Source: Sphingobium sp. TKS (lineage in GTDB: Bacteria; Pseudomonadota; Alphaproteobacteria; Sphingomonadales; Sphingomonadaceae). From it: a stretch of 64,000 nt of DNA. Of the stretch, positions 1-64,000 are shown piece by piece (position 1 is the first letter of the stretch; each line of letters opens with the position of its first letter). Location: positions 1,429,001-1,493,000 of the forward strand of contig NZ_CP005083.1 in the NCBI RefSeq assembly GCF_001563265.1, in the 5' to 3' direction. The notes below the pieces were generated by a model, which made no database searches, was not told the DNA's origin, and saw nothing but the letters and a program-made list of their open reading frames with translations. A program made the position numbers and the translations under genes.

Positions 1-500
1 CAGGTTGCTTCAAGAATTTCGACGTCAAGGGCACGCTCAACATGGCGCCCGGCACCTATTTCATCGACAGCACGACCTTCGACATCGGGTCGCAGGCGGT
101 GGTCAATGGCACCGGCGTCACCATCATCCTGACCAGCGGCAACGCGGCCAACAACCCCAGCCAGATTTCGACTGTCAACATCAATGGCGGCGCAACGCTC
201 AATCTGACGGCGCCGACGGACACGACCAACCCCTATCATGGCGTCCTCTTCTACCAAGACCGGCGCGCGCTGGATTCGGGAACCAACACGATCAACGGCA
301 ATGCGAGTTCCGTCCTGCAAGGCGCCTTCTATTTTCCCGGCCAGGCGATGTCGTTCAGCGGCACGTCGGGCATGACCACCACCTGTGTGAAGATGGTCAG
401 CAAGCGTGTCACCTTCATCGGCAACAGCAATATCGTCAACCAATGCACCAACACGGGAGTCGATCCAATCACCGCGACAATGGTGAGGCTGGTGGGATGA
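1..500 (+). CDS. TadG-like Flp pilus assembly protein, C-terminal part
   Basis: The reading frame is open from the window edge, so the 5' part is missing. About 165 residues are visible. They are rich in G, N, T and S and have the alternating pattern of a beta-helix or beta-sandwich, with a late Cys pair (TTCVKM, NQCTN). I infer the C-terminal half of a TadG-related (Tad/Flp pilus) surface protein. The main reason is that the next two genes are TadE-like pseudopilins, and TadE/TadF/TadG genes usually sit together. The stop codon overlaps the next start (ATGA-type overlap at 497-500), which suggests translational coupling. The fragment alone is not diagnostic, so it could be another secreted repeat protein. 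Confidence 0.6.
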   Translation, partial: GCFKNFDVKGTLNMAPGTYFIDSTTFDIGSQAVVNGTGVTIILTSGNAANNPSQISTVNINGGATLNLTAPTDTTNPYHGVLFYQDRRALDSGTNTINGNASSVLQGAFYFPGQAMSFSGTSGMTTTCVKMVSKRVTFIGNSNIVNQCTNTGVDPITATMVRLVG

Positions 501-955
501 TGAAGCCGCTTTTCACCGATCCAACCGCCAACAGTACGGTCGAACTGGCGATCATCATGCCCGTTCTCGTCCTGCTGACCTTCATGGCGGGGGATGTCGC
601 CATGGCGTTCAAGGCGAAGATCACGCTCCAGCGTGCGGCCGAGCGTGCGGCGCAGATGGCGACTGCGGGCGGATACAGCACCACATCCTCCAACAATTAT
701 AGCAATTTAAAGGCGGATGCCGCTTCAGCCGCCGGTGTTTCGACGAATAACGTCACCGTCACACCCACGCTGATTTGCGACAGCACGGCGCAAACCACGC
801 CGGATTACTGCACCGCGACTCAGCAGATGAAGCGCTATGTAGCGATCACCATTTCAGGGACCTATACGCCGATGTTCGCCAAACTCGCACCCAGCAGCAA
901 TTGGTCGGCCCAGGGAATCGCGCTCACCGGTTCGGCATCGGTGCGCCTGCAATGA
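497..955 (+). CDS. TadE-like pseudopilin
   Basis: The 152-residue protein begins with a short cytoplasmic tail, then a polar VELAIIMPVL segment and one hydrophobic helix (residues about 15-40). An extracellular domain with two Cys residues (LICDST, PDYCTA) follows. This N-terminal helix with an E a few residues into it is the class III signal layout of TadE/TadF minor pseudopilins of the Tad (Flp) pilus. Two adjacent ATG codons (497 and 500) are possible starts and both overlap the upstream stop. It is coupled to the next gene by another ATGA overlap, so the three pilus genes form one operon. TadE and TadF cannot be told apart here. Confidence 0.75.
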   Translation: MMKPLFTDPTANSTVELAIIMPVLVLLTFMAGDVAMAFKAKITLQRAAERAAQMATAGGYSTTSSNNYSNLKADAASAAGVSTNNVTVTPTLICDSTAQTTPDYCTATQQMKRYVAITISGTYTPMFAKLAPSSNWSAQGIALTGSASVRLQ

Positions 956-1332
956 TCCGGCTGGCGCGAGACGAGCGCGGGGCGGCGGCGATCGAATTCG
1001 TCCTTGCCGTGCCTCCTTTCATCATGCTGTTGATGGGCGCGCTCCAGCTCGGCATTATCGCCTGCGCGCGCACCGGCTTGCAACATGCGGTGGATGAGGG
1101 CGCGCGCTTTGCCAGCATCTTTCCCACGCCTTCCGACACCGACATCATCGCCAAGGTGAAGAGCCGCGAATTCGGGCTGGATCCGGCCTATACCAACGAT
1201 CCGACCATTGTAACCGGGACTCAATATGGCGTTCCCTATAAGGAAATCACCATGACCTATTCCCGGCCGCTGAATTTCATCGTATACCAGACGCCGTCAC
1301 TGTCGATCAGCTATACCCGCCGATCCTATTAA
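952..1332 (+). CDS. TadE-like pilus assembly protein
   Basis: The 126-residue protein starts with a basic tail, then the classic TadE motif GAAAIEFVLAVPPF. The Glu at position 5 of the hydrophobic helix is the hallmark recognised by the TadV prepilin peptidase. One membrane helix spans about residues 14-38 and the rest is a small periplasmic or extracellular domain. It overlaps the preceding pseudopilin by 4 bp. The two TadE-like proteins plus the TadG-like fragment make this the distal end of a tad locus for adhesion or surface attachment. The locus continues left of the window. Confidence 0.85.
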   Translation: MIRLARDERGAAAIEFVLAVPPFIMLLMGALQLGIIACARTGLQHAVDEGARFASIFPTPSDTDIIAKVKSREFGLDPAYTNDPTIVTGTQYGVPYKEITMTYSRPLNFIVYQTPSLSISYTRRSY

Positions 1333-2487
<1,155 letters not shown>

Positions 2488-2512
2488 TCGGGAGCGGGTA
2501 ACTCTTCCCATT

Positions 2513-2541
2513 CGTCATGCTGAAACAAGTTCAGCATGACG
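2513..2541. repeat. Perfect palindromic hairpin between convergent genes
   Basis: Two 12-base arms, CGTCATGCTGAA (2513-2524) and TTCAGCATGACG (2530-2541), are exact reverse complements around a 5-base loop. It lies between the stop codons of the mreB-like gene and fbp, which converge. It probably works as a bidirectional terminator or mRNA 3'-end stabiliser. From memory, CGTCATGCTGAA-type palindromes are dispersed repeats in several alphaproteobacterial genomes. Confidence 0.7.
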
Positions 2542-2555
2542 GTTTTGGTTGGGCT

Positions 2556-3560
2556 TTATCCCTCTCGCCCATAGGCAACCACGGTCTCCACCTCCGCCTT
2601 GTCGCCCAGCACCACGCCGACACGTTGGTGCAGCCCGGTCGGCTTCACGTCCATGATCCGCGCATAGCCGTTGCTGGCTGCGCCTCCGGCCTGCTCGACC
2701 AGGAAGGACATGGGGTTCGCCTCGTACATCAGCCGCAGCCGCGCCTTGTCGGCATGGCGATGATCCGCCGGATAGAGGAAAATCCCGCCGCGTTTCAGGA
2801 TGCGATGCACGTCCGCCACCATCGAAGCGGTCCAGCGCATGTTGTAATCCTTGCCCAGCGGCCCCTCGGTCCCCTGAATCCGCTCCTCGACATAGCGGGC
2901 GATGCCCGGCGACCATTGCCGCCGCCGCGCCATGTTGATGGCGAATTCGGCATTGCCCTGCGGCATCTGCATTGGCCCGTCGGTCATCCGCCACGACCCG
3001 ATTTCCCGGTCCAGCGTGAATTCATAGACCCCCGTGCCGATGGTCAGCACCAGCAGCGTCTGCGGCCCGTAGATCGCATAACCCGCCGCGACCTGTTGCG
3101 TGCCGGGCTGGAGGAAATCCTGCTCCGTCACTTCGCGGCCCGAACATTCCTCCGGCGCCTTCAGCACGGAGAAGATCGTACCGACGCTTAGGTCGACATC
3201 GATATTGCTCGACCCGTCGATCGGATCGAACAGCAGCAGATATTCGCCCTTGGGATAGCGATTGGGGATGCGATGGATCGTCTCCATCTCCTCCGAGGCC
3301 ATGGCGGCCAGATGCCCGCCCCATTCATTGGCATCCAGCAACAGCTCGTTGGCGATCACGTCCAGCTTCTTCTGAACTTCGCCCTGCACATTCTCGCTGT
3401 CCAGGCTGCCCAGCACCTCGCCGAGCGCGCCCTTGGACACGCTATGGCAAATCGTCTTGCACGCGCGCGCGACGGTTTCGATCAGCAGGCGCAACTCGGA
3501 TGGCAGGGCATTGGCCTGTCGCTGCTGCTCGATCAGGAAGCGGGTGAGGGTGATGGACAT
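2556..3560 (-). CDS. fbp: Fructose-1,6-bisphosphatase, class I
   Basis: The enzyme hydrolyses fructose 1,6-bisphosphate to fructose 6-phosphate, the irreversible gluconeogenic step. The 334-residue length fits class I. Metal- and substrate-binding signatures are visible: MASEEMETI, then [19 protein letters not shown] (about residues 108-126), with a C-terminal [11 protein letters not shown] segment. It is a single gene converging on the mreB-like gene. No Calvin-cycle genes are nearby, so gluconeogenesis is the simplest role. Confidence 0.96.
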
Positions 3561-3715
3561 AGGCGGCTTACTCGCTCAAGAAATATGGCGAGCGGATGCG
3601 CGCCATGCATGGAATCGAGCTATGCCGTAGCGGTCGGACGGGCATTGGAAAAGCGCCAATTCATGAAGCGGACGTCATGAAATCGGCTTTGGGAGATGAC
3701 CCGTTCACCCATCGG

Positions 3716-3740
3716 GACTGGCCGCGAAGCGCGGCCAGTC
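3716..3740 (-). terminator. Hairpin downstream of the ridA-like gene
   Basis: GACTGGCCGCG (3716-3726) and CGCGGCCAGTC (3730-3740) are exact reverse complements with a short loop. It begins 12 bases beyond the stop of the minus-strand gene at 3752-4102, so it probably terminates the dadA operon. There is no strong U-tract, so termination or mRNA protection are both possible. Confidence 0.55.
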
Positions 3741-3751
3741 GCCGCGTCTGA

Positions 3752-4102
3752 TTATAGCGCCCTGGCGGCGGTGATGATGATCTCCACCTTGTAATCAGGG
3801 CTGGCGAGCTTCGCTTCGCCGGTTGCGCGGGCAGGCGCCTCGGCGTCCGCTATCCAGCCATCCCAGACCGCGTTCATTTCGGCAAAATCATTCATGTCGG
3901 CAAGCCAGATCTGCGCCATCAGCATATGGTTCTTGCTGCTGCCGGTGCGCTCCAGCAGGGCGTCGATCTCGGCCAGCACAGCCTTGGTTTGGGCGGTCAC
4001 GCTCTCCCCCGGCGCGCCGATCTGCCCGGCCAGATAGATGGTGTCGCCATGGATGACGGCCTCGCTCATGCGCGGGCCACGGTCGATGCGGGTGATGGTC
4101 AT
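3752..4102 (-). CDS. RidA (YjgF/YER057c/UK114) family protein
   Basis: The 116-residue protein belongs to the small trimeric YjgF/RidA family, with motifs YLAGQIG, WLADMNDFAEMNAVWDGW and YKVEIIITA. Archetypal RidA hydrolyses reactive enamine/imine intermediates such as 2-iminopropanoate, which D-alanine oxidation also makes. It is the last gene of a dadA-alr operon, 18 bases after dadA, so a role in clearing the imine product fits. By hand alignment, the Arg that binds the imino-acid carboxylate in archetypal RidA (in an ARLP-like motif) is Lys here (GEAKLA). It may therefore belong to a Rid subgroup without classical deaminase activity. Confidence 0.85.
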   Translation of the reverse strand: MTITRIDRGPRMSEAVIHGDTIYLAGQIGAPGESVTAQTKAVLAEIDALLERTGSSKNHMLMAQIWLADMNDFAEMNAVWDGWIADAEAPARATGEAKLASPDYKVEIIITAARAL

Positions 4103-4120
4103 GCGGAACGCTCCTTTAGG

Positions 4121-5374
4121 TTATGAATAGCGGCTGATGGCGAGATCGGCGGTTTCGATGGCGGGCTTCCGCCCACCGATGATGTCCGCGATCACATGCC
4201 CCGACCCGCACGCCATGGTCCACCCCAATGTGCCATGGCCGCTATTGAGGAAGAGGTTCGGGATTTTCGTCGGCCCGATCACCGGGGTACTGTCCGGCGT
4301 CATTGGCCGCAGCCCGGACCAGAAGCTTGCGCGACCCAGATCGCCCGCACCCGGAAACAACGAACCCACCGAATATTCCAGCGTATCCCGCCGCGCCTTG
4401 GGCAGTCCCTTTGAATAGCCGGAAAGCTCCGCCATCCCGCCGACCCGGATGCGGTCGCCCAGCCGCGTGATCGCCACCTTGTAGCTTTCGTCGAGCAGCG
4501 TCGACACCGGCGCCCGCCCTTCCTCTACGATCGGCACGGTGATGGAATAGCCCTTCACCGGATAGACCGGCAGCCTGATCCCCAGCGGCGCCAGCAGCAG
4601 CGGCGAATAGCTGCCCATCGCCACCAGCCAGGCGTCGGCATAGACATGCCCCTTGTCGGTCTCGACATGGTTGACCTTGCCATCCTTCGTGGCGATCCGC
4701 CCGATGGTGCGTCCGTTGAGGAAGGTCACGCCCTTGGCTTTCGCCATGTCGGCAAGGGCGTTGGCGAACTTGAAGCAATCCCCCGTCTCGTCATTGGGCA
4801 AGCGCAAGCCCCCGGCCAGAGGCACGCCGCTGCCCGCCAGTCCCGGTTCCGCCGCGATGCAGCCTGCCGCGTCCAGCACTTCGAAGGGAACGCCGTCCGC
4901 CTTTAGCACCGCAATGTCCTTGGCGATGCCGTCGAGCTGTTTCTGCTCACGGAAGAGCTGCAACGTGCCCTGCGATCGCTCGTCATAGGCAATGCCCGTT
5001 TCCCGCCGCAGATCGATCAGCCGGTCGCGGCTAAACTCTGCCAGCCGCACCATCCGGCTCTTGTTGATGGCGTAGGAGCGCTCATTGCAGTTCCCCAGCA
5101 TCGCCACCATCCAGCGCAGCATCGCCATGTCCATCTGCGGCCGCAAAATCAGCGGCGCATGTTTCATGAACAGCCAGCGCAGGGCCTTCATCGGTATGCC
5201 CGGCGCCGCCCAGGGCGAGGCATAGCCCGGCGAAATCTCCCCCGCATTGGCGAAGCTGGTTTCCAGCGCGGGGCCGTCCTGCCGGTCGATGACCGTCACT
5301 TCATGCCCCGCCTGCGCAAGATACCAGGCGGAGGCGACGCCGATCACGCCGCTGCCGAGAATGGCGACCTTCAT
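4121..5374 (-). CDS. dadA: D-amino acid dehydrogenase (small subunit, FAD)
   Basis: The FAD enzyme oxidatively deaminates D-amino acids, chiefly D-alanine to pyruvate and ammonia, and passes electrons to the respiratory chain at the inner membrane. The 417-residue length is typical for DadA. It opens with the Rossmann motif [18 protein letters not shown], followed by the acidic end of the second strand (TVIDRQ). The C-terminal [16 protein letters not shown] and [14 protein letters not shown] segments are DAO-family signatures. It overlaps the alanine racemase by 4 bp (5371-5374), so L-alanine can be racemised and then oxidised by coupled products. Confidence 0.95.
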
Positions 5375-6501
5375 GCTGTCATGCTCCGTCTGTGCTGGAT
5401 CGCCGCCGTCCTTTGAATGTCGCGGCGATAGCGATGTCCGAGTTGGGTCAGGATTTCATAGGAAATGGTGCCGGCGTCGGCGGCGACCTGGTCCACTGTC
5501 TGATGGGGGCCGAGCAATTCCACTGGGGCGCCGGGATAGAGAAACATGTCCGGCACATCGGTCACGTCCAGCGTGATGCTGTCCATCGATACCCGCCCCA
5601 CGATCGGCGCGCGATGGCCCGCGATGAAGGCGGAACCGCTGTTGCTGAGATGGCGCGGCCAGCCGTCGGCATAGCCGACCGCTATGGTCGCGATCTGCGT
5701 GGGCCGCTCGCAGCGGTGGGTCAGGCCATAGCCGACGCCCGCGCCCGTGGGGATGCTCCGTAACTGGATGATCCGCGCCTCCAGCGCGACCACCGGCCGC
5801 ATGAGGTGGAGTCCTTCTTGCGGTGCCCCGCCATAAAGGGCGATCCCGGCACGGACGATGTCGAAATGCCTGCCTTTCAGGAAACTGCCGCCGCTATTGG
5901 CCAGCGAACGCGGCACGCCGGGGAAATGCTGGCTCAACGCCTCGAAATTCGCGCGTTGCGTGGCGTTGAAGGCGGCATCGGAATTATCCGCGCAAGCCAG
6001 ATGACTCATCAGCAGCCGGAGGTCTATGCCCTCCAGCCGCTCAGGCTCTGCGGCGAGGATGGCGACCTCTTCGGGGGGCAGGCCGAGCCGCGACATGCCG
6101 CTGTCGACTTGCAACGCTGCGGGCAGGCTCTGCCCCCGTTCCTGCGCGAACATGGCCCAGCGCCCAAGTTGATCGAGCGAGTTCAGGACCGGAATCGCTC
6201 CGATGGCCGCGCAATCCCGCTCGGCGCCGGGTTGCAGGCCGTTGAGGATGAATAGCGAGATTTCCTCCCCAAGCGTGGGTTTGAGCGCCACCGCTTCGCT
6301 GAGATGCGCGACGAAGAAATGGCGGCATCCCGCATCCATCAATGTTTCGGCAACGATGTCCGCGCCCAGGCCATAGCCATCCGCCTTGACCACGCCAGCA
6401 ACGGTTGCAGGCGCGACTTGCCGCTGAATGATCCGGTAATTTTCGGCCAACGCGTCCAGATCGATGCGAAGCACGGCCCCGGCAGTATCAACAGGCTGCA
6501 T
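5371..6501 (-). CDS. alr: Alanine racemase (catabolic type)
   Basis: This PLP enzyme interconverts L- and D-alanine. The PLP lysine is in [12 protein letters not shown] near the N-terminus, and the second catalytic Tyr is in [28 protein letters not shown], split over the barrel and C-terminal domain. I chose ATG 6501 because a purine-rich AAGGGGG lies 4 bases upstream and the protein then starts just before the [12 protein letters not shown] strand (376 residues). An upstream ATG at 6570 lacks a ribosome site. Because it heads the dadA operon, it is probably the catabolic racemase (DadX role) and not a dedicated cell-wall Alr. Confidence 0.93.
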
Positions 6502-6617
6502 GACGCCCCCTTTCGGGAAGAGAGTATCGCGCCGCTTGATGAAAATGCTCTCAAATAACCGCAGGATCATCTAAGAAAGACGAATTATTGGACGATCCTT
6601 CATAGGAAAGGCAACAA
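6502..6617. promoter_or_regulatory. Divergent promoter region, alr-dadA operon / Lrp gene
   Basis: These 116 bases separate the divergent alr operon and Lrp/AsnC regulator. They are more AT-rich than the flanks, notably GAATTATTGG and CTCAAATAACC. By analogy with known dad loci, the regulator probably binds here to activate the operon in response to alanine and to control itself. I could not define a clean Lrp-box consensus by eye. Confidence 0.45.
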
Positions 6618-7088
6618 ATGGCAGAATCGCTCGACGCTGTGGACCGCTCGATCATCCGGCTGCTGCGGCTTAACGCCCGCCGCCCCAATTCGGAGATCGC
6701 GGCGGAAATCGGCCTGTCGCCTTCGGCCTGTCACCGGCGCATCCGGCTGCTGGAGGATGCGGGCGTCATCCGGGGTTATACGATCGTGACCGCGCCCATG
6801 GAAAAGGAAGGGCGAGCGGTCGACGTCCTGGTGCAGGTGACGCTCGACCGGCAGACGGAGGATTATCTTGCCCGTTTCGAACATGCCGTGCGTCAATGCC
6901 CGGAAATTCGGGAATGTTTCCTGATGACCGGAGGGGTCGATTATTGGCTGCGTGTCGAGACTGAAAGCGTGGCCGCCTATGAAGCGATCCACAGCGAAAT
7001 CCTCTCCCGCATGCCCGGCGTCACCCGCATCAACAGCAGCATCGCCATGCGCGACGCGCTGCGTCCGCGCAAAGCGGGGCGGCGCTAA
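6618..7088 (+). CDS. Lrp/AsnC family regulator, probable activator of dadA/alr
   Basis: The 156-residue protein has an N-terminal helix-turn-helix (LDAVDRSIIRLLRLNARRPN, then SEIAAEIGLSPSACHRRIRLLEDAGVI) and a C-terminal RAM ligand-binding domain (residues about 70-150, with CPEIRECFLMTGGVDYWL). This is a typical feast/famine regulator. It is transcribed away from alr-dadA-rid, the arrangement of DadR/BkdR-type regulators that sense amino acids and switch on their catabolism. A ribosome site AGGAAAGG lies upstream. Control of the neighbouring operon is inferred from the arrangement. Confidence 0.92.
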   Translation: MAESLDAVDRSIIRLLRLNARRPNSEIAAEIGLSPSACHRRIRLLEDAGVIRGYTIVTAPMEKEGRAVDVLVQVTLDRQTEDYLARFEHAVRQCPEIRECFLMTGGVDYWLRVETESVAAYEAIHSEILSRMPGVTRINSSIAMRDALRPRKAGRR

Positions 7089-7846
7089 ATCCGCTTCGCG
7101 ATCGCGCCCGCCGCCCAGCCCATGCTGACAGCCAGCATCATCGCGACCAGCCCGTAGACGAATGGCCATTGCTCGGCCGCGACGGCCATGAAGCGCTCGA
7201 AACCGGACTTGCGGATGGTGATGTCGCGCACGGCCGCCGCCACCACGCGGCCGTCCTGCACCAGAAAAGTCTCGGCCGTATAATCGCCCACGATCACCCG
7301 CGCCGATAAGGGCAGACGCGCCCGGTAGAGCACGCCGTCGGTGATCTCCACCGTCCCCTGCTGCTCGACATAGAGGCCGGCCCGCTCGCGCAGATCGATC
7401 AGCCCCTTCTGGAATCGGTCCAATTCCGCACTGTCGTTGAGCGAGGATGGAGAAAGCTGGAGCTTGTCCACGCCCATTTCGTAGATCGCCGCCGTCCGTT
7501 CATCGACCACCTTGCCGATCGGCCGGGAGGAAGCGATGGCATAGAAGCTGGGAGCCGATCGGAAGCGCGCGCTGTCGGCGTTGACCCAGATGCCCGCGAC
7601 CTTTTGTTTCTCGCGCATGGTGATCGACTGGTCCGGGCCTTTCAGCACGACCATGATGTCGGCGGGCTTTTTCGGCCGCCGCCCGTCGGGATAGACGATG
7701 GCCCCGAACAGCAGCAGGTCGGCGCCGGTGAAGCTGTACTGGATCTCGACGTCGCGCTGCGACACGTCCGGCACCAGCATCGGTTCGTCCGCAGCGCAAA
7801 GCAGCAGCAGGGCAGGGGGCAGGGCCAGAAGCGCGTACTGCTTCAC
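7085..7846 (-). CDS. TIGR02186 family membrane-anchored protein
   Basis: The 253-residue protein has a signal peptide (LLALPPALLLLCA), a periplasmic beta-rich domain (YSFTGADLLLFGAIVYPDG and DIMVVLKGPDQSITMREK) and one C-terminal membrane helix (VYGLVAMMLAVSMGWAAGAI). I recognise the TIGR02186 family, of unknown function and commonly next to TauE/SafE exporters. The start is taken as GTG 7846, which overlaps the upstream TauE stop (GTGA). It therefore reads as the second gene of a coupled pair and may be an accessory subunit of the transporter. Confidence 0.8.
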   Translation of the reverse strand: MKQYALLALPPALLLLCAADEPMLVPDVSQRDVEIQYSFTGADLLLFGAIVYPDGRRPKKPADIMVVLKGPDQSITMREKQKVAGIWVNADSARFRSAPSFYAIASSRPIGKVVDERTAAIYEMGVDKLQLSPSSLNDSAELDRFQKGLIDLRERAGLYVEQQGTVEITDGVLYRARLPLSARVIVGDYTAETFLVQDGRVVAAAVRDITIRKSGFERFMAVAAEQWPFVYGLVAMMLAVSMGWAAGAIAKRI

Positions 7847-8757
7847 CGGACCTCGACCGTGTAGATTTCGTCCGGCCGGAATCCCAGACCCAGCGCCATG
7901 CGCGCCGCCACCAGCAGCACGATGGCGGCTAGCAATATGCGCAGATATTCCGGACGGATCGTCATCGAAATGCGTGTTCCCACCTGCGCGCCTGTCACGC
8001 TGCCGATCAGCAGCAGCAGCGCCAGCACCAGATCGACCGCATGGGTCGTCATGGCGTGCATCATCGTCGTGGCCATGGTCACGAACAATATCTGGAACAG
8101 CGACGTGCCGACCACCGACTGGGTCGTCATGCCCAGTAGATACAGCATCGCCGGGACCAGGATAAAGCCGCCGCCCACGCCCAGCAACATGGTGAGGATG
8201 CCCGTCGCCATGCCCAGCAGCAACGGCGCCAGCGGCGAGATATAGAGGCCCGACCGGTAAAAGCGCCACCGCATCGGCATGGCGGCGACCAGCGGGTGAT
8301 GCCGCCGTTTGCGCGCCTGGACCTTCCTGCCGGTCTTGAGCGCGATCAGCGCCTGGATGGATTCCTTCGCCATCAGCGACCCGATGCCGCCCAGCATCAG
8401 CACGTAGAGAATGCCGATCACCGTATCGATCTGACCGATGGCCTGAAGCAGCCGGAAGATTAGGACGCCAAGGCCAGCCCCCACCACACCGCCCGCGATC
8501 AGTACGCCGCCCATGCGGAAATCGACCGTGCCGCGCGACATATGCGTGAACACGCCCGACACGCTAGCCCCCGTCACCTGGCTCGCGGCGGAGGCTGCCG
8601 CGACGGTCGGCGGAATGCCGTAGAAGATCAGCAAAGGCGTGGTCAGGAACCCGCCGCCGACCCCGAACATGCCTGACAGCAGGCCCACCACGCCGCCCAG
8701 GGCAATGATGACCAGCGCATTCACCGACAGGTTGGCGATGGGCAGATAGAGATCCAT
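7843..8757 (-). CDS. TauE/SafE family anion exporter
   Basis: This 304-residue inner-membrane protein has about eight hydrophobic segments and two copies of the family motif, LLSGMFGVGGGFLTTPLL (about residues 23-40) and TMLLGVGGGFILVPAML in the second half. The family exports sulfite, sulfoacetate or related organosulfonates. A basic cytoplasmic loop (GRKVQARKRRHH) separates the halves. Its stop overlaps the TIGR02186 gene, a conserved pairing. The substrate cannot be read from sequence; sulfite-like anions are the family default. Confidence 0.9.
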   Translation of the reverse strand: MDLYLPIANLSVNALVIIALGGVVGLLSGMFGVGGGFLTTPLLIFYGIPPTVAAASAASQVTGASVSGVFTHMSRGTVDFRMGGVLIAGGVVGAGLGVLIFRLLQAIGQIDTVIGILYVLMLGGIGSLMAKESIQALIALKTGRKVQARKRRHHPLVAAMPMRWRFYRSGLYISPLAPLLLGMATGILTMLLGVGGGFILVPAMLYLLGMTTQSVVGTSLFQILFVTMATTMMHAMTTHAVDLVLALLLLIGSVTGAQVGTRISMTIRPEYLRILLAAIVLLVAARMALGLGFRPDEIYTVEVR

Positions 8758-8806
8758 GCGGTTCTTGGGTTAAGCCCAATATGCGGAGAGATAAAGGCGC
8801 TCGCGC

Positions 8807-9868
8807 TTAAAAATCCGCCCCGAGCGTCACGGCAAGGCCCGAAGCCGGTGCGGCCCGGCCAGCGATCCGCTCCCGCCATTCGATGCCGAGCCTGGCCGCC
8901 ACGGGTTTGAGCGGCAGGCGGATCTGGAGCTCCGGTCCGATGTCCAGCCGTTCGACCTGCGGCTGCGCGCCGCCGGAGAGGCTGGCGCCAAGCCTCAAGG
9001 GTGAATGGCTGATCGGTGAGAGCAACGATATCTTGCCGTCGACGAAAAAGTCGTTCGATCGGAAACCGACCATGCCGCCCTGGGCATAGGCTTCGACCTC
9101 CAGCGAGGGAGCGACCCGCACTGGCCCGAAACCGCTCACCGCCATCACGGCATTGGCGTCGCGCCCGCCCTTGCCCAGCGCAATCCGCCGCTCAGCCGCG
9201 AAGCTGATCGGGATGGTGCGCGCCGGCTGCCAGGCCAGGCCCAGCGCGCCTTCGGGAGAGGCTGGATCGTTCAGAGCGGCACTGACCCGCGCATAAGCGG
9301 TCGCTCGGCTGGATGCGTGGGGGGAGAGGTCGAAATCGACGCGGACACCCGCTTGCGATCCGCCAAGCCGGCCTCCCGTAACGGCATCGGCCCGCGTGGC
9401 GCTGCCCTCGCGCCACAACAGCCAGGCGCTGCCGTGCCAGCGATCGACGCCTGCGGGATGAGAGGACGCCAGGGGCAAAGCGGGGGCGGGATTGATCGTC
9501 GGAGCGGCTTCCATGGCCTTGCTCGCCGCCCGCGTGGCGGGCGTTGCTTCCTCGGCAACGGGGATGAAGGCAGATATCATCCTCATCGTCCCGCCCGACC
9601 GGGGAGACGCCTGAAAAGTCATGAGTGGGGCGATGGGCGAAGGCTTCGGCCTTGATGTCGTGACGCTCCGCCAAGCCACCCGATCATCTTTTTCCGCCGA
9701 ATCGGCCCCGTTTTTCGAATAGGCAGTGGAATGGAAAGCCCCGCCGCCGCTGCCCTCCATCGCGTCACTGAAGAGATAGGCTGCGGGACTGGCCAGGCGG
9801 ATCGCGACCCAGCCAAGCATGACAAGGGTGAAGAAGCGGACTGGCCGCCCGCGCGCGGCATCGTTCAT
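8807..9868 (-). CDS. NfrA-C-like outer membrane/beta-barrel protein
   Basis: The 353-residue protein has one N-terminal hydrophobic segment (FFTLVMLGWVAIRLASPAAYL), a low-complexity Ala/Pro linker, and a C-terminal half of alternating beta strands typical of a barrel. Segments such as ALGLAWQPARTIPISFAAERR and LRLGASLSGGAQPQVERLDIGPEL resemble, to my eye, the C-terminal region of E. coli NfrA (N4 adsorption protein A). The start ATG 9868 overlaps the stop of the NfrB-like glycosyltransferase by 4 bp. Pairing with NfrB supports a role in exporting or presenting the glycan made by the neighbour. The family assignment is tentative. Confidence 0.5.
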   Translation of the reverse strand: MNDAARGRPVRFFTLVMLGWVAIRLASPAAYLFSDAMEGSGGGAFHSTAYSKNGADSAEKDDRVAWRSVTTSRPKPSPIAPLMTFQASPRSGGTMRMISAFIPVAEEATPATRAASKAMEAAPTINPAPALPLASSHPAGVDRWHGSAWLLWREGSATRADAVTGGRLGGSQAGVRVDFDLSPHASSRATAYARVSAALNDPASPEGALGLAWQPARTIPISFAAERRIALGKGGRDANAVMAVSGFGPVRVAPSLEVEAYAQGGMVGFRSNDFFVDGKISLLSPISHSPLRLGASLSGGAQPQVERLDIGPELQIRLPLKPVAARLGIEWRERIAGRAAPASGLAVTLGADF

Positions 9869-11277
9869 GCCGGGGACTCCAGATCGGGGAAGCGGTGCTG
9901 CGTCTTGTCCCACGTCAGCGGCTTGCCGATCAGCGATTGGAGATATTGGAAGATCGCGCGCCGGGCAGCCATCATCGCGATGATGTTGGCGATGAGGGTG
10001 CGCGGTATCGCTCCCAGCCCGAAGGTCCAGCCATAGCTCATCCCTGAGAAGATGGCGCGCATCATCATGCGCCAGATCATGAAGCCGAAATTGACCCACA
10101 GCAGCGCTTCGATCACGCGCGAGGGTCTGGGCGCATGGAAGGTGCTGAAGAGGCTTGCCGCCAGCAGCACGCCCCACAGCAGCAGCGCCAGATAGGCCGT
10201 GAACAGGACGAAGGCGGAAAGGGCGGCGCCGCGATCCCGCATGCGCATCCACCATTCGGCGGGTCCGCCCTGCCAGCCCATGCGGTCCCATCCGGCGAGC
10301 GAAATGCCGACCATCCAACGCGCCTTCTGCTTGACGGCATCCTTCAGATTGTCGGGAAAATATTCCTTGGTCGCGACAAGCTGCCCGTCGCTGTCGCGCA
10401 TGCGGACGAACACGCCGCGTCCGCCCATATTGCTGATGCGCAGGCCGACCTCATAATCTTCGGTCAGCGATCCCGGATCAAACGGACCGCCATTGGCTGG
10501 ATTCACCAGCCGCTCCAAAGTTTGCCGCTCGAATGCGCAGGCCACGCCTGCCGATGGCATGGAAGCGCCCATCGCTTCCCGCACCGTCAGAAACTTCCCA
10601 TGACTTTCCGCGAATTCATCGCAATAATGATTGGCAATGGCTTTCGCCCACCAGCCGCCATAACCGGGCAGAGGCAGAACAGGCAGTTGGACGAGCTGAA
10701 ACCTGTCCGTCATCACGTCGAACAGGCGGATTTCGTCGCGATGGACCACATCTTCCGCATCATGCAACGCGACCGCCTTGAAACGGACGCCTGTGCGCAC
10801 TTCCTCCTGCAACATGGTGCGCCAGGCCACGTTCAGGCAATCCGCCTTGGTGGTCGGCCCGTTCCGTTCGTTGACGCACAGGATGAGCCGCTCTTCCCCG
10901 GCAGCCAGAGGCGCGATGGCATCCAATGTCGCCTGATCATTGGGATAGACGCCGACGAAGATGCGATAGTCGCAAGCCCCCCAATTGGCGAGCGCATTGC
11001 GCAGCATCGGCCCGATCACATCGGCTTCCCGCCAGGCGGGGATGAAAATGGCGATACGCCCCGGTTGCGAGGACGCGGGCAAGGTGGCGGTCGTCATGCG
11101 TTGATGGCGGGAATAGACGATCAGCCTGCGCCATAAGCGCCGGCTCAGGAAAACCAAGTCTATGATGAAATCATCGATGCCGCTTATCGTCAGTGCCACC
11201 ACCGCGAAAAGCAGAATTTCATGATGAACCCCCGCCAGAAAGGCGAAGACACTTCCCCCCACGGATTGTGCTCCCAC
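9865..11277 (-). CDS. NfrB-type family 2 glycosyltransferase
   Basis: The membrane glycosyltransferase resembles E. coli NfrB. It has an N-terminal helix followed by TISGIDDFIIDLVFLSRRL, then IAIFIPAWREADVIGPML, the sugar-nucleotide motif GPTTKADCLN, LHDAEDVV, PSAGVACAF, LTEDYEVGLR and KQKARWMVGISLAGWDRMGW. These form the GT-2 A/B domain with a QxxRW-like signature. Two or three membrane helices and a terminal WDKTQHRFP follow. NfrB makes the N4-glycan surface polysaccharide in E. coli and is normally c-di-GMP controlled. The start is uncertain: GTG 11277 (GGGG just upstream) or GTG 11262. Confidence 0.85.
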   Translation of the reverse strand: MGAQSVGGSVFAFLAGVHHEILLFAVVALTISGIDDFIIDLVFLSRRLWRRLIVYSRHQRMTTATLPASSQPGRIAIFIPAWREADVIGPMLRNALANWGACDYRIFVGVYPNDQATLDAIAPLAAGEERLILCVNERNGPTTKADCLNVAWRTMLQEEVRTGVRFKAVALHDAEDVVHRDEIRLFDVMTDRFQLVQLPVLPLPGYGGWWAKAIANHYCDEFAESHGKFLTVREAMGASMPSAGVACAFERQTLERLVNPANGGPFDPGSLTEDYEVGLRISNMGGRGVFVRMRDSDGQLVATKEYFPDNLKDAVKQKARWMVGISLAGWDRMGWQGGPAEWWMRMRDRGAALSAFVLFTAYLALLLWGVLLAASLFSTFHAPRPSRVIEALLWVNFGFMIWRMMMRAIFSGMSYGWTFGLGAIPRTLIANIIAMMAARRAIFQYLQSLIGKPLTWDKTQHRFPDLESPA

Positions 11278-11407
11278 TATCCCCGGGGGGCGGCTATGGC
11301 AGCAAATAATTGATTCTCCAATAGATATTCGTTTCGTTATCGTAATATTTATAAATTTGATCTGTCCGCAACATTTCTTAAAGGATGGCGCCGGGGAGTA
11401 TGTCGCC

Positions 11408-12598
11408 ATGTTGAACCGTCCGCCCTCGGCGTTGCGTGATTTCTTGACCGGTGAAGCCGGCGGCGGTGTCCTGCTGATGCTGGCCGCAGCGATGGCTATG
11501 CTCTTCGCCAATCTGCCGGGAGCGGCTGGGAATTTCTATCATGTCCTGGTCCATGCCGAAATCGGTCCGGAATTGAAGTCCAGCCTTGGCCGCATGACCG
11601 TCCATTCATGGGTCAATGACGGATTGATGGCGATTTTCTTTCTGCTGGTCGGCCTGGAGATCAAGCGGGAGATGATCGACGGAGGCCTTTCGACCTGGGA
11701 ACGCAGGCGATTGCCGTTCATAGCCGCGGCAGCCGGGATGGTTGTCCCGGCCTGTCTCTATCTCGTCTTCGTGGGTGGGCAGTCCCGGTTTTCCAGTGGC
11801 TGGGCCATTCCGGCGGCGACGGACATCGCTTTCGCCATGGGGGTTTTGGCGCTGCTCGGGCGGCGGGTGCCGGCCTCGCTCAAATTGATGCTGACGGCGA
11901 TCGCGATCGTCGATGATATGGGCGCGGTCGCGATCATTGCATTGGTGTATACGCAGAGCATCGATCTTCCGGCTTTGGCGGGCGCCGCGGCAGCGCTTTT
12001 TCTGATGTTCGGGCTCAACCGTCTTGGGGTTCAGAAGCTCACGCCCTATCTGCTGGCTTTTGCGGCCCTATGGTATTTCACCTTGCTGTCGGGCGTGCAT
12101 GCAACGGTGTCCGGCGTGCTGACGGCGATGTTCATTCCGATCAAGCCGACCCCCGGTGCGCCCGATGCCGCCGACAGCCCCCTGCATCGGCTCGAACATG
12201 CCGTGCATCCCTGGAGCGCCTATCTGATCGTGCCGCTTTTCGGCTTCGTGAATGCGGGCGTGTCGCTTGACGGGGCGGCGTTCGCTGCATTGCTCACGCC
12301 CTTGCCGCTGGGCGTGGCCGCCGGTCTGTTCCTGGGGAAGCAGATCGGCATTTTCGGTGGGATCTGGGCCGCTGATCGCTGGCGGCTTGCGGAACGGCCT
12401 GCCGGCGCGAGCTGGGTGCAGGTTTACGGCATGGCGCTTCTTTGCGGTATCGGCTTTACCATGAGCCTCTTCATCGGCACCTTGGCATTCTCCGGCTCTC
12501 CCGCGCTTGTCGAGCAGGCGAAGATCGGCATTCTCGCCGGTTCGCTGCTGTCCGCCGTCGCGGGTTATCTTATTTTGCGAAGCGCAAAGCACTTTTGA
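11408..12598 (+). CDS. nhaA: Na+/H+ antiporter NhaA
   Basis: NhaA exchanges sodium for protons to control pH and salt stress at the inner membrane. The 396-residue protein has about twelve membrane helices. It carries the pore carboxylates in AIPAATDIAFAMGVLALLG and in LTAIAIVDDMGAVAIIA (the adjacent Asp pair is the ion-binding site), plus a GIGFTMSLFIGTLAF segment near the C-terminus. I used ATG 11408, preceded by GGGAG, since it places FLTGEAGGG at the usual distance. An upstream ATG at 11357 in the same frame has no ribosome site. It is transcribed divergently from the glycosyltransferase. Confidence 0.95.
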   Translation: MLNRPPSALRDFLTGEAGGGVLLMLAAAMAMLFANLPGAAGNFYHVLVHAEIGPELKSSLGRMTVHSWVNDGLMAIFFLLVGLEIKREMIDGGLSTWERRRLPFIAAAAGMVVPACLYLVFVGGQSRFSSGWAIPAATDIAFAMGVLALLGRRVPASLKLMLTAIAIVDDMGAVAIIALVYTQSIDLPALAGAAAALFLMFGLNRLGVQKLTPYLLAFAALWYFTLLSGVHATVSGVLTAMFIPIKPTPGAPDAADSPLHRLEHAVHPWSAYLIVPLFGFVNAGVSLDGAAFAALLTPLPLGVAAGLFLGKQIGIFGGIWAADRWRLAERPAGASWVQVYGMALLCGIGFTMSLFIGTLAFSGSPALVEQAKIGILAGSLLSAVAGYLILRSAKHF

Positions 12599-12751
12599 AA
12601 GACGGGATTATCCGCTAGACTGCTCCGCTCATGCGTTGGATGGAATCGCATGGCCATCGGCCCGATGCTATCTTGCGCGTGCCGTAGAGCGACTCGCACT
12701 CGATGCGAACCCCAACCAATCTCTTTAAGCGATCAGGTAGGAGGGTGAAAT

Positions 12752-12931
12752 ATGAATGGGAAGATGGATGTCAACTATCTGCTGCACAGACAGCAAGTTG
12801 CACTGATCCGCGCGCAAATGAGCCGGTCGGCCAAAGGCCGGGAAGCCTATGAAGGCCTCGCGCGCGGCTATACCGATCAGATAGATGCCTACAGGCGCGA
12901 AAATGAAAGGCTGGTCGATCTGGCGCATTAG
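12752..12931 (+). CDS. Small hypothetical protein (59 aa)
   Basis: A short gene with a strong ribosome site (GGAGGG, 7 bases before ATG). The product is hydrophilic and probably helical throughout (LLHRQQVALIRAQMSRS, then YTDQIDAYRRENERL), with no signal peptide or Cys. I do not recognise a family. It stands alone between nhaA and the convergent iron-permease-family gene. Confidence 0.65.
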   Translation: MNGKMDVNYLLHRQQVALIRAQMSRSAKGREAYEGLARGYTDQIDAYRRENERLVDLAH

Positions 12932-12942
12932 CGCGTTGGCGA

Positions 12943-13341
12943 TCACCGCCGCTCGATCAGGCGTTGGATCGATAGGCGGTGCCTTTCGTCGTCGCTGCAT
13001 TCCTTTTCCAGTACCGTCTTGATCCGCTCCAATTCCGCTTCCGTCAGATGCTCGATACCGATGAACTCGTTCCGCGCCGTCGATAGGGCGCGGATCAGTT
13101 CGTCCATCTTCGCCTGAATGGCGGAGCCGTCGCGATTTTGCGCATTCTGGATCAGGAAAACCATCAGAAATGTGACGATTGTCGTGCCGGTGTTGATGAT
13201 GAGCTGCCAGGTGTCGGAATAATGGAAGATCGGCCCGGTCACGATCCATCCCAGGATCACCAACATCGCCAGGATGAAGGCGGCGGGCTGGCCCGACCAG
13301 CTAGCGATTTTATGCGCAAAAGCTGTAAAAATCCTGTCCAT
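12943..13341 (-). CDS. Low-affinity iron permease family protein
   Basis: The 132-residue membrane protein has two helices (PAAFILAMLVILGWIVTGPIF and LIINTGTTIVTFLMVFLIQ) linked by HYSDTWQL, then a cytoplasmic QNAQNRDGSAIQAKMDELIRAL segment. This is the bacterial domain grouped with yeast Fet4 (Iron_permease). In bacteria iron transport by these proteins is largely unproven. The start ATG 13341 lies just before DRIFTAFAHKIA, as in relatives. Upstream in-frame codons to 13623 belong to the overlapping opposite-strand region and are excluded. Confidence 0.8.
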   Translation of the reverse strand: MDRIFTAFAHKIASWSGQPAAFILAMLVILGWIVTGPIFHYSDTWQLIINTGTTIVTFLMVFLIQNAQNRDGSAIQAKMDELIRALSTARNEFIGIEHLTEAELERIKTVLEKECSDDERHRLSIQRLIERR

Positions 13342-13408
13342 CTCTATTTTCTCCGCAGGCGCGGCCCTATTTAGCCTCTGTTCAGCCCATGCTTGCCATG
13401 AAGGACCG

Positions 13409-13741
13409 ATGACGACCATCCCTCTCCGTTCGCTGGCCTGCGGGCTCGGCGCTTCGCTCCTTCTTGCCTCCTGCGCGACGGTGTCGCCCGAATCGCGCCT
13501 GCGCGTCGGGCTGATAGATGCGGGAGTATCGCCCTCCATGGCCGGTTGCATGGCTGAACGGATGGTGGACCGCCTGAGCTTGACGCAGCTTCGCAGGCTC
13601 CAGTCGCTGGCCTCGCTTCGCAAGTCTCACATGGGCGACATGACGGTCGACCGCTTCCTCTACAAAGTCCGCGCGCTGGAGGACCCGGAGATTTTCGCCG
13701 TGACCAGCAAGGCGGCGCTCATCTGCGCCATCGACCGCTGA
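13409..13741 (+). CDS. Putative lipoprotein (110 aa)
   Basis: The product has a signal peptide with a lipobox (LLLASCA; Cys about residue 23), followed by a mostly helical mature part with two more Cys residues (AGCMAER and the late ALICAI). AAGGA lies 3 bases upstream of the ATG. It diverges from the iron-permease-family gene and precedes sucC by 139 bases. I do not recognise the family, and a periplasmic or envelope role is the only inference. Confidence 0.7.
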   Translation: MTTIPLRSLACGLGASLLLASCATVSPESRLRVGLIDAGVSPSMAGCMAERMVDRLSLTQLRRLQSLASLRKSHMGDMTVDRFLYKVRALEDPEIFAVTSKAALICAIDR

Positions 13742-13806
13742 TTTTGCAATAAATCGGCGCATCGCTTCGCAAAGGTTTTGCAATTTTGCAAAGTCGTTTT
13801 GCGAAA
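13742..13806 (+). promoter_or_regulatory. Cluster of TTTGCAAA-like operator sites upstream of sucC
   Basis: Five copies of a short near-palindrome occur in 65 bases: TTTTGCAA (13742-13749), TTCGCAAA (13766-13773), TTTTGCAA (13776-13783), TTTGCAAA (13785-13792) and TTTGCGAAA (13798-13806). The motif TTTGCAAA repeated after a short spacer is the site reported for ScfR/PccR-type acyl-CoA regulators of Rhodobacter propionyl-CoA metabolism. It lies about 75 bases before sucC, a gene at the exit of that pathway, so such a regulator is a reasonable guess. Confidence 0.6.
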
Positions 13807-13880
13807 TCTGCTGGCGTTGCCCGTTTGCCTGTGCTTAGCCGCTGGACATCAAGTTTCAGCGGAAAGGACGGGCGAGCCCC

Positions 13881-15080
13881 ATGAACATCCACGAATATCA
13901 GGCGAAGGAATTGCTGGCGAAATATGGCGCGCCGATCGCCGCCGGCTACGCCGCCTTCTCCGTCGAAGAAGCCGTCGACGCCGCCAAGAAGCTGCCTGGG
14001 CCGCTCTATGTCGTGAAGTCGCAGATCCACGCCGGTGGCCGCGGCAAGGGCAAGTTCAAGGAATTGGCTCCCGAAGCCAAGGGCGGCGTCCGCCTGGCCT
14101 TCAACCTGGACGAAGTGAAGGCCCACGCCACCGACATGCTCGGCAACACGCTGGTCACCATCCAGACCGGCGAAGCGGGCAAGCAGGTCAACCGCCTCTA
14201 TGTCACTGACGGCGCCGACATTGCGAAGGAATTCTACCTCGCTCTGCTGGTCGACCGCGCCAGCAGCCGGATCGCGTTCGTCGTGTCGACCGAAGGCGGC
14301 ATGGACATTGAGGAAGTCGCTCATTCGACTCCCGAAAAGATTCACAGCTTCTCGGTCGATCCCGCGACCGGTTTTCAGCCGCACCATGGCCGTTCGGTCG
14401 CCGCTGCGCTGGGCCTGACCGGCGATCAGGCGAAGCAGGCCGCCAAGGTCGCCTCGTCGCTTTACGCCGCTTTCCTCGACACTGATGCCGAGCAGATCGA
14501 AGTCAATCCGCTGGCGCTGACCGAGCAGGGCAATCTGCTGGTGCTCGACGCCAAGGTCGGCTTCGACGGCAACGCCATGTTCCGCCACAAGGACATCGCC
14601 ACACTGCGCGACCTGACGGAAGAAGATGCGGCGGAAGTCGAAGCTTCGGAATATGACCTCGCCTACATCAAGCTCGACGGCAATATCGGCTGCATGGTGA
14701 ACGGCGCCGGTCTCGCCATGGCGACGATGGACATCATCAAGCTGAATGGCGAATTCCCCGCCAACTTCCTGGACGTCGGTGGCGGCGCTTCCAAGGAGAA
14801 GGTGACCGCGGCCTTCAAGATCATCCTGAAGGATCCGGCGGTGAAGGGCATTCTCGTCAATATCTTCGGTGGCATCATGAAGTGCGACATCATTGCCGAT
14901 GGCATCGTCGCCGCCGCCAAGGAAGTGAATCTGTCGGTTCCGCTGGTCGTCCGCCTGGAAGGCACGAACGTCCAGCAGGGCAAGGACATTCTCGCGGCTT
15001 CGGGCCTGGCCATCGTCCCGGCGGACGATCTGGGCGACGCAGCCAAGAAGATCGTGGCGGAAGTGAGGAAGGCAGCCTGA
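13881..15080 (+). CDS. sucC: Succinyl-CoA synthetase (ADP-forming), beta subunit
   Basis: With SucD this enzyme converts succinyl-CoA, ADP and phosphate to succinate, CoA and ATP in the TCA cycle. The 399-residue length is standard. It begins [16 protein letters not shown], has an ATP-grasp domain ([18 protein letters not shown]) and a CoA-ligase domain with [12 protein letters not shown] and [24 protein letters not shown] sits upstream. Unusually, sucD does not follow; etfB does, about 110 bases downstream. A set of TTTGCAAA-like sites precedes the gene and may tie it to propionate or acyl-CoA status. Confidence 0.97.
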
Positions 15081-15193
15081 CGCAGCTTTTCGCCTGAACA
15101 AGACACCAAAGGGTGCGGGTGGTCCGGAAACGGGCTGCCCGCGCCCGCGTTCGCATTTGCGGGCTTGGCGTGAATGAAGGAAGGATGTTGGAA

Positions 15194-15943
15194 ATGAAGA
15201 TCCTTGTGCCCGTGAAACGGGTGATAGATTATAATGTGAAGCCGCGTGTGAAGGCCGATGGGACGGGCGTTGATCTGGCGAACGTCAAGATGTCGATGAA
15301 CCCGTTCGATGAAATCGCGGTCGAGGAAGCCATTCGCCTGAAGGAAAAGGGCGTTGCGACCGAGATCATCGCGGTGTCGATCGGCGTTGCCAAGGCGCAG
15401 GAAACGCTGCGCACGGCGCTGGCGATGGGCGCGGACCGGGCGATCCTGATCCAGACCGATGATGAAGTCGAACCGCTGGGCGTGGCCAAGCTGCTCGCCA
15501 AGGTGCAGGAAGAGGAAGGCGCTGGCCTGATCATCCTGGGCAAGCAGGCGATCGATGACGACAGCAACCAGACCGGCCAGATGCTGGCGGCGCTGCTCGG
15601 TCTGCCGCAGGGCACTTTCGCCAGCAAGATCGAGGTCGAGGGTGACAAGGTCAGTGTGACTCGCGAAGTCGATGGCGGCCTGGAGACGGTGAAGCTCAAC
15701 GTCCCGGCGATCGTCACCACCGACCTGCGTTTGAACGAGCCGCGCTATGCCTCGCTGCCCAACATCATGAAGGCGAAGTCCAAGCCGCTCGCGAACAAAA
15801 CGCCCGCCGACTATGGCGTGGATATCTCGCCGCGTCTGGAGACGCTCAAGGTTGCCGAACCGCCCAAGCGTTCGGCTGGCGTGAAGGTGGCCGATGTCGA
15901 TGAACTGGTCGCGAAGCTCAAGGCTCTGGGAGTTGCCGCATGA
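15194..15943 (+). CDS. etfB: Electron transfer flavoprotein, beta subunit
   Basis: ETF accepts electrons from acyl-CoA and other dehydrogenases and passes them to ETF-ubiquinone oxidoreductase. The 249-residue beta subunit starts [19 protein letters not shown], has the AMP-binding region ([22 protein letters not shown] and [20 protein letters not shown]) and ends with the usual helical tail. I chose ATG 15194, with AAGG nine bases upstream, over ATG 15185, which has no spacer to the ribosome site. Its stop overlaps etfA by 4 bp, giving equal translation of the subunits. Confidence 0.97.
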
Positions 15944-16869
15944 AAACGCTTGTGTGGGTTGAACATGAGGGCGGCGCCGTCAAGGACGCGACCCTTTCCG
16001 CCGTCACCGCCGCTGGCAAGCTGGGTGAAGTGCATCTGCTGGTCGCTGGCGCCGGCGTCGGCGGCGTGGCCGAGGAAGCCGCGAAGATCGCGGGAGTGGG
16101 CAAGGTCCATGTTGCGGATGACGCCGCTTTCGGCCATGCGCTGCCCGAGAATGTCGCGCCGCTGATCGTCGAGCTGATGGGCCACCATGACGCCTTCGTC
16201 GCGCCCGCCACCAGCAACGGCAAGAATATCGCGCCCCGCGTTGCCGCCCTGCTCGACGTGATGCAGATCAGCGACATTCTTTCGGTCGAGAGCGAAGACA
16301 GCTTCACCCGTCCGATCTATGCCGGCAACGCGATCGCGACCGTCAAGTCGAAGGACGCCAAGAAGGTCATCACCGTGCGCGGTACGGCCTTCGAGAAGGC
16401 GGCCCGTGAAGGCGGTTCGGGTGCGGTGGAAGCCGTGTCCTCGACCGGGGACAAGGGGATTTCCTCCTTCGTCGGCGCGGAGATCGCCAAGTTGGAGCGT
16501 CCGGAACTGACCTCGGCCAAGATCATCGTGTCGGGCGGCCGTGCGCTCAAGGATGGCGAGACGTTCGAGGCGACGATCTTCCCGCTGGCGGACAAGCTGG
16601 GCGCGGCGGTCGGTGCGAGCCGCGCCGCTGTCGACGCAGGCTATGTGCCGAACGACTATCAGGTCGGGCAGACCGGCAAGATCGTGGCTCCCGAGGTGTA
16701 CATCGCCGTTGGTATCTCGGGCGCGATCCAGCATCTGGCGGGGATGAAGGACTCGAAGACCATCATCGCCATCAACAAGGATGAGGATGCCCCGATCTTC
16801 CAGGTGGCCGACATCGGCCTGGTGGGGGATCTCTTCAAGATCGTCCCCGAACTGGTCGAAAAGCTCTGA
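15940..16869 (+). CDS. etfA: Electron transfer flavoprotein, alpha subunit
   Basis: The 309-residue alpha subunit carries the FAD site. The C-terminal domain has the signature [14 protein letters not shown] and then [46 protein letters not shown] split across the last third. It forms the heterodimer with EtfB, translated from the overlapping upstream gene. A strong intrinsic terminator follows 30 bases after the stop, closing the etfBA (perhaps sucC-etfBA) unit. Confidence 0.97.
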
Positions 16870-16899
16870 AAATCATTGCCCCATAATAGGGTTTGAAGA

Positions 16900-16929
16900 G
16901 GGCGCGGGCTTTGAGTCCGCGCCCTTTTT
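16900..16929 (+). terminator. Intrinsic terminator after etfA
   Basis: GGGCGCGG (16900-16907) pairs with CCGCGCCC (16917-16924) and is followed directly by five T residues. It is a textbook Rho-independent terminator. Confidence 0.88.
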
Positions 16930-16939
16930 GGTGCCCGCC

Positions 16940-17284
16940 TTATTCGCAGCGGACGTCGCTCTTGTCGATAGCTCGCCCCGCCAGCGCGCCGCCAGCGCCG
17001 CCCAGGATCGTGCCCAGCGTCTTGGAACCGCCCGGAGCGATGATGTTGCCCAATACGCCGCCCGCTATGGCGCCGACGATGGTGCCGGTGGTGCCGTCGT
17101 CGCGCTTACAATAATAGCGGCCGTCATTGTCGCGATAGATATAGTCATTGTCACCGATCGGGCGGCCGCTGGTGCGCTGGCCATAGGTGGGACGGTCGTA
17201 GCCATAACGGTTGCCGTCGCCATCGGAAACGCAGGCCGTCAAGGGCAGTGCAAGCAGCGCGGCTGCCAATAGGGGGGTGCGCAT
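16940..17284 (-). CDS. Glycine-zipper 2TM-type lipoprotein
   Basis: The 114-residue protein has a lipobox signal ([11 protein letters not shown]; Cys18). A Tyr/Arg/Gly-rich linker and a [11 protein letters not shown] segment follow. The C-terminal glycine zipper ([20 protein letters not shown], then [18 protein letters not shown]) matches the SlyB/Rickettsia 17-kDa outer-membrane lipoprotein fold. It is probably anchored in the outer membrane and has a structural role. It converges on etfA. Confidence 0.85.
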
Positions 17285-17457
17285 GGTTTTTCTCTCCTCA
17301 TTTTATCCCTGCTTTGGGATTAACCCGCCTGAGAACCAGAAGTTGCGCAAAATAGTCCGCCCGCCGCGGCCACCCGAAAGGGGGAAGGGCAACCGGGCGG
17401 GCAGGGAAGCCAGCGGCGAGGGGGTGTTTGGCCGCTGGGAAATCATTTTGGCTGGCG

Positions 17458-17679
17458 TCAGGACACCAATGGCGCGCTGCGCGCGCTATGGGTCGCAGGG
17501 GACGCGAGGTTCGTGTTGGCGTCCAGGGAGGTTTCGCCTTCGCGGCGCTTGTCGAGGTCGGTCCTGGCCTGGTTGTAGCGGGCCACGAGGTCGTCCTTGA
17601 ACTCGGTCAGCTTGCCTTCGTCATAGAGTTTCTTGCCGACATAGCCGGCGATCGCGCCGAAGATCAGGGTGCGGATCAT
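17458..17679 (-). CDS. Small membrane-associated hypothetical protein (73 aa)
   Basis: ATG 17679 is preceded by a good ribosome site (AAGGAGAC). The N-terminus is one hydrophobic stretch with glycines (IRTLIFGAIAGYVGKKLYDEG), followed by a charged helical region (EFKDDLVARYNQARTDLDKR) and a Ser/Thr/Ala tail. I do not recognise a named family. It is one of several small minus-strand genes from 16.9 to 18.3 kb, each with its own ribosome site. Confidence 0.6.
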   Translation of the reverse strand: MIRTLIFGAIAGYVGKKLYDEGKLTEFKDDLVARYNQARTDLDKRREGETSLDANTNLASPATHSARSAPLVS

Positions 17680-17835
17680 GGGATAGTCTCCTTGTTCCGG
17701 GTGGATTTGCAAGGATAACATAGCCCGTAAGGATCGGTTCCGGAGCCGTGCGGCAGAGCGAGCGGGGCGGTCGATGCAAGGAGCAGGGCGCGCAGGCGGC
17801 GTTGGTCGGATGGGATAAGGCGAGGAGCGGCGCGT

Positions 17836-18018
17836 TCAGATCGCGGCTGCGGCAGCCTCGCGGCGGGCGCGGCTGCGGTCGACGAATTCCTGCCGCTGCG
17901 CCATGATGATGAAGGCGGCTTCCGAACGGAGGCAGCGTTGACGAACATTGTCCAGAGTGGTGGCGTCGGCTTCGCTCCGGGCCTGACTGGCGAGGGCGCG
18001 GAAATCGGGATTGGCCAT
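17836..18018 (-). CDS. Small hypothetical protein (60 aa)
   Basis: The short, strongly charged, probably helical protein (FRALASQARSEADATTLDN, then QRQEFVDRSRARREAAAA) contains one Cys and no membrane segment. AAGGAGCG lies 6 bases before ATG 18018. No family is recognised. It lies just downstream of the cold-shock gene on the same strand and might be cotranscribed with it. Confidence 0.55.
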   Translation of the reverse strand: MANPDFRALASQARSEADATTLDNVRQRCLRSEAAFIIMAQRQEFVDRSRARREAAAAAI

Positions 18019-18081
18019 GAGACGCTCCTTGGAAAAGGGGCGGGCGCCATGCGAAACGGCGCCCGTCCTGTCAGCAGCGCA

Positions 18082-18294
18082 TTATTCTGCGTGCTGGATA
18101 TTCACCGCCGCCATCTTGCCGCGCTTGTCCTGCTCCAGATCATAGGAGACGCGGTCCTTTTCGCGCAGCGTGGCGAGGCCAGCGCGCTCGACGGCGGAGA
18201 TGTGGACGAAGGCGTCCGGGCTGCCGTCATCGGGGGCGATGAAGCCATAGCCCTTGTCGGCGTTGAAGAATTTGACGGTTCCGACGATGCTCAT
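18082..18294 (-). CDS. Cold-shock protein, CspA family
   Basis: This is a 70-residue single cold-shock domain that binds single-stranded RNA or DNA and melts mRNA structure. The RNP1 motif KGYGFI and RNP2 motif DAFVHISAV are intact, and the start GTVKFFNADKGYG is canonical. It is a stand-alone gene with about 190 bases of non-coding sequence upstream on its strand, which may hold the long regulated 5' UTR usual for csp mRNAs. Confidence 0.95.
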   Translation of the reverse strand: MSIVGTVKFFNADKGYGFIAPDDGSPDAFVHISAVERAGLATLREKDRVSYDLEQDKRGKMAAVNIQHAE

Positions 18295-18485
18295 TTGGGT
18301 AGTTTCCTTCTTTCACGCGGCGCGTCCAACGTGGACGGGCCGGTTGCTAGAGGGGCAGGGAAAGAAGGAGTTTGGTGCCGCAAAGCGCCGAAGACCGTCG
18401 ATTTGCGACTGTAGCATCGGCGTATGTAAGCGCTTTGGGGCGAAATAGCAAATTTGGCCCAAAGCAAAGCCGCGCCGGGCAGCCA

Positions 18486-19466
18486 TCATCCCGCGTCTTC
18501 CAGCGCGGCAAAGCCGAAAAAGACGTCGCGGGCGCGGGTGGCGGCATCCTCATAGGGGCGGCGCTGCTGCGCATCCCACGCGGCCAGCGTTTCTTCCTCC
18601 TGGGGGCTCAGGTCGCGTTCATAGGCGTCGATGTCGTAGATGTCGTCGCTTTCATTGCCGTCGAAACCGGGCGGCGCGGGATAATCGGTGCGCCAGCTTT
18701 CCCGATATTCGTCCCACCATATGCCGCGCAGCCGGGCGGCGGCCTCCTCCGGCGGGAGGGTCGCCCGTTCGACGGGCGATGCTGCCGAAATTGGGCGAAG
18801 TTCACACCGTTCATCGAGGGGGTCGGCTTTGCCGCGTTCGCTGAGGGCCATCCGCGCCGCGACGAACAGCGCGGCGGACGCGCCTGGGGAGAGAGCGGTG
18901 GCGGCCTGTTCGATGGCGGGCGTATCGGGCATGGCGGAGTCGAGCGGCTCGGCCTCGTCTGTTTCGCGGGGCTGCGGTTCCGCGCCGGAGGGCGCCGCCG
19001 CCTCATCCGGGCAGATCAGGTCGAGATAGGCGGCGAAATCCTGCGCCACCACGCGGGCGAGCGCGGCGTCGCTGCCGTCGGGCGGATTGTCCGCCATGCG
19101 ATCCAGCCGCGCAAGCATCGACATGGCGAGCCGGTTGTCGTGGCGGTGGCGGGTGATTTCGTTGGCTTCTGCGTCCTTGCGGATCACTTCCTCGTTGCCG
19201 GTGAGGGCGCGGGCGAGCAGATCATCGGCAAGGCGCGCGCGAGCGATGAGGATGGCCGCGTCCCAGCCGAGGCGAAAGGCCGCGCCGTCGCGGCGGATGC
19301 GCAGGGCATAGGCCGAGCGCGGGCTGATCTGCGCGGCGTCGCAGGCCGTGCGGATGATGCCGGTGGCGGCGAGGGTTTCGAGGAAGTGGCGCTGGCGAGC
19401 GGGGCTCCAGCCGTCGGCGCGGATTTGCTGCGCAGGCGCGGGGAGAGGAGGGAATTGGCAGGTCAT
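18486..19466 (-). CDS. Helix-turn-helix domain protein, sphingomonad type (326 aa)
   Basis: ATG 19466 follows AAAAAGGAG. Residues about 20-60 (WSPARQRHFLETLAATGIIRTACDAAQISPRSAYALR) look like a helix-turn-helix of the type found in small terminase-like or transposase-like proteins. The middle is helical (ADDLLARALTGNEEVIRKD, with ITRHRHDNRLAMSMLARLD), and the acidic C-terminal part (ESDDIYDIDAYERD) is probably disordered. The function is unknown. DNA binding is inferred only from the helix-turn-helix. The HTH and RHRHDNRLAMSML stretch recall phage small terminases, but no phage genes adjoin. Confidence 0.65.
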   Translation of the reverse strand: MTCQFPPLPAPAQQIRADGWSPARQRHFLETLAATGIIRTACDAAQISPRSAYALRIRRDGAAFRLGWDAAILIARARLADDLLARALTGNEEVIRKDAEANEITRHRHDNRLAMSMLARLDRMADNPPDGSDAALARVVAQDFAAYLDLICPDEAAAPSGAEPQPRETDEAEPLDSAMPDTPAIEQAATALSPGASAALFVAARMALSERGKADPLDERCELRPISAASPVERATLPPEEAAARLRGIWWDEYRESWRTDYPAPPGFDGNESDDIYDIDAYERDLSPQEEETLAAWDAQQRRPYEDAATRARDVFFGFAALEDAG

Positions 19467-19560
19467 GGCAAGGCTCCTTTTTATGGGAGGGTTTGCCGGG
19501 AGGGTAATATGGGGGAGGGGTTGTAGGACAGAACAAAATGGGAACGCAGGACGGGGCGGC

Positions 19561-19755
19561 TTACCAGTTGCCTCCGGCGTCCTTGATGGCTTTGAGCAGC
19601 GCTTTTTTGCTGGCCGTGCGGCGGGTGCCGCTGTTGCGGGGCAAGTCGGCGTCGGTGATGCCGAGTTCGGCGCGGCGGCGTGCGAGATTGGCCGCAAAGC
19701 TCTTGAAGGCAATGCGGCGGCCGGGCCAGTTTTCGGGCTTGTCAGTTGCGGACAT
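19561..19755 (-). CDS. Small basic hypothetical protein (64 aa)
   Basis: ATG 19755 has GGAG six bases upstream. The product is basic and Arg/Lys-rich (WPGRRIAFKSFAANLARRR, then TRRTASKKALLKAIKDAGG) with a predicted helical N-terminus, and could bind nucleic acid. It has no recognised family. It sits 94 bases upstream of the helix-turn-helix gene on the same strand, and the two may form one transcript. Confidence 0.55.
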   Translation of the reverse strand: MSATDKPENWPGRRIAFKSFAANLARRRAELGITDADLPRNSGTRRTASKKALLKAIKDAGGNW

Positions 19756-19876
19756 CGTGTGCTCCGAAATCACCGCCGGTTTCATGGCGGACGCGGCGTT
19801 CAAGATAGTCCCTGTTGGCGTTCGGGTGAAGGCGAAGATCAGGTCAGGTAACTTTCGTTTGGTTCCTCTTTAAACC

Positions 19877-20887
19877 CTATGAGCCGGTACGAGGACTTTT
19901 GACTCCGACCATATGAGTTTGCGGGTAAGTCAGCTGAACATACGCCTTGTTACTGTGTCGTAGGGCTACTCGAGCTGCTCCTAAATCAGCGAAAAACAAA
20001 CCTTCCCGTAAAGGGTCCTGATTCTCCTTAATCTCTGCGTCATATTTCAAAACGTGATCATATGAATTAACTATATCTCGTTCTATATTTCCAATATTTG
20101 TGTAATTATTTACTGTAAGTTCTTTTACAAATATAGATATCTTTTCGGAATCTACGGTTTTTCTATCTGGAAAAATGCGTCGTAACATCGAAAAAACCGT
20201 ATCGAAATTTATCGGTTGGTCTTCGGACTCTGTAGGAGACGCCGTGTCAGACTGCTCTTTTGAAATCTGTCTTGAAGAATACAGTTGTTCATATTGGACA
20301 TCGGCAACATAAAAAAGACCGCTCAACGCATTAAGCCCCTTCTTTAGATGATCTGGAATATCCCACTCAGCTTTATAGTCCAAATAATGTGAGATCGCTG
20401 CCCAAGCGTGCATACAAAGCGTCCTCACCTGAATTTCAAATCGCATTCCCCGGATTGCGTCATAACGTGGACCAGAGTAAGCCTTCTTCATTTCGCAAAT
20501 AAAATGGATAGACATATATCCGAAGCTGTCTGTGCTTGAGTCGACCTTGTCATCAAAGCTTATAACATCAAATTCCGACGATATGATTTCGCAAACGTTG
20601 GGTAGGTCTGATTTGAAAAGACATACGATTCGTAAACCGACCGCATCTAAGATTTCGTCGATGCTCTCATGTCCGCCGGAAGATATTTTGTTTCTTAATG
20701 AATCGTATGTTTTGATCCGATGCTCTACGGCATGAATTTTGATACCGGACTTGCCCAATGCGTGAGATATGATGAAGTTCGCTTCGTCTTTTAAAGCGGA
20801 AAACGCGGGGAGATATCGATTGTAAGCTTCCAGAATGTGATTTTCAGAAATATGCTTGTTCTTGCTGGCCTTTCTCTGCGTTCCCAC
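19877..20887 (-). CDS. RelA/SpoT-domain (p)ppGpp-synthetase-like protein, AT-rich
   Basis: The protein (336 residues from GTG 20887) has a complete synthetase core: RIKTYDSLRNK (the RxKxxxSxxxK motif), DAVGLR, GYMSIHF, FEIQVRT and MHAWAAISHYLDYK. There is no HD hydrolase and no TGS/ACT region. About 130 C-terminal residues are of unknown type. It could make (p)ppGpp or, like some small alarmone synthetase toxins, pyrophosphorylate adenine nucleotides or tRNA. The gene is far more AT-rich than its neighbours, a sign of transfer. The start is uncertain: GTG 20887 has AGGGG eight bases upstream, while TTG 20908 lacks one. No antitoxin gene is obvious beside it. Confidence 0.82.
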   Translation of the reverse strand: MGTQRKASKNKHISENHILEAYNRYLPAFSALKDEANFIISHALGKSGIKIHAVEHRIKTYDSLRNKISSGGHESIDEILDAVGLRIVCLFKSDLPNVCEIISSEFDVISFDDKVDSSTDSFGYMSIHFICEMKKAYSGPRYDAIRGMRFEIQVRTLCMHAWAAISHYLDYKAEWDIPDHLKKGLNALSGLFYVADVQYEQLYSSRQISKEQSDTASPTESEDQPINFDTVFSMLRRIFPDRKTVDSEKISIFVKELTVNNYTNIGNIERDIVNSYDHVLKYDAEIKENQDPLREGLFFADLGAARVALRHSNKAYVQLTYPQTHMVGVKSPRTGS

Positions 20888-20941
20888 TCGATGTACCCCT
20901 AAAGTCAAGTGCTCGATTCCGATGATTCCTTAACTGTTGGA

Positions 20942-23890
20942 TCACTCCGCCGCCACCGCCTCTAATCCCAACAATGGCGCGAGATAGCGCCCGGTAAAGC
21001 TTCGGGCGTTCTTCGCGACCTTTTCCGGGGTGCCTTCGGCCACGACTTCGCCGCCCTTGACGCCGCCTTCCGGGCCCATGTCGATGATCCAGTCGGCGGT
21101 CTTGATGACATCCAGATTATGCTCGATCACGATCACGCTGTTGCCCTGTTCGACCAGTGCGTGGAGGACTTCGAGCAGTTTGCGGACGTCCTCGAAGTGG
21201 AGGCCGGTGGTGGGTTCGTCCAAGATATAGAGCGTGTTGCCGGTGGCGCGGCGGGAGAGTTCCTTGGCGAGTTTGACGCGTTGGGCTTCGCCGCCGGACA
21301 GGGTGGTGGCCTGTTGGCCGACCTTGACATAGCCGAGGCCCACTTCGGCCAGCATCGCCATCTTGTCGCGGATGGGGGGGACGGCCTTGAAGAATTCCAC
21401 CGCGTCCTCGACCGTCATGTCGAGTACGTCGGCGATGCTGTGGCCCTTGAACTTCACCTCCAGCGTCTCGCGATTGTAGCGGGCGCCGTGGCAGACGTCG
21501 CAGGTGACGTACACATCGGGGAGGAAGTGCATCTCGATCTTGATGAGGCCGTCGCCGGTGCAGGCTTCGCAGCGGCCGCCCTTGACGTTGAAGGAGAAAC
21601 GGCCGGGCTTGTAGCCGCGGGCTTGGCTCTCCGGGAGGCCCGCGAACCAGTCGCGGATGTTGGTGAAGGCGCCGGTATAGGTCGCCGGGTTGGAGCGCGG
21701 GGTGCGGCCGATGGGCGACTGGTCGATGTCGATCACCTTGTCGCAATGTTCGAGGCCGGTGATCTTGTCATGCGGCCCCGCGACGATGCGGGCGCCGTTG
21801 AGGGCGCGGGCCGAGGCGGCGTAGAGGGTGTCGATGGTGAAGCTGGACTTGCCCGAGCCCGATACGCCGGTGATGCAGGTGAAGGTGCCGAGCGGGATGC
21901 TGGCGGTGACGCCTTGCAGATTGTTGGCGCGGGCGTTGTGGACGGTGAGTTTCTTGCCGGTGCCCTTGCGGCGCCTGGTCGGGACTTCGATGCGGCGGGT
22001 GCCGTTGAGATAATCGGCGGTCAGACTGTCGCGGTGGGCGAGCAGTTCGTGGAGGCTGCCCTGGGCCACGATTTCGCCGCCGTGGACGCCTGCGCCCGGC
22101 CCCATGTCGACGATATAGTCGGCGGTGCGGATCGCATCCTCGTCATGCTCTACGACGATGACGGTGTTGCCGAGGTCGCGCAGGCGCTTGAGGGTGATGA
22201 GCAGGCGGTCATTGTCGCGCTGGTGCAGGCCTATGGAGGGTTCGTCGAGGACGTAGAGGACGCCCGACAGGCCGCTGCCGATCTGGGAGGCGAGGCGGAT
22301 GCGCTGGGACTCGCCGCCGGACAGGGTGCCGCTGGTGCGGTCGAGGTTGAGGTAATCCAGGCCGACATTGTTGAGGAAGCCGAGGCGCTCCACGATTTCC
22401 TTGAGGATGGCCTTGGCGATCTGGTTCTGCTGATCGTTGAGGTGGGTGGGGAGGGTCTGGAAGAAGCGCAGGGCGTCGACCACGGAGCGGCGGGTGGACA
22501 GGGAGATGTCTTCCCCGGCGATCTTGACGGCGCGGGCTTCGGGTTTGAGGCGGGCGCCGTCGCATGTCTCGCAGGGCATGGCGGTCTGATATTTGCTCAG
22601 TTCCTCGCGCATCCAGGCGGATTCGGTCTGGAGCAGGCGGCGGTTCAAGTTGCCGATTACGCCTTCGAAGGGTTTCTTGACCTCATAGCTTTTCTTGCCG
22701 TCGACGAAGCGCAGGGTGACGGGTTTGCCTGCGGTGCCGTGGAGGATGATGATTTTCACCTCTGCGGGGAGATCTTGCCATGGGGTTTCGAGGGAGAAGC
22801 CGAATTCTTTGGCGAGGCTGCCCAGGACTTGCATATAATAGGGGCTGGGCGGGTTGGACTTGGCCCAGGGGACGATGGCGCCTTTTTTCAAGGACAGGGC
22901 TTCGTTGGGGACGACCAGTTCGGGGTCGAATAACTGCCGTTCGCCAAGACCGTCGCAGGCGGGGCAGGCGCCTTGCGGGGCGTTGAAGGAGAAGAGGCGG
23001 GGCTCGATCTCCGATATGGTGAAGCCGCTCACCGGGCAGGCGAATTTCTCGCTGAAGACGATGCGGTTGGCGGGGATTTCGGCGTTTTTCATTTTGCCGG
23101 CGGTTGCGCTTTGCCCACCCCCGGCCCCTCCCGCCTGCGGGAGGGGAGAGGTGAGGTCGGCTACGGTGCCGTCGGCCAGGTCGACATAGGCCAGGCCATC
23201 CGCCAGTTTCAGGGCTTGTTCGAAGCTGTCCGCGAGGCGGGTGGACATGTCGTCAGTGACGGCGAGGCGGTCGACCACGACTTCGATGTCATGCTTATAT
23301 TTCTTGTCGAGGGCGGGGGCGTCCTCGATCGCGTAGAGTTCGCCGTCGATGCGGACGCGGGTGAAGCCTGCCTTTTGCCACTCCGCCAGTTCCTTGCGAT
23401 ATTCGCCTTTGCGGCCGCGCACCACGGGGGCGAGGAGGTAGAAGCGGGTGCCCTCGGGGAGCTGCATCACACGGTCGACCATCTGGCTGACCGTCTGGGC
23501 GCTGATGGGGAGGCCCGTCGCGGGCGAATAGGGGATGCCGACGCGCGCCCAGAGGAGGCGCATATAGTCGTAGATTTCCGTGACCGTCGCCACCGTCGAG
23601 CGGGGGTTGCGGCTGGTGGTCTTCTGCTCGATGGAGATGGCGGGGGAGAGCCCCTCAATATGCTCGACATCGGGCTTCTGCATCATCTCCAGAAACTGGC
23701 GGGCATAGGCGGAGAGGGACTCCACATAGCGGCGCTGACCCTCGGCATAGATGGTGTCGAAGGCGAGCGAGGATTTGCCCGAGCCGGAGAGGCCCGTGAT
23801 CACGATCAGGCTGTCGCGGGGGAGGTCGACGTCGACGCCCTTGAGGTTGTGCTCGCGCGCGCCGCGCACGGAAATAGTGGTGAGACTCAT
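20942..23890 (-). CDS. uvrA: Excinuclease ABC subunit A
   Basis: UvrA recognises bulky DNA lesions and loads UvrB in nucleotide excision repair. The 982-residue protein has two ABC ATPase halves: Walker [20 protein letters not shown] and [16 protein letters not shown], with signatures [12 protein letters not shown] and [12 protein letters not shown]. Zinc-finger pairs include [25 protein letters not shown] and [12 protein letters not shown] 23890 starts [19 protein letters not shown], as in other UvrAs. At about residues 248-256 an in-frame palindromic repeat (coding [11 protein letters not shown]) lies in the variable loop before [11 protein letters not shown]. It probably does not disrupt the core. 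Confidence 0.98.
23125..23146. repeat. Palindromic repeat element inside uvrA
   Basis: CCCCTCCCGC (23125-23134) and GCGGGAGGGG (23137-23146) are exact reverse complements with a 2-base loop. This is the core of a dispersed 'CTCCCGC/GCGGGAG' element. It is in frame in uvrA and coincides with a low-complexity [11 protein letters not shown] insertion not expected in UvrA. Confidence 0.7.
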
Positions 23891-24013
23891 GGGCGTGTTG
23901 TTCCAGATTTGTTCTTTGAGGGCAAGGCCCGGTCGGGCGCAAGATAGGGTCTGCGCGGTGAAAGGAAAAGGCGGCGGCTTTTCTCCGGCGGGTGGCTGGG
24001 TTAGGGCTGGGGG

Positions 24014-24586
24014 ATGAGCGGGATTTCGGTTCGGATGCGGTGTGGGGCGCTGGTCGCTGCGGTGGCGCTGGCGGCCTGTGGCGGGGGCGTCAAATACCGG
24101 CCGGTGAGCGACCTGCCGGTGCGCGTGGGGAAGCCTTATAATGTGCGGGGCGTGACCTATGTGCCTGCCGCCGATCCGAGTTACGACTATCTGGGCTATG
24201 CGAGCTGGTACGGGCATGAGTCCGGCAGCCAGACGGCCAATGGCGAACGCTTCGTCCCCAAGGCGGTGACGGCGGCGCATGCGACCTTGCCCCTGCCGAG
24301 CTATGTCGAGGTGACGTCGCTGGAGACGGGGCGGACCATATTGGTGCGGGTGAACGATCGCGGACCCTTTGCCGGGCGGGGGCGGATCATCGACCTGTCG
24401 CGGGGCGCGGCGGAGCAACTCGGGATCAGGGCCACCGGGCACGCGCCGGTCCGGGTGCGGGTGGTGGAGCCGCCGGAGAAGGACCGCAGGAAGCTGCGCG
24501 AGGGGAAGGAGGCGCCCGAGCGGCCGACGGTCGACGACCGGGCATTGGCCAATTTGCGGGCGCAGCTTGACGCGCAGGGACGCTGA
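24014..24586 (+). CDS. rlpA: RlpA-family septal ring lytic transglycosylase/lipoprotein
   Basis: The 190-residue lipoprotein has a lipobox VALAACGGG and a double-psi beta-barrel (residues about 65-155). The RlpA signatures are [20 protein letters not shown] and [26 protein letters not shown], with the catalytic Asp in VNDRGPF. RlpA cleaves naked glycan strands at the division septum. The usual C-terminal SPOR domain is absent; the tail is short and charged. It diverges from uvrA with about 120 bases between. The ATG at 24035 is an alternative start that gives a more typical signal peptide. Confidence 0.9.
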
Positions 24587-25133
24587 TGTCGTTCGTGGAA
24601 GTCTGTCGTCGGTTCATCCCCGGTGGATGCTGCCGGGCGGGACGGGTCGACGGATCATCGAATGGGAAAAACGGTCGTTCGGCACTGGCGCTATGATGAT
24701 GATCGACACAGCGATGACCCGGTACGGATCGGCCGGTGCGAGGTCGTCTCGCTGGTAACAGTTTGAAAGAGATCCCGGAGAGCCCGACAGCTTCCTGGAT
24801 GCACCCCCGGCCTTTCCCTTGCGCCGGGGGTGTTTTTTTGTGCGCGCCGCTTGCTGAACATTTGTAATTTTACGTTACGGAAAGCTTGTTTTTTTGGTGT
24901 AAAATTGTCGTTCGTCCAAGCCAGACTGCATTTGGTCGACAAGGGCGTCGTTGGCAGACCGGGCTAGGTGCCGGTCGAAAGCGAAAAGCGGTGCATTGGC
25001 AATCATCCTAAACAGGCTGGGCGAAGACAGAGACGATGAACTGTTCGAGGCCTTTCTCTTCTCTTCGCTTGAGGCCCGCCCCGAATTTCGCGCGAGCGGG
25101 CCGGTAAAAGCATAGCGTTGAGGAGACATTGCC
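24587..25133. other. 547-base non-coding stretch with an isolated terminator
   Basis: There is no convincing gene between rlpA and urcA. The first part (24587-24801) is GC-rich and ends in a strong intrinsic terminator at 24802-24839, 216 bases beyond the rlpA stop. That means either a long rlpA 3' UTR or a separate small RNA. From 24840 to about 24910 the sequence is AT-rich with T runs and is a likely promoter zone for urcA. Open frames in 24875-25130 have poor starts and no recognised product. Confidence 0.5.
24802..24839 (+). terminator. Strong intrinsic terminator
   Basis: CACCCCCGGC (24802-24811) and GCCGGGGGTG (24823-24832) form a 10-bp stem followed by seven T residues. It is oriented with rlpA but 216 bases after its stop. 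Confidence 0.85.
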
Positions 25134-25478
25134 ATGACCGCCATCAAGTTCGCCGCCGCCCTTGCCACCATAGCCGCCCTGGGCGTCGCCGGCACCGCGT
25201 CCGCCATCGAATTCGAGTCCAACGGGAAGAGCGTCGAGGTCAGCTATCATGATCTGGACCTGTCGAAGAAGAGCGACCAGCGCATCCTGAACGTCCGGAT
25301 CAAGCGCGCCGCCGCAAAGGTCTGCCCGACCAGCGACGCCACCGCCGCGATCGCGAAGTGCCAGCAGGTCGCCGCCGCGCATGTCCGCAATTCGGTGGAA
25401 CTGGCGGTCGCCAAGGCGCAGAGCGGCGAGCGTTTTGCCGATATGGGCAAGGAAAAGCCGGTCGGCGCCGGGAACTGA
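25134..25478 (+). CDS. UrcA family protein
   Basis: The 114-residue secreted protein has a signal peptide ending AGTASA and a mature domain with the UrcA pattern: VEVSYHDLDLSKKSDQRILNVRIKRAAAKVCP, split by the rest of the fold, plus a Cys pair (KVCPTSD and IAKCQQV) likely to form a disulfide. UrcA proteins are common in sphingomonads and relatives and have no proven function. GAGGAGA precedes ATG by 8 bases, and a strong terminator follows. Confidence 0.88.
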   Translation: MTAIKFAAALATIAALGVAGTASAIEFESNGKSVEVSYHDLDLSKKSDQRILNVRIKRAAAKVCPTSDATAAIAKCQQVAAAHVRNSVELAVAKAQSGERFADMGKEKPVGAGN

Positions 25479-25500
25479 ATTTCCTGGATTGGTTTTGGAA

Positions 25501-25528
25501 AAAAGGCCCGGTTTCCCGGGCCTTTTTT
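25501..25528 (+). terminator. Intrinsic terminator after urcA gene
   Basis: AAAAGGCCCGG (25501-25511) pairs with CCGGGCCTTTT (25516-25526) and continues into a run of T. The flanking A run means it may also act for the opposite-strand response regulator operon ending at 25550. Confidence 0.88.
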
Positions 25529-25549
25529 CTTGGGAAAAGAAATGCGAAG

Positions 25550-26293
25550 TCACCGCCCCGCCATGGCCCGGGCGTTGGCGAGATAGGTGCGGCCGATGCG
25601 AATTTCCGTATCGTCGGCCAGACAGGCGGACCAGACGCCGCTGCCGTCGTGGCGCAGCCGGGCGATATGGTCGCGGCGCACGATATGCGACCGGTGCAGG
25701 CGGACGAATTGCTGCGGGTCGAGCCGGTTTTCCAGCGAACTGATCGTCTGGTGCAGGAGATAGCTGTTCTGGCCCACATGCAGCCGCATATAGTCGCGCT
25801 CCGCCTCGATCCGGTCGATCTGGACGGCGCCGATGCGGACCAGTTCGGAGCGGTGCGGAACCCAGAATTCCTCGGCCCATTCCGGCTCGTCCTCCGCGCT
25901 GGTCGCGGGGGAGGGTGCGGCGCGGTTGCCCAGCGCTTGCTCGACCCGGTCGATCGCGCGGGACAGGCGTTCATGGGCGACCGGCTTTAACAGATAGTCC
26001 ACGGCGGCGAGGTCGAAGGCTTCCACCGCAAAGCCCTCGAACGCGGTGACGAAGATCACCGCCGGGCAGATGCCCATGCGGGAGGTGGCTCGCGCCACGC
26101 CGATGCCGTCGAGCAGCGGCATGGCGATGTCGAGCATCACCAGATCCGGCTCCAGCCCCTCGATCAGGCGCAGCGCGGCCTCGCCGTCGCTGGCGGTGCC
26201 GACCAGGGCGATGCGCGGCTCGCGGGCGCACAGCATCTGGAGGCGTTCGACCGCCAAAGGTTCATCGTCGACGATCAGCGTCCTGATGGTCAT
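25550..26293 (-). CDS. LytTR-type response regulator
   Basis: The 247-residue protein has a receiver domain (residues 1-120; acidic pocket DD at 9-10, phospho-acceptor D55 in LVMLDIAMPLLDGIG, conserved Lys in LLKPV) and a LytTR DNA-binding domain (residues about 145-245; RIEAERDYMRLHVGQNSYLL and FVRLHRSHIVRRDHIARL). This matches the LytR/AlgR class. It starts immediately after the kinase stop codon, so the two form one operon. Targets are unknown. In this family the pair often senses envelope stress or small peptides. Confidence 0.93.
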   Translation of the reverse strand: MTIRTLIVDDEPLAVERLQMLCAREPRIALVGTASDGEAALRLIEGLEPDLVMLDIAMPLLDGIGVARATSRMGICPAVIFVTAFEGFAVEAFDLAAVDYLLKPVAHERLSRAIDRVEQALGNRAAPSPATSAEDEPEWAEEFWVPHRSELVRIGAVQIDRIEAERDYMRLHVGQNSYLLHQTISSLENRLDPQQFVRLHRSHIVRRDHIARLRHDGSGVWSACLADDTEIRIGRTYLANARAMAGR

Positions 26294-27406
26294 TCAGATA
26301 CTCCGGCGGATGATGGGGAGGGTGAGGTCTACGACAAAGCCGCCGCCGGGGCGCGGGCCATAGTCGATCCGGCCCTGTGCGCCGAAGCGGGCGGTCAGGC
26401 GGTCGCGCACATTGGCGAGGCCGATGCCGCTGCCCGCATCGGCTTCGCTCGGCGGCTTGTCGCCATTGTCGGTGACGCTGAGGTGGAGCATGCCGTCCTC
26501 TTCTCGCGCGGCGATGGTGATGGTGACGGGGCTGGACGTGCGCGACACGCCATATTTGATCGCATTTTCGACCAGAGGCTGGAGGATCAGGCCGGGCACG
26601 CAGGCGGTGAGAAGCCCGTCCGGAACCTGGATACTGGTGGAGAGGCGATCCGGAAAACGCACCGCCTCGATATCCAGATAGAGTTTCTGGAGATGCACTT
26701 CCTCCTCCAAGGACACATCCTCCAGCGGGTCGCCGGTCAGGCTGGTGCGGTAGAAATTGGAGAGGGAGAGGATCATCTGTTCCGCCTCGTCGCGCCGGTC
26801 CTTCATGACGAGGGAGGAGAGCGAGTTCAGCGTGTTGAACAGGAAATGCGGGTTCACCTGATAGCGCAGGGAGCGCAGTTCGGCCTGTTGCGCGGCCTGT
26901 TCCAGCCGGACGGCGCGGCGTTCGGTGCGGTGGGCTTCGCTGGCGTAGGAAAGGGCGAGATACAGACCGGCCCAGGCGGCGAGGAAGAAATAGCGGCTGA
27001 TCGCGTCTTCCACGATCTGCATCAGGGCGAAACCCTGTTCGCTGGCATATTTCTGATAGTCGGGATCGGGGAAGAGGGATGCCGGATCGTAGATGTTGAA
27101 GACGTAGAAATTGGCCGCCGCGGTAGCCAGCGCGAAGGGCGCGGCCAGGGTGAAGGCGGCGATGATGCGCGTCGTCAGCGGCTGGCGGTCGAAGCGGCGC
27201 AGGCAGAGATAGAGAACCCAGGTGACGACGATGCCGATCACCGTCACCACGGCGCGGCGGGCGGCCATGGCCCCCTGCGCCTCGAACCCCATGACCGAAG
27301 CGCGCAGCGTCACCAGCACCGCGTAGAAGAACCAGAAACCCAGTATCGAATAAAGTGCGGCCGTCGGCGGCACGCCCGGCTCGCCGTCTTCATTTTTTAT
27401 GATCAT
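26294..27406 (-). CDS. LytS-type sensor histidine kinase (His_kinase family)
   Basis: The 370-residue kinase has four predicted membrane helices in residues 15-180, the cytoplasmic H-box SLRYQVNPHFLFNTLNSLSS, and an HATPase domain with the N-box LVENAIKYGVS and G-box GSGIGLANVRDRL. This is the LytS/YehU-like architecture that phosphorylates a LytTR partner, which follows with no gap. ATG 27406 (MIIKNEDGEP) is chosen because upstream in-frame codons to 27490 look non-coding. No ribosome site is clear, so the start is moderately uncertain. Confidence 0.9.
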   Translation of the reverse strand: MIIKNEDGEPGVPPTAALYSILGFWFFYAVLVTLRASVMGFEAQGAMAARRAVVTVIGIVVTWVLYLCLRRFDRQPLTTRIIAAFTLAAPFALATAAANFYVFNIYDPASLFPDPDYQKYASEQGFALMQIVEDAISRYFFLAAWAGLYLALSYASEAHRTERRAVRLEQAAQQAELRSLRYQVNPHFLFNTLNSLSSLVMKDRRDEAEQMILSLSNFYRTSLTGDPLEDVSLEEEVHLQKLYLDIEAVRFPDRLSTSIQVPDGLLTACVPGLILQPLVENAIKYGVSRTSSPVTITIAAREEDGMLHLSVTDNGDKPPSEADAGSGIGLANVRDRLTARFGAQGRIDYGPRPGGGFVVDLTLPIIRRSI

Positions 27407-27595
27407 GAGGAAAAGTCTAGGCCAAGGCGCGCATGCTGTCGCCCCTTGGCGGCGAAGCTGGTCGAAGGGTTCCATGCGTTGGTCGATCAAGGAGAGTGGG
27501 GTCGATCAAGGAGAGCGGGGGCGATGAGCGGAACCGCTTGTCGATGCCGCCCGTTGATCCGGAGAGGCGCCGCTTGCGCCGATAAGGAGAGAGTG

Positions 27596-27823
27596 ATGAG
27601 CGACAAGACGGATATTCGTCCCAACAGCCGCGAGGAAGCGGGCGACACGCGCCCGACCGATGCGCAGGACCATGCCGTGACCCAGGAAGAAAAGCTGGAC
27701 GAGGGTTTGAAGGACAGCATGGATGCGTCCGATCCGCCCTCCGCCACCGCGCCGGGCGATCATGGCGATCCGGTGCCGTCTTCGGGCTTTCCTGAGGGCA
27801 AGGATAGGAAGGACGAGCGATAG
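27596..27823 (+). CDS. Small acidic disordered protein (75 aa)
   Basis: The 75-residue product is strongly hydrophilic with many D, E, P, S and T residues and no hydrophobic core, so it is probably intrinsically disordered. AAGGAGA lies 6 bases before ATG 27596. It is transcribed divergently from the LytTR operon across about 190 bases. No family is recognised. Confidence 0.6.
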   Translation: MSDKTDIRPNSREEAGDTRPTDAQDHAVTQEEKLDEGLKDSMDASDPPSATAPGDHGDPVPSSGFPEGKDRKDER

Positions 27824-27931
27824 ACGGCCAGTCATGGACGGCCAGTCATAGACGGGTTGCGAAATCGTGATATGATCGGTTGGGAAGGCGGCGGCGACGC
27901 TGCTTTTCGCAGGTGAGAGGAGCTACTTCAT

Positions 27932-28183
27932 ATGCCGACTTCCGCCACTCCCGCGATCGAACGCATTGCCCGCGTGCTGGCCGGGCGCCAGCTCAGCCTG
28001 AATGGCGGGGGCAGCGATCCGCATGCGGCGAGCGCAGTCGATGCCAGTTGGCACAATCATGTCGACGATGCCTATGCGATCCTGCACACGCTGCGCGAAC
28101 CCGATGCGCAAATGGCGCAAGCGGGCGACGTGGCGGTGTGGCGCAGCATGATCGGCGCGGTGCTGGAGCGCAGGGCCGGCTGA
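27932..28183 (+). CDS. Small hypothetical protein (83 aa)
   Basis: The 83-residue soluble protein (PAIERIARVLAGRQLSLNG, then HNHVDDAYAILHTLREPD) has a helical pattern and no signal peptide. A GAGGAG ribosome site lies upstream. It is conserved-looking in composition, but I do not recognise a family. It precedes the ModE-like regulator by 61 bases on the same strand. Confidence 0.6.
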   Translation: MPTSATPAIERIARVLAGRQLSLNGGGSDPHAASAVDASWHNHVDDAYAILHTLREPDAQMAQAGDVAVWRSMIGAVLERRAG

Positions 28184-28244
28184 TCCGGGCCGATCAGGCA
28201 AGCAGCGCATTGGCCTGGGGGGGCCGCCATGTCATAATGGCGGC

Positions 28245-28604
28245 ATGAGTGGGCCGGCGCTGAAGATCAAGATACAGATTTATTGTGGCGGGGAGATCGC
28301 CATGGGTCCGGGCAAGGCCGACCTGCTGGACGCCATCGCCAGCGAGGGGTCGATCTCCGCTGCCGGGCGCAAGTTGCGGATGAGCTATCGGCGGTGCTGG
28401 ATGCTGGTGGACGTGATGAACCGGTGCTGGGCCATGCCGCTGGTCGCGACATCGAGCGAGGGGGCGCGGCTGACCGATTATGGCGCCGGGATATTGGCGC
28501 GCTATCGGGCGATGCAGGCGGCAGCGATGGGCGTGGCGGATGCGGCGCACTGGCCCGATCTGGCGGCGGAAGTGCGGCTGGAGCCGCTGCCGGTGCAGGG
28601 GTGA
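28245..28604 (+). CDS. ModE-type winged-helix regulator (DNA-binding domain only)
   Basis: The 119-residue protein matches the N-terminal winged helix of ModE: LLDAIASEGSISAAGRKLRMSYRRCWMLVDVMNR resembles E. coli ModE SGSISQGAKDAGISYKSAWDAINEMN, followed by the wing and RLTDYGAGILARYRAM. ModE represses molybdate uptake genes when molybdate is bound. The C-terminal molybdate-binding (Mop/DI) domain is missing, so how it would sense metal is unclear. A strong ModE-like palindrome lies 64-91 bases after its stop, in front of a TonB-dependent receptor. That makes this gene the obvious regulator of the receptor. Confidence 0.82.
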   Translation: MSGPALKIKIQIYCGGEIAMGPGKADLLDAIASEGSISAAGRKLRMSYRRCWMLVDVMNRCWAMPLVATSSEGARLTDYGAGILARYRAMQAAAMGVADAAHWPDLAAEVRLEPLPVQG

Positions 28605-28667
28605 GCGGGGAATAATGTCTTTGATGGAGTGATGCTGCCTGTGCCTGCGCGGGACCATGCGGCGCCG

Positions 28668-28695
28668 TTCGCTATATACGAATATATATAGCGAA
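28668..28695 (+). promoter_or_regulatory. ModE-box-like palindrome upstream of TonB-dependent receptor
   Basis: The 11-base arms TTCGCTATATA (28668-28678) and TATATAGCGAA (28685-28695) are exact reverse complements separated by 6 bases. Arm sequence and spacing match the E. coli ModE operator (CGCTATATA, 6-7 bases, TATATAACG) almost perfectly. It is the only such AT-rich palindrome here and sits 48 bases before the receptor ATG, between the ModE-like gene and its presumed target. Confidence 0.85.
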
Positions 28696-28742
28696 TCATT
28701 TGCGATCCCTATAGGAGCCTCCCCCATCATAGAGGGGGCATC

Positions 28743-31100
28743 ATGAAATTCGGTTCGCAGGGGGTTTTGGCGGCTGTTCTGGCTTCGGTGGCGTTTTCGG
28801 CGGTCGCGTCGGCGCAGACGCCCGAGGCCGAGGGGGTGGCGGATGTCGTCATCGTCACTGCGAGGCTGCGGGAGGAAGACCCGCAGCAGGTTCCCGCTTC
28901 GCTGAGCGTCGTTGGCGGCGAGGATTTGACGCGGACCTATACGGTCAACACCAACCAGTTGAGCCAGTTGGTGCCCGCGCTCAACTATAGCTCGGCCAAT
29001 CCGCGCAATACCGCCTTCACGATCCGCGGCCTGGGGTCGAGCGTGGTGGCGGTGAGTCAGGCCAATGACGGGCTGGAGCCCGGCGTGGGCTTGTATGTCG
29101 ACGGGGTCTATCATGCGCGGCCTGCCACGGCGGCGTTCGACTTTGCCGATGTCGAGCGGATCGAGGTGCTGCGCGGGCCGCAAGGCACTTTGTTCGGGAA
29201 GAACAGCGTGGCCGGCGCGATCAGCATCGTCACGAAGAAGCCGGGCTTCGATTTCGGGGCGGAGGCGGAGCTTTCCTATGGCAGCCGCGATTTCGTGCAG
29301 GCCAAGGCGGCGGTGACGGGGCCGGTTGCGGGCGAGAGCCTTGCTTTCCGGCTGTCGGGGTCGGTAACGCGGCAGGATGGCTATATCTGGAACGTGGCGC
29401 GGGGCGAGCGTCAGAATAATATCCGCAATGACGCCATTCGCGGGCAGTTGCTGTTCCAGCCTTCGCCGGACTTTTCGCTGCGGTTGATCGGGGATTGGGC
29501 GAATTTTCGGAATGATTGCTGCGCGCAGGTTTTCGTGCGGGTGGCGCCGACCTTGAAGCCTGCCGCGCAGCGCTATGCTTCGCTGGCGGCCAATGCGCCG
29601 GGTGGGCCTTATGTGCCGCCGAGTTTCAATCCCTATGACCGGGTGACGAGTAATGACGCGCCTTTGGGCGTGGATACCGATGAGGGCGGAGTGTCCGCGA
29701 CCGCCGACTGGAAGCTGGGTGGGACGACGCTGACCTCGATCAGCGCATGGCGCTTCTGGAACTGGGATGCGGCGAACGATCGCGACTATACCGGGCTGCA
29801 CATCCAGACGACGCAGCATATTCCCTCGCGGCAGGACCAGTTCAGCCAGGAGTTGCGGATTGGGTCCAATGTGCCGGGGCCGCTCGAATATGTGGCGGGG
29901 CTCTATTATTTCCACCAGAAGATCACGGGGCGGCCGATCAGCATTTATGGGCCGCAGGCGACTTATTGGCTGCTGCCAGCGAGTGCGACGCGGACGTCGG
30001 CGCTGCTCGATGGTTATCAGACCGACGGGCGGACCGATTTCCGCAGCGAAAGCTACGGCATTTTCGGGGAAGTGACCTGGCGGCCGGTGGAGCGGTTCGC
30101 GGTGACGGGTGGGTTGCGCTATACCTATGAGGAGAAGGACGGCGTCTATGACGTGCGGACCTTTGGCGGGGTGGCGCCGACGGCGGCATTGCAGGCGGAC
30201 CAGCAATCCATCCTGCGGGCGCAATCCTATACCGCGCATGATGGCGATGGCAGCGCGTCGGGACGGGTGAATGTCGCCTATGATCTGATGGAGGGGATCA
30301 TGGGCTATGTCAGCTTCGCCAAGGGGCAGAAGTCGGGCGGGATCAACATGTCGGGTCTGCCGGTCAATGCCTCCAACCAGGCAGTGCTGACCACCGCCGT
30401 CGTCCGGCCGGAGACGAACACCACCTGGGAGGCGGGGTTCAAGACGCGGCTGTTCGATGATGCGCTGACCTTCAATATCGACGCCTATCATATCGACGTG
30501 ACGGATTTTCAGGCGAATGTGGTCGACAGTTCGGCCACGGTGGCGTTGCGCAGCTATCTGGCCAACATTCCCAAGGTGAGGGTGAAGGGCATCGAGTTCG
30601 ACGCGGCGGCGGGAATCGGATCACGGCTGGTGCTGCGGGCTTCGGGCGCTTATTCGGACGGGAAATATGCGAGCTATCCCAAGGGGCCTTGTCCCATCGA
30701 GCGGACCGGCACGGGTACGGCGCAGTGCGACCTGTCGGGGCAGGGGCTGCCGGGGCTGCCGAAATGGGTCGGATCGGCGGGTGGCGAATATCATGTGCCG
30801 CTGGCGATCGGAGCGCGGGAGGGCGAGTTGTTCCTGCGCGGAGATGCGGTGACCCGGACCCGGCTTTTGGGGGATGCCACCGGATCGGCCTATACCGTCA
30901 TCAAGGGCTATACGCTGGTCAACGGCAGCATCGGTTATCGGTCGCCGCGATGGGAAGTGGCGGTGTTCGCGCGCAACCTGTTCGACAAGGATTATATGCA
31001 GAATCTGACGGTGCAGGCCGGGAATAGCGGGTTGATCGTCGGGACACCCAGCGAGCCGCGCACGGTGGGCGTGACGCTGCGGACGAAATGGGGCGGGTGA
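28743..31100 (+). CDS. TonB-dependent outer membrane receptor, possibly ModE-regulated
   Basis: The 785-residue receptor has a signal peptide ending ASAQT, then a TonB-box-like VADVVIVTARL. A plug domain (about residues 50-160) contains FTIRGLGSS, VGLYVDGVYHAR and VERIEVLRGPQGTLFGKNSVAGAISI. A 22-strand barrel ends with a typical C-terminal strand (RTVGVTLRTKW). It actively imports a ligand across the outer membrane with TonB-ExbBD energy. The upstream ModE box suggests the ligand is molybdate/tungstate or a chelator of them. That is inference; the plug resembles general siderophore receptors. A GC-rich hairpin overlaps its ribosome site (GAGGGGG). Confidence 0.93.
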   Translation: MKFGSQGVLAAVLASVAFSAVASAQTPEAEGVADVVIVTARLREEDPQQVPASLSVVGGEDLTRTYTVNTNQLSQLVPALNYSSANPRNTAFTIRGLGSSVVAVSQANDGLEPGVGLYVDGVYHARPATAAFDFADVERIEVLRGPQGTLFGKNSVAGAISIVTKKPGFDFGAEAELSYGSRDFVQAKAAVTGPVAGESLAFRLSGSVTRQDGYIWNVARGERQNNIRNDAIRGQLLFQPSPDFSLRLIGDWANFRNDCCAQVFVRVAPTLKPAAQRYASLAANAPGGPYVPPSFNPYDRVTSNDAPLGVDTDEGGVSATADWKLGGTTLTSISAWRFWNWDAANDRDYTGLHIQTTQHIPSRQDQFSQELRIGSNVPGPLEYVAGLYYFHQKITGRPISIYGPQATYWLLPASATRTSALLDGYQTDGRTDFRSESYGIFGEVTWRPVERFAVTGGLRYTYEEKDGVYDVRTFGGVAPTAALQADQQSILRAQSYTAHDGDGSASGRVNVAYDLMEGIMGYVSFAKGQKSGGINMSGLPVNASNQAVLTTAVVRPETNTTWEAGFKTRLFDDALTFNIDAYHIDVTDFQANVVDSSATVALRSYLANIPKVRVKGIEFDAAAGIGSRLVLRASGAYSDGKYASYPKGPCPIERTGTGTAQCDLSGQGLPGLPKWVGSAGGEYHVPLAIGAREGELFLRGDAVTRTRLLGDATGSAYTVIKGYTLVNGSIGYRSPRWEVAVFARNLFDKDYMQNLTVQAGNSGLIVGTPSEPRTVGVTLRTKWGG

Positions 31101-31259
31101 CCGCTTCGTTACTCGATTGGGCGCATTCACAAAAATTACATGTTGCGCTGCACAAAGAAAAATGATTCCCTGTGCTTGTCGGCAGAACCGGCGCTTAAGC
31201 TTGCAGTAACCATATGGGGCGCATGTTCTGCTTACGACTTGAAGTCGGAGGGCAAGAGC

Positions 31260-31808
31260 ATGGGCACCAGTGCAAGACCAGCGGATGGGGCGATCACCCT
31301 GGCGGAATTGCGTGAATTCGCCAGTTTCCCGGCCGCTACGCAGCGTTATATCCGAAGATCGCTGGATATCGGCCTCCACCGGCGCGATGCCATGAAGCTG
31401 TGGTCGCGGGACATGGTGGAGGAGGCGAGCATCCGGGCGCAGGCGCGGATCTATGGGCGGCTTGAGGAGATCAAGGCCCGCGTGCCCGATGACAGCGGCC
31501 TGGACCAGATGGAGCCGTTCATGGCGCCGCTGGTGACGATTTCGGCCTTCGATCTGGGGCAGGACCGGCTGGGCAGTTTTTCGGCCTATCGCTTCCTGTA
31601 TGAGCGGCTGCTCGGGGCGGGTGCGCGGCCGTGGTTGCCGGGGGCTTTCTGCGCGGCGGCCAGCCTGCCGCATCTCCATCCGGAAAAGCGCCGGGCGTTG
31701 CTCCAGTCGATCAGCGAGGCGGCGGCCACCGCAGTGGGTTGGTCGAATCGGGAGCCGACCTTCTACCCCGAATGGGTCGAGAAGGTGGATCTGAGCAAGG
31801 CGAACTGA
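31260..31808 (+). CDS. Hypothetical protein (182 aa)
   Basis: ATG 31260 follows GGAGGG. The soluble, helical protein has no signal peptide or known motif; recognisable segments include AELREFASFPAATQRYIRRSLD and FSAYRFLYERLLGAGARPWLPG. I do not recognise the family. It follows the TonB-dependent receptor by 159 bases on the same strand, but an AT-rich interval with its own promoter-like sequence suggests a separate transcript. Confidence 0.6.
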   Translation: MGTSARPADGAITLAELREFASFPAATQRYIRRSLDIGLHRRDAMKLWSRDMVEEASIRAQARIYGRLEEIKARVPDDSGLDQMEPFMAPLVTISAFDLGQDRLGSFSAYRFLYERLLGAGARPWLPGAFCAAASLPHLHPEKRRALLQSISEAAATAVGWSNREPTFYPEWVEKVDLSKAN

Positions 31809-31984
31809 GCCTTTTCAAGGGGCGCGCCCGTCCGGGGGGAGGGGCGCTGTGAAGGCAGCCATGACGGCGCGGCGGGCAGGGCTCGGCGCGCCGTTGCCTT
31901 TTTCCCCTGCTTGCAAATGCTCGCGCCCCTTGACGGGGAAGGTGGGCAAGCTTCGTAAAGATGGGGCTTCTTTGACGCTGCGGA

Positions 31985-33526
31985 TCAGCGCCGGGCTTCG
32001 AAGATCGAACTGCGGCGAGCTTGCTTCGGAGTGACGGGCGCCTCCAACTCCCTGGTCAGCATCGCCAACATCCAGGCGCGATGACGGGCGAGAAATTCGG
32101 TGAACCCGTCCGGCCTGGCGGGATCGAAGGTCGGCACCTGCCAGTCCGACGCGGCTTCCCGATAGGGCAGGAGGGACTGGCCGGTTCCATCCTCCGGCAA
32201 GTCCACATGGCTGCCGAAATAGCTGTTCCGCTTGAAGCGGATGGCTTCGGCGGGGGAGAAGCCGGCCTTGATCAGATAGTCGGGGCCGCTGCGTCCTTTC
32301 TCGCTGCCATAACGCGCCGTGCCCGCCACCTTGAAGACATTGCCTGCAAAACGGACATTGCGGGCCCAGCCCTGCCATTCGGTCGCGACGATCATCTGGA
32401 CGTCCATCGCCTTGCCCACATGGATGACGTTCTTTTCGATCCGCACGTCGGACACATTGCCGGAGAGCTGGAATATGCGGGTGCCGTCATTGCGGCTGAC
32501 ATTGTAGCGGGCCACCGTGCCGCGATTGCCCAGATTGTCCTTGTCGTTGCGCCGTGGCGAGCAGATCAGCAGGAACCCGCCCGCATTGTCGTGGCTGTAA
32601 TTGTAGAGGAAGGTCGTCCGCCGCGAATTATAGTCGGAATCGAAACCCTGGCCGTCATAGCGGGTGCGGGTATGGGCCGCCTCGTTGAGCTGGATCAGGC
32701 TGTTGTCGGTGCTCCATTGCCATATGCCCGCATTATAGCCCGGTGCGCGGCTGCCGGCATAGCGGACGATATTATGCTCGATGAGCGCGCCGTCGGTGCC
32801 CCGGGGCACGATGCCGTCGCCGCCGATATCCTCCAGATAATTGTCGCGGATGACGACATTCTTGCTGGGGAACCAGTCCAGGAACGACACCCGGTCGCTG
32901 ATCCCGGCAATGCCCGAACGATCGACGCGCCAGACGATGTTGCGCTCGACCGTCAGATCCTGGAAGCGGGTGGCCACTGTCTTGCCGGTGGCGCTGAACA
33001 CTATCCCGCCATTGTCCTTGCGGTCGTTGGTGCCCCGGACATCGTGGACATAATTGTCGCTGATGCGGATGCCCCGCGTCACGCCCCGGTTTTCGGCCCG
33101 CACCAGCACGCCGGTTCGCGGCGCTGGCGAGGGGGCGTCGTTGGTGACCTCCAGCCCGCTGACCGCGACATATTCCGCGTTGATCACGCCTATCGCATAT
33201 TCGGAGACGCCGCCTGCATCGATACGCGGCCTGGAGCCGGAGCCTGTCGCCGTGATCGTGATGGGCGATCCGGCCTTGCCCGATCGGGTGATCGTCAGCG
33301 GTTCCTTCCACGTCGATCCCGCCGTCAGCAGGATTTGATCGCCGGGTTGAAACGGCCAGCTATTGACGCGGGCAAGGGATCGCCAGGGCTGATCGGCGGA
33401 CGTTCCGCCGGAACGATCATCGCCAAGACGGGAATCGACATAATAGGTTTCGGCATGGGCCGTCGCGACGAGGCCGGATGACAGAAGCAACGCCGGAAGG
33501 GTGAACGCCCGATAGGATTTGCGCAC
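31985..33526 (-). CDS. Secreted right-handed parallel beta-helix protein
   Basis: The protein has a signal peptide (FTLPALLLSSGLVATAHA) and begins its mature part YYVDSRLGDDRSGGTSADQPW. That is a PL/Pel-like beta-helix entry motif, followed by repeated turns with N and G at corners (DNYVHDVRG, RDNYLEDIGGDGI, EHNIVRYAG, KNVIHVGKA). Such folds occur in polysaccharide lyases and adhesins. I cannot name the substrate. GTG 33526 is the probable start (513 residues), because upstream codons to ATG 33679 look unlike signal sequence and overlap an RNA promoter on the other strand. The true start is uncertain. Confidence 0.8.
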   Translation of the reverse strand: MRKSYRAFTLPALLLSSGLVATAHAETYYVDSRLGDDRSGGTSADQPWRSLARVNSWPFQPGDQILLTAGSTWKEPLTITRSGKAGSPITITATGSGSRPRIDAGGVSEYAIGVINAEYVAVSGLEVTNDAPSPAPRTGVLVRAENRGVTRGIRISDNYVHDVRGTNDRKDNGGIVFSATGKTVATRFQDLTVERNIVWRVDRSGIAGISDRVSFLDWFPSKNVVIRDNYLEDIGGDGIVPRGTDGALIEHNIVRYAGSRAPGYNAGIWQWSTDNSLIQLNEAAHTRTRYDGQGFDSDYNSRRTTFLYNYSHDNAGGFLLICSPRRNDKDNLGNRGTVARYNVSRNDGTRIFQLSGNVSDVRIEKNVIHVGKAMDVQMIVATEWQGWARNVRFAGNVFKVAGTARYGSEKGRSGPDYLIKAGFSPAEAIRFKRNSYFGSHVDLPEDGTGQSLLPYREAASDWQVPTFDPARPDGFTEFLARHRAWMLAMLTRELEAPVTPKQARRSSIFEARR

Positions 33527-33667
33527 GTTACGATCTTTCGGAGCAATATGGCTTTCGGAGCGATATGATCTTGTCGCCAGCCTGATATGAAATGGCTGAA
33601 CGGTCAATGAAGACAGCGTGGGGCGCTCCGCGGAGTGGCGCATCAGCGACGGCAGGATGACATGTCC

Positions 33668-33696
33668 TTGAATCGTCATCGAACGTCCCCTAGATA
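33668..33696 (+). promoter_or_regulatory. Sigma70-like promoter for a probable small RNA
   Basis: TTGAAT (33668-33673) and TAGATA (33691-33696) are separated by exactly 17 bases, the optimal housekeeping spacing. A start of transcription near 33703 would fall at the base of the first hairpin of the small RNA. Confidence 0.55.
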
Positions 33697-33702
33697 GGTT
33701 GG

Positions 33703-33776
33703 GTCACTCCTTCCCCTTGGAGTGACTCCTCCCTGAACCTTGGCCCCGCCTAGAGCTTGCTCCGGCGGGGTTTCTT
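33703..33776 (+). ncRNA. Candidate small RNA with two hairpins and a CTCCTCCC-like segment
   Basis: A unit of about 75 bases is visible. The first hairpin is GTCACTCC (33703-33710) and GGAGTGAC (33719-33726) with loop TTCCCCTT. A single-stranded TCCTCCCTGAACC follows. The intrinsic terminator is CCCCGCC (33744-33750) and GGCGGGG (33764-33770) with TTTCTTTG. The promoter at 33668-33696 matches its 5' end. Exposed pyrimidine anti-ribosome-site segments flanked by hairpins are typical of alphaproteobacterial trans-acting small RNAs (for example the CcsR type). No protein is encoded. Confidence 0.65.
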
Positions 33777-33826
33777 TGTTTTGGGAGATCAGGAGGGCTG
33801 TTCCGCGACTTGTCCGTCGCCTGTCG

Positions 33827-34558
33827 TCAGATGCGCCTGTAGCGGAAATACCAGACTTCGTGACCCAGGCGGCGGGCTTTGGCTTCGTAGCGGGTTTCGG
33901 GCCAGCCGCCGGGGCGAACCTGGAAATCCCTGGGTTCGCTGGCCAGCCATTCGAAATCGGGATGGCCGTTCATCACCATCAGCGCCCAGCGCAGATAGAT
34001 GGGGTGATCCGTGCCGAAGCGGAATTCGCCGCCGGGTTTCAGCTTTTTCGCGATCATCGCCACGGGGCCGGGGTTCATCATCCGCCGCTTGGCGTGGCGC
34101 GCCTTGGGCCAGGGATCGGGATGGAGGAGGTAGACGAAGCTGAGCGCGCCGTCGGGGATGCGGCTGAGGACCGACAGCGCGTCGCCCATGTGGAGGCGGA
34201 CATTGCCCAGCGCCTTGTCGCGGACATGGCCGAGCGCGGTGACGACGCCGTTCAGAAAGGGTTCGCAGCCGATGAAGCCATGGTCGGGCAGCAGGTCGGC
34301 GCGATAGGCGAGATGTTCGCCGCCGCCGAAGCCGATCTCGAAATGCAGCGGGCGGTCATAGCCGAACAGGTTCGCGGCGGTGATTTCGCCCTCTTCAGGG
34401 ACGGAGAGGGCGGGGAGTAGCGTGTCGACCAGTTCCTGTTGAGCTGCGCGCAGCTTGTGCCCGGACTGGCGGCCATAGAGGCGGTTGAGCGTGGTGGGGT
34501 CGCCGGATTTATACCCGGATTCATGCCCCGTTTCATGCCCCGTTTCATGCGTCGTCAT
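33827..34558 (-). CDS. trmB: tRNA (guanine-N7)-methyltransferase
   Basis: TrmB makes m7G46 in tRNA using S-adenosylmethionine. The 243-residue protein has the SAM motif HFEIGFGGGEHLAYRA, GCEPFLNGVV, then VYLLHPDPWPKARHAKRRMMNP (the family motif PDPWPKxRHxKRR) and FRFGTDHPIYLRWAL. ATG 34558 is the likely start. The N-terminus contains a 12-base tandem repeat coding T/GHETGH-like residues, which is unusual and probably variable between strains. It is a minus-strand single gene. Confidence 0.95.
   Translation of the reverse strand: MTTHETGHETGHESGYKSGDPTTLNRLYGRQSGHKLRAAQQELVDTLLPALSVPEEGEITAANLFGYDRPLHFEIGFGGGEHLAYRADLLPDHGFIGCEPFLNGVVTALGHVRDKALGNVRLHMGDALSVLSRIPDGALSFVYLLHPDPWPKARHAKRRMMNPGPVAMIAKKLKPGGEFRFGTDHPIYLRWALMVMNGHPDFEWLASEPRDFQVRPGGWPETRYEAKARRLGHEVWYFRYRRI
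34519..34554. repeat. 12-bp tandem repeat at the trmB N-terminus
   Basis: Three consecutive units of TTTCATGCCCCG (first and last degenerate) occupy 34519-34554 and code on the minus strand for repeated HETG residues. Copy number may vary between strains without frameshift. Confidence 0.6.
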
Positions 34559-34735
34559 GGGCGCGCCGATAGCGGGCGGCGGCGATGGGGGCAAGCGGGG
34601 ATATGGGGCGCCTCCTGCCCCCGGTGTTGAGGAGATTGGCCGGGGGCAGGAGGCTGGGAGCCGCAGCGCCGGGGCTAGCGGCGCTGGGCTGGTACTTGCG
34701 AAACGGATGCGGGGTTGAGGCGAGGCGCCTTCAGC

Positions 34736-34924
34736 TTATTTGCATTTGGTGAAGCGGCCCTTGGCATCCTTGCACGGGCCCTTTTTGGCGACCGGCTTGG
34801 GCGGGCATTTGACGAATTTGCCCTTGGCGTCCTTGCAAGGCGCGGCGAGCGCGGGAGCGGCGCTGCCAGCCAGGAGGGCGAGGCCAAGGAGGGCGGAGGT
34901 CAGCTTCCGGGACACCGAAGTCAT
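34736..34924 (-). CDS. Small secreted Lys-rich protein with CKDAKG repeats (62 aa)
   Basis: It has a signal peptide (LLGLALLAGSAAPALA) and a 35-residue basic mature part with two copies of the motif CKDAKGKFVKC / CKDAKGRFTKC separated by PPKPVAKKG. The four Cys may pair in two loops or bind metal. No family is recognised. It lies between trmB and a secreted hypothetical gene on the same strand. Confidence 0.7.
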   Translation of the reverse strand: MTSVSRKLTSALLGLALLAGSAAPALAAPCKDAKGKFVKCPPKPVAKKGPCKDAKGRFTKCK

Positions 34925-35052
34925 CGCAATTCCCTTTCAAAAGAGGGAGTTGCCGGGCCCGACAGGGGTGCGGACCCGACGACCTGCTTATGGGCGTTTT
35001 TCCCGTTCGGGCCTAATGAACTTTTCTTCATATTGCCGTCATGCGGGGCCGG

Positions 35053-35553
35053 TCAGCGGCAGGGCTTTCCTTCATAGGCGCGGCGATGGAAGGCGTAGTT
35101 TCGGCCGTTCCAGCGCAGGACGGGGAAGCAGAAACCGGGGCCGCCGACCGAAAGATCGGGCCAGCCGCCCGCGCCCTTGCTGGCCAGAAATTCGGGGATG
35201 CCGGTTTCATGCGCCATCAGTTTCCAACTGCCGTCGGCCTGCTGGCTGAGCAGCCAGAAGGCCTGGCCGGTATTGCCGTAGCAATAGCCGCTGGATTCGG
35301 AGACGACGGCTTCCGGGCGGCCGTCGCCGTTCAGGTCGGGGCGTTCGTCTATCGTGGCGGGCGAAGGCGGCTGGCCGGATTCATCGCAGCCGCTGGTCCA
35401 GCCGCGACCGTTGTTCTTGAGGCCTGCGGCGCGAAAGATCGCCGCATCGGCGGCCGTCCTGGCGGGAGCGGCCAGGGTTGGGGATGGGACGGAAGCGGCG
35501 AGCGCCGCTGACATGGCCAGAGTGGCGATGGTCGTGCGGTGCTTCCGTCCCAT
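35053..35553 (-). CDS. Secreted hypothetical protein (166 aa)
   Basis: ATG 35553 (MGRKHRTT) is preceded by GGGGGA; an earlier ATG at 35565 is less well placed. The protein has a signal peptide ending SPTLA and a mature part with DLNGDGRPEAVV, which looks like an FG-GAP/EF-loop-type calcium site. SSGYCYGNTG and GPGFCFPVLRWNGRNY include a Cys pair. The function is unknown. It is downstream of metK on the same strand, 19 bases after its stop. Confidence 0.7.
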   Translation of the reverse strand: MGRKHRTTIATLAMSAALAASVPSPTLAAPARTAADAAIFRAAGLKNNGRGWTSGCDESGQPPSPATIDERPDLNGDGRPEAVVSESSGYCYGNTGQAFWLLSQQADGSWKLMAHETGIPEFLASKGAGGWPDLSVGGPGFCFPVLRWNGRNYAFHRRAYEGKPCR

Positions 35554-35571
35554 GATTTCCCCCATTCTATG

Positions 35572-36780
35572 TCAGGCGATGGCGGCCTTCAGCTTTTCCA
35601 CCAGGTCCGTGCGTTCCCAGGGGAAGAAGTCGCCTTCAGCCTTCCGCCCGAAATGGCCATAGGCGGCCGAGGGCTGGTAGATCGGCTTGTTGAGGCCGAG
35701 ATGGGTGCGGATGCCGCGCGGGGTGAGGCCGCCCAGTTCCTTGATGCTCTTGATCGCGTCCTCGATCTTGTCGTCGTCCACCGTGCCGGTGCCGTGGGTG
35801 TCGACATAGAGCGAAAGCGGCTCCGACACGCCGATGGCGTAGGCGAGCTGGATCGTGCAACGCTTGGCGAGGCCAGCGGCGACGATGTTCTTCGCGAGAT
35901 AGCGGGTGATGTAGGCCGCCGAGCGGTCCACCTTGGTCGGGTCCTTGCCGCTGAACGCGCCGCCGCCATGGGGCGAGGCGCCGCCATAGGTGTCGACGAT
36001 GATCTTGCGGCCGGTAAGGCCCGCGTCGCCGTCCGGCCCGCCGATTTCGAAGCTGCCGGTCGGGTTGATGTGATAGACAGTTTCGTCAGAGAGCAGCTCG
36101 CCGGGGAGCACTTCCGCGATAACGCCCTTCACATAATTTTTGAGTTCGGCTTCCTTCGCGCCCTCGTCATAGCCCGGCGCGTGCTGGGTCGAGACGACGA
36201 TGGCGGTGGCGGCGGCGGGCTTGCCGTTTTCGAAGCGCAGGGTCACCTGGCTCTTGGCGTCCGGCTCCAGGAAGGGGGCGCGGCCGGAGTGGCGGTCGGC
36301 GGCCATCTTGGCCAGGATCTTGTGGCTGTAGTCCAGCGTGGCGGGCATGAGGTCGGGCGTTTCGTCGCAGGCGAAGCCGAACATGATGCCCTGGTCGCCG
36401 GCGCCTTCATCCTTGTTGCCCGCGGCGTCGACGCCCTGCGCGATGTGCGCGGACTGGCCGTGGAGATTGTTTTCGAAGCGGAAGGTTTCCCAGTGGAAGC
36501 CGTCCTGTTCGTAGCCGATGCGCTTGACAGTCTCACGGACGGTGCGCTCGATCTCTTCCTGTGCGCCGGGCGCCCAGGCGTCGTTTTCATAGACGCCCTT
36601 GCAGCGGATTTCGCCCGCCAGCACCACGAGTTGAGTCGTGGTCAGCGTTTCGCAGGCGATGCGGGCTTCGGGATCCTTCGACAGGAACAGGTCGACGATG
36701 GCGTCGGAAATCTGGTCTGCGACCTTGTCGGGATGGCCTTCGGAAACCGATTCCGAGGTGAAGAGATAGTTGTTGCGCAT
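35572..36780 (-). CDS. metK: S-adenosylmethionine synthetase
   Basis: MetK joins methionine and ATP to make S-adenosylmethionine, the donor for methyl transfer (including the TrmB nearby). The 402-residue protein shows the signatures [36 protein letters not shown] and [23 protein letters not shown] 36780 has GGGAG five bases upstream; codons farther out overlap the lnt end. It follows lnt on the minus strand by 58 bases. I looked for a SAM riboswitch in the short leader and saw none I could recognise. Confidence 0.98.
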
Positions 36781-36838
36781 GGGACTCCCGTTAGCACGCT
36801 GTGCGGACAAGCGACATAAAGAAAAGTTTATGTGGCTA

Positions 36839-38443
36839 TTAGCGGGTCGTTCTGCGGGTGGCAATGGCCAGTGCGACGAGCGCGATCATGAAGCCGAACG
36901 GCGCCCAATTACCGAGGCGCGAGAACAGCGTCGGCGAAAGGGCGGTGGGGAGCGCGGTGTCGAGGAAACCGGCGCGGTGGTGGCCGATGCTGCTCAATAT
37001 ATGACCGCGGGCATCGACCACGGCGGAGATTCCGGTGGGGGTGGAGCGGATGATGGGGATGCCCTCCTCAATTGCGCGGAGGCGGGCCTGGGCGAGATGC
37101 TGGACCGGGCCCCAACTGCCGAACCAGGCGTCGTTGGAGGGGTTGAAGAGGAAGTTTGGCCGGTTGGCTTTATCTACCACCTGGCCGGAGAAGATGATCT
37201 CGTAGCAGATCTGGACGCCCATTTTGAGTTGGGGTCGGCCCAGGGTGGCGTGCAGGGTCAGGCTTTGCGGGCCGGGGCCGGGCCAGAAATCGACATCGCC
37301 GGGGACGAGGCGGGAAAGGCCGAGCGGCTGGAGAATCTGGCGCATCGGCAGATATTCGCCATAGGGGACCAGGTGCGACTTGTCGTAGCGGCCGAGCAGG
37401 CGGGCCTCCGGGTCGACGATGAACAGGCTGTTGTTCGCGCCCGCCAGGGCGTTTTCCGTGACGCCTTCTTTCTCGATCTGTTTGAAATAGACCTTGGTGG
37501 CGCCGGTCATGAGGAGGTCGCCGGGGCCGAGCAGTCCAGCCAGGCGGGCGCGCCATTCCGGTTCCAGGTCGAGATAGGCAGGGATGGCGGCTTCGGGCCA
37601 GAAGATCAGGCGCGGGGCGGGGCGGGGGGTGCCTGAAAGGGTCGCCAGGGTGCGGAAATGCGCCTGTTCGAGTTCGGGGGAATATTTTTCGTCCTGGCCG
37701 ATATTGGGCTGGACCACGCGGATGCGCGGCGCGCCTGTCGGGGTGGATGGCGCGGGGGAGAGATGGCCCCACAGGGCCATGGCAATGAGGGGGACGGTTA
37801 TGGCGGCGGCGGGCTTGATCTGGCGGCGGAGGATCAGAAGGAGCGCGCCGGATGCGAGGATGGCGAGGGCGCCCAGGCCGTAGGTGCCGATGAGGGTGGA
37901 GGCGATGGCCATGCCGGTGGGGAGGAGGGTGACGCCCAGCGGGTTCCACGCAAAGCCGGTGAAGGCGGTGGCGCGGAGATATTCCGAGGCTAGCCAGGTG
38001 GCGGCGAAGATGAGGGTGAAAGGAAGTGTAGCATGCTCCTGCGGAGGCAGGAGTCCAGTTCTGACGGCGGGACTGGGTTCCTGCCTTCGCAGGAACACGT
38101 GGTTTCTTAACCACCAGGCGGCGAGAGTGGCCAGGCCGGGATAGGCTGCCAGGTAGAGTGACAGGAGGATGACCGCGCCGTAGCCGAACCAGTGGGGCAT
38201 CGCGTCCTGGAAGGTGAAGGCGTGGGCGATCCAGTTGAGGCCGAGGGTGAAATGACCGACGCCGAACAGCCAGCCGCGCAGGAAAGCGCTGCGGCGGTCG
38301 GGCGCGCGCTCGATCAGGACGATGAGGAGCGCGAAGCAGGCCAGGGTGACGGGCCAGAGTTTGAGCGGTTCGAAGCCGGTCGCCGCCACGAATCCGGCGA
38401 GCAGGGCGGTGAGCTTCGGGAAGCGGGCCGGAATGTCCTTCAT
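36839..38443 (-). CDS. lnt: Apolipoprotein N-acyltransferase
   Basis: Lnt acylates the N-terminal Cys of lipoproteins at the inner membrane, the last maturation step. The 534-residue protein has six to seven N-terminal membrane helices and a nitrilase-like domain. The catalytic triad is visible: Glu in [11 protein letters not shown], Lys in [16 protein letters not shown] and Cys in [15 protein letters not shown] 38443 ([11 protein letters not shown]) is preceded by a basic shadow segment not used. Residues about 116-136 ([21 protein letters not shown]) are encoded by an inserted palindromic repeat in a loop between membrane helices. Confidence 0.96.
38036..38096. repeat. Palindromic repeat element inside lnt
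   Basis: CTCCTGC (38036-38042) pairs with GCAGGAG (38047-38053), and GTTCCTGC (38077-38084) pairs with GCAGGAAC (38089-38096), with CCAGT/ACTGG between. It is in frame in lnt and encodes a hydrophilic loop unlike the rest of Lnt. A one-hairpin copy (TGCTCCTGC, CTTC, GCAGGAGCA) lies at 42295-42316. Confidence 0.7.
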
Positions 38444-38454
38444 GCCGGTGCGGC

Positions 38455-39090
38455 TCAGCGCAGGCTTGCCATGGTGGCGTGGCTGCACCTGTCGCTCTTG
38501 TCGCCGCCGCCCGACAGTGCCGAGGCCGCGATGAAGCCGCCTATCACCAGGACCAGGAAACCGGCCGACAGCAGGCCGAGATATTTTTCGATGAACGCCT
38601 TGATAGGACGGCCGAATTTCCAGAACAGAAAGCCCACCAGCATGAACTGGAAGGCGCGGCTGAGGATGCTGGCCCAGAGGAAGGTGAAGAGAGACAGGCC
38701 GATGAAGCCCGCGGTGATGGTGATGAGTTTGAAGGGGATGGGCGTCGCGCCCTTGATCAATATGATCTCCGCTCCATAGTCGCGCAGATAGCAGGCGGCG
38801 ACCGGGAATTTGGCGGCGAGGCCGAGGGCGTGCAAAATCTGCTGGCCGACGGCTTCATAGACGAAATGGCCGATGGCATAGCCCAGCAGGCCACCCATCA
38901 CCGAAGCGATGGTGCAGATCAGGCCGAAGCGGATCGCGCGTTCCGGGCGGGCCAGGCACATCAGGCCCAGCAGCGGATGCGGCGGGATCGGGAAGAAACT
39001 CGATTCCAGAAAACTGATGATAAAGAGCCAGCGTTCGGCGTGGGCGTGGGCGGCTTTCGCCAGCGTCCATTGGTAAAGCTTGGTCAGCAT
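38455..39090 (-). CDS. YqaA/DedA-like membrane protein (VTT domain)
   Basis: The 211-residue inner-membrane protein has about five hydrophobic segments and the VTT-type sequence FLESSFFPIPPHPLLGLMCLA and LRDYGAEIILIKGATPIPFKLITITAGFIG. The Pro/Gly-rich re-entrant loop is typical of DedA-superfamily lipid scramblases or transporters of undecaprenyl phosphate. Its stop is 11 bases before the lnt start, so it probably heads a yqaA-like-lnt-metK operon. The exact substrate is not deducible. Confidence 0.85.
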   Translation of the reverse strand: MLTKLYQWTLAKAAHAHAERWLFIISFLESSFFPIPPHPLLGLMCLARPERAIRFGLICTIASVMGGLLGYAIGHFVYEAVGQQILHALGLAAKFPVAACYLRDYGAEIILIKGATPIPFKLITITAGFIGLSLFTFLWASILSRAFQFMLVGFLFWKFGRPIKAFIEKYLGLLSAGFLVLVIGGFIAASALSGGGDKSDRCSHATMASLR

Positions 39091-39117
39091 CGGGTTGAGG
39101 CCGTAGCCGAACTGCTT

Positions 39118-39624
39118 TCAGGCCGCCAGTGCTTTTGCCAGGACGATCATCTGTTGAGGCGGGTCGAGCGGGACGGGGTAGGGGCGGTGCTCTCCGGTAG
39201 GATGATAGCCACGGCGTTGATAATATTGGATAAGTTTGTCGTGGGTGGAGATGACGGTCATTTCCATCTGCCGGGCGCCGAAGGCGGTTGCGGCGAGCTG
39301 TTCGGCTGCGGCGATGAGGCGGTGGCCAAGGCCGCCCGACTGGAGGCCGGGATCGACGCACAGCAGGCCGAGATAGGCCCGGCCATCGCCCCGGTCGGAG
39401 ATCTGGACGCAGCCGATGGGCGCGCCGTCCGTTCCCAGCGCGACCAGCAGCCGTTCGGCGGGGCTGGCGAGAATCGCTTCGAGCGCGGCAATGCTGGTGC
39501 GGGGGCTGGCGGGCGGGGCGGATGCGATCGCCCAGCTTTGGCGGGCGGTGTCGCCGCGATAGGCGCGCTCGATGATGGGGTGAAGCCGGGGGAGGTCCGA
39601 TGAGGAGGCGGGGCGGATATCCAT
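39118..39624 (-). CDS. GNAT-family N-acetyltransferase
   Basis: The 168-residue protein has the acetyl-CoA-binding motif A (VDPGLQSGGLGHRLIAAAEQLA) with AYLGLLCVD strand 4 and the C-terminal YYQRRGYHPTGEHRPYP. It transfers acetyl to an amine of unknown identity. ATG 39624 (MDIRPASSSD) is preferred to ATG 39675 because the family starts with this strand. It is the upstream neighbour of the YqaA-like gene on the minus strand. Confidence 0.88.
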   Translation of the reverse strand: MDIRPASSSDLPRLHPIIERAYRGDTARQSWAIASAPPASPRTSIAALEAILASPAERLLVALGTDGAPIGCVQISDRGDGRAYLGLLCVDPGLQSGGLGHRLIAAAEQLAATAFGARQMEMTVISTHDKLIQYYQRRGYHPTGEHRPYPVPLDPPQQMIVLAKALAA

Positions 39625-39713
39625 GGCCGGGCTGTAACGCGGCTGTGATGGAAGCGACAGAGGCTTGATCGGCACGGTGCCGCCGCGCTAAGCTTCCGGC
39701 ATAGGAGACAAAT

Positions 39714-39956
39714 ATGCTTGGCATGGGAGAGGGCGGTTGCCCCTTTGAGTTCAATACCGACCCTGTGACGTTCAAGGTCGGGGATTCGGTCAGCTACCGG
39801 GTGACGGGCAGTCTGGAGGGCATGCCCTTTGCCGGTGTGCTGCTGGAGGTGCATGAGGATCATGTCGTGCTGACCTCCGATCCCGACGACAAGGCCAGCC
39901 GGATGCGGGCGACCCGGGAAAGCCGTCCGGTCGTCCGCGAAGAGGATGTCTGTTGA
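39714..39956 (+). CDS. Small hypothetical protein (80 aa)
   Basis: This 80-residue soluble, beta-rich protein (TFKVGDSVSYRVTGSLEGMPFAGVLLEVHEDHVVLTS, split by turns, is nearly all strands) looks like a small SH3-like or OB-like barrel. No signal peptide. GGAG lies upstream, though spacing is loose. No family is recognised. It is divergent from the GNAT gene. Confidence 0.6.
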   Translation: MLGMGEGGCPFEFNTDPVTFKVGDSVSYRVTGSLEGMPFAGVLLEVHEDHVVLTSDPDDKASRMRATRESRPVVREEDVC

Positions 39957-40024
39957 CGCGACGGCGTTGACGGGATGGCGGCGTCTGGGCATGACCCCTT
40001 ATGAGTCCTGCCCGGCGCATTTGA

Positions 40025-40786
40025 GTGAATTTGACCTTTTCATCCCCTTCGAAATGGCGCGAGCGTGGCGGCGGATTGCTGTTCGCTCTGCTTTTCAACG
40101 GCCTGCTGCTGCTGGCGCTGCTGACGCTGGCGCCCGAGCCGGTGATTCGGTTGCCGGATTTCCGCAACCCCGTGACCTTCGAGATGGCGCCAGCGCCCAA
40201 GACGGAAAAGGCGCAGAGCAAGGCTGAAAAGAGCGAGAAGAAGCGGCAGGAGAAATCGGCGCAGCGGCAGGTGCAGCCGGTGGCCAAGCCCGACCGGCCG
40301 GTAGTGAAGCCGACCGAGCAGCAGCCTTCGCCGCTGCCCTTTCTGGTGATGGACACCCAGCAGATGGCGTCGGCCGATATCGGGAAGATCGCGAAGAAGG
40401 GCGCGGCTGACGGCGCTTCGGGGCCGGGCAATAGCGCGGCGGTGGCCGGGCCGGGGGAGGGGCCGGGCGGAGTGCAATTGTTCGAGGCGGAATGGTATCG
40501 GCGGCCGAGCCCTGCGGAGCTGGCCGGCTATCTGCCCCCCAGTGCGCCGGGCAATGGCTGGGGTCTGGTGGCCTGCAAGACGGTCGATCATTATCATGTC
40601 GAAAATTGCCAGACGCTGGGCGAATCGCCCATGGGGTCCGGCTTTGCCAAGGCGGTGCGGCTGGCGGCCTGGCAATTTCTGGTGCTGCCGCCGCGGGTCA
40701 ACGGCAAGGTGATGGTGGGAAGCTGGGTGCGGATCAGGATCGATTATACGCGGACCGTTGCCGGAGCGGATGAATCGGGGCGGTGA
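40025..40786 (+). CDS. TonB-like membrane-anchored protein
   Basis: The 253-residue protein has one N-terminal membrane helix (LLFALLFNGLLLLALLTLA), a charged K/E/P/Q-rich spacer (KTEKAQSKAEKSEKKRQEK) and a C-terminal domain with VRLAAWQFLVLPPRVNGKVMVGSWVRIRIDY, which resembles a TonB C-terminal strand-helix unit. TonB-like proteins link the proton-motive force to outer membrane receptors. No exbB/exbD is beside it, and the C-terminal Gly/Pro TonB signature is weak. An energy transducer or envelope stabiliser are both possible. Confidence 0.6.
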   Translation: MNLTFSSPSKWRERGGGLLFALLFNGLLLLALLTLAPEPVIRLPDFRNPVTFEMAPAPKTEKAQSKAEKSEKKRQEKSAQRQVQPVAKPDRPVVKPTEQQPSPLPFLVMDTQQMASADIGKIAKKGAADGASGPGNSAAVAGPGEGPGGVQLFEAEWYRRPSPAELAGYLPPSAPGNGWGLVACKTVDHYHVENCQTLGESPMGSGFAKAVRLAAWQFLVLPPRVNGKVMVGSWVRIRIDYTRTVAGADESGR

Positions 40787-40866
40787 ATTTCGCCCCATGG
40801 GGTGAATCAGGTTGCATGTCGAAGATGGACGGTGATGATGGGCTTCTTTTTTCAGGAGCCTTTGTC

Positions 40867-41514
40867 ATGATCCTCTATGGAGCGCGGCCTTCGCCATTCG
40901 TGCGCAAGGTCATCGTCTTTGCCGCCGAGAAGGGCATTGATCTGGAGGTGAAGCCGGGCGGTTTCGGGCAGGGCGGCGAGGCGTTCGCCCAGACATCGCC
41001 CTTCGGCAAGATACCGGGCTTTCAGGACGGGGATTTCCTGATCAGCGACAGTACGGCGATCATAACCTATCTGGATACACTGCATCCCGAGCCCAATCTG
41101 ATCCCGGTCGAAGCGAAGGCGCGGGCGCGGGCCATTTGGTATGAGGAGTTTGGCGACACGATCGTGCAGGCGACGGGAGTTCAGATCTTCTTTAACCGGA
41201 TGGTCGCGCCGTTCATGGGCATGGCGCAGGATCTTGCCGCCGCCGAGAAAGCCGAGGCGGATAGCCTGCCTAAGCTTTACGACTATCTGGAGAACATTCT
41301 GCCGGACAGCGGATTCCTGGTCGAGGATCGCTTTACGCTGGCGGACATCGCGGTGGCCTGCCCGATCATCAATGTCTGCTATTGCAGTTCCGTGCTGGCG
41401 GAGGGGCGCTGGCCGCGCCTTCGCGGCTGGTTGCAGCAGATGCGGGAGCGGCCGAGCTTCGCCGCGGCGCTGGCGGTGGAAGCCAAGGCGATCGAACGGA
41501 TGGCTGCGGCATGA
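40867..41514 (+). CDS. Glutathione S-transferase family protein
   Basis: The 215-residue protein has an N-terminal thioredoxin-fold domain (ILYGARPSPFVRKVIVFAAEKG, with FGKIPGFQDGDFLISDSTAIITYLD, the glutathione-binding PG/SxA motif) and an all-helical C-terminal domain (LVEDRFTLADIAVACPII). The catalytic residue is likely Ser in PSPFVRK. AGGAG lies upstream of ATG 40867. The substrate is unknown; detoxification or ring-opening reactions are usual in sphingomonads. It is the last gene before the GTA cluster. Confidence 0.92.
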   Translation: MILYGARPSPFVRKVIVFAAEKGIDLEVKPGGFGQGGEAFAQTSPFGKIPGFQDGDFLISDSTAIITYLDTLHPEPNLIPVEAKARARAIWYEEFGDTIVQATGVQIFFNRMVAPFMGMAQDLAAAEKAEADSLPKLYDYLENILPDSGFLVEDRFTLADIAVACPIINVCYCSSVLAEGRWPRLRGWLQQMRERPSFAAALAVEAKAIERMAAA

Positions 41515-41538
41515 TTTAACCTATATGGAACATTTTTC

Positions 41539-41644
41539 TTGACATCGTCACGCTGTTCTGGCAGTTATGCGGACACTGGAAAAATGTGAGTCGCCAACGA
41601 GGCGCGGTAAGGGGCTGGTCCTGTTGGGCCGGCCCTTTTCTTTT
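41539..41644 (+). promoter_or_regulatory. GTA leader: -35-like element and terminator-like hairpin
   Basis: TTGACA (41539-41544) is a consensus -35; the -10 is weak (about AGTTAT at 41563-41568). A hairpin, GGGCTGG (41612-41618) and CCGGCCC (41629-41635), followed by TTTTCTTTT ends 12 bases before the first GTA gene. It looks like an intrinsic terminator or attenuator between promoter and gene. Confidence 0.5.
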
Positions 41645-41655
41645 GGGCGCGGGGG

Positions 41656-42234
41656 ATGGGCATGGTGGATGAGGTGAAGGAGAAGGGCGGGAGGCAGCGC
41701 TTTGGCGGGCGGGCGAAGGCGCCGGACCGGGTGCTGGTTCTGGAGAATAATCAGCAGGGCGCCCAGGGCACGGGGCCGCAATTGAGGGCGATGCGCAAGG
41801 ATGGCTTTACGCCGGAATTGCGACAGAAGTTCCTGGAAACGCTGGCCTTGACCTGCAACGTCAGTGAGGCGGCGCGGGTCGTGGGGCGGAATTTGGCGAC
41901 CGTCTATTATCTGAAGCGGCGCGATCCGGGCTTTGCGCGGGCCTGGAAGCAGGCGCTGAGTATCGGGCATGAGGAGTTGAAGGCGCTGATGCTGCGGCAG
42001 GCGCTGTTCGGCACGGAGGATGAGGAGATCGTGCTGGACGGCGAGGGCGCGGTCAAAAGCCGGAAGATCAAGCGGGGGCATCCGCATATGATCCAGGCGA
42101 TCCTGTTCAGGGCGCATGAAAAAGAGGTGGCGGAGACGCAGCGGTTGGAGAGTGTCGAGCGGCCCGATGGCGAGGATGCGGTGGCGCGGTTGCGGGCGGC
42201 GCTGGAGTTGGTGCGGGAGAGGAGTGGGGATTAG
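41656..42234 (+). CDS. Putative terminase small subunit / GTA gp1-like
   Basis: The 192-residue protein has a basic N-terminus, then FTPELRQKFLETLALTCNVSEAARVVGRNLATVYYLKRRDPGFARAW split by turns. This is a helix-turn-helix of the small-terminase type (AARVVGRNLATVYYL). DNA recognition for packaging is the expected role in RcGTA-type particles. It is the first gene of the cluster, upstream of the large terminase but separated from it by a reverse-strand gene. Two ATGs (41656, 41662) are possible starts. Assignment as the gp1 slot is by position and fold. Confidence 0.7.
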   Translation: MGMVDEVKEKGGRQRFGGRAKAPDRVLVLENNQQGAQGTGPQLRAMRKDGFTPELRQKFLETLALTCNVSEAARVVGRNLATVYYLKRRDPGFARAWKQALSIGHEELKALMLRQALFGTEDEEIVLDGEGAVKSRKIKRGHPHMIQAILFRAHEKEVAETQRLESVERPDGEDAVARLRAALELVRERSGD

Positions 42235-42294
42235 GTTGGTGTTGGGGGGAAGGCGGACGGTATGCTTTTGCGTCGCTTTCCTTGAAGTACACCA

Positions 42295-42316
42295 TGCTCC
42301 TGCCTTCGCAGGAGCA
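42295..42316. repeat. Palindromic repeat copy between gp1 and the inserted GNAT gene
   Basis: TGCTCCTGC (42295-42303) and GCAGGAGCA (42308-42316) are exact reverse complements with a CTTC loop. It is related to the repeat inside lnt and lies between a plus- and a minus-strand gene that converge. Confidence 0.65.
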
Positions 42317-42359
42317 CGTGCCTCTCAATGGCTGGAATTGGCCATTTGAAATCATCCGC

Positions 42360-42797
42360 TCAGGGGGCGTAGCGGAGGTGGATCAACGGGTAGGGGCGGC
42401 CTTGGCCGTCTTGCTCGGAGCGGCCGGTGCGGGCGAAGCTCAGGGCTTCGTAGAAAGCTATGGCCCGGTCATTCTGTTCGTTGACGTCGGTGGTGAGCGT
42501 GGGGTGGAGCGACAGGGCGTGGCCGACCAGGCGGCGGCCTATTCCCTGGCCGTGCCAGGCGGGGTCGATGAACAGCGCCTCCATATGCGCGCCGTCGATC
42601 AGCATGAAGCCGATGGCCAGGTCGTCCGTATCGGTGGCGAGCCAGGCGGGGGCCAAGGGGAGGAAAGCGGCAACCTCGGCCTCTATGGCGGAGCGGTCGT
42701 CCGGCGTCAGGAAATCATGGGTCGCGTCGACGGCCTTGCGCCAGATGTCGAGCAGGCGGGCGCCGTCGGCGGCGCGGGCGGGGCGGATCGAGCTCAT
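42360..42797 (-). CDS. GNAT acetyltransferase inserted in the GTA cluster
   Basis: The 145-residue acetyltransferase lies on the opposite strand between gp1 and the large terminase. It has the acetyl-CoA motif LFIDPAWHGQGIGRRLVGHALSL, the DVNEQNDRAIAFYEAL helix and FARTGRSEQDGQGRPYPLIHL, matching the YjaB-like GNAT subgroup. ATG 42797 is used; ATG 42806 is also open. It has no evident particle function. A dispersed palindrome flanks its 3' side, which hints at insertion. Confidence 0.85.
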   Translation of the reverse strand: MSSIRPARAADGARLLDIWRKAVDATHDFLTPDDRSAIEAEVAAFLPLAPAWLATDTDDLAIGFMLIDGAHMEALFIDPAWHGQGIGRRLVGHALSLHPTLTTDVNEQNDRAIAFYEALSFARTGRSEQDGQGRPYPLIHLRYAP

Positions 42798-42869
42798 GGC
42801 GGGCATATAGGGGCGCTGGGCGGGTCGGCCAAATTTCGGGCTGGGAAAATCGATGAATGGAGGCGGCGC

Positions 42870-44186
42870 ATGGGGCAACTGTCGGATTTCGAGCGGTTGG
42901 CGCTGATGCCGGAGGCGGCGCGGGAGCGGGTGCTGGCCGGGCTGAGCGGCGCGGCGGCGGATGCGCTGGCGTATGACTGGTGCTGGCTGGCGCGGCCGGA
43001 GCAATTGGCGCCGGAGGGGGACTGGCGCATCTGGCTGATGATGGCGGGACGCGGCTTTGGCAAGACGCGCGCCGGGGCCGAGTGGGTGCGATCGGTCGCG
43101 GAGAGCGATCCTGCGGCGCGGATCGCGCTGGTGGGGGCGACGCTGGGCGAGGCGCGGGCGGTGATGGTGGAGGGCGCCTCGGGCGTTCTGGCCGTTGCGC
43201 CCTGGTGGAACCGGCCGGCTTTTTCACCGGCCTTGCGCAAGCTGGTGTGGCCCAATGGCGCGGTGGCGACCCTGTTCGGTGCGGCGGAGGCGGAGGGTCT
43301 GCGCGGGCCGCAGTTCAGCCATGGCTGGGCGGATGAAATCGCCAAATGGGCGGGTGGAGAGGCGGCCTGGGACAATCTGATGATGGGGATGCGATTGGGC
43401 GTTGCGCCGCGTGTGCTGGCGACGACGACGCCCCGGCCTGTGGCGCTGGTGCGGGGGTTGGTGGCGCGGGATGGCGGCGACGTCGTGGTGACGCGGGGGC
43501 GGACGGCGGACAATGTCGCGCATCTGGCCGACGGCTTCATCGCGGCGATGGAGCGGAGCTATGGCGGTACGCGGCTGGGGCGGCAGGAACTGGAGGGCGA
43601 ACTGATCGAAGAGGTCGAGGGCGCGCTATGGAGCCGCGATCTGCTGGAGCGGTGCCGGGTGGCGCATGTGCGGGGCGCGCTGGTGCGGGTGGTGGTGGCG
43701 GTCGATCCGCCTGCCTCCGCGCATGGGGATGCCTGCGGGATCGTGGTTGCAGGGATCGGGGATGATGGCCGGGCCTATGTGATTGCCGATGCGACCGTGG
43801 AGGGCGCGACGCCCGAGGGCTGGGCGCGGGCAGTCGCGGCGGCTGCGCTGGTGCATGGCGCGGACCGGGTGGTGGCCGAGGCCAATAATGGCGGCGCGAT
43901 GGTCGAAAGCGTGCTGCGCGCTGCGGAAGCCGGGCTGCCGGTGCGGCTGGTGCATGCGAGCCGGGGCAAGGTGGCGCGGGCGGAGCCGGTGGCGGCTTTG
44001 TATGAGGCCGGACGGGTCGTGCATCGCGGCGGCTTTGCGCAGTTGGAGGACCAGATGTGCGGGATGATGCTGGGGGGCGGCTATGTCGGGCCGGGGCGGT
44101 CGCCGGATCGGGCGGATGCGCTGGTCTGGGCGCTGACGGAGTTGATGCTCGGGCGGCGCGGGGATGCGCGGGTGCGGGCCGTGTAA
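42870..44186 (+). CDS. Large terminase (GTA gp2)
   Basis: The DNA-packaging ATPase/nuclease (438 residues) has Walker A AGRGFGKTRAGAEWV, Walker B WADEIAKW, a coupling ATTTPRP motif, and the RNase-H-like nuclease acidic sites in VVVAVDPPASAHGDACGI, VVAEANNGG and DRADALVWALTEL. RcGTA terminase packages random 4-5 kb host DNA. GGAGG lies 6 bases before ATG 42870. The sequence matches the GTA/DNA-packaging family of alphaproteobacteria, not a site-specific phage type. Confidence 0.95.
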   Translation: MGQLSDFERLALMPEAARERVLAGLSGAAADALAYDWCWLARPEQLAPEGDWRIWLMMAGRGFGKTRAGAEWVRSVAESDPAARIALVGATLGEARAVMVEGASGVLAVAPWWNRPAFSPALRKLVWPNGAVATLFGAAEAEGLRGPQFSHGWADEIAKWAGGEAAWDNLMMGMRLGVAPRVLATTTPRPVALVRGLVARDGGDVVVTRGRTADNVAHLADGFIAAMERSYGGTRLGRQELEGELIEEVEGALWSRDLLERCRVAHVRGALVRVVVAVDPPASAHGDACGIVVAGIGDDGRAYVIADATVEGATPEGWARAVAAAALVHGADRVVAEANNGGAMVESVLRAAEAGLPVRLVHASRGKVARAEPVAALYEAGRVVHRGGFAQLEDQMCGMMLGGGYVGPGRSPDRADALVWALTELMLGRRGDARVRAV

Positions 44187-44273
44187 ACGCTATATTCGAA
44201 CGCTTGCGTAACGAGGAAACAAAGCGGGGGCGCCATGCGTTGTCGCGGCGATGAAATGGCAGGAGAATTTTCG

Positions 44274-44612
44274 ATGAGGATCGCGAAACTGGCGGCTGGT
44301 CTGGCGGCGCTGACCCTGATGGTCGAGCCTGCGATCGCGGTGACGTTGTCGAGCAAGGACAGGGCGCGGGTGGCGCGGGCGGCGCCGCGTGATCGCGACG
44401 ATGTGCGCTACTGCCTGCTCAAGCGGAAGAAGGATGCGCGCAAGGGCACGGTGATCGGTGCGGCGGGCGGTGCTGGCGCGGGCGTGATCGCCGGAGGGAG
44501 CGTCGGGGAGACGTTGCTGGCTGGGGCCGCGGGCGCGGTTGCGGGCAATCTGATCGGGAAGGGGCAGGCGGGCGGCGATGCCTGCGATCGGGTTTTGAAG
44601 CGTAATCCTTAA
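44274..44612 (+). CDS. Secreted glycine-rich protein inside the GTA cluster
   Basis: The 112-residue product has a signal peptide ending PAIA, a basic segment (SSKDRARVARAAPRDRDD) with YCLLKRKKDA, and a glycine zipper (GTVIGAAGGAGAGVIAGGS, then LLAGAAGAVAGNLIGKG). It resembles a small 17-kDa-antigen or glycine-zipper protein. AGGAG lies upstream of ATG 44274. It is located between terminase and portal on the cluster strand but has no conserved GTA role that I know, so it looks like host cargo. Confidence 0.75.
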   Translation: MRIAKLAAGLAALTLMVEPAIAVTLSSKDRARVARAAPRDRDDVRYCLLKRKKDARKGTVIGAAGGAGAGVIAGGSVGETLLAGAAGAVAGNLIGKGQAGGDACDRVLKRNP

Positions 44613-44676
44613 AGGGGCGAGGAACCCCCTTTCCAAGTTTCGGCAGGTGGCTGAAGGCTGCCAAGTTTCACCATCC

Positions 44677-44703
44677 TCCTCCCTTGCGGGGGGAGGATTT
44701 TTT
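44677..44703 (+). terminator. Terminator-like hairpin 13 bases before the portal gene
   Basis: TCCTCCC (44677-44683) and GGGAGGA (44691-44697) form a stem followed directly by six T residues (44698-44703). A second hairpin AAAGGGG/CCCCTTT lies near 44611-44632. It is probably a terminator for the secreted-protein gene or an attenuator for the portal gene. Confidence 0.65.
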
Positions 44704-44715
44704 GTGGGTGGGTCT

Positions 44716-45846
44716 ATGAAATTTTTCGGGACGAAGGCGGCGCGGGCAAGTGCGCGGCCGGTGTTGGCGCGGGCCTGGGGTTCGGGCGGGGTGGCGCTGG
44801 GGGAATGGCCGGCAAGCTATGAGGCGCAGTTGCGCGCTGGGGTCATCGGCAATCCGGTGGCGCAGCGGGCGATGCGGCTGATCGCGGAAGGGGCGGGCGG
44901 CACCGCTTTGGCTGTCGAGGGCGTTGCGGCGGATGTGGAGGCGCGGGTTCGGGCTTTGCTGATGCGCTGTTCCGGGGGGCAATCGCTGGTGGAGACGCTG
45001 GCGAGCCATTTGCTGCTGCATGGCAATGCCTATGTCCAGTTGATCGTCGGCGCGGACGGGTTGCCGGTGGAGCTTTATGCGCTGCGGCCTGAGCGGGTCA
45101 GCGTGGAGGCGGATGCGCGGGGGTGGCCGGCGGCCTATCTTTATCGCGTCGGGGAAAGCGTGACGCGGCTGTCCCCGGAAGATGGCGCGGGGCGGACCGG
45201 CATCATTCACCTGAAGGCGCTGCATCCGCTGGACGACCATTATGGGCTGGGCTGTGTCGGGGCGGCGGCCGGGGCGGTGGCGATCCACAATGCGGCGACG
45301 GTGTGGAACAAGGCGCTGCTGGACAATGCGGCGCGGCCTTCGGGGGCGATGGTCTATGATCCGGGGGACGGGTCGGTGATGGCGCCGGAGCAGTTCGAGC
45401 GGGTGAAGCGGGAGATGGAGGTCGCTTTTTCGGGCGCGGCCAATGCCGGCCGGCCGATGCTGCTGGAGGGCGGGCTGGACTGGAAGGCGATGAGCCTGAC
45501 GCCGGCCGAGATGGATTTCGTTGGGCTGAAGGCGGCGGCGGCGCGGGAAATTTCGCTCGCCTTCGGGGTGCCGCCGATGCTGATGGGGCTGCCGGGGGAT
45601 AATGCTTACGCCAATTATCGGGAGGCCAATCGGGCGCTGTGGCGGCAGACGATCCTGCCATTGGTGGCGAAGATCTGCGGTGGGCTGGCGCAGGGGCTGG
45701 ACGGCTGGTGGCCGGGACTGTGCCTGAGGGCGAATCTGGATGCGGTGCCCGCGCTGTCGGAGGAGCGTTCCGCTTTGTGGGACCGGGTGACGGCGGCGGA
45801 TTTCCTGAGCGCTGAAGAGAAGCGGGCGATGCTGGGCATCGGGTGA
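44716..45846 (+). CDS. Portal protein (GTA gp3)
   Basis: The 376-residue HK97-type portal forms the dodecameric gate at the capsid vertex. Typical stretches are LLLHGNAYVQLIVGADG, the central HPLDDHYGLG, LTPAEMDFVGLKAAAAREISLAFGVPPMLMG and NYREANRALWRQTILPLV. ATG 44716 is placed just after the T-rich hairpin with only a weak ribosome site (GGGTGGGT). Translation may depend on its leader structure. It is coupled in order to gp3.5 and protease. Confidence 0.95.
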   Translation: MKFFGTKAARASARPVLARAWGSGGVALGEWPASYEAQLRAGVIGNPVAQRAMRLIAEGAGGTALAVEGVAADVEARVRALLMRCSGGQSLVETLASHLLLHGNAYVQLIVGADGLPVELYALRPERVSVEADARGWPAAYLYRVGESVTRLSPEDGAGRTGIIHLKALHPLDDHYGLGCVGAAAGAVAIHNAATVWNKALLDNAARPSGAMVYDPGDGSVMAPEQFERVKREMEVAFSGAANAGRPMLLEGGLDWKAMSLTPAEMDFVGLKAAAAREISLAFGVPPMLMGLPGDNAYANYREANRALWRQTILPLVAKICGGLAQGLDGWWPGLCLRANLDAVPALSEERSALWDRVTAADFLSAEEKRAMLGIG

Positions 45847-45869
45847 GGCGGCAGTCGCGGAGGTGGGCG

Positions 45870-46190
45870 ATGAAATATGACGGGGAGATGCTGGCGCGGC
45901 TGGTGGCGCAGGCCGAGGCGCAGCCGGTGGGCATGGATATGCTGATGATCCGGGCGCTGATCGAGGAGGCGAGCGAGCTGGGCGCGGGGCGGGCGCTGGA
46001 GCGGTTGGGGCTGGCCGATGGCGGGGCGCCGGACGATGTGCGGGAATTGCGCGAACTGCTGGGAGCCTGGCGGGACGCGAAGAAGGCGGCGCGGGGTGCT
46101 GTTTTTGCGTGGGTCGTGCGCGTGGTGATGGCGCTGCTGCTGCTGGGGATGGCGGTGAAGCTGGGCTTGCTGGGGCTGGTGCATGAATGA
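45870..46190 (+). CDS. DUF6127-like GTA gp3.5 protein
   Basis: The 106-residue protein has an N-terminal helical region (MLARLVAQAEAQPVG, then IEEASELGAGRALERLGLAD) and one C-terminal membrane helix (VVRVVMALLLLGMAVKLGLLGL). It is the small gene expected between portal and protease in sphingomonad GTAs. It overlaps the protease by 8 bases. The function is unknown. Confidence 0.75.
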   Translation: MKYDGEMLARLVAQAEAQPVGMDMLMIRALIEEASELGAGRALERLGLADGGAPDDVRELRELLGAWRDAKKAARGAVFAWVVRVVMALLLLGMAVKLGLLGLVHE

Positions 46191-46602
46191 TGTGCGGTTT
46201 GCCGGATATGCGGCGGTGTTCGATCGGGTGGATCGCGGCGGGGATGTGGTGCGGGCGGGGGCATTTGCCGGGGTTGTGGCGGGGGTGCCCTTGCTGTGGC
46301 AGCATCGGCCGGGAGAGGTAATCGGGACGGTCGAGAAGGTCGAGGAGGATGCACGGGGCTTGCGCGTGATCGGGCGGGTTTCGGGGCGGACGGCTGCCGG
46401 GCGGGAGGCTGGCCGCGCGCTTCGGGAGAAAGCGGTGGACGGCTTGTCCTTTGGCTATCGGGTGCGGGAGGCGCGCGGTTGCGCGCCGCGTGAATTGTTG
46501 GAGCTGGAGGTGGTGGAGGTGAGCGTGGTGACGCATCCGATGCAGGATCTGGCTCGGGTGATTGCGGTGGAGGGGGCGTCGCCCTCATCCAACTTCGCCT
46601 AG
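46183..46602 (+). CDS. HK97-family prohead protease (GTA gp4)
   Basis: The 139-residue protease matures the capsid: FAGYAAVFDRVDRGGDVVRAGAFAG, PLLWQHRPGEVIG (catalytic His), and LSFGYRVREA with LEVVEVSVVTHPMQ (catalytic Ser in the herpes-type serine protease fold). It overlaps the DUF6127-like gene. The last residues SPSSNFA and the stop codon lie inside a dispersed repeat element (see 46580-46650), so the original C-terminus may have been replaced. Confidence 0.93.
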   Translation: MNDVRFAGYAAVFDRVDRGGDVVRAGAFAGVVAGVPLLWQHRPGEVIGTVEKVEEDARGLRVIGRVSGRTAAGREAGRALREKAVDGLSFGYRVREARGCAPRELLELEVVEVSVVTHPMQDLARVIAVEGASPSSNFA

Positions 46603-46650
46603 CCAGCAGAGCTGGCAAGGATTCGTATCCTTCTCCCGCGGGGAGAAGGA
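46580..46650. repeat. Dispersed repeat element, copy 1 (GTA protease end)
   Basis: CCTCATCCAACTTCGCCTA is followed by a small hairpin and then CGTATCCTTCTCCC; the 10-base arms TCCTTCTCCC (46628-46637) and GGGAGAAGGA (46641-46650) are exact complements. Copy 2 at 47819-47887 has the same order with a different middle hairpin. It supplies the protease stop codon. Confidence 0.7.
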
Positions 46651-46657
46651 ATGGTTC

Positions 46658-46685
46658 GGGCGGTCCGGTTTGGGCCGCCCTTTTT
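46658..46685 (+). terminator. Intrinsic terminator-like hairpin 13 bases before the capsid gene
   Basis: GGGCGGTCC (46658-46666) and GGGCCGCCC (46672-46680) form a 9-bp stem followed by five T residues. The capsid ATG is at 46699. It should terminate or attenuate readthrough from the upstream part of the operon. Confidence 0.72.
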
Positions 46686-46698
46686 CGTGGGAGTGGCT

Positions 46699-47811
46699 AT
46701 GACGGATCAGTTGGAAGCGAGCTTTGATGCGGTGGTGCAGGGTGAGCGTATCGCTGGCCTTGAGAATGAGGTGGCGGCGCTGAAGGGGGCTTTGCTTGTC
46801 CAGCAGAGGCCGGCGCTGGATGGGGTGAAGGGTGGGGCGGTCGATCCGCGTCGTGCCGCCTTTGTCGATCGCTATGTGCGGCAGGGGCTTGAGGCGGGTG
46901 TCGAACTCAAGAGCTTTTCCGGGGCTTCCGGTGCCGCGGGCGGCTATGCGGTGCCGCGGGAGATCGACCAGATCATCGATGCGACGCTGAAGGGCATTTC
47001 GCCCATTCGTTCGATCGCCAATGTCGTGCGGACGGGGACGGCGGGCTATCGCAAGCTGGTGACGTCGGGCGGCATCGTGTCCGGCTGGGCCAGCGAGACG
47101 GGGGCGCGGACGGAGACGGCGACGCCCAGCTTCAATGAGATCGTGCCGCCTTCGGGTGAGCTTTATGCCAATCCGGCGGCGTCTCAGGCGATGCTGGACG
47201 ATGCGCAGTTCGATGTCGAGGGCTGGCTGGCGGGCGAGATCGCCCGCGAGTTCGCGGCGGCGGAGGGCGCGGCCTTCGTCAATGGCAATGGGACGAACAA
47301 GCCCAAGGGGTTCCTGACCTATACGACCACCAATGAGGCGGACAGCGTGCGGGCCTTCGGGTCGCTGCAATATGTGGCTTCGGGGGCTTCCGGCGCTTTT
47401 ACGGCCTCGGGTCAGGACAAGCTGATCGATCTGGTGCAGAGCCTGCGGGCGCCCTATCGTCAGGGAGCCTGTTTCGTGATGAATTCGGCTACGCTGGCGG
47501 TCATTCGCAAGATGAAGACCAGCGATGGGGCGTTTATCTGGCAGCCTTCATTGGCGGCGGGGCAGCCCGCGACCTTGCTGGGCTATCCGGTGATCGAGGC
47601 GGAGGATATGCCGGATATCGCGGCGGCTTCGCTGTCGATTGCCTTTGGCAATTTCCAGACGGGCTATGTGATTTCGGAGCGGAGCGAGACGAGCATCCTG
47701 CGCGATCCGTTCAGCAACAAGCCCTTTGTCCACTTCTATGCGGTGAAGCGGATTGGCGGGGCCGTGGCGAATTCGGAGGCGATCAAGCTGATGAAGTTCG
47801 CGGCTTCCTAA
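46699..47811 (+). CDS. Major capsid protein, HK97 fold (GTA gp5)
   Basis: The 370-residue capsid protein builds the GTA head. An N-terminal scaffolding-type region (LENEVAALKGALLVQQRP) precedes the mature domain: GGYAVPREIDQIIDATLKGISPIRSIANVV, SETGARTETATPSFNEIVPPSGELYANP, NGNGTNKPKGFLTY and ILRDPFSNKPFVHFYAVKRIGGAV, all HK97/phage-capsid signatures. Cleavage by the upstream protease near residue 60-90 is likely. The gene follows a terminator-like hairpin and is followed by repeat copy 2. Confidence 0.97.
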   Translation: MTDQLEASFDAVVQGERIAGLENEVAALKGALLVQQRPALDGVKGGAVDPRRAAFVDRYVRQGLEAGVELKSFSGASGAAGGYAVPREIDQIIDATLKGISPIRSIANVVRTGTAGYRKLVTSGGIVSGWASETGARTETATPSFNEIVPPSGELYANPAASQAMLDDAQFDVEGWLAGEIAREFAAAEGAAFVNGNGTNKPKGFLTYTTTNEADSVRAFGSLQYVASGASGAFTASGQDKLIDLVQSLRAPYRQGACFVMNSATLAVIRKMKTSDGAFIWQPSLAAGQPATLLGYPVIEAEDMPDIAAASLSIAFGNFQTGYVISERSETSILRDPFSNKPFVHFYAVKRIGGAVANSEAIKLMKFAAS

Positions 47812-47818
47812 AGGGGCG

Positions 47819-47887
47819 CCCTCATCCAACTTCGCCTAAGCGGCTTTGCCGCTAAGGCTGCGTATCCTTCTCCCGCAGGGAGAAGGA
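47819..47887. repeat. Dispersed repeat element, copy 2 (after capsid gene)
   Basis: CCCTCATCCAACTTCGCCTA, a hairpin AGCGGCTTTGCCGCT and CGTATCCTTCTCCC follow the capsid stop. The arms TCCTTCTCCC (47865-47874) and GGGAGAAGGA (47878-47887) are exact complements. It shares the outer sequences with copy 1 near 46.6 kb. Confidence 0.7.
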
Positions 47888-47892
47888 CTTGT

Positions 47893-47921
47893 GGGGGCGT
47901 CCTGTGGGCGTCCCCCTTTTT
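47893..47921 (+). terminator. Terminator-like hairpin before the head-tail connector gene
   Basis: GGGGGCGTCC (47893-47902) pairs imperfectly with GGGCGTCCCCC (47906-47916), one base bulged, and then TTTTT follows. It ends 14 bases before the gp6 ATG. Confidence 0.6.
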
Positions 47922-47935
47922 CTTGGGGAGGGGCC

Positions 47936-48421
47936 ATGCTGGCGGATCTCAAGGCCTGGTTGCGGATCGGGTCGGATGATGAGGATGGGGTGCTGGAGCG
48001 GCTTTTGGGAAGCGCTTCGGGGCTTTGCGAGCAGTTTATCGGGCAGTGGCTGGTGGTGCGGGAGGCTTCCGAAACTATCATGGCCGATGGGAGCTGGCAG
48101 CGGCTGATGGCGCGGCCGGTGGTGGCGATTTTGGGCGTCGAGGTGGCGGACGTGGCTTTGGCGCCGGAGGCTTATGCGGTCGATATCGATGCTGCGGGGG
48201 ATGGCTGGGTGCGGGCGCGGCTGGTGGATGGGCCGGGTGCGGTGACGGTGCGGCTTCGGGCCGGGATGGCTGAGGATGCAGAGGGGCTGCCTGAGGCGAT
48301 CCGGCAGGGGATCGTGCGGCTGGCGGCCGAGCATTTCGCGGCGCGGGATGGAGAGGTGGCGACGCCGCCTGCCGTGGTGAGCGCGTTGTGGCGGCCCTGG
48401 CGGCGGATGCGGCTGGCATGA
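47936..48421 (+). CDS. Head-tail connector protein (GTA gp6)
   Basis: The 161-residue helical adaptor binds under the portal: LADLKAWLRIGSDDEDGVLERLLGSASGLCEQFIGQWLVVRE is the phage gp6-like N-terminal region, followed by a beta insertion and RQGIVRLAAEHFAARD. GGGGAGGGG lies 4 bases before ATG 47936. It overlaps the next gene by 4 bp. Confidence 0.9.
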   Translation: MLADLKAWLRIGSDDEDGVLERLLGSASGLCEQFIGQWLVVREASETIMADGSWQRLMARPVVAILGVEVADVALAPEAYAVDIDAAGDGWVRARLVDGPGAVTVRLRAGMAEDAEGLPEAIRQGIVRLAAEHFAARDGEVATPPAVVSALWRPWRRMRLA

Positions 48422-48609
48422 TCGAGCGGCTTCGGACGCTGGTGATGGAGCGGGTCGAGGCGCGGCGGCGGGGGATCGTCGCGGCGGCGGGCGCGCTTGG
48501 CGTTGAAGCGCGGGTTGAGGGCGAGGTGGTGCGATTGTCCGGGCCTGGCCTCAAGCGACGGTGGATGGGCGATCTGGCGCTGAGGGAAGCGGGAAGGGGG
48601 CGGCGATGA
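48418..48609 (+). CDS. Short protein in the GTA gp7 (head closure) slot
   Basis: The 63-residue protein (MIERLRTLVMERVEARRRG, then VEARVEGEVVRLSGPGLKRRWM) occupies the position of the head-tail stopper. RcGTA gp7 is longer (about 110 residues), so this is either a shortened closure protein or another connector. It overlaps both neighbours (ATGA). Confidence 0.65.
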   Translation: MIERLRTLVMERVEARRRGIVAAAGALGVEARVEGEVVRLSGPGLKRRWMGDLALREAGRGRR

Positions 48610-49001
48610 GCGCGGAAGTGGCGGTGCGCGGGGTAGTCGTTGCGGCTTTGCGCGGCGATGCGGATTTGATGGCGGGGTTGAACGGGGTGTTCGATGGAAC
48701 GCCGGGACGGGCCAGCGCGCCTTATGGCGTGGTGGGCGATTGTGTTGCGCTGGATTGGGGCGCGAAGGATGTCGAGGGGCGGGAGCTGACCTTGACCGTC
48801 AGCCTGTTCGATGTGGGAGAGGCGCCTTCGCGGCTGGCGGGGCTGTTGGGGCGCGTGGATGCAGTCTTGCGGGCGGTTGGGTCAGCGGAGGGCTGGCGGG
48901 TTGTCAGTGCGCGGCTGGTCCGGTCGCGCCTGTCGCGGACGGGCGCGCGGGATGGGTGGCAGGCGCTGGTCGACTATCGGTTGCGCGTGGTGTGCGGCTG
49001 A
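48606..49001 (+). CDS. DUF3168 tail-terminator-type protein (GTA gp8)
   Basis: The 131-residue protein has VAALRGDADLMAGLNGVFDGTPGRASAPYGVVGD and LTVSLFDVGEAPSRLAGLLGRVDAVL, the DUF3168 pattern of tail completion/terminator proteins in GTA and related siphophages. It probably caps the tail tube at the neck. It overlaps the gp7-slot gene by 4 bp. Confidence 0.9.
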   Translation: MSAEVAVRGVVVAALRGDADLMAGLNGVFDGTPGRASAPYGVVGDCVALDWGAKDVEGRELTLTVSLFDVGEAPSRLAGLLGRVDAVLRAVGSAEGWRVVSARLVRSRLSRTGARDGWQALVDYRLRVVCG

Positions 49002-49004
49002 CGA

Positions 49005-49328
49005 TCAGGACTTCGAATAGTCCTCGAACTCGCCGATGATCTTGTCCCTATATTCGCTGATCTGGTCGTCCGCGTCGGACTGGGCATCCTTTTCCGACAT
49101 GCCGGTCGACTTGTCGTCCGCGACGATGGCGGCGCGGAAGGCGGTTTCCTGTGTGCCGCACTGCGCCTTCAGAGAGGCCTGGAAATCACTGAGCGACATC
49201 TTCTTGTCGAGCGCGGGCTGAATCTGTTTTTCCAGGCACGCCGAATAGGTCTTGCGGCCGTTGCCGACGGCGTCGCCGCTCTGTGGGGCGGCGGCCAGCA
49301 ACAGCATCAGGGGGGCGGTCACGAACAT
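49005..49328 (-). CDS. Secreted hypothetical protein on the opposite strand within the GTA cluster
   Basis: The 107-residue protein has an N-terminal signal-like stretch (FVTAPLMLLLAAAPQSGDA), two Cys residues (YSACLEK, KAQCGTQE) and helical charged repeats (MSEKDAQSDADDQISEYRDKIIGEFEDY). GAGAGG precedes ATG 49328. It lies between gp8 and gp9 against the direction of the cluster, its end only 3 bases from the gp8 stop. It has no particle role known to me. Confidence 0.75.
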   Translation of the reverse strand: MFVTAPLMLLLAAAPQSGDAVGNGRKTYSACLEKQIQPALDKKMSLSDFQASLKAQCGTQETAFRAAIVADDKSTGMSEKDAQSDADDQISEYRDKIIGEFEDYSKS

Positions 49329-49386
49329 TTTGGGCCTCTCTCCATATCCCGAATCTTGCACGGTTTATCTTAGAGGAGAATGCTCC

Positions 49387-49794
49387 ATGGGCGTGGAAAA
49401 AGGAAGCGCGTTTCTATTGAAAATAGGGGATGGCGGGGCTCCGGTGGCCTATGCGACGGTCGCCGGAATGCGCACGACGCAGCTATCCGTCAATGGCGAG
49501 GCGGTGAACGTTACCAACAAGGATTCGGGCGGCTGGCGCGAGTTGCTGTCGGGCGCGGGCGTGCGGTCGGTGAGCGTGTCGGCGGCGGGGATCTTTACCG
49601 GATCGGCGGCGGAGGTGCGGCTGCGCAACCATGCGCTGGCGGGAACCATCGAGGATTATGAGCTGAGCTTCGAAAGCGGCGAGAAGATGCGCGGGCGCTT
49701 TCTGGTGACGCGGCTGGATTATGCCGGGGATTATAATGGGGAGCGCAATTATGCGCTGAGCCTGGAGAGCAGCGGCGCGGTGGTGTCGCTATGA
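49387..49794 (+). CDS. Major tail tube protein (GTA gp9)
   Basis: The 135-residue protein forms stacked hexamers of the tail tube. The TP901-1-type major tail pattern is visible: GSAFLLKIGDGGAPVAYATVAGMRTTQLSVNGEAVNVTNKDSGGWRELL and FTGSAAEVRLRNHALAG, split by turns. GAGGAG is 7 bases upstream of ATG 49387. Translation is coupled to gp10 by overlap. Confidence 0.93.
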   Translation: MGVEKGSAFLLKIGDGGAPVAYATVAGMRTTQLSVNGEAVNVTNKDSGGWRELLSGAGVRSVSVSAAGIFTGSAAEVRLRNHALAGTIEDYELSFESGEKMRGRFLVTRLDYAGDYNGERNYALSLESSGAVVSL

Positions 49795-50102
49795 GCGGGG
49801 CCAATGGCGCACGGGGCGAGGCCGCGCTGGAGCTGGGAGGGGAGCGGCTGGTGCTGCGGCCCAGTTTCGCGGCTTTGGTGGCGGCTGAGGAGGAGTTGGG
49901 GCCGCTGTTTTCGCTCGTGGAACGCGCGGCGGACGGGAAGCTGTCGCTGGCCGAGATGGCGGGGCTGTTTTGGCATTGTCTGGCGGAGCCGCCGGCCGGG
50001 TTGACGCGGGAAGCCCTGGGCGAGGCGATCGTGGCGGCGGGGCTGGCGACGCTGACGCCGGTTTTGCGGGGCATATTGGGCCAGATACTGGGGGGACGAT
50101 GA
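49791..50102 (+). CDS. GTA gp10 family tail assembly protein
   Basis: The 103-residue protein belongs to the GTA-gp10 family (GERLVLRPSFAALVAAEEELGPLFSLVERAADGKLSLAEMAGLFWHCL). It is a helical tail assembly chaperone-type protein found between tube and tape-measure genes. It overlaps both neighbours (ATGA at both ends). Confidence 0.9.
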   Translation: MSGANGARGEAALELGGERLVLRPSFAALVAAEEELGPLFSLVERAADGKLSLAEMAGLFWHCLAEPPAGLTREALGEAIVAAGLATLTPVLRGILGQILGGR

Positions 50103-50335
50103 GCTTTTTCAAGGCGGCGGCGCGGTTGGCCGGGGTCGCGGGGTGGTTGCTCGGGTGGCGGCCGGATGAGTTCTGGCGCTCGACGCCGGTGGAGCTGGAG
50201 AGCGTGTTGCGGGCGGCTCGGGGGGAAGAGGAGCCGGAGGTCGGGATGGATCGCGGGGAGTTGGAGAGGTTGAAGGCGGTGATGCCGGATGGCGGGGTGC
50301 CTGGGGCACGCCCCCACCCCCAACCCCTCCCCTGA
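50099..50335 (+). CDS. Tail assembly chaperone (rcc01693-like)
   Basis: The 78-residue protein has the short motif LLGWRPDEFWRSTPVELESVLRA typical of rcc01693-type chaperones that guide the tape measure. It overlaps gp10 by 4 bp. Its last residues (RPHPQPLP) and stop codon (TGA, in the hairpin loop) come from a dispersed GGGGAGGGG repeat, so the C-terminus looks remodelled. Confidence 0.85.
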   Translation: MSFFKAAARLAGVAGWLLGWRPDEFWRSTPVELESVLRAARGEEEPEVGMDRGELERLKAVMPDGGVPGARPHPQPLP

Positions 50336-50352
50336 AGGGGAGGGGATTTTTT
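50311..50352 (+). terminator. Repeat-derived terminator-like hairpin before the tape-measure gene
   Basis: CCCCTCCCC (50324-50332) and GGGGAGGGG (50337-50345) form a perfect 9-bp stem with a TGAA loop, then ATTTTTTC. The TGA of the loop is the upstream stop codon. The tape-measure ATG is at 50379. Confidence 0.68.
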
Positions 50353-50378
50353 CTTTCTTTTTCGGATTCGAGGGCGGG

Positions 50379-50921
50379 ATGGACGAGGAAATCGACAATC
50401 TGGTCGTGCGGGTGCGGGCGGATACGCAGGGTTTTGCCCGGGATGTCGAGGCTATGCGGGGGGAATTGGAAGGGCCGCTGGCCGGCGGTGCGGAGCGGGC
50501 TGGGCGGCGGATCGAGCAGGGGTTGTTGCGGGCGGTTCGGACCGGGCAGTTCGGGTTTGAGGAACTCAAGAGCATCGCGCTGCGGGTGTTGGATGACATT
50601 GCGGCCAGCGCCTTGCGGGCTGGGATGAACAGCATCGGGGGCGATGGCGGGCTGATCGGGTTGGCCGCCTCCGCGCTGGGTTTGCCGGGGCGGGCTACCG
50701 GCGGGCCGGTGGCGCCGGGGCGGGCCTATGTCGTGGGAGAGCGGGGGCCGGAGGTCTTTGTGCCGACGGCGAGCGGGCAGGTCGTTCCGCATGGCGGTGG
50801 AGGTGCGCGGGACGTGCGGGTGAACATCGCGGTGCAGGGGCAGGGGGCGGATAACGCCCGATTATTGGCGCGCAGTGCGCGGCAGGTGGCTCGGGCGGTC
50901 AGGGGAGCGATTGGCGGATGA
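50379..50921 (+). CDS. Short tail tape-measure protein (GTA gp11)
   Basis: The 180-residue protein has a coiled helical N-terminal part (DNLVVRVRADTQGFARDVEAMRGELEGPLAGGAERAGRRIEQGLL) and a C-terminal VGERGPEVFVPTASGQVVPHGGGGARDVRVNIAVQG. That tail is typical of lambda-type tape-measure ends. It is very short for a tape measure, matching the short GTA tail. It overlaps gp12 by 4 bp. Confidence 0.88.
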   Translation: MDEEIDNLVVRVRADTQGFARDVEAMRGELEGPLAGGAERAGRRIEQGLLRAVRTGQFGFEELKSIALRVLDDIAASALRAGMNSIGGDGGLIGLAASALGLPGRATGGPVAPGRAYVVGERGPEVFVPTASGQVVPHGGGGARDVRVNIAVQGQGADNARLLARSARQVARAVRGAIGG

Positions 50922-53257
50922 GCGGACTTGGGTACTGGCTTGCTGACGTGCGGCGGGGGCAAGAGGCGCGGTTCATGAAGCGCTTTGCGCCGACGCATTG
51001 GACCGTCAATTTCCCCCGGCCGATGATGGCGAGTGTGGTGACGACCGCGCCGGATGCCCCCTCTGGACCTGGATTGCGCGTGGATGCGGTTTTCTATGGG
51101 TCGGGGGATCTGGCGGGGCTGATCTGGGAGGCGGAGGACAAATGGAGTCATCCCCTGCTGGCTTATGAGACGGATCGGGATTTTCGGGACTGCATGCTGC
51201 GTTTTCGCTGGCGGAGCGGGGGGCTGCGGCGGCTGGATGAGACGCATGGGCCTACGCTGACCATCGAGGGGCGGGATGCGGAGGGGACGCCGCGGGCCTG
51301 GTATGTGCGCTTGTGGAACTATGCGAGCGGTGGGGCGGAAGATGCTGTCATTACGCTGGATTTTTCCAGCGTCAGAAGTGGCTTCCTGTTGAGTGAGGGG
51401 GAGGATGTCTGGGCGGGCGATGTGGACCGGATGTTCATCTCGCTCGCCGCGCCGGGTTATGATGCGGGCACTACGGCTTTCGCCGCCGGGGTTGAGGGGT
51501 GGTGTGAGCTTTCGGGCATAAGATGCGATGGCGCGGGGTCGGTGCTGCGGGTTGGCGACGTGGTGCTGCCGGAGCATGGGCTGTCGATGGCGACGGGCTA
51601 TGACGACTGCTTCAACCAGACGCCGGAGCGGATTGTCGCTTCGATCCATGCTCTGGGGTATCGCGGGGACATTAATCATTATGTCGGGATGAGCCATTAT
51701 TTCCGGCTCGAACCGTTGGGGGGCGGATTTTATATCAGTCTGGCGGGCGGCGTGTTGAATGCGCCTTGCGCGGCCTGGCATGCGGATTTTGCGCGGCAGG
51801 CCAAGGCGCTGGGGCTGGGGGTGATCTGGTCGCTTTCCTATGAATTGTTCGATGCGCATTGCTGGAATGACTGGAAGCAGCGGGCCGAGGATGGTGCGCC
51901 GGCGCTGACGGGGTGGTCGCCGCCTTCGACTTTGCTCTCGCCCGCGCATGATGGGGCGATGAGCTATTTGCGGTTGGTCGCGGGAGCCTTTGTTTCCATT
52001 GGGTTGTCGGCTGAACTGGCGATCAGCTTTCAGGTGGGCGAGCCTTGGTGGTGGGTGATGCCGGATGGGCGCATCTGTCTTTATGACGATGCGGCTCGGG
52101 CGGCTTTTGGCGGGGCGCTGGTTTCCATTGCGGATGTCCGGGGGGTCTTGAGCGCGCCTCAAAAGGCTTTGCTGGATCGGGCGGGGGAAGTGTTGGCGGC
52201 TTCGACCGCGGCGCTTTGCGGCTGGGTGAAAGGTCTGGCGCCGGGGGCGGTGACGCATTTGCTGGCCTATTTGCCGACCGTGCTCGATCCTTTGGCGCCG
52301 GAGGCGAAGCGGGCGAATATGCCCTTGGGATGGGCTTCGCCGGCCTTCGACGTGTTGCAATTGGAAGATTATGATTGGGTGACGGAGGGACGAGAGCGTC
52401 TCACCGCGCTTGGGGTTGAGCTGGCGGTCGAACGGCTGGGCTATCCGGTTCATGAGCAGCATTATTTTTCGGGCTTCGTGCTGCGGGCGGAGGATGCGGT
52501 GCAGTGGCGGGAGATTGCGGCGGCGGCGGACGCGGCGGTGCGGCGGGGGACGGCGGCGACCTTTGTCTGGGCGCTGCCGCAGGTCGCGCGGGACGGCTTT
52601 ACCTGCTTCCGACTGGATGGGGAGGATGATGTGCAGGCCTTTGATGATGTGGCTTTTCCTTTGGGCGTAGGGCGGGAGGCGAGTGTGGCGCCCGCCTTTT
52701 CGACGCAGATCGTGGAGAGCGTGTCCGGGCATGAGCGGAGGAGCAGCGACTGGGCGGATGCGCGGCTGTCTTTCGATGCGGGGCCGGGTGTGCGGTCGGA
52801 GGCGGACACGGCGGCGCTGATCGCTTTCTTTCGGGCGCGGCGGGGGGCGGCGCGGGGGTTTCGGTTCAGCGATCCCTATGATGATCGCAGTTGCGGCGTT
52901 GGTGAAGCGCCGGGGCCGTTGGACCAGCGGCTGGGCCTGGGCGACGGGGTGCGGGCGGAGTTTCCGCTGCAGCGTTTCTACGGCGTTGGCGAGGAGGCGC
53001 AGGCGCGGCGGATCACGCGGCCGGTGGCGGGGACCATCCGGGTCGCCGTGGATGGGGTCGAGATGGTCGGCGGCTGGAGTCACTCCGGCCTGGGGGTGAT
53101 CGCCTTTGATGAAGCTCCGGCGGAGGGCGTGGTGTTGACGGCGGGCTTTCGCTTCGATGTGCCGGTGCGCTTTGCCGAGGATCGGCTGGACATCAACCGG
53201 GCGACCTTCGCGGCTGGGGAGGCGCCTTCGGTGCTGTTGGTGGAGATCAGGGAATGA
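50918..53257 (+). CDS. GTA gp12-type DUF2460 protein fused to a TIM-barrel-like domain
   Basis: This is a 779-residue protein. Residues about 1-180 are a beta-rich domain (FMKRFAPTHWTVNFPRPMMA). About 195-590 resemble a glycoside-hydrolase-like TIM barrel (MATGYDDCFNQTPERIVASIHALGYRG, then SHYFRLEPLGGGFYISLAGG and VIWSLSYELFDAHCWNDWK), as in non-contractile tail sheath proteins. About 590-779 are DUF2460 (AFSTQIVESVSGHERRSSDWADARLSFDAGPG). In RcGTA gp12 is only the DUF2460 unit, so this is a fusion. It probably forms the distal tail and contacts the cell surface. Confidence 0.88.
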   Translation: MSGLGYWLADVRRGQEARFMKRFAPTHWTVNFPRPMMASVVTTAPDAPSGPGLRVDAVFYGSGDLAGLIWEAEDKWSHPLLAYETDRDFRDCMLRFRWRSGGLRRLDETHGPTLTIEGRDAEGTPRAWYVRLWNYASGGAEDAVITLDFSSVRSGFLLSEGEDVWAGDVDRMFISLAAPGYDAGTTAFAAGVEGWCELSGIRCDGAGSVLRVGDVVLPEHGLSMATGYDDCFNQTPERIVASIHALGYRGDINHYVGMSHYFRLEPLGGGFYISLAGGVLNAPCAAWHADFARQAKALGLGVIWSLSYELFDAHCWNDWKQRAEDGAPALTGWSPPSTLLSPAHDGAMSYLRLVAGAFVSIGLSAELAISFQVGEPWWWVMPDGRICLYDDAARAAFGGALVSIADVRGVLSAPQKALLDRAGEVLAASTAALCGWVKGLAPGAVTHLLAYLPTVLDPLAPEAKRANMPLGWASPAFDVLQLEDYDWVTEGRERLTALGVELAVERLGYPVHEQHYFSGFVLRAEDAVQWREIAAAADAAVRRGTAATFVWALPQVARDGFTCFRLDGEDDVQAFDDVAFPLGVGREASVAPAFSTQIVESVSGHERRSSDWADARLSFDAGPGVRSEADTAALIAFFRARRGAARGFRFSDPYDDRSCGVGEAPGPLDQRLGLGDGVRAEFPLQRFYGVGEEAQARRITRPVAGTIRVAVDGVEMVGGWSHSGLGVIAFDEAPAEGVVLTAGFRFDVPVRFAEDRLDINRATFAAGEAPSVLLVEIRE

Positions 53258-54072
53258 GCGGGCTGGAGGCGTTGGAAAAGCCGCTGGCGACGCTGGCCTT
53301 TTGCTGGCGGATCGAGCGGCGGGACGGGGTGACGATCGGCCTCACCAGCCATGATCGCGACCTGGAGATCGGGCACGTCCGCTATCGCGCCGCGCCGGGG
53401 ATGACGCCTTCCGCCGTGCGGAGCGGGATCACGGTGGAGGGAGCCGACAGCGATGTCGAGGGCGCGCTGGTGGCGGATGCGATCAGCGAGGCGGACCTGA
53501 TGGCGGGGCGCTGGGACGGGGCCGGGCTGGAATTGCGGCTGACCGAGTGGGAGGCGCCGGGTGAATTGTGGTTGCTGCTGGCGCGGGGGGAGATCGGGGC
53601 CGTCACGCGCAAGGCCGGGGCTTTTACGGCGGAGCTGGTGGGGGCGATGGCGGCTTTGAAAGCGCCGGTCGCGCCTTCGACTTCGCCGGATTGCCGGGCG
53701 GCGCTGGGGGACCGGCAGTGTCGGGTGGATCTGGCCGGGCGGCGGCGCGTGGTGGCGGTCGAGGAGGTCGAGGACGCTGTCGTGGCTGTGTCCGGGCTGG
53801 AGGCGGGGGTCTATGCCTTCGGGACTTTGCGTTGGTTGACCGGGGCCAATGGCGGGATTGTGCAGGGGGTGGTCGATAATGACGCGAGTGGCGTGACTTT
53901 GGCCGATCCGCCGTCTTTTGCTGTGGAGGTGGGGGCTTTGGCTTTGCTGACCGAGGGATGCGACCGGCAGTTGGCGACCTGTGCCGGGCGGTTCGGCAAT
54001 GGGGTGAACTTTCGGGGCGAGCCTTATCTGCCGGGGACGGATTTGCTGACGCGCTATCCGGGGGCGGCTTGA
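53254..54072 (+). CDS. DUF2163 tail protein (GTA gp13)
   Basis: The 272-residue baseplate protein has GVTIGLTSHDRDLEIGHVRYRAAPGM at the N-terminus and a Cys-rich centre and C-terminus (SPDCRAALGDRQCRVDLAGRR and LTEGCDRQLATCAGRFGNGVNFRGEPYLPGTD). The last segment is the family's conserved C-terminal motif. It overlaps gp12 and gp14. The Cys residues may bind metal or an Fe-S-like cofactor as seen in RcGTA tail structures. Confidence 0.93.
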   Translation: MSGLEALEKPLATLAFCWRIERRDGVTIGLTSHDRDLEIGHVRYRAAPGMTPSAVRSGITVEGADSDVEGALVADAISEADLMAGRWDGAGLELRLTEWEAPGELWLLLARGEIGAVTRKAGAFTAELVGAMAALKAPVAPSTSPDCRAALGDRQCRVDLAGRRRVVAVEEVEDAVVAVSGLEAGVYAFGTLRWLTGANGGIVQGVVDNDASGVTLADPPSFAVEVGALALLTEGCDRQLATCAGRFGNGVNFRGEPYLPGTDLLTRYPGAA

Positions 54073-54440
54073 ACGACATTGCGGCGGCGGCTCGGGCGCT
54101 GGTGGGGGTGCGCTTTCGCCTGCATGGACGGGCGCCGGAGCGGGGTCTGGATTGCGTAGGGCTGGCGGCGCTGGTCCTGGGGCGGGTGGCGCCGCAGGGT
54201 TATGGGCTGCGCTCCGGCGATGAGCGCCAGGCGGCGGACTGGTTGCGGGCGGCAGGCCTGCGGCGGGTCGAGCCGGCGCGGGCTGGCGATCTGGCGCTGG
54301 TGCGGCCGGGGCCATTGCAGTTGCATTTGATGATCGTCGTGCCGGGCGGGCATGTCCATGCCCATGCGGGCGTGGGGCGCGTGGTGGAGATGCCGGGGGA
54401 GTCGCCCTGGCCGGTGCTGGGCTATTGGCGGCCAGAATAG
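54069..54440 (+). CDS. NlpC/P60-type peptidase (GTA gp14)
   Basis: The 123-residue protein digests peptidoglycan during GTA DNA entry. The catalytic Cys is in ERGLDCVGLAALVLGR, and the His residues are in LQLHLMIVVPGGHVHAHAGVG. The start is TTG 54069, overlapping the gp13 stop (TTGA). Such a rare start is consistent with coupled translation. Confidence 0.85.
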   Translation: MNDIAAAARALVGVRFRLHGRAPERGLDCVGLAALVLGRVAPQGYGLRSGDERQAADWLRAAGLRRVEPARAGDLALVRPGPLQLHLMIVVPGGHVHAHAGVGRVVEMPGESPWPVLGYWRPE

Positions 54441-54461
54441 CGGGACGGAATAGGAGAAAAT

Positions 54462-56660
54462 ATGGCGACGATTGTGTTGACCGCCCTTGGCACGGCCATT
54501 GGCGGGCCGCTGGGTGGCGCCATTGGCGGGCTGATCGGCAATGCCTTCGATCATGCGGTGCTGTTCAAGCCCAAGGGGGTGGAGGGGCGGCGGCTGACCG
54601 AGGTGCAGGTCCAGACCTCCACTTATGGTTCGCAGATACCCAAGCTGTTCGGGACGCTGCGGGTGGCGGGAACGGTGATCTGGGCGACGGACCTCAAGGA
54701 GACGAAGCACAAGAGCGGCGGGGGCAAGGGACGGCCCAGCGTCACCAGCTACAGCTATTCGGCCAGTTTTGCCGTGGCCTTGTCGGCGCGGGCCGTCCGG
54801 TCGGTGCGGCGCATCTGGGCGGATGGGAATCTGCTGCGGGGGGCGGCGGGGGACTTCAAGACGGAGCTGGGGGCTTTTCGGCTGCATCTGGGGGGAGAGG
54901 ATCAGGCGGTCGATCCATTGATCGCGGCGGCGGAAGGCGTGGACGTGACGCCGGGGCATCGGGGAATGGCCTATGCAGTGTTCGAGGATCTGGCGCTGGC
55001 CGATTACGGCAATCGCATTCCTTCGCTCACATTCGAGGTCGAGGCGGACGAGGGAGCGGTTTCGATTGCCGGTCTGGCCGGCGAATTGAGCGGGGGGATG
55101 TTGACCGGCGACGGGTTCGGTACGGTCGACGGCATGGCGGCGAGCGGCGCCGATGTGAGCGATGCGCTGGCGCCGCTGGCGGATGCGTTCGACCTTGCCT
55201 TCGTGGCGGAAGAGGCCGGATTGCGCCTGCGGGCTTCGGGGACGGAAGGCGAGGCGCTGCTTGGGGGCGTGGGACTGTGCCGGTCGGTCAATGGGCGTGC
55301 TTTGGACGGTCTTGAGCGGTCGGGTGGTGCTGCCGATAGCGTGCCGGTGGCTTTGTCGGTGCGCTATTATGATCCGGAGCGGGACTATCAGGCGGGCGTG
55401 CAACGCGTCGGCAGGCCTGGGCCGGGGCGGCTGGAGCAGGGGGTGGACCTGCCGGTCGTGCTGTCGGGCGAGGATGCGCGGGCGCTGGCGGCGCGGAAGA
55501 TGGGGATGGCCTGGACGGGGCGATCGACGATGACATTGCGGTGCGGGTGGGATGCGTTGCGCCATGCACCCGGCAATGTCGTGACGGTCGAAGGCGTGCC
55601 GGGCCTTTGGCGGATCGAGGAGCGCGAATGGGAGGCCATGGCTGTGCGGATGGGCCTTCGGCGCGTGCCGGGGGCTGGCGCGGCGATCCCGGCGGGAGCG
55701 TCTTCGGGCGCGGTCGTGCGGCAGGCGGACAGGCCGCATGGACCCACGACGCTGATGCTGGCCGACTTGCCGTCGATCAGGGAAGGGCTGGCGACGGCCC
55801 CGGTCATCGTGGCGGCGGCGAGCGGGGGCGAAGGGTGGCGTGGCGCGGCACTTTTCGCGATCGGCGCGACGGGGGAGGCTTCTCCTGTCGGGCGGACGGC
55901 TGGCCGGGCGGTGATGGGCCTTGTGGACGCGGCATTGCCTGCGGGAAGCGCGACGTTGATCGATGGCATCCATGCCGTTCAGGTCACGCTGTTGGCGGAG
56001 GACATGGAATTGAACGGGGCGGATGAGGCGGCACTGGCGTTGGGCCGCAATCTGTGTCTGGTCGGGCGGGAGCTGATCCAGTTCACTCATGTCGTTCAGA
56101 CTGGTGCGGCGAGCTTCCGGCTGGAAGGACTGCGGCGGGGATTGTTCGGAACCGAATGGGCGATGGCGTCGCATGCGGAGGGAGAGAATTTCCTGCTGCT
56201 GGAGGAGGACCGGCTGGCCGAGCCGCTTGCCGCTTATGGCGGCGTGCCAGAGATCGGCGGCGGCATTCGCATCGCGGCGATCGGAGTGGGAGACAGTGAA
56301 CCGAGCGATGCCCTGTTGACGATCACGGGGGAGGCCGTGGTGCCGCCCTCCCCGGTCCATGTGAAGGCGCTGGCCGATGGTGCGGGCGGCTGGATCATTG
56401 GCTGGACGAGGCGGAGCAGGAACGGGTGGCGCTGGACCAGCGGGACCGATGTGCCGTTGGGCGAAGACCGGGAGAGGTACGAACTGCGTTTGTGGGCGGG
56501 CGCGATTGAATTGCGCCGGATCGTCACGGATCAATCCGTCTGGACCTATGACGCGGCGACGGTGGCCGAAGATATGGGTGCGGGTGAGCTGGCGGTGGAG
56601 GTGCGGCAGGTCGGCTCCTATGCGTTGGGACGGGCCGCGCGCATCGTTCTGGCCGACTGA
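54462..56660 (+). CDS. Phage tail / baseplate 'megatron' protein (GTA gp15), short form
   Basis: The 732-residue hub protein begins MATIVLTALGTAIGGPLGGAIGG (glycine-rich helix), then FKPKGVEGRRLTEVQVQTSTYGSQIPKLFGTLRVAGTVIWATDL, and a middle similar to the phage-tail/GTA gp15 core (LARDYNR-type YDPERDYQAGVQR, LARKMGMAWTGRST). It is much shorter than RcGTA gp15 (about 1300 residues) and seems to lack the TIM-barrel insert. A TIM-barrel is instead in gp12. It follows gp14 by 21 bases with GGAG. Confidence 0.88.
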   Translation: MATIVLTALGTAIGGPLGGAIGGLIGNAFDHAVLFKPKGVEGRRLTEVQVQTSTYGSQIPKLFGTLRVAGTVIWATDLKETKHKSGGGKGRPSVTSYSYSASFAVALSARAVRSVRRIWADGNLLRGAAGDFKTELGAFRLHLGGEDQAVDPLIAAAEGVDVTPGHRGMAYAVFEDLALADYGNRIPSLTFEVEADEGAVSIAGLAGELSGGMLTGDGFGTVDGMAASGADVSDALAPLADAFDLAFVAEEAGLRLRASGTEGEALLGGVGLCRSVNGRALDGLERSGGAADSVPVALSVRYYDPERDYQAGVQRVGRPGPGRLEQGVDLPVVLSGEDARALAARKMGMAWTGRSTMTLRCGWDALRHAPGNVVTVEGVPGLWRIEEREWEAMAVRMGLRRVPGAGAAIPAGASSGAVVRQADRPHGPTTLMLADLPSIREGLATAPVIVAAASGGEGWRGAALFAIGATGEASPVGRTAGRAVMGLVDAALPAGSATLIDGIHAVQVTLLAEDMELNGADEAALALGRNLCLVGRELIQFTHVVQTGAASFRLEGLRRGLFGTEWAMASHAEGENFLLLEEDRLAEPLAAYGGVPEIGGGIRIAAIGVGDSEPSDALLTITGEAVVPPSPVHVKALADGAGGWIIGWTRRSRNGWRWTSGTDVPLGEDRERYELRLWAGAIELRRIVTDQSVWTYDAATVAEDMGAGELAVEVRQVGSYALGRAARIVLAD

Positions 56661-56699
56661 TCGGCGCCTTCCTTTCTAACGAAAAAGGACAATCGAATC

Positions 56700-57203
56700 A
56701 TGACGATGGACTCGACCTTCCGTTGGGCCTTGCCCCAGCTTTTTGCCGGGCAGGCGCAAAAGGAAATTTTCCATAATGAGGCGCTGACCCGGATCGACAT
56801 GCTGCTGCATGGCGCGGTGGAAAGCGCCGATGAGGACGTGCCGCCGGCTTCGCCCGCGGTCGGTGCCTGCTGGATCGTGACGGCGGGTGCTTCCGGGGCT
56901 TGGGAAGGGCAGGACGGAGCCTTGGCCTGCTGGACCGATGGGGGGTGGCGCTTTGCCGCTCCGCGTGTGGGGCTTTCGCTATGGGTCGTGGACAGGGGGC
57001 ACGTCATGCAGCATGACGGCGTGGACTGGCATGATTCCGGCGTGCGGGGGGATGGATTTTACATCGGTGGCGCGCGGGTCGTGGGAGCGCAGGCGGCAGC
57101 GATAACCGATCCATCGGGAGGTGCGACTGTCGATGCGGAAGCCCGGTCCGCCCTCGCGGCAATTCTGGGCGCGTTGCGGGCGCATGGTTTGATCGGGCTC
57201 TGA
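56700..57203 (+). CDS. DUF2793 domain protein, last gene of the GTA cluster
   Basis: The 167-residue protein shows the DUF2793 pattern: FRWALPQLFAGQAQKEIFHNEALTRIDMLLHGAVES, PPASPAVGACWIVTAGASGAWEGQDGALACWTDGGWRF, split by turns. Such proteins are spike or fibre-like parts at the end of sphingomonad GTA clusters. It is 39 bases after gp15 with AAAAAGGA. No terminator is obvious directly after it. Confidence 0.9.
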   Translation: MTMDSTFRWALPQLFAGQAQKEIFHNEALTRIDMLLHGAVESADEDVPPASPAVGACWIVTAGASGAWEGQDGALACWTDGGWRFAAPRVGLSLWVVDRGHVMQHDGVDWHDSGVRGDGFYIGGARVVGAQAAAITDPSGGATVDAEARSALAAILGALRAHGLIGL

Positions 57204-57403
57204 TAGAGGGGCTGATCGGATCGTGACTTTGGTGTGTCCGCCTTTTACCAGAAAGCGCTTGCGAATTAGCTTTGCAGGAGGGGTAACGGCGCTCACTGCG
57301 TTATTTTTGCAACAGTTTTACCAATTGTGGACTTGCCATGAAACTTTCTAGCCGATACAGGGTTTCAGCAGTCCTTCGTGACAATTTTGAAAGGGGAATT
57401 CAG

Positions 57404-58480
57404 ATGCGGAAGCTTGCCCTCGCGGCTGTGCTTGCGACCAGCGCCTTGGCCACCCCGGCTCTGGCGCGTGACAATAGCTGGTATGTCGGTATCGACTCCG
57501 GCGTTGTGCTCGTCGAAGATCAGGACATCACTTTCACCCCCGGTAATGGCGGTGCCGCCAGCAACACGCTTGCCGGTGTGGACTACCACAAGGGCTGGGA
57601 TGGCGATGCCAATATCGGCTATGACTTCGGCGGTTTCCGTCTGGAAGCCGAGGCCGCTTACAAGCGCGCCAAGGTCGATCTGGACAAGAGCGGCTTCGGC
57701 GGCGCGGCTTCGGCCCTGTCGTTCATGCTGAACGGTTTGCTGGACTTCGGTCCCGATGACGGCCTGCAGGGCTTCGTCGGCGGCGGTGTCGGCGTGTCGC
57801 GCGGCAAGCTGGCCAATGACACTGTCAACGATTCTGACACCGGCTTCGCCTGGCAGGCGATCGCGGGCGTTCGCTATCCGCTGACCAACCATGTCGACGT
57901 CTCGCTGAAGTATCGCTTCTTCAACCAGGACGATATCAAGCTGGTTCCGGCCTACACCACCATCGGTGGCCCCGCCGGTTCGTCGGTTGACACCAAGCTG
58001 CGCACCCACAGCCTGCTGCTGGGTCTGACCTACAACTTCGGTGGTGAACCGGCTGCTCCGCCGCCGCCTCCCCCGCCGCCGCCTCCCCCGCCTCCCCCGC
58101 CGCCTCCGCCTCCGCCGCCGGTGGCCGAGTGCAGCCCTGGGCCGTACATCGTCTTCTTCGAATGGGACAAGTCGGACATCACGCCTGACGCCGCCACCAT
58201 TCTGGACAACGCGGTTTCGGCCTACAGCAACTGCGGCAGCGCCCAGGTCATGCTGGCGGGCTATGCGGACCGTTCGGGTTCGGCCTCGTACAACGTCGGC
58301 CTGTCGCAGCGTCGTGCTGACGCCGTTAAGGCTTACATCTCGTCGAAGGGCATCCCCGATGGCGTGATCACGACCCAGGCGTTCGGTGAATCGAACCCCC
58401 GCGTCGAAACCGCCGACGGCGTTCGCGAACTGCAGAACCGTCGCGTGGAAATCACCTACGGTCCGGGTTCGGGTCAGTAA
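57404..58480 (+). CDS. OmpA-family outer membrane protein with a poly-proline linker
   Basis: The 358-residue protein has a signal peptide ending TPALA and an 8-stranded barrel (residues about 25-210; SWYVGIDSGVVLVEDQDI to LLGLTYNF). A linker of about 21 Pro (58049-58114) follows, then an OmpA peptidoglycan-binding domain with VFFEWDKSDITPDAATIL and YADRSGSASYNVGLSQRRADAVKAYI. It anchors the outer membrane to the cell wall. ATG 57404 has GAAAGGGGAA upstream; an ATG at 57338 is open but gives no signal peptide. Confidence 0.95.
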   Translation: MRKLALAAVLATSALATPALARDNSWYVGIDSGVVLVEDQDITFTPGNGGAASNTLAGVDYHKGWDGDANIGYDFGGFRLEAEAAYKRAKVDLDKSGFGGAASALSFMLNGLLDFGPDDGLQGFVGGGVGVSRGKLANDTVNDSDTGFAWQAIAGVRYPLTNHVDVSLKYRFFNQDDIKLVPAYTTIGGPAGSSVDTKLRTHSLLLGLTYNFGGEPAAPPPPPPPPPPPPPPPPPPPPPVAECSPGPYIVFFEWDKSDITPDAATILDNAVSAYSNCGSAQVMLAGYADRSGSASYNVGLSQRRADAVKAYISSKGIPDGVITTQAFGESNPRVETADGVRELQNRRVEITYGPGSGQ

Positions 58481-58513
58481 GATTTTCCGTCCTTCGGGAT
58501 GGAAGAGGATTGA

Positions 58514-58542
58514 GGGGCTGGTCGGAAGACCGGCCCCTTTTT
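58514..58542 (+). terminator. Intrinsic terminator after the ompA-like gene
   Basis: GGGGCTGGTC (58514-58523) and GACCGGCCCC (58528-58537) form a 10-bp stem (one G-U) with a GGAA tetraloop and TTTTT. Confidence 0.9.
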
Positions 58543-58707
58543 CTATGCGGCTCTCATTTATATGGCTGGGTCGCTGTTCCGGCTGATTTGCGACTGGTTT
58601 ATCCAGCCCAAAAGTCGGAAAGCGGGTGACATTTTGGATCGCTTGGGCAACAAAAAGCCGTCATGCGGCGTTCGCTTCGCAGCATTCTTCTCGGGAGTTT
58701 GTTCATC

Positions 58708-59259
58708 ATGAAAATTGCCGCAATCCTCTGGGCATTGCCGATGGCTGTCCTGGTGTCGGGCTGCGTTACTGGTTCGTCCGCGAAGGCGCCTGCCGCTGAT
58801 GCTGCTGCGCCGATGGCCCACGCGAAGCTGCTCGCGGCGGATGGTTCCGCGCGGGGTGAGGCTATGGTGACGCAGGCAGCAGATGGCCTGCATGTCGTCG
58901 TGCACGCGCAAGGGCTGACGCCGGGCATGCATGCCGTGCATGTCCATACCATCGGAGCCTGTACGCCGCCCGACTTTGCAAGTGCGGGTGGTCATTGGAA
59001 TCCGACAGGACATAAGCATGGGAAGGATAATCCGGATGGCATGCATATGGGCGATATGCCCAACATGATTGCTGGCGCGGATGGCGCGGGCGAAATGGAA
59101 TATGTCATTCCGGGCGGAACCATCAGTGGGGGAGCAACGCCTCTGCTGGATAGCGATGGCGCGGCGGTCGTCATCCATGCGCAGGCCGATGACAACAAGA
59201 CCGATCCTGCGGGCAATGCCGGTGGGCGCGTTGCTTGCGGCATATGGTCGACGGGATAA
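58708..59259 (+). CDS. sodC: Superoxide dismutase (Cu-Zn), lipoprotein type
   Basis: The 183-residue periplasmic enzyme dismutes superoxide. It has a lipobox MAVLVSGCVTG and metal ligands in HAVHVHTIGACTPPDFASAGGHWNPTGHKHG (split across turns) and a C-terminal His plus GGRVACGIW, with the conserved disulfide Cys pair. ATG 58708 is chosen because GGGAG precedes it and it gives the lipoprotein signal. The H/D-rich GKDNPDGMHMGDMPNM loop is typical of bacterial SodC. Confidence 0.94.
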   Translation: MKIAAILWALPMAVLVSGCVTGSSAKAPAADAAAPMAHAKLLAADGSARGEAMVTQAADGLHVVVHAQGLTPGMHAVHVHTIGACTPPDFASAGGHWNPTGHKHGKDNPDGMHMGDMPNMIAGADGAGEMEYVIPGGTISGGATPLLDSDGAAVVIHAQADDNKTDPAGNAGGRVACGIWSTG

Positions 59260-59397
59260 CCTATGCGGGGGCGCGGCTGAATGTCGCGCCCGCTGAGGCG
59301 TAGACATTGAAGCGGGTCACGCGCCTTGATTCACTGCTTTGCAGGCTGGAAGGAGGCGAAGGGACTCCGTCCGGGATCGGTTGAATGTCGATTGGCC

Positions 59398-59943
59398 CTA
59401 CGGCGTCTGAATATCGGCCCGATAGCGTTCGATCACATGATAGGTCGAACCTGCCTGGCCGAGATGGCTTTCATACAGGGCGAATGCATCGACGGTGAAG
59501 GGCGCGCTTGCAAAAGCGGCATGGAGGGCCATGAACGCCTCCATGGAACCGGCTGTCCGACCGAAGCGGGCCAGCGTGACATGAGGGAAATAGCTTCGAT
59601 TGTCCGGTGAGAGGCCGGTATTGACACAGACACGGTCGACCTTCTGATGAAGCTGGGCGAGAGCATCACGTGGCTGTACGCCTGCCCAGAGTGTATGGAC
59701 CTGGCCCTTGCGGTCGAAACAGCCGATGCCGCCAAGGGCGATCTCGAACGGTGAAAAGCGGATATTGCCGAGCGCGTCGATAAGATCATTGGTCCGGTGG
59801 CGGTCCACTTCGCCCACGAAGCGCAGGGTGATGTGCAACTGGTCGTCATCTTGCCAGCGCGCATCCATGATGCCGCTCATCAGGGCGAGCAGTCCGTTGC
59901 GGATATCGGCTGGCGGGCGGATGGCGACGAACAGGCGATGCAT
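59398..59943 (-). CDS. thpR: RNA 2',3'-cyclic phosphodiesterase
   Basis: The 181-residue 2H-family phosphoesterase opens 2',3'-cyclic phosphates and can ligate tRNA halves. The two HxT/S motifs are HITLRFVGE (about residue 38) and HVTLARFGR (about residue 123). It starts MHRLFVAIRPP, as the family does. The ATG at 59943 diverges from the BI-1 gene. It is a minus-strand single gene. Confidence 0.94.
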   Translation of the reverse strand: MHRLFVAIRPPADIRNGLLALMSGIMDARWQDDDQLHITLRFVGEVDRHRTNDLIDALGNIRFSPFEIALGGIGCFDRKGQVHTLWAGVQPRDALAQLHQKVDRVCVNTGLSPDNRSYFPHVTLARFGRTAGSMEAFMALHAAFASAPFTVDAFALYESHLGQAGSTYHVIERYRADIQTP

Positions 59944-60063
59944 GATCTTCCTATAGCTGTTCTGCCGCGATAAGTCAGGTTGCGCTCTGTGCTTGAATTG
60001 AGGGCGCGATGAGCCGATAATGAGGGGGCCGGCCGCACTGATGCCGGTGAAGGAGATTATCTC

Positions 60064-60801
60064 ATGGCCAATTGGTCCGATCCGCGTTCCGACGTTGCGG
60101 GTTTTGGCGGCACGACCATTGCGCGCGGGGAGGCGTTCGACGCTGGCCTGCGTAGTTATATGCTGTCGGTCTACAATTATATGGCGAGCGGCGTGCTGCT
60201 GACCGGTCTGGTCGCGATGCTGTTCGCGTCGAGCGGTCTTGCCTATCAGATCCTGGCTGGGCCCGGTATCCTGAAATATGTCATCATGTTTGCGCCATTG
60301 CTGTTCGTGATGACCATGAGCTTTGGCATCAACCGCTTGTCGACTTTCGCGATGCAGGCGATGTTCTGGGCCTATGCCGCGGTGATGGGGCTGTCGCTCT
60401 CGTCCATCCTGCTCGTCTATACCGGCACCTCGGTCGCGCAGACCTTCTTCGCGACGGCGGCGGCTTTTGCGGGCCTCAGCCTCTGGGGTTATACGACGAA
60501 GCGTGACCTTTCGGGTCTCGGCACTTTCCTCATCATGGGTGTCGTCGGTCTGCTGGTCGCCAGCCTCATCAACCTGTTCTTCCGGTCGAGCGCGATGAAT
60601 CTGGTGATCAGCTTCATCGGCGTACTGCTGTTCGCGGGCCTGACGGCTTATGACACGCAGAAGATCAAGAGCATCTATGCCTATGTCGCGGGTACGGACA
60701 TGATGGGCAAGTCGGTGGTGATGGGGGCGCTGAACCTTTATCTCGACTTCATCAACATGTTCCTGTTCCTGCTGCGCTTCATGGGCAGTCAGCGCAACTG
60801 A
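60064..60801 (+). CDS. Bax inhibitor-1/YccA family membrane protein
   Basis: The 245-residue protein has seven predicted membrane helices, starting after an Arg/Asp-rich N-terminus. Family motifs include NYMASGVLLTGLVAM, FGINRLSTFAMQAMFWAYAAVMGLSLSS and ITFAGLTAYDTQKIK-like LLFAGLTAYDTQKIKSIY. BI-1/TMBIM proteins act as pH-gated ion leaks or protease modulators such as FtsH-YccA in bacteria. GAAGGAG lies 8 bases before ATG 60064. It ends in a strong terminator. Confidence 0.93.
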   Translation: MANWSDPRSDVAGFGGTTIARGEAFDAGLRSYMLSVYNYMASGVLLTGLVAMLFASSGLAYQILAGPGILKYVIMFAPLLFVMTMSFGINRLSTFAMQAMFWAYAAVMGLSLSSILLVYTGTSVAQTFFATAAAFAGLSLWGYTTKRDLSGLGTFLIMGVVGLLVASLINLFFRSSAMNLVISFIGVLLFAGLTAYDTQKIKSIYAYVAGTDMMGKSVVMGALNLYLDFINMFLFLLRFMGSQRN

Positions 60802-60822
60802 AGACAGTCTTGCCAAGACAGG

Positions 60823-60856
60823 AAAAGGCCCGGCGCAGCGATCCGCCGGGCCTTTT
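60823..60856. terminator. Bidirectional intrinsic terminator between BI-1 and GST genes
   Basis: AAAA, GGCCCGGCG (60827-60835), a short loop, CGCCGGGCC (60844-60852) and TTTT form a symmetric terminator serving both converging genes. Confidence 0.85.
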
Positions 60857-60859
60857 GCT

Positions 60860-61492
60860 TCAGGCGGGCTTCTGCATTTCCGCGATCAGGGCGTTGTCCA
60901 GTTCCTTCTGTCGCTTATAGGCCGGGCGTTCCCGCAGGCGGGCGGCATAGGCTTCGAAGGGCGGACGGCTGGGGATCGTGCCGAAGCTGAGACCCCAATC
61001 GACCTGCGCGCCGACATAGACGTCGGCGGCGGTGAACTGATCGCCGCAAATCCAGGCCGGGCCGGAAACGGCGCTTTCCAGGGCATCGATCGTGTGGTCG
61101 AATGTGCCATAGCCCGCCATGCGCTCGCGGTCTTCGGGAACGACAAAGCCGAGTGCCTTATTGGTGATGGCGGCCTCGACCGGCCCCGCCGCAAAGAAGA
61201 GCCAGCGATAATAGTCGGCACGGTCATCGGTGGAGGGCGCAAGGCCCGCGGCGGGGAAAGCGTCCGCCAGATAGGCGCAGATGGCGGCGCATTCCGTCAC
61301 CACCTTGCCGGCATGGACGATGGCCGGAACCTTGCCCATCGGGTTGATCGCTAGATAATTGGCGGACTTCATGCCGTTCTCGCCATAGTCCAGCACCACC
61401 ATTTCATAAGGCTGGCCGACTTCCTCCAGCATCCAGCGGACGATCTGCCCGCGCGACATGGGGTTGGTGTAGAAGGTGATTGCATTTGGCAT
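60860..61492 (-). CDS. Glutathione S-transferase family protein (second copy)
   Basis: The 210-residue protein has an N-terminal thioredoxin fold (ITFYTNPMSRGQIVRWMLEEVGQPYE, then NPMGKVPAIVHAGKVVTECAAICAYLAD) and a helical C-terminal domain (CGDQFTAADVYVGAQVDWGL). The catalytic residue is likely Ser/Met-Ser in NPMSRGQI, like beta-class enzymes. ATG 61492 is preferred over ATG 61552. It differs clearly from the GST gene at 40867 and probably has another substrate. Confidence 0.9.
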   Translation of the reverse strand: MPNAITFYTNPMSRGQIVRWMLEEVGQPYEMVVLDYGENGMKSANYLAINPMGKVPAIVHAGKVVTECAAICAYLADAFPAAGLAPSTDDRADYYRWLFFAAGPVEAAITNKALGFVVPEDRERMAGYGTFDHTIDALESAVSGPAWICGDQFTAADVYVGAQVDWGLSFGTIPSRPPFEAYAARLRERPAYKRQKELDNALIAEMQKPA

Positions 61493-61719
61493 CACGACTC
61501 TCCCGCTATTGGCCTCTGACGCCTTTTGTGCCCTTTGGGGAATGATCCGCAAAGCTTTTGCGTGGGCATGAAGGGTTCACGGAACTGGAGAGGGCCGAAG
61601 ATCAGGATAGTCTTGGTCTGGATCAGGCCATCCCGGTCCGTCCAGTAGCCTCATATGACAAGGGCGACCCTATGCTATGGGCCGCCCTTGATCATTCGTT
61701 ACCGCTGGATGCGCCAGGC

Positions 61720-64000
61720 TTATTTCGTGGATTCCGCAGGCTTCGCCTTGCTACCCTTCTTGCCCTTTTTGGGAGCCGCCGGGGTGATTTCGAAGGCGAG
61801 GGCGTCGTCCTTCAACCGGACATGGACCTCGCCGCCATGGACGAGCTTACCGAACAGCAGTTCCTCGGCCAGCGGCTGCTTGATCTTCTCCTGCATCAGG
61901 CGGCCCATCGGACGCGCGCCGTAGAGCTTGTCATAGCCGCGCTTGGTGAGCCAGGCCTTGGCCTCGTCGTCCAGGGTGATGTGGACGTCGCGGTCGGCCA
62001 GTTGCAGTTCGAGCTGGAGCACGAACTTGTCGATGACCCGCGCCACGATTTCCGGTGGCAGATAGCCGAAGGGCACGATCGCATCGAGGCGGTTGCGGAA
62101 TTCGGGGGTGAAGAGCTTCTTCACCGCATCTTCCTGCACATCCTCGCGGGTGAACTCGCCAAAGCCGATGCTCTCCTTCGCCATGTCCGATGCACCGGCA
62201 TTGGTGGTCATGATGAGGATGGTGTTGCGAAAATCCACCGACTTGCCATGGTGATCGGTCAGGCGGCCATTGTCCATCACCTGCAACAATATGTTGAACA
62301 GGTCAGGGTGAGCCTTTTCGACCTCATCGAGCAGCAGTACGCAGTGCGGATTCTGGTCGACCGCATCGGTCAGCAGGCCGCCCTGGTCATAACCGACATA
62401 GCCCGGAGGCGCGCCGATCAGGCGGCTGACCGAGTGCCGTTCCATATATTCCGACATGTCGAACCGCTGGAGCGGGATGCCGAGCAGATGGGCGAGCTGA
62501 CGCGCGACCTCCGTCTTGCCGACGCCGGTAGGGCCGGAGAAGAGATAGTTGCCGATCGGCTTGTCCGGATCGCGCAGGCCCGCCCGTGACAGCTTGATCG
62601 CGCTGGACAGGACTTCGATTGCCCGGTTCTGGCCGAAGACGACGCGCTTCAAATCCGTGTCGAGCGTTTCCAGCACCGATTTGTCGTCCGCCGACACGGT
62701 CTTGGGAGGGATGCGGGCCATGGTCGCGATGACCTGCTCGATCTCCTTGGGGGTGATCGTCTTCTTGCGCTTGCTGGGCACGACCAGCATCTGCATTGCG
62801 CCGACCTCGTCGATCACGTCGATCGCCTTGTCGGGCAGCTTGCGATCATTGATGTAGCGCGCCGACAGTTCCACTGCCGCCTTGATCGCGTCGGGGGTGT
62901 ATTTGACGTTGTGATGCTCCTCGAAGGCGCTGCGCAGCCCGGCGAGAATCTTGATCGTGTCCTCGATCGTGGGTTCGTTGACGTCGATCTTCTGGAACCG
63001 GCGCAACAGAGCGCGGTCCTTCTCGAAATGGTTGCGGAACTCCTTGTAGGTGGTCGAACCGATGCAGCGGATCGTGCCGCCCGACAGTGCGGGCTTCAGC
63101 AGGTTCGATGCATCCATCGCGCCGCCAGAGGTAGCGCCCGCGCCGATGACGGTGTGGATCTCATCGATGAAGAGGACCGCATGCGGCATTTTTTCCAGCT
63201 CGGTCACGACTGCCTTCAGCCGTTCCTCGAAATCGCCGCGATAGCGGGTGCCGGCCAGCAGCGCGCCCATGTCGAGCGAGTAGATCACCGCTTCCTTCAG
63301 GACATCGGGAACCTCGCCCTCGACGATCTTGCGTGCCAGACCTTCCGCGATGGCAGTCTTGCCCACGCCCGGATCGCCCACATAAAGCGGGTTGTTCTTC
63401 GACCGCCGGCAGAGGATCTGGATCGTCCGGTCGACTTCGGATGCGCGGCCGATCAGCGGGTCAACCTTGCCCCGCGCCGCCTTTTCATTGAGGTTGACGG
63501 TGAACTGCTCCAAGGCACTGTCCTTCTTGCCCTTGCTGTCCTGCACCTTCTTTTCCTCTTCCTGAGCGCCCTTGGTCTCGCGCTGCTCAGGGATGGCCGT
63601 GCCCTTGCCGACGCCGTGGCTGATGTAGCTGACCGCATCCAGGCGGCTCATGTCCTGCTGCTGGAGGAAGTATACGGCATAGCTTTCCCGCTCGGAAAAG
63701 AGCGCGACGAGGACGTTTGCGCCCGTCACTTCATCTTTGCCGGAGGATTGGACGTGCAGGATCGCGCGCTGGACCACCCGCTGGAAGCCGCTGGTGGGGG
63801 AGGGGTCGCTGGCCCCTTCGACCTTCAGGCTGTCCAGTTCGGAGTCGAGATATTGCGTCACGGCGTCGCTCAACTCGCCAAGTTCCACGCCGCAGGCCTG
63901 CATCACCTTCGACGCATGTTCATCGTCGATCAGCGCGAGCAGCAGATGCTCCAGCGTCGCATATTCGTGACGACGCTCTGAAGCGTGGGTCAGCGCATTA
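61720..64000 (-). CDS. clpA: ATP-dependent Clp protease ATP-binding subunit ClpA (5' end outside window)
   Basis: ClpA unfolds substrates and feeds them to ClpP; with ClpS it reads N-end degrons. The visible part is the C-terminal 760 or so residues. It includes N-domain helices (THASERRHEYATLEHLLLAL at the very edge), AAA-1 Walker A GDPGVGKTAIAEGLA, AAA-2 GPTGVGKTEVARQLA, sensor motifs and a C-terminal basic tail (KKGKKGSKAKPAESTK). The frame stays open to base 64000, so the start lies outside. It has no M-domain as ClpB would, hence ClpA. Confidence 0.96.
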   Translation of the reverse strand, partial: NALTHASERRHEYATLEHLLLALIDDEHASKVMQACGVELGELSDAVTQYLDSELDSLKVEGASDPSPTSGFQRVVQRAILHVQSSGKDEVTGANVLVALFSERESYAVYFLQQQDMSRLDAVSYISHGVGKGTAIPEQRETKGAQEEEKKVQDSKGKKDSALEQFTVNLNEKAARGKVDPLIGRASEVDRTIQILCRRSKNNPLYVGDPGVGKTAIAEGLARKIVEGEVPDVLKEAVIYSLDMGALLAGTRYRGDFEERLKAVVTELEKMPHAVLFIDEIHTVIGAGATSGGAMDASNLLKPALSGGTIRCIGSTTYKEFRNHFEKDRALLRRFQKIDVNEPTIEDTIKILAGLRSAFEEHHNVKYTPDAIKAAVELSARYINDRKLPDKAIDVIDEVGAMQMLVVPSKRKKTITPKEIEQVIATMARIPPKTVSADDKSVLETLDTDLKRVVFGQNRAIEVLSSAIKLSRAGLRDPDKPIGNYLFSGPTGVGKTEVARQLAHLLGIPLQRFDMSEYMERHSVSRLIGAPPGYVGYDQGGLLTDAVDQNPHCVLLLDEVEKAHPDLFNILLQVMDNGRLTDHHGKSVDFRNTILIMTTNAGASDMAKESIGFGEFTREDVQEDAVKKLFTPEFRNRLDAIVPFGYLPPEIVARVIDKFVLQLELQLADRDVHITLDDEAKAWLTKRGYDKLYGARPMGRLMQEKIKQPLAEELLFGKLVHGGEVHVRLKDDALAFEITPAAPKKGKKGSKAKPAESTK

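Follow-up and report, generated by a model that had tools for sequence, protein, structure and literature searches.

The usual assumption is that molybdate enters the periplasm by passive diffusion. In the 64,000-nt stretch of Sphingobium sp. TKS DNA analysed here (the window), a gene for a TonB-dependent outer-membrane receptor is well supported, on comparative genomic grounds, as belonging to a molybdenum regulon, and its product most likely imports a molybdenum compound. The assignment to the regulon is made because a ModE-type box is conserved before the receptor gene, because this box and a ModE-like regulator occur together across genomes, because boxes are also found before mod genes, and because mod and moa genes are neighbours of the receptor in related loci. 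The conserved ModE-type switch before the receptor suggests that molybdenum is actively imported across the outer membrane.

Palindrome, regulator and receptor in the window

The predicted ModE-type operator (28668-28695, no strand) reads TTCGCTATATA-CGAATA-TATATAGCGAA, an exact palindrome of the form TTCGCTATATA-N6-TATATAGCGAA, and ends 47 nt before the start codon of the receptor gene. Compared with the E. coli ModE consensus, ATCGNTATATA-N6-TATATANCGAT as quoted in PMC545781, the site carries two mismatches, one at each terminal base; its inner arms and spacing are exact. The original prediction, that an exact palindrome with the arms and spacing of the ModE operator lies between a gene for a ModE-type winged-helix protein and one for a TonB-dependent receptor, is borne out, the outermost two bases of the arms being the mismatched ones. 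Within the window, the 24-nt core pattern is matched once at up to three mismatches, and none of 100 dinucleotide shuffles produced a match. In the whole 6.2-Mb genome, CGNTATATA-N6-TATATANCG occurs in exact form at the palindrome alone; with three mismatches allowed, 4 further genome sites are obtained, below the 15 of the reversed control.

The regulator gene (28245-28604, plus strand) encodes a single-domain ModE-like winged-helix protein of 119 aa (PF00126, E 4.9e-7). Its match to TIGR00637, the ModE DNA-binding domain (E 1.1e-13), amounts to 51 bits and is thus below the curated cut-off of 98.5, and the best matches among sequences of solved structure are 2ijl (E 9e-17) and ModE itself (1b9m/1o7l, E 0.003). 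The domain search found a helix-turn-helix alone in the 119 aa and no C-terminal Mop (molybdate-binding) domains, just as had been predicted; TIGR00638 (Mop) moreover gave no match in the whole genome, the same search being positive in 5 of 14 control genomes. The score below the ModE cut-off and the lack of a molybdate-binding domain count against the assignment to a molybdenum regulon. Upstream of the gene, the consensus scan returned one promoter-like site, TTGGCC-N17-CATAAT (28210-28238, plus strand; shuffle mean 0.3), which ends 6 nt before the start codon, so that an mRNA from it would be leaderless; by eye, several close relatives have a similar ATTGGCC...CATAA arrangement upstream of the regulator. 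An inverted repeat beside the gene start was rejected, as no conservation was seen by eye. On the minus strand nearby (25550-27490) are genes for a LytTR response regulator and a histidine kinase.

The receptor (28743-31100, plus strand; 785 aa) shows the plug (PF07715, E 3.4e-18) and barrel (PF00593, E 1.9e-42) domains of its class. By-eye reading of the translation points to a putative signal peptide and to the motif DVVIVTA (28842-28862, plus strand), which is probably the TonB box; V38, T39, A40 and R41 are kept in at least 97% of 35 receptor orthologues. Residues such as H124, Q355, Q358 and R508 are invariant in these orthologues, unlike in 18 paralogues, and are candidate determinants of ligand specificity; the comparison used 35 of the 37 orthologues (without L129 and L146) and 18 of the 22 paralogues (without L133, L163, L167 and L168) defined below. 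The predicted structure has the TonB-receptor fold (mean pLDDT 76) and is closest to FyuA, with 21% identity over the structural alignment. Siderophore receptors (FyuA, Fiu, FoxA, FhuA) make up most of its closest matches of solved structure, and the best NCBIfam match is TonB-siderophore, below cut-off. That the fold class is common to this receptor and to iron siderophore receptors counts against the molybdenum assignment. Model residues 83-114 are of low confidence, and no binding site is therefore proposed from the model. The consensus scan identified no promoter for the receptor gene.

Conservation of the box and its association with the regulator

Receptor orthologues were separated from paralogues by a gap in identity (at least 58% as against at most 48%). 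An orthologue is present in 15 of the 94 Sphingobium genomes and in 23 of the 397 family genomes, the window's own among the latter, which together make 37 distinct genomes; the restriction of the receptor to 15 of the 94 Sphingobium genomes is a point against the regulon. Across 298 family genomes, the exact E. coli-type pattern was found in the window's own genome only. Because that pattern is too narrow, the core CTATAT-N8-ATATAG, taken from the orthologues, was used for the counts of conservation. With up to two mismatches among the 12 core bases, it is present in the 400 nt upstream of 34 of 37 orthologues compared to 0 of 22 paralogues, the chance of such a match being about 0.4% per region by Markov resampling. 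Among the orthologues, mismatches numbered 0 in 20, 1 in 9, 2 in 5, 3 in 2 and 6 in 1; among the paralogues, 3 in 2 and 4-6 in 20. The check proposed with the original prediction, namely whether the palindrome recurs before orthologous receptors, was hence carried out and came out as conserved. For matches with up to three mismatches, the box lies 33-377 nt from the start of the protein match. To the right of the core, the positions of C and G in the E. coli consensus most often hold those bases (18 of 36 and 23 of 36); to the left, C is commonest (23 of 36) and G is not (13 of 36, T in 15 of 36).

A further set of named relatives (the best 80 of 399 matches, at 55-94% identity, with titles mostly from Sphingomonadales) overlaps the 37 genomes in several members. 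Of these best 80 of 399, 66 have a box with up to two mismatches within 450 nt. The 14 having more than two count against the regulon; five of them (L220, L221, L223, L226, L230) share an unrelated common sequence at the position of the box.

A protein search at E 1e-5 detects the regulator in 63 of the 94 Sphingobium genomes and in 127 of the 397 from the family. Of the 40 Sphingobium genomes that carry an exact box, 38 have the regulator: the box is found in 38 of the 63 genomes with it and in 2 of the 31 without (Fisher 2e-7, genomes being treated as independent of ancestry). Real sites stand to sites of the reversed-pattern control as 45 to 7 in regulator genomes and as 2 to 4 in genomes lacking it. 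The regulator likewise accompanies the receptor: it occurs in 15 of 15 receptor-bearing Sphingobium genomes versus 63 of 94 overall (Fisher 0.0013) and in 21 of 23 receptor-bearing family genomes versus 127 of 397 overall (Fisher 2e-9), both values being uncorrected for shared ancestry. One of the 21, G445, has it at E 2e-9 only, beside the receptor. Within the receptor locus itself, the regulator is found in 37 of 80 orthologue loci (best 80 of 399) versus 0 of 39 paralogue loci.

Two orthologue-bearing genomes, G217 and G436, are without regulator in the protein search. The orthologue in G217 is also the only one before which nothing like a box is seen; since longer frames of this genome give two weak matches to TIGR00637, absence of the regulator is likely there, not certain. 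G436 has a receptor box with one mismatch and no regulator found, and G319 and G353 (the latter 80% complete) have exact boxes with none in the protein search; these three genomes count against the regulon. In G367, a regulator 92% identical is present, receptor and exact box are both missing, and the regulator is directly followed by the gene that in the window stands behind the receptor. G348 has a C-terminal remnant of the receptor beside the regulator and no exact box. The states of G367 and G348 suggest that receptor and box are gained and lost together. Remnants beside the regulator (L011, L032) consist of C-terminal codons in G348 and of fragments in G373; the receptor of G380 has one in-frame stop. 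In some Sphingobium (L020, L021, L028, L031, L032), a 124-aa ORF lies between regulator and box, with no Pfam match (tested for L020) and no counterpart within the window.

Molybdenum genes beside receptors and behind boxes

In 5 of 80 orthologue loci (best 80 of 399), mod genes lie next to the receptor. The receptor frame overlaps modB in L209; modABC stands behind it in L214 (Novosphingobium nitrogenifigens); and modABC is divergent from it in L233, L234 and L238. Between modA and receptor, these last three have a box, exact in L238 and with one mismatch in L233 and L234. L209 and L214, whose receptors are in line with the mod genes, have no box, which counts against the regulon. In the 14-kb loci L240 and L241, the receptor lies among moaDE, moeA, fdhD, modC and genes for PaoC-type and YdeP-type molybdoenzymes; several of the best family matches in L240 are below curated cut-offs, and L241 was assigned by similarity. 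Linkage to mod genes is thus seen in 7 of 80 orthologue loci (best 80 of 399) versus 0 of 39 paralogue loci (Fisher P 0.057), a P value that counts against the regulon. The paralogues, 40-48% identical, have the sulfate permease gene cysT within 6 kb in 8 of 39 loci (L328, L330, L331, L346, L349, L350, L354, L356). An assignment of these permeases as ModB was rejected, as they were shown to be CysT, and the control count for modABC is for this reason 0 of 39. The duplicate stretch L340 was left out of all counts.

In a tree made by a quick method, a single branch (SH-aLRT 100) unites the orthologues with the mod-linked receptors, which sit in three parts of it. The tree took in the window receptor and 30 of 36 other orthologues (without L128, L129, L141, L145, L146 and L148), 6 of 7 mod-linked receptors (without L241) and 34 of 39 long-flank paralogues (without L320, L328, L333, L346 and L353). 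The genome's own modABC is about 140 kb from the receptor; its modA has no box (best site, 4 mismatches of 12), a further point against the regulon.

Viewed from the box, the targets are mainly receptors. The 94 Sphingobium genomes contain 47 exact boxes, 36 of them before TonB receptors, in a survey that extended to about 320 nt on each side and took several queries from box loci, so that it is descriptive and not an independent test. Orthologues of the window receptor follow 13 of the 47; a second TonB receptor family follows 21, of which 19 are shared with a divergent 179-aa gene; one box precedes a third receptor, and one separates a fourth receptor from a 179-aa gene homologue. Three precede the 179-aa gene alone, and six are before none of the queries. 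Of the remaining two, one is before modA of a modABC-modE operon (35 nt before modA of modA-modB-modC-modE in G354) and one before modB of modBC (95 nt, in G358). In G378, the regulator is followed within about 6 kb by modABC, then an exact box, then a TonB receptor of a different (the fourth) family. A further site, with two mismatches to a longer pattern, precedes a molybdoenzyme of nitrate reductase/formate dehydrogenase type fused to a CysJ-like flavoprotein. The link to molybdenum made in the original prediction is strengthened by the mod, moa and moe neighbours together with the box before a relative's modABC-modE operon.

Loci of the second family with an exact box include L058:7138-9285, L308:4398-4937 and L044:5514-6494, among others. 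The 179-aa protein, usually divergent from the second receptor, has no Pfam match, and in several loci its gene is accompanied by one for an MbnH-like di-heme enzyme (TIGR04039, below cut-off). In G353, an exact box (L304:5039-5058) lies between genes resembling a molybdopterin enzyme pair and an XdhC-like gene.

Proposed role, alternatives and known systems

We consider it probable that the receptor serves a molybdenum regulon as its outer-membrane component, with a ModE-like repressor controlling a TonB-driven molybdenum import that is continued by ModABC. In the proposed sequence of events, the palindrome that lies 47 nt ahead of the receptor's start codon would be bound by the single-domain ModE-like protein, which, if E. 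coli is a guide, would most likely keep the gene repressed as long as the cell has enough molybdenum. Under molybdenum shortage, the receptor would be made and, driven by TonB, bring a molybdenum species into the periplasm; a chelate, for example a catecholate complex, is a more likely cargo than free molybdate. ModABC, encoded elsewhere in the genome, would then complete the uptake from the periplasm, and molybdenum would be sensed through some partner or site. On a broader reading, whose chances we regard as even, the outer membrane of sphingomonads has replaced the inner one as the target of ModE control: the Mop-less ModE would chiefly switch TonB receptors of at least two families, the energised import of chelated molybdenum would be the regulated step, and the metal would be sensed at some other site or partner.

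The structural neighbours of the receptor, mostly siderophore receptors (FyuA, Fiu, FoxA, FhuA), and its top NCBIfam match to TonB-siderophore, below cut-off, speak for a receptor of iron or other siderophores that is under molybdenum control since catecholates bind both metals, with iron the main cargo and the box only adjusting expression. We think this unlikely, for in the loci read out the orthologues are flanked by mod, moa, moe, fdhD and molybdoenzyme genes. Another alternative is uptake of tungstate or another oxyanion, or of an organic oxyanion ester, as the closest paralogues may achieve for sulfate. Molybdate and sulfate are similar ions, E. coli ModE responds to tungstate too, and 8 of 39 loci of the paralogues (40-48% identical) have cysT within 6 kb. 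In the orthologue loci, however, permease queries rise above threshold in only 7 of 80 (best 80 of 399), all with a ModC match; five of the seven have a full-strength ModB match (262-273 bits), and in the other two the ModB match is cut off at the locus end, which leaves the oxyanion proposal quite improbable. If the palindrome were the site of some other regulator, the neighbouring ModE-like gene would be a bystander, a view to which the absent sensing domain, the score below the ModE cut-off and the boxes without regulator in the protein search of G436, G319 and G353 lend themselves. We rate it as highly improbable, given that the box follows the regulator over the 94 genomes (38 of 63 versus 2 of 31), that real and reversed control sites stand at 45 to 7 with the regulator and 2 to 4 without, and that the arms agree with the ModE consensus of E. 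coli given in PMC545781.

Molybdenum-regulated import, the reading we prefer, would have importance beyond the single locus. If the receptor is under molybdenum control, active outer-membrane import of molybdenum becomes directly testable in an easily grown genus, as does the search for a receptor of molybdenum-binding metallophores. It would also offer a clean case for molybdenum sensing by a Mop-less ModE, a point on which PMC545781 comes to no answer for Desulfovibrio. Among the matches listed from open-access papers, considered by title and start of the abstract, none dealt with ModE control and a TonB receptor jointly. In term searches, the word TonB was absent from the text of PMC9769707, and "molybd" from the available part of the TonB-transporter review PMC11658791.

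Compared to known systems, analogies exist with E. coli ModE and its operator in the inner arms and spacing of the site, in the predicted winged-helix DNA-binding domain and, in some relatives, in the placement of the box before mod genes. Unlike E. coli ModE, which controls modABC, the Sphingobium regulator is without Mop domains, and TonB receptors make up most of its predicted targets (36 of 47 exact boxes). In having a DNA-binding domain without molybdate-binding domains it resembles the single-domain ModE of Desulfovibrio, whose sensing is unexplained in the available part of PMC545781; the Desulfovibrio sites given there are of the form CGGTCACG-N14-CGTGACCG, whereas Sphingobium keeps the E. 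coli-type box. From FyuA and other siderophore TonB receptors, the present receptor is set apart by a regulatory and gene context that points to molybdenum. An outer-membrane step for molybdate is described for Pseudomonas aeruginosa in the H2-T6SS/ModA/IcmP route (PMC9769707 and PMC11734730), which employs a secreted ModA together with the outer-membrane protein IcmP, unlike the TonB receptor of Sphingobium.
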